NCBI GenBank assembly: GCA_019694575.1
Contig: JAIBBR010000052.1
Span: forward strand, 1-33,641
Length of the DNA: 33,641 nucleotides
Origin: Myxococcaceae bacterium
GTDB taxonomy: Bacteria > Myxococcota > Myxococcia > Myxococcales > Myxococcaceae
Reading direction: 5' to 3'
Shown: in pieces, positions 1-33,641 of the stretch
How the letters are laid out: every line of letters starts with the position of its first letter
How positions within the stretch are numbered: the stretch's first letter is position 1
Notes under the pieces: generated by a model
Told to the model about the DNA's origin: nothing
What the model saw: the letters and a program-made list of their open reading frames with translations, nothing else
The model's database searches: none
Program-made: the position numbers and the translations under genes

Positions 1-2
1 AC

Positions 3-602
3 TCACGAAGCCGCCTGGCCACCTTCGGCCAACGCCTTTAAATGGGGCTTCATCTGCGCGAAGGCTTGCCCCCGGTGCGAGACTGATGATTTTTCACCTT
101 TGGTCATCTCGGCCATGGTGCGCGTCTGACCCAGCGGCTCAAAAATCGGATCATACCCAAAGCCGCCTTCACCCCGCGGCGCTTCGGTAATGCGACCCGA
201 GCAGGTGCCCATCACGGTCACCAACTTGCCGTCAGGCCACGCCAGGCACAACGCGCACTGAAAACGCGCGGTGCGTTTCTCTAACGGCACTCCGTCGAGC
301 TCATTGAGCAAACGGTGAATGCGCTTCTTGTCGGTGGGGGCATAGCGGGCCGACTGAACACCCGGGCGCCCGGCCAACAAATCAACACACAGGCCCGAGT
401 CGTCGGCCAACGCACACAAGCCCGTGGCCCGCGCGTAAACCAACGCCTTCTTCGCCGCGTTCAATTCAAAGGTCGGTTGGTCTTCGATCACTTCAGCCAC
501 CTGGGGAAAATCGCCCGCCGACGAGACTTCGAGCGTGTCGCCAAGCATCGACTTCAACTCGGCGAGCTTTCCCGCATTGGTGGTGGCGAAAATGAGCTTC
601 AC
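3..602 (-). CDS. rdgB: XTP/dITP diphosphatase (non-canonical purine NTP pyrophosphatase)
   Basis: House-cleaning enzyme that hydrolyses dITP, XTP and related deaminated purine triphosphates to monophosphates in the cytoplasm, keeping them out of DNA and RNA. The 199-residue length is normal for the RdgB/HAM1 family. Family motifs are present in order: the N-terminal TTNAGK nucleotide-binding motif, ADDSGL around residue 67, GFGYDPIF in the second half and SHRG near the end. The start is GTG at 602, and it overlaps the rph stop codon as GTGA, so translation is probably coupled. The rph-rdgB pairing is common in bacteria and supports both calls. The gene is complete, with its TGA at 3-5, just inside the window edge. 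Confidence 0.96.
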
Positions 603-1312
603 GGCATGGCCTTGGCTTGGGCTTCGTTGAGTTTGGCGATCGCCGCCAGACCCGCCTCGAGCATTGCATCGAGCCCGGCTTTTTCGAAGTAGCCATGTTC
701 AGCAGTGCCCTGCACTTCGACCAACTTCGCCCCTTGCAATGCGACAATGTTCAAATCGACATCGGCGGTGGAGTCTTCTTCGTAGTCGAGATCAACCAGC
801 GGTACGCCCTTCATCAACCCCACCGAAACCGCCGCCACCGGCGTCAACTTGGGAGTGCCCGAAAGCAGCCCCTTCGTTTTCAACTTTTGCAGTGCCCACA
901 CCAACGCCACATAGGCGCCAGTAATTGAAGCAGTGCGCGTACCACCGTCGGCCTGCAACACGTCGCAGTCGAAAGTCAGGGTGCGTACCCCAATGGTCTT
1001 CATGTCGACACAGGCGCGCAGCGAGCGGCCGATTAACCGTTGAATCTCCATCGTGCGGCCGGTCTGTTTGCCCTTCGCCGCTTCACGGCTGCTGCGCTCG
1101 TGGGTGGCCCTGGGCAACATGCCGTATTCAGCCGTCAACCAACCTGCACCGGTGCCCAGCACATGCGGAGGCACCCGTTCTTCTACCGAGCACGTCACCA
1201 GCACCTGGGTGTGGCCAAACTCCACGCGGCAAGAACCTTCGGCGTGGCGCGAAACGCCGGGCGTGAGCACCACAGGTCTCAAATCAGACGAACCGCGATT
1301 GAACGAGCGCAT
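599..1312 (-). CDS. rph: Ribonuclease PH
   Basis: Phosphorolytic 3'-to-5' exoribonuclease that trims tRNA precursors and other structured RNA. The protein begins with the family signature [13 protein letters not shown], followed by [17 protein letters not shown], the [15 protein letters not shown] block and a [18 protein letters not shown] phosphate-site region. At about 237 residues it is full length. I chose the ATG at 1312 because it starts the protein exactly at the family N-terminus; a GTG two codons upstream (1318) is possible, and neither has an obvious Shine-Dalgarno sequence. It follows the amidase gene by about 50 bases and overlaps rdgB by four bases, consistent with one operon. 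Confidence 0.96.
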
Positions 1313-1364
1313 AGGCACCGCTTAGCAAGATTTTCTGCAAGCCAGAACGAACGTGAATAATTTC

Positions 1365-2141
1365 TCACCGCGCCGGGCGGCCGTCACGCTTCTCGACTGT
1401 CTGAAAGAAATTCTTCACGCCCAAAGCCACCGCTTTAGCCAAAGTATCTTGATACGCCTCGTCGGCCAGCCGCGCACCTTCGCCCGGGTGAGAAATGAAA
1501 CCAACCTCGACCAGAATCGCCGGCGCGTCGAGGCCCATCAACACGAAAAATGGCGCCTGCTGCACGCCGCGATCAACGGCCTTGGTGGCGGCGATCAACT
1601 GCTCATGCACCATGTACGCCAGGCGCGACGAATCGGCGTGCGCTTCACTGCGCTGCAAGTCGGCCAGAATGAATGCCAAGGTGTCGTTGTTCTGCGCCTT
1701 TTTCGCCTGGGGTATTTCAGCATTTTCACGGGCGGCGACTTTGCGCGCGTCTTCGTGCGATGCATGGGCCGACAGAAAATATGTTTCGATGCCTTCGATC
1801 ACCTTGCGCTGCCGTTGAGTGGGCATCGAGTTGGCGTGAAGTGAAATGAACAGGTCGGGTTTTTGTCGGTTCGCCCAAGCGACGCGGTCAGACAAGTGCA
1901 CCAAGCTGTCGCGTTCGCGGGTCAGAACGGCGGTGGCTGACAGCTCTTTCTCGAGCGCAGCTTTGAGCTTCTTGGCCAGCGCCAGGGCTACATTTTTTTC
2001 GAGGAGCCCGCTCTCGGCGGCTGCACCGTCTTGGCTGCCTCCATGCCCAGGGTCAATCACCACCAGCGGCCCGGCATGAGCCGCCAGGCTGAAACACAAG
2101 GCAGACAACGCCCCGAGGCCAAGGCCGCGCACCACCGGCAT
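1365..2141 (-). CDS. Secreted N-acetylmuramoyl-L-alanine amidase (Amidase_3)
   Basis: Periplasmic zinc amidase predicted to cut the bond between MurNAc and the stem peptide, as AmiA/B/C do in daughter-cell separation. Residues 1-23 form a signal peptide ending AHA. The catalytic domain then starts at once, with no AMIN targeting domain. Zinc ligands and catalytic residues visible are His33 in IDPGHGG, Glu48, His102 in ISLHANS and Glu212 in VEVGFISHP, so the enzyme looks active. The start is the ATG at 2141 inside TGATG, sharing one base with the stop of the FHA-PATAN gene; a TTG one codon upstream is less likely. The lack of an AMIN domain means septal or envelope targeting must come from elsewhere. 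Confidence 0.93.
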   Translation of the reverse strand: MPVVRGLGLGALSALCFSLAAHAGPLVVIDPGHGGSQDGAAAESGLLEKNVALALAKKLKAALEKELSATAVLTRERDSLVHLSDRVAWANRQKPDLFISLHANSMPTQRQRKVIEGIETYFLSAHASHEDARKVAARENAEIPQAKKAQNNDTLAFILADLQRSEAHADSSRLAYMVHEQLIAATKAVDRGVQQAPFFVLMGLDAPAILVEVGFISHPGEGARLADEAYQDTLAKAVALGVKNFFQTVEKRDGRPAR

Positions 2142-3073
2142 CAACTCGCGCGTACGTAGTCGCGTTGAATCAGGTTCATGAGCCGTTCGGCGCAGGTGAC
2201 GTCGTCTTGCGTCGAGTGATCTAACACGCCGGCCAGGCTGCCGTAGTTGTGAACCAGCTGCAGAATGTCGAGCTCTTCGGGCGTCAGCTCCCGCAGGTTG
2301 GCGGTCATGGGCATCGCCAAAGTCAACGTGGCCGAAACCGAAGGCAGATCGCCAGCAATTCGCTTGAACTCGTCGAACTGACGTAACCCTTCCATCAACA
2401 GGGCTTCGGTGGAGTCATCGAGCTCGACCATGAACTCTTGGTTGTCGGGCGGCAGCAACTCGAAGTCGCCCGTTTCCCACGTGATGATGCGGTTGAAGCT
2501 CTTTTGTGGCCCCAGCTCGTGGTTGTCGTCGATCACCGAGTAGTAAACCCGGCCTTGGCGCAAATACACCCGCGCTTCGTGATCGTTCTTCACCACCAAC
2601 ACCCCGTTCTTCTTCGAGGTGTGAAAGAGCTGCAGCAAGTCAGGCAACGGCACCTCTTCGAGCTTGCCCGTCATCGCGGTGCGCGTGGTCTTCGATGCTT
2701 GATTGGCCGCCACTTCTTCGAGCTTCTTGTTGGCCGAAATTTCGTCGACCGACGGAGCGCCCGCACCGGCCTTCACCAACTTGATGATCGACGTGCCAAT
2801 CAATATGCGGTCGCCCTCTTTGAGGCGAGCCTGCTGCACCTTTTCGCCGTTGACGAATGTGCCGTTGGTCGAGCCGAGGTCTTCAATCGAGATCTTGCCG
2901 GCGCTGAAGGTGATCTTGGCGTGCTTACGCGAGACCATGTCTTCGACGAGCACCATGTCGAGCTCACTCGAGCGGCCAACGACAATCTGCTTCTCGGGCT
3001 TCAGCGGAAACTCGCCGCCTTGGTATTTTCCCGAAATGAATTTTAAGGAATAGCCCGCGGCACTAGAGGTCAC
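2141..3073 (-). CDS. FHA domain plus DUF4388/PATAN domain protein
   Basis: A 310-residue cytoplasmic signalling or scaffold protein. An N-terminal FHA domain (about residues 10-100) keeps the phosphothreonine-binding residues: GRS at 33-35, SRKH at 48-51 and GSTNGTFVNG at 67-76. A linker of about 30 residues leads to a DUF4388/PATAN domain (about 134-235, opening MTGKLEEVPLPDLLQLF) of the type found in myxobacterial and cyanobacterial regulators. A helical C-terminal segment follows. It probably reads Ser/Thr-kinase phosphorylation; the partner is not visible. The GTG start at 3073 overlaps the upstream TPR gene by 11 bases, and the stop forms TGATG with the amidase start. The exact role is unknown. 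Confidence 0.88.
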   Translation of the reverse strand: MTSSAAGYSLKFISGKYQGGEFPLKPEKQIVVGRSSELDMVLVEDMVSRKHAKITFSAGKISIEDLGSTNGTFVNGEKVQQARLKEGDRILIGTSIIKLVKAGAGAPSVDEISANKKLEEVAANQASKTTRTAMTGKLEEVPLPDLLQLFHTSKKNGVLVVKNDHEARVYLRQGRVYYSVIDDNHELGPQKSFNRIITWETGDFELLPPDNQEFMVELDDSTEALLMEGLRQFDEFKRIAGDLPSVSATLTLAMPMTANLRELTPEELDILQLVHNYGSLAGVLDHSTQDDVTCAERLMNLIQRDYVRAS

Positions 3074-3776
3074 GTCCGGTGTCCTTCGCTAAATTCAGAT
3101 ACATCTCGGCACTGCGATTGCCCGGATGCCGGGCCAACACTTCTTCCCATGTCTTTTGGGCCTCTGCTTTCCGACCCGCGGAATACAACGTAATTCCGTA
3201 ATGCACCCGACCAGGAACGTAGTTCGGGTTGATGCGTAAAATCTCTTCGAATTGAGCAATGGCTTCGGTGTGATCGCCCTTGTCACGGCAAGCATCGGCC
3301 AGCTTCATGCGAATGTCGACAAACGAAGGGCACAAACCCAAGGCCCTCCGGTATTCGCCGATCGCCTCGTCGAGCATGCCACTCGAAGCGAAAACATCGC
3401 CGATGTCGGCGTACATGTTCGAAATTTTACCCAGCACGTAGGGGTCCATCTTGCTGGGAGAACCGCGCTGGCGAGACAGGGCGCCTTGGTAAACTTCCTT
3501 GGCTTCCCGGTACTTGCCCATGTCGTTGTAAATCACCGCCAGGTTGAGCGCCGCGTCGGTGTACGACGGGTTCAAGCGCAGCGCCGCTTCAAAGGCCCGT
3601 TGCGCCCGGGCGAACTGACCTTGGTCGTGATAGATGACGCCGAGCATGTTGTAGACGTCGGCAAACGACTGGTTCTGTTCGACGACTTGCGTGAGGTACT
3701 TCTCGGCCTGGGCGTACTGCTTCTTGTCGAAGTAGCCGCGCCCCAAGGTAACCAGCTGCCTGAGAGCCTCATCCAT
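3063..3776 (-). CDS. Tetratricopeptide repeat protein
   Basis: A 237-residue protein made almost wholly of six TPR units, including NMLGVIYHDQGQFARAQRAF and LAVIYNDMGKYREAKEVY. It has no signal peptide or membrane segment, so it is probably a cytoplasmic adaptor. I start it at ATG 3776 (MDEALRQL) because a GAGGGG ribosome-binding sequence lies ten bases upstream. The longer reading frame to 3869 would add an arginine-rich stretch unlike TPR sequence and overlap the previous gene. Its 3' end overlaps the FHA-PATAN gene by 11 bases, so the two products may work together. No enzymatic domain is present. Confidence 0.88.
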   Translation of the reverse strand: MDEALRQLVTLGRGYFDKKQYAQAEKYLTQVVEQNQSFADVYNMLGVIYHDQGQFARAQRAFEAALRLNPSYTDAALNLAVIYNDMGKYREAKEVYQGALSRQRGSPSKMDPYVLGKISNMYADIGDVFASSGMLDEAIGEYRRALGLCPSFVDIRMKLADACRDKGDHTEAIAQFEEILRINPNYVPGRVHYGITLYSAGRKAEAQKTWEEVLARHPGNRSAEMYLNLAKDTGRDL

Positions 3777-3825
3777 TCGCGTTGTGCCCCTCAAACCAGG
3801 ACGTACAAGACCCCGATTTCGTAGC

Positions 3826-4518
3826 CTACAAGACGCCGTTCTCAAAGAAGAATCCCCCGTTGACCTCAACCAAACTCAACGAGGTGCGCCCCTTCTGATC
3901 GAAAGGCCGCTCAAGGCTGTCACCTTCGAGGTGCCACTCTTCTGTCACGGCAACGCGATCAGGCTCTGAGCGCAGGTACCAACCTTCGACACGGTAGCGC
4001 CGTTTTTTAAGCTGTGCCCACTGCGTCCACACTGTGCCCAAGTCGCCCAGTGCCTGGCCCGGCATCTGGAGCGAACGAAGCACCGCTTCTTGCCCCTGCT
4101 CAATCGCCACGCGCCGTTTTTCGAGCACCGCCAGCGCCGCCGCCAAGCGTGGCGCCCAACCCGCGCTCGGCGCCCACACACCGGCGTGACGATCAAACCC
4201 GACTTTTTCCCACCCCAGCGAGCTGACGTGCGTATCGCCTACCTTGCCGTCGAGATCCAACGTTGACACCACGGTGGCCAAAGCTCCTTCGGCCTGCACG
4301 TTGAGCCGCCCGTACTGCATTGCGTGCGGTTGCAACAGCTGGCCTGCGGGCACGCTGACGGGGGGCAACTCTTTTTCGGCAGCTTTGAGCAACGAGATCA
4401 CTTCGGCTTCAGGCCCCGCAGTGACCGCCGCCAACCCGCGCAGCGCATACCGCAAGGCAACTGCAAGGCTCACGACGGCAACAACGAAGAAAACGAGTTT
4501 CTTCGCCTGCGGGCTCAC
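3826..4518 (-). CDS. Unknown membrane-anchored protein
   Basis: I do not recognise this 230-residue protein. One N-terminal hydrophobic helix (about residues 8-32, preceded by PQAKK) could be an uncleaved anchor, leaving about 200 residues probably in the periplasm. The rest mixes helical and beta-rich segments, ending in a short beta-type stretch (SLSLVEVNGGFFFENGVL). No catalytic motif is apparent. The GTG start overlaps the bamD stop as GTGA, so it is translationally coupled to an outer-membrane assembly lipoprotein. That context hints at an envelope role but does not prove one. Confidence 0.8.
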   Translation of the reverse strand: MSPQAKKLVFFVVAVVSLAVALRYALRGLAAVTAGPEAEVISLLKAAEKELPPVSVPAGQLLQPHAMQYGRLNVQAEGALATVVSTLDLDGKVGDTHVSSLGWEKVGFDRHAGVWAPSAGWAPRLAAALAVLEKRRVAIEQGQEAVLRSLQMPGQALGDLGTVWTQWAQLKKRRYRVEGWYLRSEPDRVAVTEEWHLEGDSLERPFDQKGRTSLSLVEVNGGFFFENGVL

Positions 4519-5324
4519 CCGCTCTGGCCCAGCAACTTACTCGCGCGCTCAGAGGCACGGGTGTTGGGCATGCGTTCCACCACCCGCTTCAACGTCTCGC
4601 GCGCTTTCTCAGGCTCGTTGAGCTTCAAGTACGCCTCGTAAATGTCGAAGTAGGCGTCTTCATCGAAACCCACACCCGAAAAGTCTTGCACCACCACGTT
4701 GAGCCGGCCGATCACCGCCTGCCACTTGTCGCGGCGCGCGTAGAACTTGGCCACGTAAATTTCGTGCTCCGCCAACCGGCGCTTCACTTCGTCAATGACC
4801 TTTTGCGCTTCGGGAACGAATTCGCTCTTGGGAAAAGTGCGCACGAAATCGTTCATCGAGCTAAGCGCATTCTTCACGTCGCCCTGGTCTTTCTCTTCGG
4901 CGGGCGGCAGAAAAATCAGCTGCGAGGGCATGTCTTTGTAGTGTGTCAGCGCGGCACGAAAGGCGGCGTAGTCGACTTTGGGGTGCGTGGGGTGCAGGCG
5001 AATGAAGGCACGGTAGCGGTCGCGCGCTTCGGGAAACTGCTCGTGCTCGTAATCGGTGTCGGCCAGCCGCAGCTCGGCGTCTTTCGAGATTTCCAAGTAC
5101 GGGTACTTGGTGCGTACGTAATCGAAGTACCGCGCCGCTTCGGTGTAGTTCTTGCTGTCGAGCGCGCTCTCGCCCTTCTTCATGTTCACTTCGGCATCAG
5201 TGGCGTACTTCGGTTCGCCATCAGACGAGGTCAACGACTTGAGCGCCGCGCAGCCTGAAAGGGCCATCGCCAACGCCGCACCCAGAACGAGAAATCGAGT
5301 CACCTTGAGGGGTTTAAAGGCCAC
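4515..5324 (-). CDS. bamD: Outer membrane assembly lipoprotein BamD
   Basis: TPR-type lipoprotein of the BAM complex, which inserts beta-barrel proteins into the outer membrane; it acts on the periplasmic face. With the start at GTG 5324 the leader has Lys/Lys/Arg in its n-region, then a hydrophobic core and a lipobox LSGC, with lipidation at Cys25. The mature part has BamD/YfiO features: EVNMKKGESALDSKNYTEAARYF, the DYEHEQFPEARDRYRAFIRLHPTHPKVDYA region and a C-terminal TPR. Upstream in-frame sequence overlaps recX and reads as arginine-rich shadow, so I excluded it. It lies 11 bases after recX and overlaps the next gene by four bases. Confidence 0.92.
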   Translation of the reverse strand: MAFKPLKVTRFLVLGAALAMALSGCAALKSLTSSDGEPKYATDAEVNMKKGESALDSKNYTEAARYFDYVRTKYPYLEISKDAELRLADTDYEHEQFPEARDRYRAFIRLHPTHPKVDYAAFRAALTHYKDMPSQLIFLPPAEEKDQGDVKNALSSMNDFVRTFPKSEFVPEAQKVIDEVKRRLAEHEIYVAKFYARRDKWQAVIGRLNVVVQDFSGVGFDEDAYFDIYEAYLKLNEPEKARETLKRVVERMPNTRASERASKLLGQSG

Positions 5325-5335
5325 GGCCCGGCCGG

Positions 5336-5767
5336 TCAAGCGAAGCCGTCGGGCCCGAAACCGAGCCGCTCGAGCGTCTCTTCGGTAAACCCACGCGACG
5401 CCAAAAACCGCGCTGCTTTGGCCCCTGCAAGCCCACGCTTGGCAAGCCAATAGCGAGCAAACGCCAACTCGTCATAGTCGCATGCCGCTCGCGCCCAGGT
5501 GAGCACTTCCCGAACATCTCTCACGCCGGCCTGCGTCAGCTTGCGTTCGACTTCTCGCAGCGAGCGGCGATCGTCGAGCAGCTTTTTAGCCAGTGCACGG
5601 CCCAGGGTGCCGTCATTGAGGTAACCCAGCTCGACACAACGGGTCAGCGCAGCCTCGACATCGTCACTGGAAAAATCTTTTGCCAGCAGCGCTTGCCGCA
5701 GAGCGTCAGTGCTCTTCGCCCGCCCTTTGAGCAACTTGACTGCCGTTTCGAACGCTGTCTTCGCCAT
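5336..5767 (-). CDS. recX: Regulatory protein RecX
   Basis: Small all-helical modulator that binds RecA filaments and limits recombination or SOS activity. The roughly 143-residue protein has the three-helix repeats of RecX, with recognisable segments LTRCVELGYLNDGTLGRALA and DDRRSLREVERKLTQAGV. It starts at ATG 5767 (MAKTAFETAVKLLKGRAKS), where family similarity begins; an in-frame ATG six codons upstream is an alternative. recA is not in the window, so the usual recA-recX linkage is absent here. It is the first gene of the minus-strand run ending in rdgB, and its promoter would lie in the 46-base divergent gap to the gene at 5814. Confidence 0.87.
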   Translation of the reverse strand: MAKTAFETAVKLLKGRAKSTDALRQALLAKDFSSDDVEAALTRCVELGYLNDGTLGRALAKKLLDDRRSLREVERKLTQAGVRDVREVLTWARAACDYDELAFARYWLAKRGLAGAKAARFLASRGFTEETLERLGFGPDGFA

Positions 5768-5782
5768 GGGGCCGTACCCGCT

Positions 5783-5802
5783 CATACCAAACGCGAGGTA
5801 TG
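5783..5802. promoter_or_regulatory. Short dyad in the recX / unknown divergent gap
   Basis: CATACC and GGTATG form a perfect six-base inverted repeat around an eight-base spacer, in the only intergenic space between recX (minus) and the plus-strand gene at 5814. Its place suits an operator, but a dyad this short can arise by chance. No clear -10/-35 pair is seen. Confidence 0.25.
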
Positions 5803-5813
5803 GTGGGGCCCTC

Positions 5814-6629
5814 ATGCACCCGTTGATTGCCCGTTACATGCCCCTGCAAGCCGCTCTCGAGGTGTGGGGCCGCGCTGAACAAGGCGCTCCCCTCGAAGGT
5901 GACGACGCGGTGTGGTTGGCGGTAGCGCGAGAGCGTAAAGATTTGCTCAGCCGGGTGCTCAAAGCGAAAGGCCGCACCAAACCTCCCCATGACACCGAGC
6001 AAGCTCTGCTCCTCATCGCCGCGTGCGCTGCTGCCCGCGTGCTCCAGCACCATGACGCGTTAAAAGAACCGGCCGCGCAGACGGTTCGCCTGCTCAAGTC
6101 AGAAGGTGCCGACGACGCTGAAGTCGAAGAGTTGCTCGCCACCATTCTGCTTGAAGAAGCGCTCGCTTATGACGCCGAGCCCGACACCTTCGACGCAGAG
6201 TACGTGGCTGAAACGCTCAACACCCTGCCCGCCTTGGCCAAGGGTTTTCCCGAACCACTCGACGCACTGCTCGAAACATTCGGTCAGAAAGCGACAGGCG
6301 CGCTGAGGCCGGCACATCTGGCGGTGGCTGAAACCCTCTTTGATATTGCTTGGGGTGAAGGCCTGGTGCCCTTGAGCCCCGAGCATTTAGACACCGCCAT
6401 CGATGCGCTCGGGGTCGACGCTTCAGCATCAGAAGCCGCCCAAACGTTTCAAACCTTGAGCCAGTTGCTGGGCTTCTTGCACGAGCAAGGTGTGCTTGGG
6501 CCCGACCGCTACCGCCGATTGCACCGCCTGCTCGAGCATGCGCGCTTGGGTGACGGCATGGGCGAAGACGACGAAGACGATGATGAAGACGAGCGCGTTG
6601 ACGATGAGCGCACCGACGAGCAGCCGTAA
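5814..6629 (+). CDS. Unknown helical protein with acidic C-terminal tail
   Basis: I do not recognise this 271-residue protein. It is rich in Ala, Leu and Glu and predicted almost wholly helical, with pairs of helices suggestive of a repeat or ankyrin/HEAT-like fold but no consensus I can name. The last 25 residues are very acidic (GEDDEDDDEDERVDDERTDEQ), probably disordered and able to bind basic partners. There is no signal peptide or membrane segment. I chose ATG 5814 because it clears the divergent recX gene and has a GGTGGGG stretch about seven bases upstream; the longer frame from 5709 runs back into recX. It ends 13 bases before the convergent pilT gene. Confidence 0.8.
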   Translation: MHPLIARYMPLQAALEVWGRAEQGAPLEGDDAVWLAVARERKDLLSRVLKAKGRTKPPHDTEQALLLIAACAAARVLQHHDALKEPAAQTVRLLKSEGADDAEVEELLATILLEEALAYDAEPDTFDAEYVAETLNTLPALAKGFPEPLDALLETFGQKATGALRPAHLAVAETLFDIAWGEGLVPLSPEHLDTAIDALGVDASASEAAQTFQTLSQLLGFLHEQGVLGPDRYRRLHRLLEHARLGDGMGEDDEDDDEDERVDDERTDEQP

Positions 6630-6642
6630 GACGCGCCCCTTC

Positions 6643-8004
6643 TCAAAACCGCTCGATCTGAAACTCGTCGTCGCCGCCCTTGTCGCCGCCTTTGTCACCA
6701 CCCGCGGGAGCAGCGGGTTTCACCGCGGGAATCTTCTGAGTACCCGTCGTGCTGGCGGGTTTGGCGGCAGGGGGTAAACCCACCGGAGTCGCTCCCCGCG
6801 GAGGCGCGGGCGCAGCGGGGGCCGAAGGGGGAGCCGTCACCGGCGCGCCTTGCTGGGCATATGCCGCCGAACCGGGAACAGGCTTTTCTTCACCCGCTTT
6901 GCGATCGAAGTCGTCCCACGTGCTGTCAGACGTCGAGCTGATGCCCTGAAAGCGCAGCGCGAAGTCGTCGGGGTTGGTCGTCTGTCGCAGCGCCTCTTGG
7001 TAAGTCACCAAGCCCTGCTTCACCAGCGACATCAGCGATTGATCGAAGGTCTGCATGCCGTAGGCAATGTGGCCCTGCGCAATCGCATCAGGTATTTCTT
7101 TGGTGCGATCTTTGTCTTCAATCAGCTCCTTGACGCGGGTGGTGGCTTTCAAAATTTCAACCGCGGCCACCCGGCCTTTGCCGTCGGCGCGCGGCACCAA
7201 GCGCTGCGAGACCACCGCTTTGAGCACGCTGCCCAACTGAATGCGCACCTGCTTTTGCTGATACGGCGGGAAAACCGAGATGATGCGGTTGATGGTTTCG
7301 GTCGCGTCTAACGTGTGCAGCGTCGACATCACCAAGTGGCCGGTTTCGGCGGCGGTGAGCGCGGTCTCAATCGTTTCTAAGTCGCGCATTTCGCCGACCA
7401 GAATCACGTCGGGGTCTTGGCGCAGCGCGCTCTTCAACGCCTGGCTGAACGACATGGTGTCGACACCCACTTCGCGTTGATTGACGATCGAGCGTTTGTC
7501 GCGAATGAGAAATTCGATCGGGTCTTCCACCGTCATGATGTGGTTGGTGTCGGTGGCGTTGATGTGATCAATCATCGCGGCGAGCGTGGTCGACTTGCCA
7601 GAACCCGTGGTGCCGGTGACCAGAATCAAGCCGCGCTCTTCCAACGAAATTTTTTCGAGCACCGGAGGCAAGAGCAAGTCTTTCACGCTCATCACCTTGA
7701 ACGGAATCACGCGCAACACCGCGCCAATGGTGCCGCGCTGTTGAAACACGTTGACGCGAAAGCGGCCCAGGCCTGGCACGCCGTACGCCAAGTCGACTTC
7801 GTTGGTGGTTTTGAACTTTTCTTTTTGAAACTCGTTCATGATGCCGAACGCCATGCGGGCCACTTCTTCGGGCGGCAACCGCTTGCCGTCTTTCAAAGGC
7901 ACCAACTGACCGTCGACGCGAAACATCGGAGGCAGGCCGGCCTTGAGGTGAATGTCTGAAGCTCCACCGCGCAGCGCGACCTGAAGAATTTCGTTGAGTT
8001 CCAT
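6643..8004 (-). CDS. pilT: Type IV pilus retraction ATPase PilT, with extended C-terminal tail
   Basis: Hexameric ATPase at the inner-membrane base of the type IV pilus that powers pilus retraction and, in myxobacteria, S-motility. The protein opens with the PilT-specific MELNEILQVALRGGASDIHL. It carries Walker A GTTGSGKS at about 131-138, an Asp box, the DPDVILVGEMRDLET Walker B region (about 197-211) and a His box TGHLVMSTLHT (221-231). GEMRD and the N-terminal domain favour PilT over PilB. The canonical enzyme ends near residue 365. The remaining 88 residues are Pro/Ala-rich with a GGDKGGDKGGDD stretch and a final FQIERF. No Shine-Dalgarno sequence is visible, and a hairpin sits directly upstream of the start. 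No other pil genes are in the window. Confidence 0.94.
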   Translation of the reverse strand: MELNEILQVALRGGASDIHLKAGLPPMFRVDGQLVPLKDGKRLPPEEVARMAFGIMNEFQKEKFKTTNEVDLAYGVPGLGRFRVNVFQQRGTIGAVLRVIPFKVMSVKDLLLPPVLEKISLEERGLILVTGTTGSGKSTTLAAMIDHINATDTNHIMTVEDPIEFLIRDKRSIVNQREVGVDTMSFSQALKSALRQDPDVILVGEMRDLETIETALTAAETGHLVMSTLHTLDATETINRIISVFPPYQQKQVRIQLGSVLKAVVSQRLVPRADGKGRVAAVEILKATTRVKELIEDKDRTKEIPDAIAQGHIAYGMQTFDQSLMSLVKQGLVTYQEALRQTTNPDDFALRFQGISSTSDSTWDDFDRKAGEEKPVPGSAAYAQQGAPVTAPPSAPAAPAPPRGATPVGLPPAAKPASTTGTQKIPAVKPAAPAGGDKGGDKGGDDEFQIERF

Positions 8005-8007
8005 ACT

Positions 8008-8029
8008 TGGGTGCAAAGCGTAGCACCCA
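8008..8029 (-). promoter_or_regulatory. Hairpin immediately upstream of the pilT start
   Basis: TGGGTGC and GCACCCA form a perfect seven-base stem with an eight-base loop, ending three bases before the pilT ATG. In the mRNA it would occupy the ribosome-docking region, which also has no Shine-Dalgarno sequence. A translational control role is an inference. Confidence 0.4.
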
Positions 8030-8060
8030 CCACGTGCATTCGCTCTCAAAACACCCGCAC

Positions 8061-8099
8061 AAAAAAAGAGCCAGGGTGTCGTGCCCTGGCTGCCTTTTT
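8061..8099 (-). terminator. Intrinsic terminator after rplM-rpsI
   Basis: AGCCAGGG and CCCTGGCT form a perfect eight-base stem with a seven-base loop (stem 8069-8091). On the minus strand it is followed by seven T residues (8061-8067). It begins about 23 bases after the rpsI stop. A shorter T run on the other side means it could act weakly in both directions. Confidence 0.88.
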
Positions 8100-8121
8100 C
8101 GACATCTTTTTTAAAACGCGT

Positions 8122-8526
8122 TTAGCGCTTCGAGAACTGGAAGCGCTTACGAGCACCGGGACGGCCGTACTTCTTGCGCTCGACGGCGCGGGCGTCACGG
8201 GTGAGAAAACCGGCCTTCTTCAAAGGCGGGCGATATTCAGGGTTCAAGCGGCACAGCGCGCGCGAGAGCCCGTGGCGAATTGCCCCGGCTTGGCCCGAGA
8301 GGCCACCACCGCGCACATTCACCGTCATGTCGATCTTGCCCATTTGCTCCAACACTTGAAGCGGCTGGTTGATCACCATCTTCGACGTTTCACGGCCGAA
8401 GTAGTCTTCCATGTCGCGGCCGTTGATGATCATCGCGCCGCTGCCCGGCTTGATCCACACGCGAGCGGTTGATTCCTTGCGGCGGCCGGTAGCGTAGAAA
8501 CCTTCTTTTCCTGCAGTCGTCGGCAT
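8122..8526 (-). CDS. rpsI: 30S ribosomal protein S9 (uS9)
   Basis: Small-subunit ribosomal protein whose C-terminal tail reaches the P-site tRNA. Recognisable features are the N-terminal [19 protein letters not shown], the [22 protein letters not shown] block and the diagnostic basic C-terminus ending [10 protein letters not shown] favour the ATG at 8526 because the AAGGGG ribosome-binding sequence ends nine bases upstream of it; an in-frame ATG two codons earlier is only three bases from that site. The rplM stop codon TAA is part of the same TAAGGGG string, so the two genes are tightly linked. A strong terminator follows. Confidence 0.97.
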
Positions 8527-8539
8527 CGTCATTTACCCC

Positions 8540-8986
8540 TTAGGCTTTGATTTCTTTCGCACTGGGCTTCTGAGGGCCGTGCGGGTGCTTGTCGTCAGCG
8601 TAAACTTTGAGCTTGGTCAGCATTTGCCGGCCAAGCGCGTTGGTGGGCAGCATGCGGCGCACGGCCTGAGTGATGATTTCCTCAGGGTGACGGCCGAGCA
8701 GTGTCTCGAAATTGGTGGTCTTCAACGCACCGGGAAAACCCGCCTTCGGGTGACGGTGGTAGAGCTTGTCGGTCGCCTTGGTACCGGTAACACGCACTTG
8801 GGCAGCGTTGATAACCACCACGTGATCGCCGACGTCCATCGAGGGCGTGTACATCGCCTTGTGCTTGCCCTTGAGAATATGGGCGATTTGGCTCGCCGCG
8901 CGGCCCAACACTTTGTCTTTCACATCGACCAAATGCCACTGGCGCTTGATGTCACCGGCTTTGGCGCTGTACGTCCGTTGCGACAT
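8540..8986 (-). CDS. rplM: 50S ribosomal protein L13 (uL13)
   Basis: Early-assembling large-subunit protein. The sequence has all family marks: QWHLVDVKDKVLGRAASQIA, the GDHVVVINAAQVRVTGTK motif, KLYHRHPKAGFPG and RRMLPTNALGRQMLTKLKVY. Its length of 148 residues is typical. The ATG at 8986 is preceded by an AGAGGA ribosome-binding sequence about ten bases away. It is the first gene of the two-gene rplM-rpsI operon that is nearly universal in bacteria. A promoter and a candidate leader hairpin lie in the upstream 120 bases. Confidence 0.97.
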   Translation of the reverse strand: MSQRTYSAKAGDIKRQWHLVDVKDKVLGRAASQIAHILKGKHKAMYTPSMDVGDHVVVINAAQVRVTGTKATDKLYHRHPKAGFPGALKTTNFETLLGRHPEEIITQAVRRMLPTNALGRQMLTKLKVYADDKHPHGPQKPSAKEIKA

Positions 8987-9010
8987 GACTTTCTTTCCTC
9001 TTTGAAGATG

Positions 9011-9043
9011 CGCCCTTGAACGTTCAAACGCGCTTTAAGGGCG
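9011..9043 (-). promoter_or_regulatory. Candidate rplM leader hairpin
   Basis: CGCCCTT (9011-9017) pairs perfectly with AAGGGCG (9037-9043). Inside it is a 12-base palindrome TTGAACGTTCAA (9016-9027) that offers an alternative fold. Both lie between the predicted rplM promoter and its ribosome-binding site. Ribosomal-protein leaders, including L13 leaders in other phyla, are known for autoregulation; this one is unverified. Confidence 0.4.
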
Positions 9044-9046
9044 GTG

Positions 9047-9075
9047 CGTTTACGAGGGTGCACCTGTTTAGTCAA
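9047..9075 (-). promoter_or_regulatory. Probable sigma-70-type promoter of rplM-rpsI
   Basis: On the minus strand, TTGACT (9070-9075) and TAAACG (9047-9052) are separated by exactly 17 bases. The -35 matches consensus at five of six positions and the -10 at three of six. Transcription would start near 9040, about 55 bases before the rplM ATG. Confidence 0.6.
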
Positions 9076-9087
9076 GCGATGTGCCTT

Positions 9088-9103
9088 CTGTACTTTTGTA
9101 CAG
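9088..9103. promoter_or_regulatory. Palindrome CTGT-N8-ACAG between the helicase gene and rplM
   Basis: CTGTACTTTTGTACAG is a perfect six-base inverted repeat with a TTTT centre. It begins five bases after the helicase stop codon and lies 12 bases upstream of the rplM -35. It matches the E. coli-type LexA box pattern CTGT-N8-ACAG. No T-tract follows, so it does not look like a terminator. Function is uncertain. Confidence 0.35.
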
Positions 9104-9108
9104 TGCTC

Positions 9109-11139
9109 TCACGGCTCGGGAGGCGCCTTCGCATTTTTGAGCCGATTTTTCAAAGAAGCGAAGAAATCCAATTCTTTAGCTGATGGCGGCCCCAAAGGAG
9201 GCTGGGTGAGATCTTGCAGCTCAATCAATTCTTCCGGCAGATCGGCCAGGTAACGTGAAGGCGTGCGCGGCACCGGCTTGCCCCGCTTTACCCGGGTTGC
9301 GGCGCGGGTGAGCACCAATTTCTGCCGAGCGCGGGTCATGCCCACGTACGCCAGGCGGCGTTCTTCTTCTAAATTCGGCGGTTCGCCCTGCATGCCTGAA
9401 TGCGGCAGCAAGTCTTCTTCCATGCCCACCAGAAACACCAGCCGCCACTCGAGCCCTTTGGCGCCGTGCAACGTCACCAGGGTGACGCAGTTTTTTTGCA
9501 GCCCCTCTTCTTCTTCGCGGGTGTCGAGCGAGAGCGTGTTCAAATAGGTCCACAACGAGGCGCGGTGGCCCTCGCGACCCTCAAAAGTCTCGAGTGACTG
9601 CAGCACTTGCTCGATGAGACGCACTTTGCGATCAGCCACCGTGGCTGACGCGTTCGACGCACGCGCCGCCTGCACGAAATCGACTTCTTCGAGCAGCGCC
9701 CGGGTGGCTTGCGACAAATTGCCTTTCGAAAAAACTTCGCGGTATTTGGTGATCAACGCACAGAAAGCGTCGACCCGCTCAGCCGCGCCGGGCGGCAGGC
9801 CAGGCACTTCTTTCGCGTGGAGCAACGTTTCCCACAGCGGCTTTCCCGCCGTGCTCGCGGCTTGGCTCAAATGCGCGAGCGTCACATCGCCGATACCGCG
9901 CGCCGGCACATTGACAATGCGCAACAGCGACACGTCGTCACGCGCGTTAGAGATCACTTTGAAGTACGCGATGACGTCTTTGATCTCGCGGCGATCAAAA
10001 AATTCGGTGCCACCAATGACCTGGTAGCCGATATCGCGGGCGCGCAGCGCTTCTTCGAAGGGCCTCGACTGACCGTTGGTGCGGTAAAGAATCGCAATTT
10101 CGTCGCGGGGCAGGCCTTCGGCGGTGGCTTTGTCGATTTCCTTGGCCACGTAGCGCGCTTCTTCGTCATCGTCGGGCGCGACGACGATTGAAATGCTGCG
10201 GCCTTCTCCCTCATCGGTCCACATGCGCTTGGCTTTGCGCTCGGGGTTTTTGTCGATCACCGCGTTGGCGGCATTGAGAATCGCTCCGGTCGAGCGGTAA
10301 TTCTGCTCGAGCCGAACCTCTTTCGCGCTGGGGTAATGCTTGTCAAACTGCAAAATGTTGCGCACCTCGGCGCCGCGCCAGCTGTAGATGCACTGATCAT
10401 CGTCGCCCACCACACACAAGTTGCCGTCGTCGGGCACCAGGTTTTTCAGCAACTGCATCTGCGCGTGGTTGGTGTCTTGGTACTCATCGACCATCACATG
10501 GGTGAAACGGTCTCGATATTCTTGCCGCAGTTCGGGGTGCTTCTCGAAGAGCGTCGACGGGTAAACGATTAAGTCGTCAAAGTCGACCACCCCCAGCGCC
10601 TTGAGCGAGAGCTGATAAAGGGGGAACACCAGGTGGCTGATCAGATCGTAGTCGTCTCCCATGCCCTCTGGTTTGGGCTGCGGCTCGACGCCCGAGTTCT
10701 TGGCGCGCGAAATGAGCGTCAGCACTTTTCGGGCGTCGAAAGCACGGTCGTCGATGCTGCGTTCACGCATCGCGCGCTTCACGATCGAAAGCTGATCGCC
10801 CATGTCGGCAATCGCGAATTTCTTCGGGTAGCCGAGCAGGTGTATGTGCTCGCGCAACACTTCGGCGCCAAACGCGTGAAAGGTGCACAGCGTGACGCCG
10901 TTGGCCTTTTTGCCGACCATCTTCTTCACGCGCTCGCGCATTTCAGAGGCGGCCTTGTTGGTGAAGGTGACCGCCAAAATCGAGTGCGGTTTCACCTTCT
11001 TTTTCTGCAACAGGTAGACGATGCGGTGGGTGATGACGCGCGTCTTGCCCGAACCGGCGCCGGCCAGCACCAGGAGCGGGCCTTCAGTCGTTACCACCGC
11101 TTCACGTTGCGGCGCGTTGAGTTTGTCCAGCTCTTGCAC
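9109..11139 (-). CDS. rep: ATP-dependent DNA helicase, Rep/UvrD family (SF1)
   Basis: A 676-residue 3'-to-5' superfamily 1 helicase that unwinds DNA or clears proteins from it during replication and repair. All motifs are intact: Walker A LAGAGSGKT (about 25-33), AVTFTNKAASEMRERV, DEYQDT (218-223), GDDDQCIYSWRGA (245-257), QNYRST (279-284), VTLHGAKGLEWRLVFLVGMEE and EERRLAYVGMTRARQKL. The length and the IGGTEFFDRREIKDVIAYFKVI segment fit Rep better than UvrD or PcrA, and the extended C-terminal domain of PcrA is missing. The start is GTG at 11139 with a GAGG 12 bases upstream. It is divergent from the cysteine-ladder gene. Assignment to the helicase family is certain; the exact subfamily name less so. 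Confidence 0.93.
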   Translation of the reverse strand: MQELDKLNAPQREAVVTTEGPLLVLAGAGSGKTRVITHRIVYLLQKKKVKPHSILAVTFTNKAASEMRERVKKMVGKKANGVTLCTFHAFGAEVLREHIHLLGYPKKFAIADMGDQLSIVKRAMRERSIDDRAFDARKVLTLISRAKNSGVEPQPKPEGMGDDYDLISHLVFPLYQLSLKALGVVDFDDLIVYPSTLFEKHPELRQEYRDRFTHVMVDEYQDTNHAQMQLLKNLVPDDGNLCVVGDDDQCIYSWRGAEVRNILQFDKHYPSAKEVRLEQNYRSTGAILNAANAVIDKNPERKAKRMWTDEGEGRSISIVVAPDDDEEARYVAKEIDKATAEGLPRDEIAILYRTNGQSRPFEEALRARDIGYQVIGGTEFFDRREIKDVIAYFKVISNARDDVSLLRIVNVPARGIGDVTLAHLSQAASTAGKPLWETLLHAKEVPGLPPGAAERVDAFCALITKYREVFSKGNLSQATRALLEEVDFVQAARASNASATVADRKVRLIEQVLQSLETFEGREGHRASLWTYLNTLSLDTREEEEGLQKNCVTLVTLHGAKGLEWRLVFLVGMEEDLLPHSGMQGEPPNLEEERRLAYVGMTRARQKLVLTRAATRVKRGKPVPRTPSRYLADLPEELIELQDLTQPPLGPPSAKELDFFASLKNRLKNAKAPPEP

Positions 11140-11221
11140 GAAGGTTTGGCCTCATACGCGAACGACGCGCTTCGCGAAAGCTTCACTCCGGCCACCGCTG
11201 TAGTAAAAACCCAAGGTACCA

Positions 11222-11710
11222 GTGGCCAAAGAGACGCGGAAGACGACGACCATCGACCCTGCCGAGGCCCGCGCGCTGATCGCCAAGGCAGACAAGCGCA
11301 TGTTCATGGAAGAGCTGAACCGGCTCGCCCATGGCTTCACCGCTGACGCCGGCAACCCCGGCAGCTACGCGTGCAAAGAATGCTTGCGCTGCGCCAACTG
11401 CATGTTCTGCAACGCGTGCGTCAGCTGCTACACCTGCACGCACTGCACCCGTTGTGAGCTGTGCAACAATTGCTCGCATTGCGTTGAATCGAAGCAGCTG
11501 CACGGGTGCGCTTACTGCATGCAATCAGAAAACTGCACCAACAGCGCGTATCTGGTGCTCTGCCGAAACTTGTCAGACTGCACGTATTGCTTCGGTTGCG
11601 TTGGGCTAACAAAGAAAGACTTCTACATTTTGAACGTGCCCTTCAACCGACAAGAATATTTCATCGTGATCAGCAAGCTGCGCAAAGAGCTGGGGCTGCC
11701 GAAGCAGTAA
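11222..11710 (+). CDS. Cysteine-ladder protein of unknown function
   Basis: A 162-residue protein with 20 cysteines. Thirteen fall exactly every third residue from 51 to 87 (a run of CxxC steps); the others are at 96, 99, 105, 114, 120, 123 and 126, all in the same register. Between 51 and 129 every third position is Cys, Ser or Leu. A charged helical N-terminus (1-45) precedes this, and a C-terminal block (FYILNVPFNRQEYFIVISKL) follows. No signal peptide is seen, so it is probably cytoplasmic. The GTG start has AAGG five bases upstream after a stop-free 82-base divergent gap to the helicase. I recall similar C-terminal blocks in uncharacterised Cys-rich bacterial proteins sometimes labelled CaiB/BaiF, but nothing here resembles a CoA transferase. 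Metal or Fe-S binding, or a disulfide-stapled solenoid, are possible. Confidence 0.85.
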   Translation: MAKETRKTTTIDPAEARALIAKADKRMFMEELNRLAHGFTADAGNPGSYACKECLRCANCMFCNACVSCYTCTHCTRCELCNNCSHCVESKQLHGCAYCMQSENCTNSAYLVLCRNLSDCTYCFGCVGLTKKDFYILNVPFNRQEYFIVISKLRKELGLPKQ

Positions 11711-11716
11711 GCCACG

Positions 11717-12889
11717 TCACAGCGCACGCACGAACCACGCCTTCAAGTATTCCGTCTGTGGCAAGCCGAGGAGCGGTGGATGATCGATGCCCGCACCTCG
11801 CCGCTCCAGCACTTGCAATGAGCGCTTCGCGTCTTTCGCCGCTCCGAGAATCATCTCTTCGAATGCTTGCCGCGTCAGCTTGCCTGAACAAGAGCAGCTC
11901 ACCAGCAACCCTTCAGGCTTGAGCAGCTTCAACGCCCGCAAATTGAGCTCGTGGTACGCGCGCATCGCGGTTTTGAGGCCCTCTTTGCGCTTGGCGAGAC
12001 CAGGCGGATCAATCACCACTGTGTCGAACTGCCGCCCTTCTCGCTCGTAATTGCGCAGCACGTCGAAGGCATTGCCGCATTCTACAGTGACATTGCTGCG
12101 GCCGTTTTCGGCCACTGCCGTTTTGATGCGCCCTGCCGCGGTCTCGTCTTGTTCAACCGCGTGCACGCTCACGCACGAACGGCTCAAGGCCAGGGCAAAA
12201 CCGCCGTGGTAGCTGAAAAGATCGAGCGCCGTTCCGCTCGCCAGCTCACCGGCACGCAGGTGGTTGTCGACTTGATCTAAAAAAGAACCGGTCTTGGCGT
12301 CTGCCATCACGTCGATCACGAAACGGTTTTCACCTTCGTGGTAACCGACCAAACCCGGCGCGGCACCCACCAGCACCTTCTTTTCGCGCGGGAGCCCTTC
12401 GAAATCGCGGCCTGAGCCATCATCGCGGCACACCACCGTGGCGCAGCCTGAAATTTTCACCAGTGCCGCGGCGAGCATTTCTTTGCGCGCGTCGAGCCCT
12501 TCGGACAGCGTCTGCAGCACGAGCACCGAGCCGTAACGATCAACAAAAAGCCCCGGCAGTAAGTCAGCCTCACCATGCACCACCCGAAAAGCATCGCGCG
12601 GGTGCAACGTTCGGCGGCGCTCCCACGCACGCTCCAACCGGCGAACGAAGAACGCGTCATCAATTCGCTCTTCTTGGGCCCGGGCTCGCGTCAACAACCG
12701 TAAGGCAATCGGAGAAGTGCGCGCGTACAACGCTTGCCCGATGAAATTTTTCTGCTTGTCGAGCACGTCGACCACCGCGCTCTTCGGAGCCTCGCTCACC
12801 ACGTCGAGCAACTCAGTTCGGTAGCACCACGGCTCGCCGCTGCGCAAACCTTTGGCGCCCTTCTCGCTGACCCGAATGGCCGTCGTCAT
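11717..12889 (-). CDS. rlmI: Class I SAM-dependent rRNA methyltransferase, RlmI-like
   Basis: A 390-residue enzyme of the RlmI/YccW family; RlmI makes m5C1962 in 23S rRNA. An N-terminal PUA-like domain (RVSEKGAKGLRSGEPWCYRTEL) is followed by a linker with FRVVHGEADLLPGLFVDRYG. The Rossmann methyltransferase has SAM motif I ALDLFSYHGGFALA, VVIDPPGLAKRK and the cysteine-bearing LLVSCSCSG. The end HPPLLGLPQTEYLKAWFVRAL is typical. The start ATG overlaps the stop of the upstream TPR-zincin gene as ATGA. It converges with the cysteine-ladder gene across six bases. The methylation site is inferred by family, and a paralogue with another target base is possible. Confidence 0.88.
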   Translation of the reverse strand: MTTAIRVSEKGAKGLRSGEPWCYRTELLDVVSEAPKSAVVDVLDKQKNFIGQALYARTSPIALRLLTRARAQEERIDDAFFVRRLERAWERRRTLHPRDAFRVVHGEADLLPGLFVDRYGSVLVLQTLSEGLDARKEMLAAALVKISGCATVVCRDDGSGRDFEGLPREKKVLVGAAPGLVGYHEGENRFVIDVMADAKTGSFLDQVDNHLRAGELASGTALDLFSYHGGFALALSRSCVSVHAVEQDETAAGRIKTAVAENGRSNVTVECGNAFDVLRNYEREGRQFDTVVIDPPGLAKRKEGLKTAMRAYHELNLRALKLLKPEGLLVSCSCSGKLTRQAFEEMILGAAKDAKRSLQVLERRGAGIDHPPLLGLPQTEYLKAWFVRAL

Positions 12890-14142
12890 TCGAGCCCGCG
12901 CGCCGCCAGTTCGTCATCGCCTTCGCCCCGCAAATGCCCCGCTTCATGCAGCAGCGTGACGCGAATTTGCTCGAGCAGCTCATCGCGCGTTTTCACCGCC
13001 CGCGCCAAGTTGCGCCGGTAGAGCACCACCGAGCGGCAGGGGCCGGTGCTGGCCATGTCGTCACCCGGCTCGGTATCGCAACGCTCGCTCAGCGGCGGCC
13101 CGCGAAAGAGCCCCAAAATGGTCGGCGACAACGGCGGGTCTCCCGCGGTCAAATCAGCCAGCGACGGCAAGTCTTCGGTCGCAATGGGCACGCCTTTCAA
13201 GTCATGCTGAATGTCGGTCGGCAGCGCCGCCACCGCTGCGTTCACTTCGGCGCGAAACGCTTCGGCCGTCAACAACACCGGCTCGGGAAAGTCAGACGGA
13301 GACAACGCACGGGCCGCCGCGAAATGTTTGTCAGCCTGCGTTTGCTTGTTTTCACGCTCTAGCAACAGGCCCAAATGGTGGTGTACGTGCGCTCTCTTTT
13401 CAGGGTCTTTCAGCAGCGAAGAGAATTCTGCTTTCGCTTCGGTCATGCGGCACAGCTCGAAGAGCGCGAGCGCGCGTTCGTAACGAGCATCGGCATCGCG
13501 GGGCTCTTTCGAGAGCACGAAATCGGCCCGGTCTAACGCGTCGTACGCTTGGCCCAAATCGTTGAACGCCATCGCCGACAAGCGGCCAAACTGCAGCATC
13601 ACCTCGAGATCGTTTGAAGCGCGTGAAAGGTCTAACCCACGCTCGGCATACGCCGAAGCCAGCTCGTCATTTTCTCGGCTCGAAGGCAGCGCCACGCCGT
13701 ACAAGTGGGCGGCTCCCAGCAAAGCGTCGAGCGATTCAGGGTCAACCGCCAGCGCCCGCGCGAAAGCGAGCCGCGCCTCTTCCCACCGACCGAGCGCCTC
13801 CAGCGCATTGCCGCGCTCGGTATGCGCCAACACGTCATGCGGGGTCAACGCCGACGCTTGGGCGGCACAGGCCAGCGCATTTTCATAGTCATGCTGGTCA
13901 AAATAGTCGCGCGCGGCGTCGAGCGGCAGCTTGCCGTTGGGTCGGCACACCGTGAGAGGAACAGCCTTGCCTGCCGCGGCCGCCACGTCTCGCAAGCTCA
14001 TCACTGCTGGGGCGTGCACTTGGGCAACCGCTTCGACGGGCTCGAGAGCCGGCTCTGCGGGGGGCAGCTGTGCCTTCTGGCAGCCGAACCACGCCACGCT
14101 CGCGCCAATCAACAACACACGCTTATGAGCGCGAACGGCCAT
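12886..14142 (-). CDS. TPR protein with C-terminal minimal zincin metallopeptidase domain
   Basis: A 418-residue protein. The leader MAVRAHKRVLLIGASVAWFGC suggests export, and Cys21 sits in a poor lipobox (WFGC), so it may be a lipoprotein. Residues about 75-280 are TPR units such as AHTERGNALEALGRWEEARLAF. The C-terminal 110 residues match the minimal zincin family PF06262: ILGLFRGPPLSERC, then HEAGHLRGEGDDE with HExxH at 399-403. The zinc site is intact. ATG 14142 is preceded by TAAGG nine bases away; longer upstream sequence is not protein-like. It is 23 bases after clpX and overlaps rlmI. Substrate unknown. Confidence 0.82.
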   Translation of the reverse strand: MAVRAHKRVLLIGASVAWFGCQKAQLPPAEPALEPVEAVAQVHAPAVMSLRDVAAAAGKAVPLTVCRPNGKLPLDAARDYFDQHDYENALACAAQASALTPHDVLAHTERGNALEALGRWEEARLAFARALAVDPESLDALLGAAHLYGVALPSSRENDELASAYAERGLDLSRASNDLEVMLQFGRLSAMAFNDLGQAYDALDRADFVLSKEPRDADARYERALALFELCRMTEAKAEFSSLLKDPEKRAHVHHHLGLLLERENKQTQADKHFAAARALSPSDFPEPVLLTAEAFRAEVNAAVAALPTDIQHDLKGVPIATEDLPSLADLTAGDPPLSPTILGLFRGPPLSERCDTEPGDDMASTGPCRSVVLYRRNLARAVKTRDELLEQIRVTLLHEAGHLRGEGDDELAARGLE

Positions 14143-14165
14143 GCACGAGAACCTTAGCGTAAAGG

Positions 14166-15446
14166 CTAGGCGGTCTTCTTTTCCTTCTCGAAGATCAACG
14201 CTGGCGCCTCTTTGCGCGCGATGACACCCTCGGAAATGCGGCATTCCTTGATGCCTTCGCGGTAAGGCACGTCGTACATGATGTCTAACATCGCGTCTTC
14301 GAGAATGGCGCGTAGACCGCGCGCTCCCGAGTGCCGGCGCATCGCCTCTTTCGAAATTGCGCGCAGCGCCTCTTTCGAGAAAGTCAGCTTCACTTTTTCC
14401 ATCTCGAACATCTTTTGGTACTGCTTGATGAGGGCGTTCTTGGGTTGAGTGAGAATCGTCATCAGATCCTCCTCGTTCAAATCGTTCAGCGTGGCGATCA
14501 CCGGCAAACGGCCGATGAATTCGGGAATCATGCCGAACTTCATCAAGTCTTCAGGTTCAGCCAACCGGAGCAGCTCACCCACCGAACGCTGATCTTTATG
14601 GGTGATGCGCGCGCCGAAACCCAACCCCTTCTCACCCACCCGGCGTTTAATCACCCCATCGATGCCGTGAAACGCGCCACCGCAAATGAAGAGAATGTTC
14701 GAGGTGTCGACCTGAATGTATTCTTGCTGGTTGTACTTTTTGCCGCCGCGGGGCGTGACATTGGCGCGGGTGCCTTCGACAATCTTGAGCAGCGCCTGCT
14801 GCACGCCTTCACCCCCGACATCGCGCGTCACTGACGGGCTGTCACCCTTGCGGGCAATTTTGTCGATTTCGTCGATGTAAACGATGCCGCGTGAAGCTTT
14901 CTCGACGTCGTAGTCAGCCGAGTGCAGCAAGTTCTGAATGATGTTCTCGACGTCTTCACCCACGTAGCCAGCCTCGGTCAGGCTGGTGGCATCGGCGATG
15001 GTGAAGGGCACATTTAAGAAGCGGGCCAACGACTGCGCGAGCAGTGTCTTGCCTGAACCGGTGGGCCCAATCAGCAAGATGTTCGACTTCGAAAGCTCGA
15101 CTTCTTCGGTGCCGGGCGCCTTTACCCCCGGGCGCGGCCGCGTGGGCGACTTCTTTTGGTAGATGCGCTTGTAGTGGTTGTAGACAGCCACCGAGAGCAC
15201 GCGTTTGGCGAAGTCTTGGCCCACCACGTAGTCATCTAAGAAGGTCTTGATGTCGAGCGGCGTGGGCAGCGACACCTGAGGCTTGCTGTCTTCGCGCTCA
15301 TTCTCTTCAGCAATGATGTCGTTGCACAGCTTGATGCATTCATCGCAAATGTAGACCGTGGGCCCAGCGATCAACTTGCGCACTTCGCGCTGCGATTTAC
15401 CGCAGAACGAGCACGACAAATTTACGTGTTGGTCGCCTTTCTTCAC
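14166..15446 (-). CDS. clpX: ATP-dependent protease ATP-binding subunit / unfoldase ClpX
   Basis: AAA+ hexamer that unfolds tagged proteins and feeds ClpP. A zinc-binding domain (Cys12, 15, 34, 37) comes first. Walker A GPTGSGKT (about 127-134), the pore loop GYVG (160-163), Walker B IVYIDE (188-193), a ClpP-docking LGF (275-277) and the sensor-2 GARGLR region follow. The loop that is RKH in E. coli reads KKY here (about 236-238). I chose GTG 15446 because GGAG lies eight bases upstream; GTG 15455 has no such site. Neither clpP nor tig or lon is adjacent, unlike the usual arrangement. It lies upstream of the TPR-zincin gene and probably shares its transcript. Confidence 0.95.
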
Positions 15447-15574
15447 CGCTGTCACTCCACGTCAATAACTGCCGTTAAAGCCTAACGCACCCTGATGAAA
15501 ACGCTACCGCCCACCGCGCTTTTCAGCCAACCCTTCAACACGTACGCCTATCTAACGATGTGGGGTAATTCCCT

Positions 15575-16207
15575 TCAAGCTTCTGCCTTGGCTTCTAGTA
15601 GCTCCTCGAGGTCGTCGGCCAGGGCCCCCGCCCGTTCAGACAACGCCCTGGGCACCTTCTTGCTCGAATGGAGCTCAGCGGCCAACTTTTTCGCCAGGCT
15701 GGCCCACCGCTTGATCTGCGCCGTGTCAGAAAGCGGCGGGCTTTCAGGCGCGGGAAAACGCTCGACGACGTCGCGCCGCAGCTCAGACACTGGTTTCTCA
15801 GAGTCCCAAATCGAGTCACGAATGCTCTTGTACTGCTGTGCCGAAAGCTGACCGCGCTCTTCAGCCCCCGCCAACACTTCAACCACCTCGAAAGCGGGCG
15901 CCTTTTCAGCGATGTCGGTCTTCGCCATTTCAGTGGGCTCGTGCCGGTCGAGAAAGCTAAAGCTCCGCGTCAATTTGAGCGCGGTGGGCTTGCGAATGCG
16001 CAGCTCTTTCAAGCAATACGCCTCGAAGCTCTCGTACCCCCACTGCTCGTACAACGCTTGGTCGCGCACTTCGGTAAGCAGCTTGCCCAACTCGACCCAT
16101 GACGACTTGAAGCGTTTGGCAGCGAGCAAAACTGAATGCCGCAGCGTGCCTTTGGGCAGCTGCTGCGCCTTTTCCGAGATCGTTTCTTGTGCGGTGGCCA
16201 TTTCCAC
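15575..16207 (-). CDS. Unknown protein with a possible helix-turn-helix segment
   Basis: A 210-residue soluble, mostly helical protein that I do not recognise. Residues about 32-85 (SSWVELGKLLTEVRDQALY, then WGYESFEAYCLKELRIRKPTA) resemble the small DNA-binding segments seen in some plasmid or phage replication regulators, so DNA binding is possible but unproven. The C-terminal half is charged and coiled-coil-like (ALADDLEELLEAKAEA). GTG 16207 has AAGG six bases upstream, and that AAGG overlaps the TAA stop of the preceding TPR gene, so the two are coupled. An ATG two codons later is an alternative. A 128-base gap separates it from the clpX start. Confidence 0.7.
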   Translation of the reverse strand: MEMATAQETISEKAQQLPKGTLRHSVLLAAKRFKSSWVELGKLLTEVRDQALYEQWGYESFEAYCLKELRIRKPTALKLTRSFSFLDRHEPTEMAKTDIAEKAPAFEVVEVLAGAEERGQLSAQQYKSIRDSIWDSEKPVSELRRDVVERFPAPESPPLSDTAQIKRWASLAKKLAAELHSSKKVPRALSERAGALADDLEELLEAKAEA

Positions 16208-16215
16208 CGCGTGCC

Positions 16216-18084
16216 TTAGCGCGAAGCTTCCGCCGCGCCCAGTCCTTTGAGCTTGCGCTCCAATGCCGCCCTTTGCTGTTTGGCGTCGAGGGCGTCGGGG
16301 GCGCCTTTGAGCGCTTCTAAAGCCCGGCGGTAAGCGGTTTCGGCGTCGCTGCGGCGTGAAAGCTTGCTGTAAGCGTCACCCAGGTGCTCGATGATGGTGG
16401 GCTCACCCGGCGCCAGGCTGCTCGCCTTTTCGAGCGCGGTCACCGCCCGTTCGACGTCACCACGGCGAAAATAGACCCAGCCCAACGAGTCGAGAAACGA
16501 GCCGTTGTCGGGCTTAATTTCGAGGGCGCGGTTGAGCAGGCGCTCAGCTTCGACGAAGTCGATGCCTTTGTCGGCCAAGGTGTAGCCAATGAAATTCATG
16601 GCGTTGGCGTGCTCGGGGTTGACATCGAGCACGGCGCGCATTTTCTGCAGCGATTGCTCGACGTCACCTTTGCGATCATAAACCGACCCCAAGGCGAAGA
16701 GCAGCACTTCGTCGCGGGGCTTTTTGGCCAATGCCGTGGTGAGTAACTCAATCGCGTCGGCCAGGCGGCCTTCACGCTCGTACTGCCCCGCGAGCGCTTC
16801 GAAAACTTCAGAAACCGGCTGCCGTTCGAGCGCTTTGGCCAGCACCGCTTCGGCTTCTTTGTTGCGAGAAGCACGACCGAGCGCCCGGGCATAACCGACG
16901 ACCACGGCGACCGTGTCGGGGCGCTCTTCCATCGCCTTTTTGAAAATGTCGAAGGCGGCTTTGTGCTGCGACAGCGCAGACAGGCAATTGGCACGGTGCA
17001 GCAACGCCTCGTTATAGAGATCGCCTGATTCGCGGGTAATGCTACCGAAGGCGTCAGCCGCCTTGGCGTAGCCGCGCATGCGTTCGTGCACCAAGCCCGC
17101 GTAGAAGTGGAGTCGCGGTTCAGTGGCCACCTTGCGCGCATTGTCGAGCACGTCCCCCGCGGCCGCGAGCTGACGCATTGCCAAGTACGAAAAAGCAACC
17201 TTCACCGCCAGCTCAGGGTCTTTAGACAGCGAGAGCAGTTGGTCGAAATAAGCCTTTGCCCGCACCGGCGCGTCTTGCCGCAGCGCCAGACGGCCCGCGG
17301 CAAGTAACACTTCGCGATTCTCGGGGTCGCGTTCAAGGGCGTGCGAATAAGCCTCTTCGGCTTTCGCCATGCGGGTGCTCGATTCGTAGAGCTGACCCAA
17401 CGTCACCCAGGCTTCGAAATCGCCCGGGTCGCGATCGACCGCGCGCAGCAAAAGTTTTTCGGCCTTCGCGCTTTCGCCCCGCTCGGCGAGCGCCATGCCC
17501 AACCGTTTGTAGCCAATCGGCTCGCCCGGCACCGCCGCACCCAGGTCTTCAATGACCTTCACCGCGTCGTCGATTTGACCTTGATCAAGGTGAAGCTGTG
17601 TCAAAACCAAATACGGCTCGACATCGCGCGGGGTGAGCTTGATGGCCTTGTTCAAATGCACACGGGCGCGGGTGTAGCGCTGGCCTTCGTAAAGCACACG
17701 GCCCATCAACAGCTGCGCTGGCACATAGAGCGGCTGCTTCTCAATCACTTTTTTCAGCGTGGCTTCGGCACGGTCGAGATCAGAAAGACGCGCGTATTGC
17801 TCGGCCAGCTGCACCATCAAAAAGGGGTTCGCGTCGTCTGATGCGAGCGCCAGCCGCAGCTCATCGAGCGCCCGGCGATGGTCGCCCTGCAAATGCAGCA
17901 GCCGCGCGTTCAAATAGTGGGCGTAAGAAGCAGCGCTCGAGAAGCGCGATTCTGTCTCGGCCCCCGCCCCCATGGCTTCGCGCATCGCCTGCACGTCGAC
18001 CGAGGGGCGCTTTGAGCCGCTCGCCAAAGCGGTTTGCGCGGTAAGAAAAACGACGATTGATAACAATGAGCTGCGTCGTGTCAT
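16216..18084 (-). CDS. Exported long TPR protein
   Basis: A 622-residue protein with a signal peptide (MTRRSSLLSIVVFLTAQTALA) followed by about 14 TPR units across nearly the entire mature chain. Clear examples are YLNARLLHLQGDHRRALDEL and AEKLLLRAVDRDPGDFEAW. The C-terminal units AMNFIGYTLADKGIDFVEAE and LDSLGWVYFRRGDVERAVTA are typical of a widespread periplasmic or outer-membrane-associated TPR family in proteobacteria. It probably acts as a scaffold in the periplasm. ATG 18084 has only a weak ribosome-binding sequence. The gene is divergent from the OmpA-family gene across 163 bases and leads the run toward clpX. Confidence 0.85.
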   Translation of the reverse strand: MTRRSSLLSIVVFLTAQTALASGSKRPSVDVQAMREAMGAGAETESRFSSAASYAHYLNARLLHLQGDHRRALDELRLALASDDANPFLMVQLAEQYARLSDLDRAEATLKKVIEKQPLYVPAQLLMGRVLYEGQRYTRARVHLNKAIKLTPRDVEPYLVLTQLHLDQGQIDDAVKVIEDLGAAVPGEPIGYKRLGMALAERGESAKAEKLLLRAVDRDPGDFEAWVTLGQLYESSTRMAKAEEAYSHALERDPENREVLLAAGRLALRQDAPVRAKAYFDQLLSLSKDPELAVKVAFSYLAMRQLAAAGDVLDNARKVATEPRLHFYAGLVHERMRGYAKAADAFGSITRESGDLYNEALLHRANCLSALSQHKAAFDIFKKAMEERPDTVAVVVGYARALGRASRNKEAEAVLAKALERQPVSEVFEALAGQYEREGRLADAIELLTTALAKKPRDEVLLFALGSVYDRKGDVEQSLQKMRAVLDVNPEHANAMNFIGYTLADKGIDFVEAERLLNRALEIKPDNGSFLDSLGWVYFRRGDVERAVTALEKASSLAPGEPTIIEHLGDAYSKLSRRSDAETAYRRALEALKGAPDALDAKQQRAALERKLKGLGAAEASR

Positions 18085-18184
18085 GCGGTGCTCAAGCTGC
18101 GTGTGAAAGTCTAAAGCGTATCAGGCAGCGCCACTGCTCCCCAAGGGAGGGGCATGAAGGACGTTGTCGCACATTGTAAAGAGC

Positions 18185-18212
18185 CTGACGCGAGGGCCAT
18201 CACGTGTATAGT
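18185..18212 (+). promoter_or_regulatory. Probable promoter of the OmpA-family operon
   Basis: CTGACG (18185-18190) and TATAGT (18207-18212) are 16 bases apart. They match sigma-70 elements at four and five of six positions. The expected start is near 18219, giving a leader of about 30 bases with AGGG just before the ATG at 18248. The rest of the 163-base gap shows no convincing promoter for the minus-strand TPR gene. Confidence 0.5.
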
Positions 18213-18247
18213 CCCGCGCGGCCGTCATTCACCTACCTTAGGGTTCC

Positions 18248-20443
18248 ATGTCACACCTATTCTCTGCGTTGACCTTGGGGCTGTGCCTCGCTTCAGCCGC
18301 GCAGGCGCAGTCAGCCGACGAGTGGTCTTCTCTGTCTTCGTCTTCACCCGCGGTACCCGACGCGGGCGTTGCCGCGCCGCCACCGACTCCGCAGGCAGCA
18401 GTCAAAGCGTCACCGCCGGCGCCGACCATCAAGCCCGAAGCGAAAGCCCGGGTTGAAGAGCGGTTGCGGGCGGCCCGAGGCGAAGCGCCCCCTGTTACGG
18501 CCGAAAAAGTACCAAAGCTGAAAGACGGCGAAGAAGCTGACCCATCGCTGAGCGTGGTGTCGACCAAAGAGCGGTACGAGGCGGGCACCGAGCCGCACAG
18601 CCCGTCGACGTGGAAGAACGCTTATAACGCTCCGTCGAACGCGCGCATCACCGCCGGCGCGGTGGGTGTGGGTCTGGTGCACCTGTCGAGCGCGCGCATC
18701 GGCCCCCAGGGTCTGCTGCGGTTTTCGGTGCTGGGCGAATACATGAACCAGCTGAATTTTCCCGTTCGCTCGTCGCAGAACATTCGCTCGGCGGGCACTT
18801 TCGGCGTTTCTTTTCAGCCCTTCGAATGGGGCGAAGTTTTCTTGGGCTACAGCGCGATGGCGAACACCAACTCGCGCACCTCGCCCAACTTGATTCAAGC
18901 GTTGGGCGATTTGGCGTTGGGCCTGAAGGTGGCCCGTCATTTCGGCAAGGGCCTGCATGCCGGCGTCGACTTGCGGTTGCTCACCTATTCGGCGGTTGGC
19001 AATCAAAGCGTCGATCGCTTCGCGGTGGGTTTCGCGCCTCGCTTGCTCGCCGCATGGGACGTGCGCGGCGTCAACGCCAAAATTCCCGCGATTGTGCACT
19101 TGAACGTCGGCTTCGCGCTCGACACCACCGCGAACTTGCTGACGCAAACCTTGCGCGCACCCGAGCAATACGCCTTGTCGGTGAACCGTTTCAACCGCTT
19201 CACCTTGGGCGTGGGGTTAGAAGCCCCCTTGCCGTTGGTGACGCCGTACCTCGAGTACAACATGGCGCTGCCGCTCGGTGTACCAGCGACGGGCTTGGTG
19301 GGCCCCGACACAGTCGCGGTGGCAGTGGGGCAGGCAATGCCCCAGACGTTGGGGTTGGGGCTGAAGATCACCGCGGTCAAAGATCTCACGTTGTCGTTCG
19401 GCTTCGACCTGGGCCTCGCGCGCTCGGTAGGTTTGGGCATACCCGCGACGCCGCCGTGGAACATGCTTTTGGGCGCGTCGTTCAATGTCGATCCGTTCGG
19501 TCGCGGCGAAACCAAATTCGTCGAAACGGTGCGTGAGCGCAAAGTCGAACAGGCAGTGGCCAAGGGCGGCAAAGTCGAAGGCACGGTGATCGACGCCAAG
19601 ACCAAAGAACCTTTGCCTGGTGTGATTGTCGCGATGGTCGGTGCGGGTTTACCTCCGGTCGCTTCTGACACCGGCACCGGCAAGTTTCTCACCCATGAAT
19701 TGCCGCTAGGTACGGTGAAACTGCACGCCTCGAAAGACGGCTACAAAGAAATTGAACAAGAGCTGAAAATTGAAGACCCGAAACAGCCGGTCAAAGTGGA
19801 GCTGCTGCTGGAGCAAGTCGAGCGCAAAGCAGTGTTCGACGTGACAGTGACGGGTAAGAAGAAACCGATCAACGCGGTGGTGGTGTTTCGCGGGCCGGTA
19901 GAGCAATCGGCGGGCACCACTGAAGGCGTGGCGGCTCCCGTCAAAGTAGAAGTGCCCCCGGGCACGTACACCGCCAGCGTCACCGCCGAAGGTTTTCTTT
20001 CACAAACGCGTGAAGTGCAGGTAGCCGCCAACGGCCAAATGGCGGTGGCCTTCGACTTGATGGCGCTGCCCAAAAAGTCTCTGGTCATCGTCAAGAACGA
20101 CAAAATTGAAATTCTGCAGCAGGTGCACTTCGCGACCGGTAAGGCCACCATTCTGGCCGACTCCTATTCATTGCTGCAGCAGGTGGTCGACGCCGTCGTG
20201 CGTAACAACATTCGCCGGGTGCGCATCGAAGGCCATACCGACAACCGCGGCAAGAAAGACTTCAACCTCACGCTCTCGCAAGATCGCGCCAAGGCAGTGG
20301 CCGACTACATGGTTAGCCAGGGGGTTGATCGCGCCCGGTTAGACGCGCAGGGCTTCGGTGACGGCCGGCCGGTAGCGCCCAACCTCACCGCGCGAGGACG
20401 CGAGTTGAACCGCCGCGTGGAGTTCTTCATCGTCGAGAAGTAG
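18248..20443 (+). CDS. OmpA-family outer membrane protein with beta-sandwich inserts
   Basis: A 731-residue envelope protein. Residues 1-20 are a signal peptide (AQA); 21-100 are Pro/Ala-rich. About 130-415 are alternating aromatic beta strands consistent with an outer-membrane barrel. Residues 441-523 look like a carboxypeptidase-regulatory-type domain (KVEGTVIDAKTKEPLPGVIV), and 527-605 like a second beta-sandwich (PEGA-like). Residues 620-731 are an OmpA peptidoglycan-binding domain with GHTDNRG (662-668), LSQDRAKAV and the end NRRVEFFIVEK. It should link outer membrane to cell wall and hold periplasmic modules between. A lipoprotein gene follows ten bases later. Confidence 0.88.
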   Translation: MSHLFSALTLGLCLASAAQAQSADEWSSLSSSSPAVPDAGVAAPPPTPQAAVKASPPAPTIKPEAKARVEERLRAARGEAPPVTAEKVPKLKDGEEADPSLSVVSTKERYEAGTEPHSPSTWKNAYNAPSNARITAGAVGVGLVHLSSARIGPQGLLRFSVLGEYMNQLNFPVRSSQNIRSAGTFGVSFQPFEWGEVFLGYSAMANTNSRTSPNLIQALGDLALGLKVARHFGKGLHAGVDLRLLTYSAVGNQSVDRFAVGFAPRLLAAWDVRGVNAKIPAIVHLNVGFALDTTANLLTQTLRAPEQYALSVNRFNRFTLGVGLEAPLPLVTPYLEYNMALPLGVPATGLVGPDTVAVAVGQAMPQTLGLGLKITAVKDLTLSFGFDLGLARSVGLGIPATPPWNMLLGASFNVDPFGRGETKFVETVRERKVEQAVAKGGKVEGTVIDAKTKEPLPGVIVAMVGAGLPPVASDTGTGKFLTHELPLGTVKLHASKDGYKEIEQELKIEDPKQPVKVELLLEQVERKAVFDVTVTGKKKPINAVVVFRGPVEQSAGTTEGVAAPVKVEVPPGTYTASVTAEGFLSQTREVQVAANGQMAVAFDLMALPKKSLVIVKNDKIEILQQVHFATGKATILADSYSLLQQVVDAVVRNNIRRVRIEGHTDNRGKKDFNLTLSQDRAKAVADYMVSQGVDRARLDAQGFGDGRPVAPNLTARGRELNRRVEFFIVEK

Positions 20444-20453
20444 CCTCACCCGC

Positions 20454-22052
20454 ATGGTTATTTCGTGGTCAACCCGCGCCGCCGCGTTGCTATGCACGGT
20501 GCTGGCGGTGAGCTGTGGTGAAACAACTCCACCACCGATGGACAACCCGCCCCAGGTCTTCGTGGTGGCGAGTGAAGCCAACGTGGTGGGTACCGGCTTT
20601 CGCATTTTCGTCACGGTGAACGGCTGCAGCACGGTGAAGAAGCTCGAGATACTCGAGAACAACGGCGCCCTGGGCACGGCGACTTATTCGGCCACCCCCA
20701 CCCCGGTTGAGCTCACCACTGATGACTTGTTGCAGGCTTTTCCTCGGGCGGGTATCGCCGCTGACTTGGTGTTGTCGGCGCGCGCGACGTGTGATGACGA
20801 CCGGGTGGGCACCTCACAAGGCGTGGGCGTTCGTTTTTTTCCCGTTGCCAGCGTGGTGGCCGGCGTCAACGGTGCAAGCGCCTTGCCCGACGCTTTCTTC
20901 GCCGAGGGCGGCACCCCAGGTCAATTGACGAGCTACGTGGGCTGCATTGGCACCGAGACGGGTTACCAGTTGGCGCGGGTCAACACCTATGGCCAGGTCG
21001 TGACGACCAACACCCAACCGTTACCGGTACGCTGCTCTTACAGCTCATATTTTACCGAAAAGAACGCGGTCACCGGCAAGCGGTGGATGCTCGAGCCCGG
21101 CATCGGCGCGTTGGCTTTCGATTCGAATTTGACGCTCACCTCGGCAATTACCGGCACGTACACCCACCTGGCGCAAGGGCCCGACGGCGACGCGATTATT
21201 TGGGACAACAAGACGTCGGTGCTCCCTTCGCTGAAACGCATTTCGCATACCGGCGGCACGGTGAAGTGGGAAATGTCGACCAGCGGCATCATGAACGCGC
21301 AGCCGGTGGTGAACGCCGCGGCAAATACGGTGTTCATTTCAATGTGGGACACCAAGCTGGGCCTCGAAGGCACCGTCAAGGTTCTTCAGTACAACTACAC
21401 CACGGGCGAGCTCGTCGGGCAGCACGCGCTGACGACGATGACTTATGGGTTGGGCGACGTGCCGGTCATTCCCAACGGGCAAATGAATGCCGATGGCACG
21501 GTCATTTACTTTCCCTACCAGGCGATGGGGCCCGCGGCGGTGCGCGCGAAGTCGGGCGTGTATGCGTGCTCGACATTGATCGACAACTGCGCAGCCACGC
21601 CGCTGTGGCAGAGCCCCTTGTTCGAAGGTGTCGCGACGTACGTGGTGCTCGCGGGCAACGGCGAATATCTGGCCGCGCTGACGGAAAACACGGTGTGGTT
21701 CCTTTCGCTCCTGAACGGCAAAATTCTGAACGCGGGAGAAAAAGGCATCAAAGCGTCGGGCAGCTTGGTGTTGCACGGCGTGCAGCCAGGGCCCAAGGGT
21801 GATTTTTATGTGCTGACCGGTCCCGCGGGAGATCAGTTCACCACGTATTACCCCCAAGAAATCATCGCCGTCGAAAACCCTAACAGTGGCGAAGTGTACC
21901 GCTACTCCATGGGCGCACCGCCGACCGCACCCATGGCGGGGTTGACGGTCGCGGTTGATGAAGGCGGCACGCCATGGCTGCGCATCGGGTTGAAGCAGGT
22001 GAAGCCGTTGGCGATGGACTTTTACCGGCAGTTTCGCGGGCCGACGCCTTAG
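20454..22052 (+). CDS. Propeller-like lipoprotein of unknown function
   Basis: A 532-residue protein with a lipoprotein leader (AALLCTVLAVSC, Cys after AVS) and a short Pro-rich tether. The mature region has repeated beta segments (GDAIIWDNKT, NTVFISMWDTKLG, GEYLAALTENTVWFLSLLNG, GDFYVLTGPAGD) that resemble a PQQ-type beta-propeller, though no clean repeat consensus can be traced. No catalytic motif is visible. It starts ten bases after the OmpA-family stop, so the two are almost surely co-transcribed and may interact at the outer membrane. It ends 39 bases before a convergent gene, and no strong terminator hairpin is seen in that gap. Confidence 0.78.
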   Translation: MVISWSTRAAALLCTVLAVSCGETTPPPMDNPPQVFVVASEANVVGTGFRIFVTVNGCSTVKKLEILENNGALGTATYSATPTPVELTTDDLLQAFPRAGIAADLVLSARATCDDDRVGTSQGVGVRFFPVASVVAGVNGASALPDAFFAEGGTPGQLTSYVGCIGTETGYQLARVNTYGQVVTTNTQPLPVRCSYSSYFTEKNAVTGKRWMLEPGIGALAFDSNLTLTSAITGTYTHLAQGPDGDAIIWDNKTSVLPSLKRISHTGGTVKWEMSTSGIMNAQPVVNAAANTVFISMWDTKLGLEGTVKVLQYNYTTGELVGQHALTTMTYGLGDVPVIPNGQMNADGTVIYFPYQAMGPAAVRAKSGVYACSTLIDNCAATPLWQSPLFEGVATYVVLAGNGEYLAALTENTVWFLSLLNGKILNAGEKGIKASGSLVLHGVQPGPKGDFYVLTGPAGDQFTTYYPQEIIAVENPNSGEVYRYSMGAPPTAPMAGLTVAVDEGGTPWLRIGLKQVKPLAMDFYRQFRGPTP

Positions 22053-22091
22053 GGCCCCATTTACCGTTGACCGTTTTTCGCTGGCTGCCGG

Positions 22092-23303
22092 TTAGCGACC
22101 GCCGCCGTCGGCCATGAAGGACCCAAGGGGGCCCACGATGTCATTGGCTTCTTCCAGAGTGACAGGCGAAGTGTGCTGGAGCCTGCGCAGCACTTCTTCG
22201 TTGCAGCCGGTGCCTGGTGCAGTTTCGGTGGCCTCGGGGGGAAAAATTTCAGCCAACGCGTGGCGTGCCAGTGTGCCTTCATAAATCGCCACGCAGGGAG
22301 GCGTTGCGCCACATTGCAACGCGCGCTTCTTTACCGGTGCAGGCACACCCGGCAATTGAAAGCGACGCGCGGTGAAAGACAGCTTTTTGTACTCTTCGAG
22401 ATCGTCGGCAGAGGCACTTTCCCCCTCTCCAATCGCCTGCCCTTGCGCCGACGCGAAGGCGCGCGCTTGCCGCTCGAGCGTGAGCAACCGCAGCGCGATC
22501 ATGTCGCCGATCAGCAACTCGGTGCTGTGACAGAGGTACGCCATGTGCCGTACGTCGTGCGCGGCACCCGGCATGTCACGGGTGCGCAGCGCGGCCGCCA
22601 ATCGCAGCTGCGCCCAATGAACCCAAAAGAGAAAATTGGGAATCGGCGCGTGCCAATAATTGTCGCGCGAATAGTCGCGCAGCGGGCCATCGCCCAAGAG
22701 CACATTCCAATGATCGTATTGATGGAGCGTCGCCAGCCATGAAAAGTCGAGTTGAGCAAAGTCAGCCTCGCTGATCTTGGTGAGCCAGTCCTCGCCCGAA
22801 TCAGCCACGCGCTTGCTGAGCGCCTCAGGCAGGTGCAGCAAACCCGGCGGTCGAGAGTCGCCTTCCCAGTCGACGCGCACCGTCAAATACGCGGCGGCGT
22901 CGTGGTTTCGGCTGCTGGGCAAAAAGAGAGCACGGCGTGAAAGCCGCGCCGAGGCTTCGCAATAGGTGTCGAGGTTTTTTTCGGCATCGGCAGCATTTTG
23001 CGCGAGCCGTGAACGCAGCTCTCGCGCTTGTTGCAGGGTTTCAATCGCCGCGCCGGCGTCGTGCGCCGTGGTTGTTGCCTCTTCTACTGCATCGGGGCTG
23101 GCTTCTGGGGCTCGGGCCACATTCGCGTGAGGGCTTCGGACATCGACGTGCGCCAGCGAAGGGGGTGGCGTGGTGGGCATCGCCATGTTCTCGAGAGGGG
23201 CTTGAGAACGAACGTCAACGACTGAACCGCTCCGTTCCCACAGCGCGATGATCAGCGCGAAGAACGCCAGGCCAGCCACGAAGAAGAAGCGTGAACGTTT
23301 CAA
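22092..23303 (-). CDS. Unknown membrane-anchored or exported protein
   Basis: I do not recognise this 403-residue protein. An N-terminal hydrophobic segment after MKRSR (residues about 6-22) is a signal anchor. A low-complexity Pro/Ala stretch (about 30-85) follows, then a helical domain rich in Trp, His and Tyr (LHQYDHWNVLLGDGPLRDY, NFLFWVHWAQLRLAAALR). A cysteine-containing C-terminus has four Cys that could form disulfides. The start is TTG at 23303, overlapping the tlyA stop as TTGA. It is the last gene of the minus-strand Tad-ExoVII-isoprenoid series. The overlap indicates coupling, but no functional link to TlyA is evident. Confidence 0.78.
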   Translation of the reverse strand: MKRSRFFFVAGLAFFALIIALWERSGSVVDVRSQAPLENMAMPTTPPPSLAHVDVRSPHANVARAPEASPDAVEEATTTAHDAGAAIETLQQARELRSRLAQNAADAEKNLDTYCEASARLSRRALFLPSSRNHDAAAYLTVRVDWEGDSRPPGLLHLPEALSKRVADSGEDWLTKISEADFAQLDFSWLATLHQYDHWNVLLGDGPLRDYSRDNYWHAPIPNFLFWVHWAQLRLAAALRTRDMPGAAHDVRHMAYLCHSTELLIGDMIALRLLTLERQARAFASAQGQAIGEGESASADDLEEYKKLSFTARRFQLPGVPAPVKKRALQCGATPPCVAIYEGTLARHALAEIFPPEATETAPGTGCNEEVLRRLQHTSPVTLEEANDIVGPLGSFMADGGGR

Positions 23304-24037
23304 AATTTCTTTCGCGCACCGAGCAGCGCTTCGATATTTCCCGCCGGGCCAGCAACCGGGCAGTCGATGAGCCCCACCACTTCGAAGCCTTGAGCAACCA
23401 CGAAGTCGCGAACAGAAGAGATCGCCGCGGCGCGTGCATGAGCGTCTTTCACCACGCCGCCCTTCTCGACGTGCTCCCGGCCCACTTCGAATTGCGGCTT
23501 CACCAACGCCGCGAGCCAGCCGGCGGGCTTCAACTTCGCCAACACCGCGGGCAGCACGAGCTTGAGTGAAATGAAGCTCACGTCAATCACCATCGCGTCG
23601 ACGAGCTCAGGCAGATCGTCATCGGTCAGCGAGCGCGCGTTGACGCGCTCTTTTGACAGCACTCGCGGGTCAGCGCGCAACTTCTGATGAAGCTGCGCCA
23701 CCCCCACGTCAATGGCGTGCACGCGCACCGCGCCTTCTTGCAGCAGGCAATCAGTAAACCCTCCCGTGCTCGCACCGATGTCGGCGCACACCAGGCCGCG
23801 AGGCTTGAGTTGAAAAGCATCGAGCGCTGCTTTGAGCTTCAAGCCACCGCGCGAGACGTAAGGGAGTACTTCGCCTTTGAGCCGAATCTCTGCTTCGACA
23901 TCGACGCGGGTGCCAGGTTTGTCGACCCGTTGATCGCCCACCACGATTTGGCCCGCCAAAATCATCGCCTGGGCCTTGGTGCGCGTCTCGGCGAGCCCCC
24001 GCTCGAGCATTAAGAGATCGAGGCGCTCGCGCTTCAT
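23300..24037 (-). CDS. tlyA: TlyA-family rRNA (cytidine-2'-O)-methyltransferase
   Basis: A 245-residue protein with an N-terminal S4 RNA-binding domain (RLDLLMLERGLAETRTKAQA, about 4-62) and an FtsJ-like methyltransferase domain. SAM-binding ADIGASTGGFTDCLL lies near 85-100, and VIDVSFISLKLVLP and LVKPQFEVGRE follow. Actinobacterial TlyA methylates 16S C1409 and 23S C1920 ribose; long TlyA proteins like this are also linked to hemolysin-type annotations that are probably misleading. The ATG at 24037 overlaps the dxs stop as ATGA. The dxs-tlyA order is seen in many bacteria. Dual versus single rRNA target cannot be decided here. Confidence 0.92.
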   Translation of the reverse strand: MKRERLDLLMLERGLAETRTKAQAMILAGQIVVGDQRVDKPGTRVDVEAEIRLKGEVLPYVSRGGLKLKAALDAFQLKPRGLVCADIGASTGGFTDCLLQEGAVRVHAIDVGVAQLHQKLRADPRVLSKERVNARSLTDDDLPELVDAMVIDVSFISLKLVLPAVLAKLKPAGWLAALVKPQFEVGREHVEKGGVVKDAHARAAAISSVRDFVVAQGFEVVGLIDCPVAGPAGNIEALLGARKKF

Positions 24038-25803
24038 CGCGGCTCCTGGAGCAACCTGCGAGCCGTGGCGGCCAACCCCGCGGCATCGAGGCCGAGCATT
24101 TGACGCTGGGTGCGTGCATCGCCGTGGCGAATGAAACGCTCAGCCGGCAGACCCAAGCACGTGGTGCGAGGTACGAGGTGGTGACGAGACAGCCACTCGA
24201 GCACCGCGCTACCGAGGCCACCTTCGACGGTACCTTCTTCAAGCGTGATGACGACGTTCGAGGCCGACGCTTCGTACAGCGCTTCTTCATCGAGCGGGGC
24301 CACGCAGCGCAGGTCGAGCACGTTCCACGGTTGATTTTTTGCCGCTTCGAGCGCGCCCCAGAGCAGTGGGCCAACACCGGCGAAGGTCAACTTCGCCGAA
24401 GCGTGACGCGTGAGCCAGCGGGCGCGCGGCCACGGCGGGGCCTCGTCAAGCCAAGCCGGCACTTGCGGCAACGTTCCCCGGGGAAAGCGCAGGGCAAATG
24501 GCGTCTGCACCGTGAGCGCATATTCAAACGCCGCAAGCAACTCACTCTCGTCAGCGGGCGCGGCCACCCGAAAACCCGGCAGATTGCGCAGCAACGCGAG
24601 GTCGAACGTGCCTTGGTGAGTCGCTCCGTCGGCGCCCACCAAACCTGCGCGATCGATGGCGAAGATGACCGGGAGCTTGGGCAGCGCCACGTCATGCACG
24701 AGTTGATCGTACGCGCGTTGCAAGAAGGTCGAATAAATGCAGCACACCGGCCTCATGCCCGCACGCGCCAAGCCCGCGCTCATCGTCACCGCATGCTGCT
24801 CAGCGATGCCCACGTCGAAGACCCGCGCGGGGAAGCGAGCGGCGAGCGCGGTGAGGCTCGAGCCTTCGAGCATCGCGGGAGTTACCGCCACCACCCGGGG
24901 GTCAGCCGCCATGACTTGCTCGAGCGCCGCGGCGAAGGCGTCGCTGAAAGTGCGTTGGCCCCGCGCTCGCACCAGCTTGCCATCGCGCCACTGGTACGGC
25001 CCCATGGCGTGCCCTTTGGTCGCCACGTCGGCCATCGCAGGTGAAAAGCCGCGGCCCTTTTCGGTCATCACATGCACCACCACGCTCTTCAGTGCCCGGC
25101 GGGCTTCGGCCAGTGCTTCGAGGAGCGGGCCGAGTGCGTGGCCATCAACGGGGCCGATGTACGTGAAACCCAGCGACTGAAAATAAGCGCGGGCCTCATG
25201 GCGGAGCAGGTGCGAAACCGCTCCCACGTTGCGCGAGATGCTCATCTCGTTGTCGTTGAGCACCACGGTCAACTTCACGTCGGCGTAGCCCGCATTGTTG
25301 AGGCCTTCGAAGGTGAGCCCGCCGGTCATCGCACCGTCGCCCACCACGGCCACCACCTGGCCCGGCTGCGCGAGCAGACGCTTGCCATGGGCAATGCCCA
25401 ACGCAGCAGAAACCGCCGTGCACGCATGCCCCGCGGCGAAGGCGTCGTGCTCGCTCTCTTCGGCGTCGAGAAACGGGGCGATGCCGCCGGCCTGGCGCAG
25501 CGTGCCGAAGCGCCCAGCGCGGCCGGTGAGCAACTTGTGGGCGTACGCTTGGTGGCCAACGTCGAAGACAATGCGATCGACCGGTGATTTGAAAACGCGG
25601 TGGAGCGCGACAATCAGCTCCACCGCTCCGAGTGACGCGCCGACGTGCCCCCCGACCCGGCCACAGACGTCGATAATGTCTTGTCGCAGCTCGGCACAGA
25701 GTGAAACCAGCGACGCTTCGGGCAGCGCACGCAGCGCGGTGGGTGAATCGACTTTTGACAGCAGGCTAATGGCGGCGCTCCAGCGCGTAAGCAGCCAGCG
25801 CAT
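24034..25803 (-). CDS. dxs: 1-deoxy-D-xylulose-5-phosphate synthase, loop-deleted form
   Basis: Thiamine-diphosphate enzyme that condenses pyruvate and glyceraldehyde-3-phosphate in the first step of the MEP isoprenoid pathway. Motifs include GHVGASLGAVEL, the ThDP site GDGAMTGG with downstream NDNEMSIS, AEQHAVT with its catalytic Glu, YSTFLQRAYDQ and DRAGLVGADGATHQGTFD. The long flexible stretch between the SISRNVG and YIGPVDGH motifs is reduced to about 20 residues versus about 60 in E. coli. The ATG at 25803 has no ribosome-binding site and adds residues atypical of DXS. An ATT at 25770 with GGAG seven bases upstream would start at (I/M)SLLSKVDSP, the expected N-terminus. It overlaps ispA either way. 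Confidence 0.93.
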   Translation of the reverse strand: MRWLLTRWSAAISLLSKVDSPTALRALPEASLVSLCAELRQDIIDVCGRVGGHVGASLGAVELIVALHRVFKSPVDRIVFDVGHQAYAHKLLTGRAGRFGTLRQAGGIAPFLDAEESEHDAFAAGHACTAVSAALGIAHGKRLLAQPGQVVAVVGDGAMTGGLTFEGLNNAGYADVKLTVVLNDNEMSISRNVGAVSHLLRHEARAYFQSLGFTYIGPVDGHALGPLLEALAEARRALKSVVVHVMTEKGRGFSPAMADVATKGHAMGPYQWRDGKLVRARGQRTFSDAFAAALEQVMAADPRVVAVTPAMLEGSSLTALAARFPARVFDVGIAEQHAVTMSAGLARAGMRPVCCIYSTFLQRAYDQLVHDVALPKLPVIFAIDRAGLVGADGATHQGTFDLALLRNLPGFRVAAPADESELLAAFEYALTVQTPFALRFPRGTLPQVPAWLDEAPPWPRARWLTRHASAKLTFAGVGPLLWGALEAAKNQPWNVLDLRCVAPLDEEALYEASASNVVITLEEGTVEGGLGSAVLEWLSRHHLVPRTTCLGLPAERFIRHGDARTQRQMLGLDAAGLAATARRLLQEPR

Positions 25804-26677
25804 GCAGCGGGCCCGGCAGGGGCTCGAGCCTTTGCACTGCGGCCTGGGCGCGCACCACTTCGGCCCGTGCCAAGGTACGAGACGCTTCAAGGCCAAGCAC
25901 GGCGGGAAAAGTGAAGCGACCCGCCGCGGCGTCGGCGCCCGTGGGTTTGCCCATGGTTTCGGCGGTTGACGTGACGTCGAGCAGATCGTCAGCGATTTGA
26001 AAGGCCAAGCCTACCGCGGCGCCGAAGGTGTCGGCCGCTTCGAGCTGGGCCGCGTTGCCCTGCGCGGCGATTACCCCCATGCGGCAAGCAGCCTTAATCA
26101 GCGCTCCGGTCTTTCGCGCGTGCAATTGGCGCAGGTAGCTTTCAGTCGCTGGGCGATCGGCGGCGATGTCGAGCACTTGGCCGGCGATCATTCCCGCGGC
26201 GCCAGCGGCGTGGGCGAGCTCAGCGACAAGGCGGCAGCGGGCGGCGCTCTCTTCGACCGGGGTGGCGTGCGTCAGCAGCGTGAAGGCTTCGGTGAGCAAC
26301 GCGTCACCTGCGAGAATGGCCATCGCTTCGCCGTACACTTTGTGGCTGGTGGGTCGGCCGCGACGCAAGTCGTCGTCGTCCATCGCGGGCAGATCGTCAT
26401 GAACCAGCGAATACGTGTGCACCCATTCGGTGGCGCAGGCGGCGTCATCGGCGATACGGCCGGCACGCCCACTGGCTTGCAGGGTGGCATCGGCGAAGGC
26501 AAGACAGAGAACGGGCCGCAAGCGTTTGCCTCCCCCCAGCAGCGAGTAGCCCATGGCACTGAACAAGCTGTCGGGCACAGTGCCGCGCAGCGCTTCGACC
26601 CGCTCGAGGAGCGCGGCTTCAACCCGCTTTTGTTGCATGACGAGCCACGGCGCGAGCTCGAAGGAGTGGGCGCTCAT
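25766..26677 (-). CDS. ispA: Farnesyl/polyprenyl diphosphate synthase
   Basis: Trans-prenyltransferase that adds isopentenyl diphosphate to allylic primers, most likely giving farnesyl diphosphate for lipid carriers, quinones and myxobacterial terpenoids. It has the two aspartate-rich motifs, DDLPAMD in VHDDLPAMDDDDLRRGRPTSHK and DDLLD in AFQIADDLLDVT, plus GGGKRLRP near residue 50. The 303-residue length fits the family. Chain length cannot be settled; two residues between the Asp pairs of the first motif support the bacterial FPP/GPP type. ATG 26677 has AAGG seven bases upstream, overlapping the xseB stop (TAAGG). It leads directly into dxs. Confidence 0.94.
   Translation of the reverse strand: MSAHSFELAPWLVMQQKRVEAALLERVEALRGTVPDSLFSAMGYSLLGGGKRLRPVLCLAFADATLQASGRAGRIADDAACATEWVHTYSLVHDDLPAMDDDDLRRGRPTSHKVYGEAMAILAGDALLTEAFTLLTHATPVEESAARCRLVAELAHAAGAAGMIAGQVLDIAADRPATESYLRQLHARKTGALIKAACRMGVIAAQGNAAQLEAADTFGAAVGLAFQIADDLLDVTSTAETMGKPTGADAAAGRFTFPAVLGLEASRTLARAEVVRAQAAVQRLEPLPGPLHALAAYALERRH
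25768..25781 (-). promoter_or_regulatory. Shine-Dalgarno and possible ATT start of dxs
   Basis: GGAG (25778-25781) lies seven bases before an in-frame ATT (25768-25770), which shares one base with the ispA TAG stop. This spacing is ideal. ATT starts are rare but known (E. coli infC). The alternative ATG at 25803 has no such site. Confidence 0.45.
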
Positions 26678-26686
26678 GCTACGGCC

Positions 26687-27013
26687 TTAAAAGGGCACGT
26701 CGTCGTCGTGGCGCGGTGGTGAGCGGCGGGCGGGGGCACGGGGCGAGGGCGCTGTCGGCCCCGACGGCGAAGGGGGCGGCAGCGCGAGTGTTTGGGTGCG
26801 CCCTTCGTCGCTCAGCAGTTGTTCCACCCGCTTTTCCGCTTCACCGAGCAGCTTTTCGCCGCGCTTGACGAGGTTGATGCCTTCGCCGAATTTTTCGAGC
26901 GACTCTTCAAGTGACAGCTCACCACCTTCGAGCGCTTCTACCACTTGGCGAAGGCGCTCGACGACGTCGCTGTACTGTTCGCCCTTCGCCACCTTCGGCG
27001 TCTCGCTGCCCAT
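26687..27013 (-). CDS. xseB: Exodeoxyribonuclease VII small subunit with SSB-like C-terminal tip
   Basis: Small helical subunit of the XseA-XseB ExoVII nuclease, which degrades single-stranded DNA to oligonucleotides. Residues about 14-67 are the normal core (YSDVVERLRQVVEALEGGEL, then SLEESLEKFGEGINLVKRGE). The protein then continues as a Pro/Ser/Arg-rich linker (about 71-101) and ends exactly in HDDDVPF. That ending is nearly identical to the DDDIPF tip of E. coli SSB, which docks DNA-repair enzymes. At 108 residues it is about 30 longer than E. coli XseB. I start it at ATG 27013; upstream in-frame sequence would overlap xseA. It lies 58 bases after xseA and nine before ispA. Confidence 0.92.
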   Translation of the reverse strand: MGSETPKVAKGEQYSDVVERLRQVVEALEGGELSLEESLEKFGEGINLVKRGEKLLGEAEKRVEQLLSDEGRTQTLALPPPSPSGPTAPSPRAPARRSPPRHDDDVPF

Positions 27014-27071
27014 GGGGTGGGTATAGATGACTCGTTTCCGAGAGGAAAGCGCAAGAAGATGCGCCCACCGC

Positions 27072-28700
27072 CTACCCAGGCTTGAGCGGCCCACCGGGGC
27101 GAATGGCCGTCACCGCCGCTTCCAACTCGTCGTCGGCCAGCTGCACGCGCACCATGTCGCCCACCGCCAGCGAATGGGCATCGGTGAGCAAGTGGCCGTC
27201 ACCCGCCGAGAACGTGAGCGAATAACCACGGCCCAACACTTTGAGCGGGCTCAACGCGTCGAGCGTCTGCGCCAAGTGCTGCACGGTGTGCCGCTGCGAA
27301 ACCAGCCGCGCGCGCAACGGAGGCAGCAAGCGCTGCTTCAATGCTTTCAACTCCACAGTCGCCGCGCGAACTTTGGGCACCACTGACGCGCGTTCCCACC
27401 GCACCGCGAGGCCCTGCCACCGCGCGCGCTCGCCACGGAGCATGCCCAACTGAGCCATGTGCAAGCGTTCGCGCAGCCCCGCCAGCTCGCGCCGCATTTG
27501 AGCCAACTGCGCTTGGGGCCGTGCCTTTTGCAGCCGCTGCTCGAAATGCTTGAGCTGCTCCCGCTCGCCACGCACCTGCCCACGCCACTGCCTGGCCATG
27601 CGTTCCGTAAACTCAGCCAAGGTGAGCCGCTGCGTCGAAAGCACTCGACGCGGATCTTCGATGCGCGCCTTCAAACCCAGCAGTGAAGCTCGCTCATGCA
27701 CCAGATGGCGCTCCCACGCCTTTTCGAGCCGCCGCGCTTCAACCTTCAGCGTCAACACCAACTCAGTTAACACCGGCGCCAATACTTCTGCCGCGGCGCT
27801 CGGCGTGGGAGCCCGGTAGTCAGCCACCAAGTCGGCCAACGTGACGTCGACCTCGTGGCCCACCGCCGACACCACCGGCACCGGGCACGCGAAGATGGCC
27901 CGCACCACTGCTTCTTCGTTGAAGGTCCACAAGTCTTCAACCGAGCCTCCGCCGCGCGTCACCACAATGACGTCGACATCGGTTCGCGCCAAGGCGTTGA
28001 TCGCCCGAACGACTTCACCTGCCGCGCCCTCACCTTGCACCCGCGCGTCGTGCACCAGCACCGCCAAATGCGGGTGTCGCCGATGCAGCACCTTCAAAAA
28101 ATCTTTCCACGCCGCTCCCGACAAACTGGTCACCACGCCGATGCGCCGGGGCAAAAACGGCAACGGGCGGCGCGGCTTCACCCGCTTCGGCCCGAACAAC
28201 CCTTCGGCCAAAAGCCGCTCTTTGAGCTGCTCGAAAGCCAGCGCCAGCGCTCCCACGCCGGCCGGTTCGATGCGATCGATGATGATGCTGTAGCGCCCTT
28301 GTGGAGCGAACAAATCAATCGCTCCTTCCACCACCACCTCGAGCCCGTCTTTGAGGCCAAACTTCAGCCGGCTCGCCTTGCTTTGCCACAGCTTGACGTC
28401 AATCGACGCATCGGCGTCTTTGAGCGCGAAGTACAAATGGCCACGCCCGTTCGGCCCGCGAAAGCCCGACACTTCGCCCCGCACCATGACGTTGCGAAAG
28501 TTGCGTTCCAACGTCGACTTCAAATGGCGCGTCAGCTCGCCCACCGAGAGCACCGCTTTGGGAATGGCGGGCTCAATGGGCTTCACCACCACGGGAGCAG
28601 GCGGCGGCTGCGACTTTGAAACGGGAGCAAGTTTGGAGGGGACTGCGTTTTCTTGGGGAGCCGGCGAATCAGAGGCCCCGAACAAATCACCCTGCTTCAT
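27072..28700 (-). CDS. xseA: Exodeoxyribonuclease VII large subunit with N-terminal extension
   Basis: Catalytic subunit of ExoVII. The family N-terminus (LSVGELTRHLKSTLE) begins only at residue 51, followed by the OB-fold (VMVRGEVSGFRGPNGRGHLYFALKD within about 70-150). The nuclease domain has IGVVTSLSGAAWKDFLKVLHRR, the GGGS-EDLW segment (VVTRGGGSVEDLWTFNEE) and GHEVDVTLADLVADYRAPTPSAAAE. A long coiled-coil arm and the RGYSLTF tail region complete it. The first 50 residues are extra: QGDLF at 3-7 resembles the sliding-clamp-binding pentapeptide, and the rest is Pro-rich and probably flexible. The ATG at 28700 sits in TGATG with the FHA-gene stop. Confidence 0.95.
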   Translation of the reverse strand: MKQGDLFGASDSPAPQENAVPSKLAPVSKSQPPPAPVVVKPIEPAIPKAVLSVGELTRHLKSTLERNFRNVMVRGEVSGFRGPNGRGHLYFALKDADASIDVKLWQSKASRLKFGLKDGLEVVVEGAIDLFAPQGRYSIIIDRIEPAGVGALALAFEQLKERLLAEGLFGPKRVKPRRPLPFLPRRIGVVTSLSGAAWKDFLKVLHRRHPHLAVLVHDARVQGEGAAGEVVRAINALARTDVDVIVVTRGGGSVEDLWTFNEEAVVRAIFACPVPVVSAVGHEVDVTLADLVADYRAPTPSAAAEVLAPVLTELVLTLKVEARRLEKAWERHLVHERASLLGLKARIEDPRRVLSTQRLTLAEFTERMARQWRGQVRGEREQLKHFEQRLQKARPQAQLAQMRRELAGLRERLHMAQLGMLRGERARWQGLAVRWERASVVPKVRAATVELKALKQRLLPPLRARLVSQRHTVQHLAQTLDALSPLKVLGRGYSLTFSAGDGHLLTDAHSLAVGDMVRVQLADDELEAAVTAIRPGGPLKPG

Positions 28701-30427
28701 CACTGACCCATTTTTTTCAGCCAGCCGCGTGCCTTCTGGTTCAATTCGTTGTCTTTGGCGGTGGCGGCGATCACTTCTTTAAAGAGACGAATTGCCATTT
28801 CGGGGTCGGTGTCTTTGACCTGATAGGCCTGTTGGTACGTCTCTTTCGCAAAAGCCGCGGCCTCGCTCACAATCGCACGGGCCTGAACATTGTCTTCATC
28901 AACTTGTAAAATCTGCTCGGCATATTCAGACGCCTTGGCCCAGTCGCGGTTCGACTTCGCCCGCTGCGCCACGATCAACCCGCGCCCCACCAACTGCACG
29001 CCAATTTTCTTCGACATCTGGCTCTTGCTGCCGCTGCCCGCGCTGATTTTGCGATCGAGCACCGCAAGCTTCATCAACTCGGGAGCCGATGCCGCCTCGA
29101 GCTTGCCGTACGCACCGATGAATTCTTTGATCATTCCCTGCAGCGCGCGGCACTTGGCATTCTTGTTCGCGCAGGCTTGGGCCATCGAAAACGCGGTGTT
29201 GAAATCGCCGTCGTTGTACCGTTGCTGCACTCCGCGGTCTGACGCGTCAGCCGGAGGCGGTGGCGGCTTTCGCCCGTCTTTGATGCGTTCAAGCGCGTCG
29301 AGGGCCAGTTTTTTGAACTCCAGCGCGTCGCGCTGCTCGGGCCGTGCACCGAGCACGTCTTGCGATATCGCCAGCAAACGGTTCATCTGTGCTTCGTCAG
29401 TGGTGGCCGACAACAACAGCCGCGCCTTCTCGAGCGAGCGGGCGACCAACGTATCGAGATCATTCTTTAAGGTCGCGCGCAACTCGCTTTGCAAGGTATC
29501 GGGGCTGACTTTTTCGAGCGCAACCGAAGCTTCGGTGATTTTTCCCTCGACGATCGCCGACCGCGCTTCGGCAAATAACTTCTGATTGGGAATTTCCTTG
29601 TCGGCCTGGCGCAAATAATCAGCCACCGTGGCCGCTTCGAAGCTCTGATCTCGCTGCACAATCTCGTCAAACTTCTCTTTCGCTTCGGCCCATTTGCCGT
29701 CACGCACCAACCGCTTCGCGTCTTGTTGAATGACGCGCAGCTCATTCACCGCTCGTTGCCGCTGCGCCTCGGCTTGCGCCACCCGGCTGGCATCGATGCT
29801 CTGCTTCACTTTCCAACCGATGAGCGGCAGCGCGACCACGGCTACCGCAATCGCCATGCGCACTTTGAGCTGCTTCTGCTTGGCTTTGAACTCGGGGTCG
29901 GTACGGCGCGCCATGCTGCGCGACAAGGTACGCACCGGGCGGCGAACGCTCCGTGCCATCGCCGAGGGCTCTTCGGCCCGCTCGCCGTTTCTACCCGAGC
30001 GGCGCACCGCCAAGGCACTGCTGGCACCTGCGGGCGTGGCCGAATGAAACCGAAGGTCGGTATCGCCCAGCGAAATGACGTCGCCATCATTGAGCGGTGT
30101 CTCAGCCGAAATCTGCGCGCCGTTAATCAACGTGCCATTGCCTGACCCCAGATCGACCGCCGCCCAACCTCCCGGCACCTGTTTGACTGTCACATGGCGG
30201 CGAGACACCGACGTATCGGGAATCGAAATGGCGTTTTCTGAGGCACGGCCCACCACCAACTCGGCGCCTTCGAGCATGAATTCTTGCCCGGTGGCTGGGC
30301 CGGCCGTGCACACCAACTTCGAAGCCCCTCCCGACGGCGTACGCCGGGGCCGCGACGCGCTGGGCCCCTGCCCGGCAGACGACGACGGGCGGCGGCGAAC
30401 GGGGCTGCCATTGGGCGGCTGCGACAT
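28700..30427 (-). CDS. FHA-domain membrane protein with TPR-like C-terminus
   Basis: A 575-residue protein. A basic disordered N-terminus (1-35) precedes an FHA domain (about 38-128) with GRASE at 60, SRRH at 75-78 and GSGNGT at 94-99, so phosphothreonine binding is likely. A second basic linker leads to one transmembrane helix (about 190-207). The remaining 365 residues are helical and TPR-like (KRLVRDGKWAEAKEKFDEIV, then YQVKDTDPEMAIRLFKEVI) and would lie across the membrane. It starts nine bases after tadC and overlaps xseA as TGATG. FHA proteins occur in several Tad loci, so a role in regulating the pilus platform is reasonable but inferred. Confidence 0.85.
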   Translation of the reverse strand: MSQPPNGSPVRRRPSSSAGQGPSASRPRRTPSGGASKLVCTAGPATGQEFMLEGAELVVGRASENAISIPDTSVSRRHVTVKQVPGGWAAVDLGSGNGTLINGAQISAETPLNDGDVISLGDTDLRFHSATPAGASSALAVRRSGRNGERAEEPSAMARSVRRPVRTLSRSMARRTDPEFKAKQKQLKVRMAIAVAVVALPLIGWKVKQSIDASRVAQAEAQRQRAVNELRVIQQDAKRLVRDGKWAEAKEKFDEIVQRDQSFEAATVADYLRQADKEIPNQKLFAEARSAIVEGKITEASVALEKVSPDTLQSELRATLKNDLDTLVARSLEKARLLLSATTDEAQMNRLLAISQDVLGARPEQRDALEFKKLALDALERIKDGRKPPPPPADASDRGVQQRYNDGDFNTAFSMAQACANKNAKCRALQGMIKEFIGAYGKLEAASAPELMKLAVLDRKISAGSGSKSQMSKKIGVQLVGRGLIVAQRAKSNRDWAKASEYAEQILQVDEDNVQARAIVSEAAAFAKETYQQAYQVKDTDPEMAIRLFKEVIAATAKDNELNQKARGWLKKMGQ

Positions 30428-30436
30428 GGGTCGTTT

Positions 30437-31381
30437 TTACCCCCCCACGTTGCCAAAGGTGAACCGGAAGATGATGGGGCCAAACAGCACCATGAAAACC
30501 GTGGGAAAGATGCAAGCGATGAGCGGAAACAGCATTTTCACCGGCGCTTCGTTGGCCAGCTTCTCGGCGCGCTGCGTGCGATCAATGCGCAGCTGGGTAC
30601 TCTGAATGCGCAGCACCTTGCCAATGCTGGTGCCCATTTTGTCAGCCTGAATCAACGCGGTGACGAACTGGCTCAATGCCGGCAGATCAACGCGAAGAAT
30701 CATTGACTTGAGCGACTCTTCGCGCGTCTTGCCCATTTTCAATTCTTTGAGCACCAACTGCAGCTCTTCGCGCAACGGCCCGACCTTGCCCTTTTCGACG
30801 ACCTTCGAAAGTGCGGCCGTGAAGTCCAACCCGGCTTCGACCGATAAGGTGAGCAAGTCGAGGCTGTAAGGCAGCGCCCGGCTGATCTGCAGCTGGCGCT
30901 TGGTGACCTGATCGCGCACCCAGATCAACGGGTAGAGCATGCCCGCCACCGCGGCGATGAGCGCCCATATCGGGTTACCATTCATCGTCAGCACCACGAA
31001 GACCCCGAAGAGCAGCCCCAAAAAGGCGCTGATCTCTTGCAGGGCCAACACGTCTTCGGGCTTGTAGCCACGCGGCATGCCCGCCTTGATCAGGCTCTTG
31101 CCCACTGAAATTTCGTAGCTCTTCGACATCAACGGGCGGCTCACCGCCCCCAGCTTGCGCACCAGCACACCGCTGGCTCCCGACACGCCGCCGATCGATT
31201 CTTCACGAACCTCTTCTAAAAAGCGCTCAAAGAAGTTGGCGTACAGCCAGTAACCCAAAAAACCCAGCGAGCCCGCCACCGAAAGCGCGGCCGCCACGCT
31301 CAGCGTGGTGACGATCACCGTGCTTACCCCGTCGGGAGGGGGCGTTTGGCCGGCCAGCATGTCGCGCACTTGGTGGAGCAT
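30437..31381 (-). CDS. tadC: Tad pilus inner-membrane platform protein TadC (type II secretion F domain)
   Basis: A 314-residue polytopic protein with an N-terminal helix (about 20-48), two central helices (VLALQEISAFLGLLFGVFVV and IWALIAAVAGMLYPLIWV) and a C-terminal helix pair. Between them is the cytoplasmic T2SSF domain (ALPYSLDLLTLSVEAGLDFTAAL, with a QLVLKELKMGKTREESL segment). TadB and TadC form the platform that works with the TadA ATPase in Flp pilus assembly. Six bases separate it from tadB, and the FHA gene follows after nine. In the absence of tadA, pairing and order identify it as the C partner. Confidence 0.88.
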   Translation of the reverse strand: MLHQVRDMLAGQTPPPDGVSTVIVTTLSVAAALSVAGSLGFLGYWLYANFFERFLEEVREESIGGVSGASGVLVRKLGAVSRPLMSKSYEISVGKSLIKAGMPRGYKPEDVLALQEISAFLGLLFGVFVVLTMNGNPIWALIAAVAGMLYPLIWVRDQVTKRQLQISRALPYSLDLLTLSVEAGLDFTAALSKVVEKGKVGPLREELQLVLKELKMGKTREESLKSMILRVDLPALSQFVTALIQADKMGTSIGKVLRIQSTQLRIDRTQRAEKLANEAPVKMLFPLIACIFPTVFMVLFGPIIFRFTFGNVGG

Positions 31382-31387
31382 GGGAGA

Positions 31388-32245
31388 TCAGATGTCGATG
31401 TTCACGATACGGCGAATGAGGAAAATGCCGAGAAACTCCATCACCGCGATGGCAAAAACCAACAGGTAGCCAAAGGCGTGGTTGAGCATGGGCCCCATCA
31501 AGTCGGGGCGCATGGCGTTGAGCACCATGCCCAAAATGAGCGGCATGGCCGCCACGATCCACCCTTGCAGCTTGCCCTGCGAGGTCAGCGCGTCGATCTT
31601 GCCTTCGAGCCGAAACCGCTCGCGAATGGTGCCTGACAACGTTTCGAACATTTCGGCCATGTTGCCACCCAGGCCGCGCGCGATGTTCGTCGAGAGCACC
31701 ACCAGCTCGAGATCGTCTGACCCTACCCGGCGCGCCATGTTGACCAGCGCTTCATCGAGCGGCACGCCGAGCTTGGCCTCTTTCACGAAGAGCCCGAACT
31801 CTTGCCCCAGCGGGGGCGCAGCGTCTTTCGACAGGTGCTCGATCGCCTGCTGAAACGTGAGGCCCGCTTTGAAGGCGTTGGCCATTGCCTGCAGCGCGTC
31901 GACGAGCTGGGTGTTGAACTTTTTGATGCGCTGTTGTCGGTAGTGCTTGATCAAAATCATCGGCAAAAAGAAGCCAAAGATGGTCATGCCCACGCCGACA
32001 ATGGGGTTGGCCAAGGCGTAACTAAAGACGCCGAGCAAGCACATCGAAGCGATGTTCAAGATCAACATCTGCCGTGGGTCGATGAACAAGAACATGTCGC
32101 TCAGGTCGTGCATCGACTTCACGACGTACCGCTCTTGGTACTGCTCGTAGGCCTTACCGAGCACCGAATAAATCATCATGAACAAAAAGAAGATCGCGCC
32201 CGCGAAGAGAAAGCCGACGACGGTGGGTAAGATCTGGTTGATCAT
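31388..32245 (-). CDS. tadB: Tad pilus inner-membrane platform protein TadB (type II secretion F domain)
   Basis: A 285-residue polytopic protein with an N-terminal helix (TVVGFLFAGAIFFLFMMIY), a double helix near 60-98 and a C-terminal pair (LILGMVLNAM, then AFGYLLVFAIAVMEFLGIFL). The T2SSF domain carries FNTQLVDALQAMANAFKAG and VLSTNIARGLGGNMAEMFE, typical of TadB. It forms a hetero-platform with TadC in the Flp/Tad machine. It lies 33 bases after cpaB and six before tadC. The secretin (RcpA/CpaC), TadZ and TadA genes that usually sit between cpaB and tadB are absent. Confidence 0.9.
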   Translation of the reverse strand: MINQILPTVVGFLFAGAIFFLFMMIYSVLGKAYEQYQERYVVKSMHDLSDMFLFIDPRQMLILNIASMCLLGVFSYALANPIVGVGMTIFGFFLPMILIKHYRQQRIKKFNTQLVDALQAMANAFKAGLTFQQAIEHLSKDAAPPLGQEFGLFVKEAKLGVPLDEALVNMARRVGSDDLELVVLSTNIARGLGGNMAEMFETLSGTIRERFRLEGKIDALTSQGKLQGWIVAAMPLILGMVLNAMRPDLMGPMLNHAFGYLLVFAIAVMEFLGIFLIRRIVNIDI

Positions 32246-32278
32246 TCGTGCCCGTTGCCTGCCTGCGCGCGCTCCACG

Positions 32279-33100
32279 CTAATTGCCCGAGGTGCCTTTG
32301 GGCTCGGCCGTGTTGGTGCCCTTGAAGATCTCGAGCGTGTTTTTGATGCGCTTCTTGTCGAGGTTGGTCATGCGGTCACCCGAGAGCAACGTGCCAATGG
32401 TGGCGCGACCGCGCTCTTGCATCAGGTCATTGTCGTCGGGGTTGCGCAATGAAAGTGACAGCGAGCCCAGCTCGGCGGCGAGCACCACCACTTCGACTTG
32501 CTCCGGCGAAAGCAACAGCGACACATTGCTGTACTCACGCTGGTTTTCGGCCACCAGGTTGACGTTGGTGGTGCCGGTGATTTTACCGGTGGCCAGCACC
32601 ATCACGTTTTCCATCAAGGTGACGGCCACGCTTTCGTTGGTCTGCGGGTCTTTGAAAATGCCAATGACGTCGACATGATCATTGGGCCGAACCCACCCGC
32701 CGACCGCCGTTGTCTTCGCCGCGTCGATGGTCACCGCGCGCGCCTGCTTTTGCACCTTGGTCGACAGCCGTTCTGCCGTACGCTGGGTCTCGAACTGCGT
32801 GTAGAGCAGCGGGTCACCCGTCTGCACCGGCACCAAAATTTTTTGGCCAGTAATGAATGTCACTTGGTCGGGGCGAACGACCGAAGACGTCACGAAGGCT
32901 TCAGGCACTTCGCGGCTTGCCACCATGTCTGACGTCACCACCGTGCCTTCGCTGAGGTCTGTGGTGGCCACCAACACTGACGTTAGCTTCCAACCTTCGC
33001 GCGCGTCGGCGGCCTGCTTTCTCACCGCTGACCACGCCACCACGAAGCCCAACCCTGCCAATAACAGGGCGATGAGGAGGGGCGTTTTACCCTTGAGCAT
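32279..33100 (-). CDS. cpaB: Flp pilus assembly protein CpaB/RcpC
   Basis: A 273-residue periplasmic protein anchored by an N-terminal helix (LLIALLLAGLGFVVAW). An SAF domain (VLVATTDLSEGTVVTSDMVA) is followed by the RcpC/CpaB core (ARAVTIDAAKTTAVGGWVRP, then NDHVDVIGIF). The family links the secretin to the inner-membrane apparatus of the Tad pilus, possibly by binding peptidoglycan. ATG 33100 has GGAG ten bases upstream. A promoter and a terminator-like hairpin in the 154-base gap separate it from the pilin gene. The C-terminus is Lys/Thr-rich with no domain. Confidence 0.92.
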   Translation of the reverse strand: MLKGKTPLLIALLLAGLGFVVAWSAVRKQAADAREGWKLTSVLVATTDLSEGTVVTSDMVASREVPEAFVTSSVVRPDQVTFITGQKILVPVQTGDPLLYTQFETQRTAERLSTKVQKQARAVTIDAAKTTAVGGWVRPNDHVDVIGIFKDPQTNESVAVTLMENVMVLATGKITGTTNVNLVAENQREYSNVSLLLSPEQVEVVVLAAELGSLSLSLRNPDDNDLMQERGRATIGTLLSGDRMTNLDKKRIKNTLEIFKGTNTAEPKGTSGN

Positions 33101-33143
33101 GCAGGCACATCTCCCGAACAGTTACCCTTTGGAACGTAGGGAA

Positions 33144-33173
33144 AATAAACGAATGGTACTGGTCTGTGGACAA
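33144..33173 (-). promoter_or_regulatory. Possible promoter upstream of cpaB
   Basis: On the minus strand TTGTCC (33168-33173) and TTTATT (33144-33149) are 18 bases apart, each matching sigma-70 consensus at four of six positions. It lies after the pilin terminator and would give cpaB its own start about 40 bases from the ATG. Confidence 0.35.
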
Positions 33174-33219
33174 AGGTAGCAAGCGAACCATGTCGGCACC
33201 TGTCGTACATGAGTGAACG

Positions 33220-33255
33220 AAAAAGCGCTTGCACCGCGCCGCGCTCGCGGGCGCT
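33220..33255 (-). terminator. Terminator-like hairpin after the pilin gene
   Basis: GCGCT (33251-33255) pairs with AGCGC (33224-33228). Nested inside are CCGCG/CGCGG arms (33234-33250). A T-tract of five follows on the minus strand (33220-33224). The arms begin right at the pilin stop codon. It could end or weaken transcription into cpaB, raising pilin over platform mRNA. Confidence 0.55.
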
Positions 33256-33518
33256 TAAGGAAAAGGCAAGCTGAGAATGTAGTAATACGAGTCGCAGTAG
33301 TTCTGGTATGCCGACAAGAAGACTTCAATCAGATTCGTATTGGGCAGCCTGCCTGACTCTGAAATGCCCACCTGCGGCCCCGGAATGACGCGAACGGTTG
33401 ACGCCAGCACCAGCCCCACGATGAGCAGCCAGTTGATAATCGAATACTCGACCATCGCCTGCCCACGGGTCAGCGCGCGGCGAGACTGACGGCGAACTGT
33501 GCGAGAGAGCGGCGGCAT
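33255..33518 (-). CDS. Flp/TadE-type pilin or pseudopilin
   Basis: An 87-residue precursor with a basic leader (RTVRRQSRRALTRG) and a cleavage-like site after Gly19. The mature N-terminus is QAMVEYSIINWLLIVGLVLA, with glutamate at +5 and a hydrophobic helix, as in Flp/TadE-like prepilins. The roughly 45-residue remainder is short and aromatic (NYCDSYYYILSLPFP) rather than the globular domain of TadE/F. It precedes cpaB in the same direction, supporting a Flp role. ATG 33518 lacks a clear ribosome-binding site. Whether it is the major subunit or a minor pseudopilin cannot be told from this window. Confidence 0.75.
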   Translation of the reverse strand: MPPLSRTVRRQSRRALTRGQAMVEYSIINWLLIVGLVLASTVRVIPGPQVGISESGRLPNTNLIEVFLSAYQNYCDSYYYILSLPFP

Positions 33519-33641
33519 CGGTTCAAGAAGCTACTTGATCGCGCGCGTATGAGGGCATCGGTCGAACGGCCGAGACTCAAAAAACGCCTGACCCTCTTTA
33601 AAGGAAAAGCCTGAAACACAATAAGTCATTGATTTAATTAC
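33519..33641. other. Non-coding stretch at the window edge
   Basis: The final 123 bases have no supportable gene. The last 40 bases are notably AT-rich, which would suit a promoter for the minus-strand pilin. I cannot place a confident -10/-35 pair, and the window ends here. Confidence 0.4.

Follow-up and report, generated by a model that had tools for sequence, protein, structure and literature searches.

The described protein closest in geometry to the one reported here is the beetle antifreeze protein. In it every third residue points inward, each coil takes up 12 residues, the inward ladder reads C/S/C/A and a cross-coil disulfide joins inward positions 6 residues apart (PMC8038014). Cys-Xaa-Xaa repeats are also known from the precursors of heterocycloanthracin-type bacteriocins, whose modifying enzymes may be encoded at unlinked loci (PMC2674419). 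The window, that is, the whole stretch of 33,641 nucleotides which was analysed, encodes a small protein with a strikingly regular cysteine pattern (the Cys-ladder protein). The preliminary description of this DNA had stated that no described function was known for such a pattern. This was overstated, as like patterns occur in both of the groups above.

The Cys-ladder protein appears to share with the beetle protein TmAFP (1EZG; PF02420) the 12-residue coil, the inward orientation of every third residue and a Cys/Ser core. Unlike in TmAFP, Cys may stand at each of the four inward positions, an aromatic/His column stands where TmAFP has its TxT (TCT) ice-binding array, and a helical cap and a conserved cap accompany a fixed number of coils with no apparent signal peptide. 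The C1-C7 cross-coil pairing is also unsupported by the co-change test, which is an indirect one. With other bacterial beta-solenoids, including the pentapeptide-repeat proteins, the protein would have a narrow beta-solenoid in common, but its period is 3/12 instead of 5, and neither a pentapeptide Pfam match nor a close PDB match in Foldseek was found. It resembles the heterocycloanthracin-type precursors (TIGR03601) in its Cys-Xaa-Xaa repeats and differs from them in showing no YcaO dependence, no variation in repeat number and no family match, and in having conserved caps.

Long CxxCxxC ladders also occur in proteins of Campylobacter and Vibrio phages and of a Campylobacter fetus plasmid (L071:1998-2369, L073:1504-1929, L074:1372-1746, L077:934-1485 and L076). 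These are annotated as hypothetical or, in the case of Vibrio phage 1.238, as "insect antifreeze protein". In phages CP220 and IBB_35 the ladder gene is flanked by the portal gene and the DNA ligase gene. The profile of the phage family PHROG 15341 matches residues 50-126 of the window protein with an E-value of 2.9e-7, a score which the Cys-rich composition may inflate. The predicted structure of H6SUK4 from Campylobacter virus IBB35 (BFVD) also matches (Foldseek E 6.8e-6). Its name, "Caib/baif family protein", denotes CoA-transferases, is ill-suited to a Cys ladder and is probably a transferred mis-annotation. Unlike the myxobacterial protein, the phage ladder proteins that were read vary in length and lack the full DCTYCFGCVGL...ILN C-terminal signature. 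The CP220 protein ends in DDCFGCYGILKQ, a partial likeness to it, and the other phage proteins read are without it.

The cysteine register and a probable twelve-residue coil

All 20 cysteines of the protein fall into a single register, at positions 51, 54, 57, 60, 63, 66, 69, 72, 75, 78, 81, 84, 87, 96, 99, 105, 114, 120, 123 and 126 (20/20 at 0 mod 3). The other register positions within 51-129 are S90, L93, S102, S108, L111, L117 and L129. When the 162-residue sequence was shuffled 20,000 times and scored for the largest number of cysteines sharing one register, the best result was 16 of 20, reached by one shuffle, and a typical shuffle gave 7-10. The direct count and the shuffles bear out the single period-3 register with 13 consecutive cysteines (51-87) reported in the preliminary description, and a check position by position agreed with its statement that register positions 51-129 are solely Cys, Ser or Leu. 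The span it gave, 11372-11608, corresponds to codons 51-129. The features of the locus are collected in Table 1.

Table 1. Features of the Cys-ladder locus in window coordinates
Feature	Position	Strand	Basis
UvrD/Rep-family helicase gene, divergent, 82 bp away	9109..11139	-	Pfam PF00580/PF13361; synteny
Cys-ladder gene	11222..11710	+	ORF, GTG start, TAA stop, 162 aa; start conserved in relatives
N-terminal helical cap, residues 13-40 (predicted helices 13-22, 25-40)	11258..11341	+	AlphaFold2, pLDDT about 80
Ladder, register 51-129 (Cys/Ser/Leu), read as inward solenoid column	11372..11608	+	Sequence; alignment of 148 relatives
Seven putative 12-residue coils: 51-62, 63-74, 75-86, 87-98, 99-110, 111-122, 123-134	11372..11623	+	Aromatic period; co-change peak; AlphaFold2 strands
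C-terminal signature, residues 119-147	11576..11662	+	Alignment of 148 relatives; also in L075
PUA-domain RNA methyltransferase gene (RlmI-like), convergent	11717..12889	-	Pfam PF17785; synteny
TPR protein with zincin-like metallopeptidase domain	12886..14244	-	PF06262; overlaps the RlmI-like gene start by a few bases

The register holds 2878 of the cysteines counted in 148 distinct relatives (effective number about 94); a further 6 lie off it. Absence of the register from close homologues had been named in advance as evidence that would count against the pattern; the register is retained in all relatives. Its residues are overall 72% C, 16% S and 7% L, the remainder being V, T or A. At coil positions 4 and 10 the usual substitute for Cys is S; at coil position 7 it is L. 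The total number of cysteines in register 51-126 ranges from 13 to 23, and both the count per coil and the longest uninterrupted run (3-17) vary widely.

The three-residue register hides a longer period. Broken into rows of 12 residues beginning at residue 51, the window protein reads CKECLRCANCMF / CNACVSCYTCTH / CTRCELCNNCSH / CVESKQLHGCAY in the first four rows and CMQSENCTNSAY / LVLCRNLSDCTY / CFGCVGLTKKDF in the last three. Each row ends in an aromatic residue or His (F62, H74, H86, Y98, Y110, Y122 and F134), and coils 1-3 each hold four register cysteines, read as inward. Across the 148 relatives coil position 12 is F, Y, W or H in 94% of cases; at any other coil position the share is at most 24%. 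The preliminary description was right about the period of three but overlooked this aromatic/His column as well as the C-terminal signature.

That signature, residues 119-147, is the best-conserved stretch of the protein in the 148 relatives: D-C-T-Y-C-F-G-C-V-G-L-x-K-K-D-F-[HYC]-I-L-N-x-x-[YF]-x-R-x-E-Y-F. The weighted frequency is 1.00 for C123, C126 and N138, 0.98 or more for G128, F134, L137 and F147, 0.96 for C120 and 0.92 for R143. Position 135 is H in 123, C in 14 and Y in 9 of the 148 sequences, the window protein having Tyr. The near invariance of this stretch suggests a functional end, and it is likely a cap or a functional end. A search of a viral collection with alignment A1 gave nothing confirmed. 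The same signature (FGCEGLRKKQYCILNKQYTKEEY) is present in one virus-like metagenomic contig, L075 (39% over 44 residues). This contig was found with a motif pattern, presumably a signature of candidate-phyla (CPR/Patescibacteria) proteins, and the FGCxGLxKK part lay outside that first pattern.

Distribution of the family and genomic context

An initial scan of bacterial genomes returned 39 related loci, nearly all in assemblies named myxobacteria or "Deltaproteobacteria". By profile search, counted from the table of results, the gene is present in 93 of the 96 genomes of the window's family. In the window's phylum the tool's tally is 130 of 195 genomes, nearly always with one match per genome; this figure includes a handful of weak, partial Cys-repeat matches (e.g. 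G164, G184 and G186). Partial or low-complexity Cys repeats account for the low-scoring matches in G164, G149, G184 and G186. Low-complexity CPRCPRC / CRRCRQC ORFs (L115, L116) also match the family profile weakly and inflate tallies at E <= 0.001. A second GTDB phylum, which includes a Polyangiaceae assembly, has matches at E <= 1e-15 in 85 of 379 genomes. Some families of the window's own order lack the gene, and the overall distribution across the two GTDB phyla of myxobacteria is patchy. The family is largely vertically kept in myxobacteria. Its length is essentially fixed, the gap fraction over residues 45-147 being 0.0002 in the alignment of 148 relatives.

A Pfam search up to E 10 returned no match for the window protein, and none was found among 32 relatives. 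NCBIfam and PADLOC gave no usable match, and neither Pfam nor NCBIfam returned a curated-profile match to metallothionein, ferredoxin or zinc-ribbon families. A literature search found no described function for the family. The family is new to the libraries searched (Pfam, NCBIfam, PADLOC), while its geometry has known precedent.

The rep and rlmI genes adjoin the Cys-ladder gene in the nearest lineage only, and the neighbours differ in other lineages. The preliminary description had already noted that these two neighbours give no answer. As neighbours vary by lineage and no partner is constant, genomic context assigns no function. Apparently conserved ORF clusters on other frames over the Cys-ladder gene were dismissed as artefactual, a product of the GC-rich sequence.

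In part of the second phylum, a probably helical protein of ~200-250 aa is encoded beside the Cys-ladder gene and in the same orientation (L139:2384-3001 and about 22 other loci; alignment A3), in about 15 loci directly upstream of it. This protein has a conserved C-terminal domain (RLLxxLLxAEGRxxITRA...LQLLEHxDE) and no Pfam match. It was rejected as a constant partner: its relatives are found elsewhere in other genomes, also in genomes without the Cys-ladder gene.

Predicted fold and coupled changes between positions

AlphaFold2 modelling from alignment A1 yielded a beta-solenoid with a pLDDT of 92-97 in residues 51-120 and strands 12 residues apart (50-52, 62-64, 74-76 and 86-88). Two residues of the predicted N-terminal helical cap, F28 and L35, are conserved among relatives. 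The same architecture was obtained for L033, a relative with fewer cysteines. For perfect artificial repeats AlphaFold2 is known to predict beta-solenoids that are wrong despite high confidence (PMC11795689), and for this reason the models alone prove little; the window sequence is not a perfect repeat, however, and the co-change evidence is in line with the model. Foldseek searches of the models against the PDB gave no match at E <= 0.001. The two models listed 1EZG at E 0.23 and 0.38, with TM values of 0.21/0.37 and 0.17/0.22. By sequence profile, 1EZG, the beetle antifreeze protein with its 12-residue coil, is the best match in the PDB (E 0.0089). Because the models superpose poorly on 1EZG, the detailed fold is uncertain.

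For the co-change test, branches with paired changes were counted on a FastTree tree for which the register columns had been left out, and the expectation was taken from simulations of independent change at matched rates. The figures come from one such tree with parsimony reconstruction and from several separations examined. At a separation of 12, register positions showed 27 co-changes against 15.8 expected (1.71x, p 0.018). The two outward sets each had their highest ratio at this same separation (1.42x, p 0.016, and 1.34x, p 0.08). For the presence of Cys at register positions 3 apart, 33 co-changes were counted versus 14.4 expected (p<0.001), whereas the outward controls were non-significant (1.18x and 1.12x). 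Cys coupling was also detected at a separation of 15, for coil positions 10 to 1. There was no excess at a separation of 6 (1.23x, p 0.25), and coil positions 1-7 had 1 co-change versus 2.3 expected. In a simpler matched-pair test without a tree the Cys coupling was non-significant.

Since Cys changes coincide 3 residues apart and the outward controls show no such effect, neighbouring thiols probably act together, by disulfide or metal. The 12-residue aromatic column, the co-changes 12 apart and the AlphaFold2 solenoid together indicate that the ladder lines a narrow tube, and the protein is very probably wound into a slender tube whose inside is lined by sulfur atoms. Of the two geometries proposed earlier, the inner wall of a narrow beta-solenoid is thus well supported by the 12-residue period, the co-changes 12 apart and two AlphaFold2 models, and the helix with three residues per turn is not.

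Candidate explanations for the thiol core

The explanation which is preferred, at slightly better than even confidence, is that the Cys-ladder protein is a capped, rigid beta-solenoid of myxobacteria whose thiol core is paired by disulfide or metal and whose C-terminal end is presented to a partner. Seven 12-residue coils would turn every third residue, Cys, Ser or Leu, towards the inside, and the aromatic/His column would run along one edge of the rod. An alpha-helical cap would close the N-terminus and the nearly invariant cap the C-terminus. Inward thiols 3 apart (at adjacent corners of the tube) and 12 apart (stacked) would hold the narrow core together, most likely in CxxC pairs, either joined by a disulfide or sharing a metal such as zinc. 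The rod may offer its C-terminal end (C120/C123/C126, K132, D/E133, H/Y135, N138, R143 and Y146) to a partner. No signal peptide is apparent from the sequence of the 162-residue protein, and its location is probably cytosolic.

The cysteines might instead serve purely for packing, a considerably less probable explanation. The inside of a narrow tube calls for side chains that are small and slightly hydrophobic; the thiols would then stay reduced and take part in no chemistry, and selection would act on size only. The composition of the register, the favoured substitutes at coil positions 4, 7 and 10 and the variable cysteine total all suit this explanation, but Cys and Ser are of near-equal size and yet gains and losses of Cys at adjacent positions coincide far beyond chance. 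Cys is also strongly preferred over Ala, Ser and Val, and C123 and C126 are unchanged in 148 sequences. The apparent coupling of neighbouring thiols fits disulfide or metal better than packing alone. It is rather unlikely that the ladder is a metal-thiolate string, in which Zn, Cu or Fe(-S) would be bound along the tube axis by four-Cys coils or by the CxxC pairs of neighbouring coils, as a store, a sensor or an electron conduit. Coupling at 3, 12 and 15 is what squares of C(i), C(i+3), C(i+12) and C(i+15) would be expected to give, the four inward cysteines in each of coils 1-3 fit such sites, and position 135, which alternates between H and C, lies beside C120/C123/C126. Against this stand the widely varying cysteine counts and runs, the loss of single ladder positions while the gene persists, the Tyr at 135 in the window protein itself and the lack of a ferredoxin, metallothionein or other Pfam match. 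That individual cysteines are exchanged for Ser, Leu, Val or Thr speaks against a metal chain which must be unbroken; local metal sites or disulfides would be compatible with the coupling between neighbouring thiols. A core that is a whole column of metal-thiolate centres, each formed by four thiols per coil or by a stacked CxxC-edge pair, making the protein an encased metal string with a docking cap, is improbable.

Two further explanations can be rejected as very improbable. An antifreeze or ice-binding protein related to that of beetles would account for the shared inward-every-third pattern and 12-residue coil, for 1EZG being the best PDB profile match and for the "insect antifreeze protein" label of a phage relative. 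The TxT array is missing, however, F, Y, W or H precedes the position-1 Cys in 94%, and there is no Pfam match at E 10, no C1-C7 coupling and no apparent signal peptide. A thiazole/oxazole bacteriocin precursor of the heterocycloanthracin type, with Cys-Xaa-Xaa units cyclised by an unlinked YcaO, is contradicted by distribution: largely complete gene-bearing genomes have no YcaO match (e.g. G105, G103, G111, G140, G144, G145 and G148). The repeats and the possibly unlinked enzymes are known from such precursors (PMC2674419) and the window's genome has one YcaO gene, but this YcaO pairs with TfuA. No indels of CXX units are seen in 148 relatives, whereas such precursors vary in repeat number; the conserved non-Cys residues and C-terminal cap, and the lack of an NCBIfam match, also speak against a precursor. 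The YcaO-TfuA pair (PF02624, PF07812; L188:437-2769, G000:C142) is a candidate thioamidation system.

The preferred explanation, a capped solenoid with paired thiols, concerns a near-universal, single-copy gene of the window's family which keeps a strict length across two phyla and has no curated model, and which is a good candidate for a core function specific to this lineage. With as many as about 20 thiols arrayed regularly in a compartment that is probably reducing, the protein raises the question of a reduced ladder, a disulfide staple or a metal string. The Cys-ladder protein is a natural protein near the beetle antifreeze protein in geometry, and it is genetically testable.

Follow-up and report, generated by a model that had tools for sequence, protein, structure and literature searches.

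We analysed a stretch of 33,641 nucleotides from a Myxococcaceae bacterium (the window). Its minus strand carries xseA, xseB, ispA, dxs and a tlyA-like gene, where the last three names are ones that we presume from the sequences. The xseA gene (27072..28700), for the large subunit of exonuclease VII (ExoVII), encodes a Pro-rich N-terminal arm. We took the ATG at 28700 as its start, and the open reading frame (ORF) also has an in-frame upstream start at 28703. The xseB gene (26687..27013), for the small subunit, lies directly downstream of xseA among the minus-strand ORFs. Its likeliest start is the ATG at 27013, which gives a protein of 108 amino acids with a C-terminus like that of the single-stranded DNA-binding protein SSB. 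The protein matches PF02609 over residues 15-65 (E 2.8e-14, 53.3 bits, cut-off 24). This family occurs in a single copy in the whole genome, and the window has no second XseB. The gene that we take to be ispA (25766..26677, minus strand) starts 9 bases past the xseB stop.

The conserved core of XseB spans about residues 14-68 (26810..26974), as judged from the Pfam match and from an AlphaFold2 model built on a 34-sequence alignment. The model has two helices (residues 14-30 and 35-70) with pLDDT mostly above 88. XseB has no OB fold: its core is these two helices, and PF02609 is the sole domain above its cut-off. From about residue 71 the tail is unstructured, with block mean pLDDT values of 56-68. 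The core is followed by a linker (26708..26809) that lacks secondary structure, has abundant Pro, Ser, Ala and Arg residues, and varies in length and sequence among relatives. The last codons, CAC GAC GAC GAC GTG CCC TTT TAA (26687..26710), spell HDDDVPF and a stop. The SSB-type tip DDDVPF (26690..26707) is thus the extreme C-terminus. A first-pass annotation had described a Pro/Ser/Arg-rich linker past the core and HDDDVPF exactly at the stop; the ORF and its codons bear this out, with a linker of about 35 residues instead of the 30 or so given there. The E. coli entry 8txr lists 16 XseB chains.

The same annotation had proposed comparing XseB tails with the SSB C-termini of the same organisms, and the two signatures match. 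The SSB of the source genome ends in GGDDIPF, and all 30 Myxococcaceae SSB proteins that we read end in [DE]D[IV]PF. We searched the 5,277,581-base genome with GAYGAYVTNCCNTTYTRR, a back-translated pattern for D-D-[ILVM]-P-F-stop. It matches at exactly two sites, XseB and SSB, while the reversed control gives 0. A looser pattern, in which each acidic position may be D or E and the hydrophobic position any codon with a middle T, finds the same two genes only (control 3). Across 156 genomes of the phylum, the tip pattern has 235 sites versus 24 for the control. The 86 genomes of the bacterium's own family contribute 166 sites (control 10), and 54 of these genomes have exactly two sites.

The XseB tails reported below were counted from sequences that we read, and not from the phylum list of pattern sites. 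We also chose and read 28 regions with a tip pattern outside XseB (8 from one set and all 20 from another). They comprise seven SSB proteins, five UvrD/PcrA-type helicases, six copies of an orphan protein, two kinase-like proteins, one Cas2 (CT1978), a second XseB fragment, a phage SSB-like protein (L191; phrog_378, E 0.0016) and a phage-linked protein to which no function is assigned (phrog_10048). The other four have no real end, being either a 5-residue ORF or a match with TGG in place of the stop. The kinase and Cas2 matches may be due to chance. The orphan protein (MSEQ...FPNYGRSKGxPI...DLEYYANGARRSLADPSK...) ends in DDDIPF or DDDVPF in L182, L185, L186, L187 and L189, all of genus g8, and in L178 (G133); Pfam and PHROG scans of the L182 copy gave no match. 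The two kinase-like proteins (L183 and L184, in g8 genomes) differ from each other, and both end in DDDIPF.

XseB was found in 90 of 96 Myxococcaceae genomes, with matches in 22 genera. We read 87 of its C-termini, leaving out three that are truncated where a contig stops (G061, G065 and G074). Non-conservation of the tail in relatives had been set beforehand as the refuting test; in fact, 85 of the 87 proteins end in [DE]-D-[VIT]-P-F, with Pro-Phe directly at the stop codon. Among these 85, position -3 is Val in 81, Ile in 3 and Thr in 1. Asp occupies position -4 in every one, D or E occurs at -5 in all 85, and D or E at -6 in 83. The linker is 27-45 residues long by our script's definition (median 36). 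Its sequence is not conserved and its length varies, and the tip is always fixed at the stop codon.

This tip peptide is under strong protein-level selection, because codon changes in its last four residues are almost only synonymous. The fraction of nonsynonymous differences, N/(N+S), is 0.05 for the tip (DxPF), compared with 0.46 in the core and 0.68 in the linker; these are pair counts whose events are not independent, and the contrast is large. The count used 81 of the 85 tipped sequences, since the script's motif missed L065, L082, L088 and L092.

The only tip-less XseB proteins among those read in the family belong to two reduced genomes of one genus (G085 and G086; 2.7 and 2.1 Mb), whose SSB proteins are still tipped (L305 and L298). 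The tip is present at all 16 named loci L202-L217, including those of Hyalangium versicolor (L217) and Corallococcus carmarthensis (L207). One of these loci, L214 (BNCN01000007.1), is labelled Comamonas sp. KCTC 72670. Its XseB is of the Myxococcus type, and the C-terminal part that we read is identical to that of L025 (G066), so the label is probably wrong. Three genomes (G040, G042 and G043) have a second, divergent PF02609 paralogue (L089, L090 and L091), whose end, where read (L089 and L090), is acidic (EDDAE) and lacks Pro-Phe.

In the rest of the order, we read 46 complete XseB proteins and left out L112, which is cut. The tip is absent in families f2 (0 of 10), f3 (0 of 23) and f4 (0 of 1), and the single f5 protein has the variant end DDPDIAF. 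All three f6 proteins are tipped (DDDVPF, GDDIPF and GDPVPF), as are the one f7 protein (DEDVPF), two of five in f8 (DADIPF and DDNIPF) and one of two in f9 (DEDLPF). Elsewhere in the phylum, 1 of 32 proteins read is tipped (L151, ending in DPDKIPF). This patchy distribution implies several gains, several losses or both. The tip is dispensable for ExoVII as such, given that all 33 readable f2 and f3 proteins lack it. None of the XseB proteins that come from outside Myxococcota, among the 80 named loci read, has a proper tip. The nearest is Candidatus Eisenbacteria L223, which has GELPF on a long linker, in a genome whose SSB ends in DDDIPF. Two other tails from this group end in GKLPL (L229) and GELLF (L233), and the three could represent an independent or degenerate case.

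Although f3, which we take to be an Anaeromyxobacter-like family, has tip-less XseB proteins, many of its genomes have a second tip-pattern site. Among the matches listed, a GTN-type site accompanies the SSB-type site in 9 of 17 f3 genomes. The five such sites that we read encode UvrD/PcrA-type helicases ending in GDDVPF. L174 matches UvrD_C in a Pfam scan (E 1.7e-48), and L175, L176, L180 and L181 are classed with it by their evident similarity. In E. coli, UvrD and ExoVII both take part in excision steps, for example in mismatch repair.

The N-terminal arm of XseA carries a conserved motif of its own. In the window, the protein begins MKQGDLFG, and its QGDLF (28680..28694, minus strand) resembles the consensus of the beta-clamp-binding pentapeptide. 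The motif QxDLF occurs in 20 of 23 Myxococcaceae XseA proteins with a readable arm, while one has QGNLF, one has QKELF and that of G086 has none. Not included in this count are L202 and L212, which are cut, L319, a fragment with QADLF, and L326, which is unreadable. The QxDLF-type motif sits in the Pro-rich arm, 51-118 residues ahead of the XseA core, and its codons differ at synonymous positions within the family. QFDLF also occurs in XseA of families f2, f7 and f8 (L225, L237, L336 and L219), and three of four f3 proteins have TGDLF. The motif is older or wider in spread than the XseB tip. It looks like a peptide for binding the beta clamp (DnaN), and we regard it as putative. Some Deltaproteobacteria or Proteobacteria metagenome-assembled genomes have DLPLF or GLPLF at a similar place in XseA (L226, L240, L243, L259 and L277).

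From the sequence, conservation, selection and co-occurrence of the XseB tip, we infer its binding, partner and pathway. The XseB C-terminus is probably a short linear motif that docks ExoVII on repair proteins that bind the SSB C-terminus (SSB-Ct), as it has all the features of an SSB-Ct ligand. In SSB-Ct complexes, according to passages of two papers, the terminal Phe enters a hydrophobic pocket, a basic lip contacts its carboxylate and a basic ridge contacts the Asp residues; loss of the Phe abolishes binding (PMC10164576; PMC4846377). On each XseB of an ExoVII particle, a disordered tether would hold out DDDVPF with its Phe carboxylate free, and such tips would fill the SSB-Ct pockets of at least one SSB-interacting repair protein. 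During digestion of single-stranded DNA (ssDNA) in tracts of excision or end processing, ExoVII might thereby be physically coupled to SSB partners or might take partners over from SSB. The first-pass annotation had suggested that the tip could recruit SSB-binding proteins, among them RecO and PriA, or compete with SSB, a proposal that our results support in part. Candidate partners in our view are RecJ and RecO. RecJ is suggested by its being an ssDNA exonuclease, and it binds SSB-Ct in Deinococcus in the account seen in part of PMC4846377. RecO is encoded in the source genome and is named as an SSB-Ct binder of E. coli in an excerpt of PMC7913777.

Besides the conservation and selection of the tip, the unconserved linker ahead of it and the retained upstream xPF site, the docking proposal draws on two further observations: in its own genome the tip occurs only on SSB and XseB, and in f3 an excision-type helicase is tipped while XseB is not. 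Three points count against it, namely the tip-less XseB proteins of f2 and f3, the loss of the tip in G085 and G086, and a difference at position -3. There, the Val that predominates in XseB is set against Ile in 29 of 30 SSB proteins of the family, although other Myxococcota also have SSB proteins with Val (L196, L197 and L298). This difference may reflect another affinity or another partner, and the two tips perhaps share no partners.

The main rival explanation is that the tip docks inside the enzyme, on the OB fold of XseA or on another XseA site, and regulates access to DNA. The acidic tail of SSB can contact its own OB fold, and the XseB tip is likewise acidic and tethered near an OB protein that binds ssDNA. 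Any fixed pocket would explain the strict conservation of the tip, and the preference for Val is unlike SSB. However, the f3 helicase has the same tip and no known link to XseA. Moreover, the whole SSB-Ct signature is copied, including the terminal Phe, and XseA proteins of tip-less families are similar enough to be detected with the XseA of the window. We consider docking within the enzyme unlikely.

Alternatively, the tip could be a decoy, in which excess XseB titrates SSB partners off ssDNA and so limits or times recombination. Each XseA is accompanied by many XseB copies, as the chain count in 8txr also illustrates, and these bear the same tip as SSB. On the other hand, there is no evidence of free XseB, and a role in recruitment fits conservation across 22 genera at least as well. 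This alternative seems to us improbable.

It could also be supposed that the tip does not mimic SSB at all and represents the usual C-terminal xPF motif of XseB proteins, set on a longer spacer. In most XseB proteins that we read, PF indeed occurs about 10-20 residues past the core. Yet that canonical motif is internal, with a few more residues after it, whereas the tip always reaches the stop codon and is preceded by two or three acidic residues. Tipped proteins also have both sites. At the canonical place, Myxococcaceae XseB has A-P-L (78, 95 and 94% at the three positions), and the three f6 proteins keep the canonical PF with the SSB-type end about 25-40 residues further on. The persistence of A-P-L and the co-occurrence of PF and tip in f6 argue that the tip is not a drifted canonical xPF, and the double-motif proteins rule out that origin. 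They largely refute the longer-spacer explanation, to which we assign very little probability. The SSB-type tip is an addition to an otherwise ordinary XseB.

Finally, the acidic PF end could be functionless or kept at the DNA level for translation of the adjacent ispA, but chance is ruled out by the pattern counts against controls in the genome, where only XseB and SSB match, and in the phylum, and a constraint from ispA is ruled out by the codon data, in which synonymous sites vary freely and residues stay, so that we give this explanation practically no weight.

If docking on SSB-Ct partners is correct, a nuclease bears an SSB-Ct ligand that is selected across a family, and the identity of a hub can be copied. 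Repair partners would perhaps be handed from SSB to the nuclease, and ExoVII, an enzyme with an ill-defined role in repair, would be physically wired into the repair network. A single conserved peptide also offers a simple assay, for which a point mutant known from SSB can serve as the control. More speculatively, ExoVII could be a hub-wired excision nuclease, in which the XseA-arm peptide sits on the sliding clamp and the many XseB tips gather SSB-Ct partners. The SSB tip would then be a transferable tag on ssDNA-excision enzymes of Myxococcales, with XseB as its carrier in Myxococcaceae and some neighbours, and a helicase of the UvrD/PcrA type as its carrier in the Anaeromyxobacter-like family. 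We put this wider scheme forward tentatively, and lean somewhat against it.

SSB-Ct is usually taken as a signature of SSB, in which one hub serves many clients that bear pockets. The first-pass annotation knew of no SSB-type tip in ExoVII, and our search of the open-licence literature agrees: it returned no such description, and the motif of DdrB was the sole precedent found. The parts, SSB-Ct and XseB, are known, and their combination is apparently unreported. SSB-Ct (MDFDDDIPF in E. coli) and the XseB tip are alike in their acidic residues, hydrophobic residue, Pro, terminal Phe and disordered linker. However, SSB-Ct is borne by an OB-fold protein that binds ssDNA and has Ile, whereas the XseB tip sits on a helical-core subunit of a nuclease and mostly has Val (81 of 85). 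Ordinary XseB proteins (PF02609; 8txr of E. coli and 1vp7 of Bordetella) share the helical core, the neighbouring xseA and the upstream xPF-like site, but they lack the extra linker and SSB-type tip of the Myxococcaceae protein. DdrB of Deinococcus radiodurans is, like XseB, a non-OB protein with a purported SSB-like C-terminal motif, although, as portrayed in sections of PMC3834827, it binds and anneals ssDNA and is no nuclease, and the motif is reported there to be unnecessary for radioresistance. RecJ, RecO, RecG, DinG and other SSB-interacting proteins are also linked to SSB via SSB-Ct. In these proteins, it is the pocket that is carried, whereas XseB carries the ligand.
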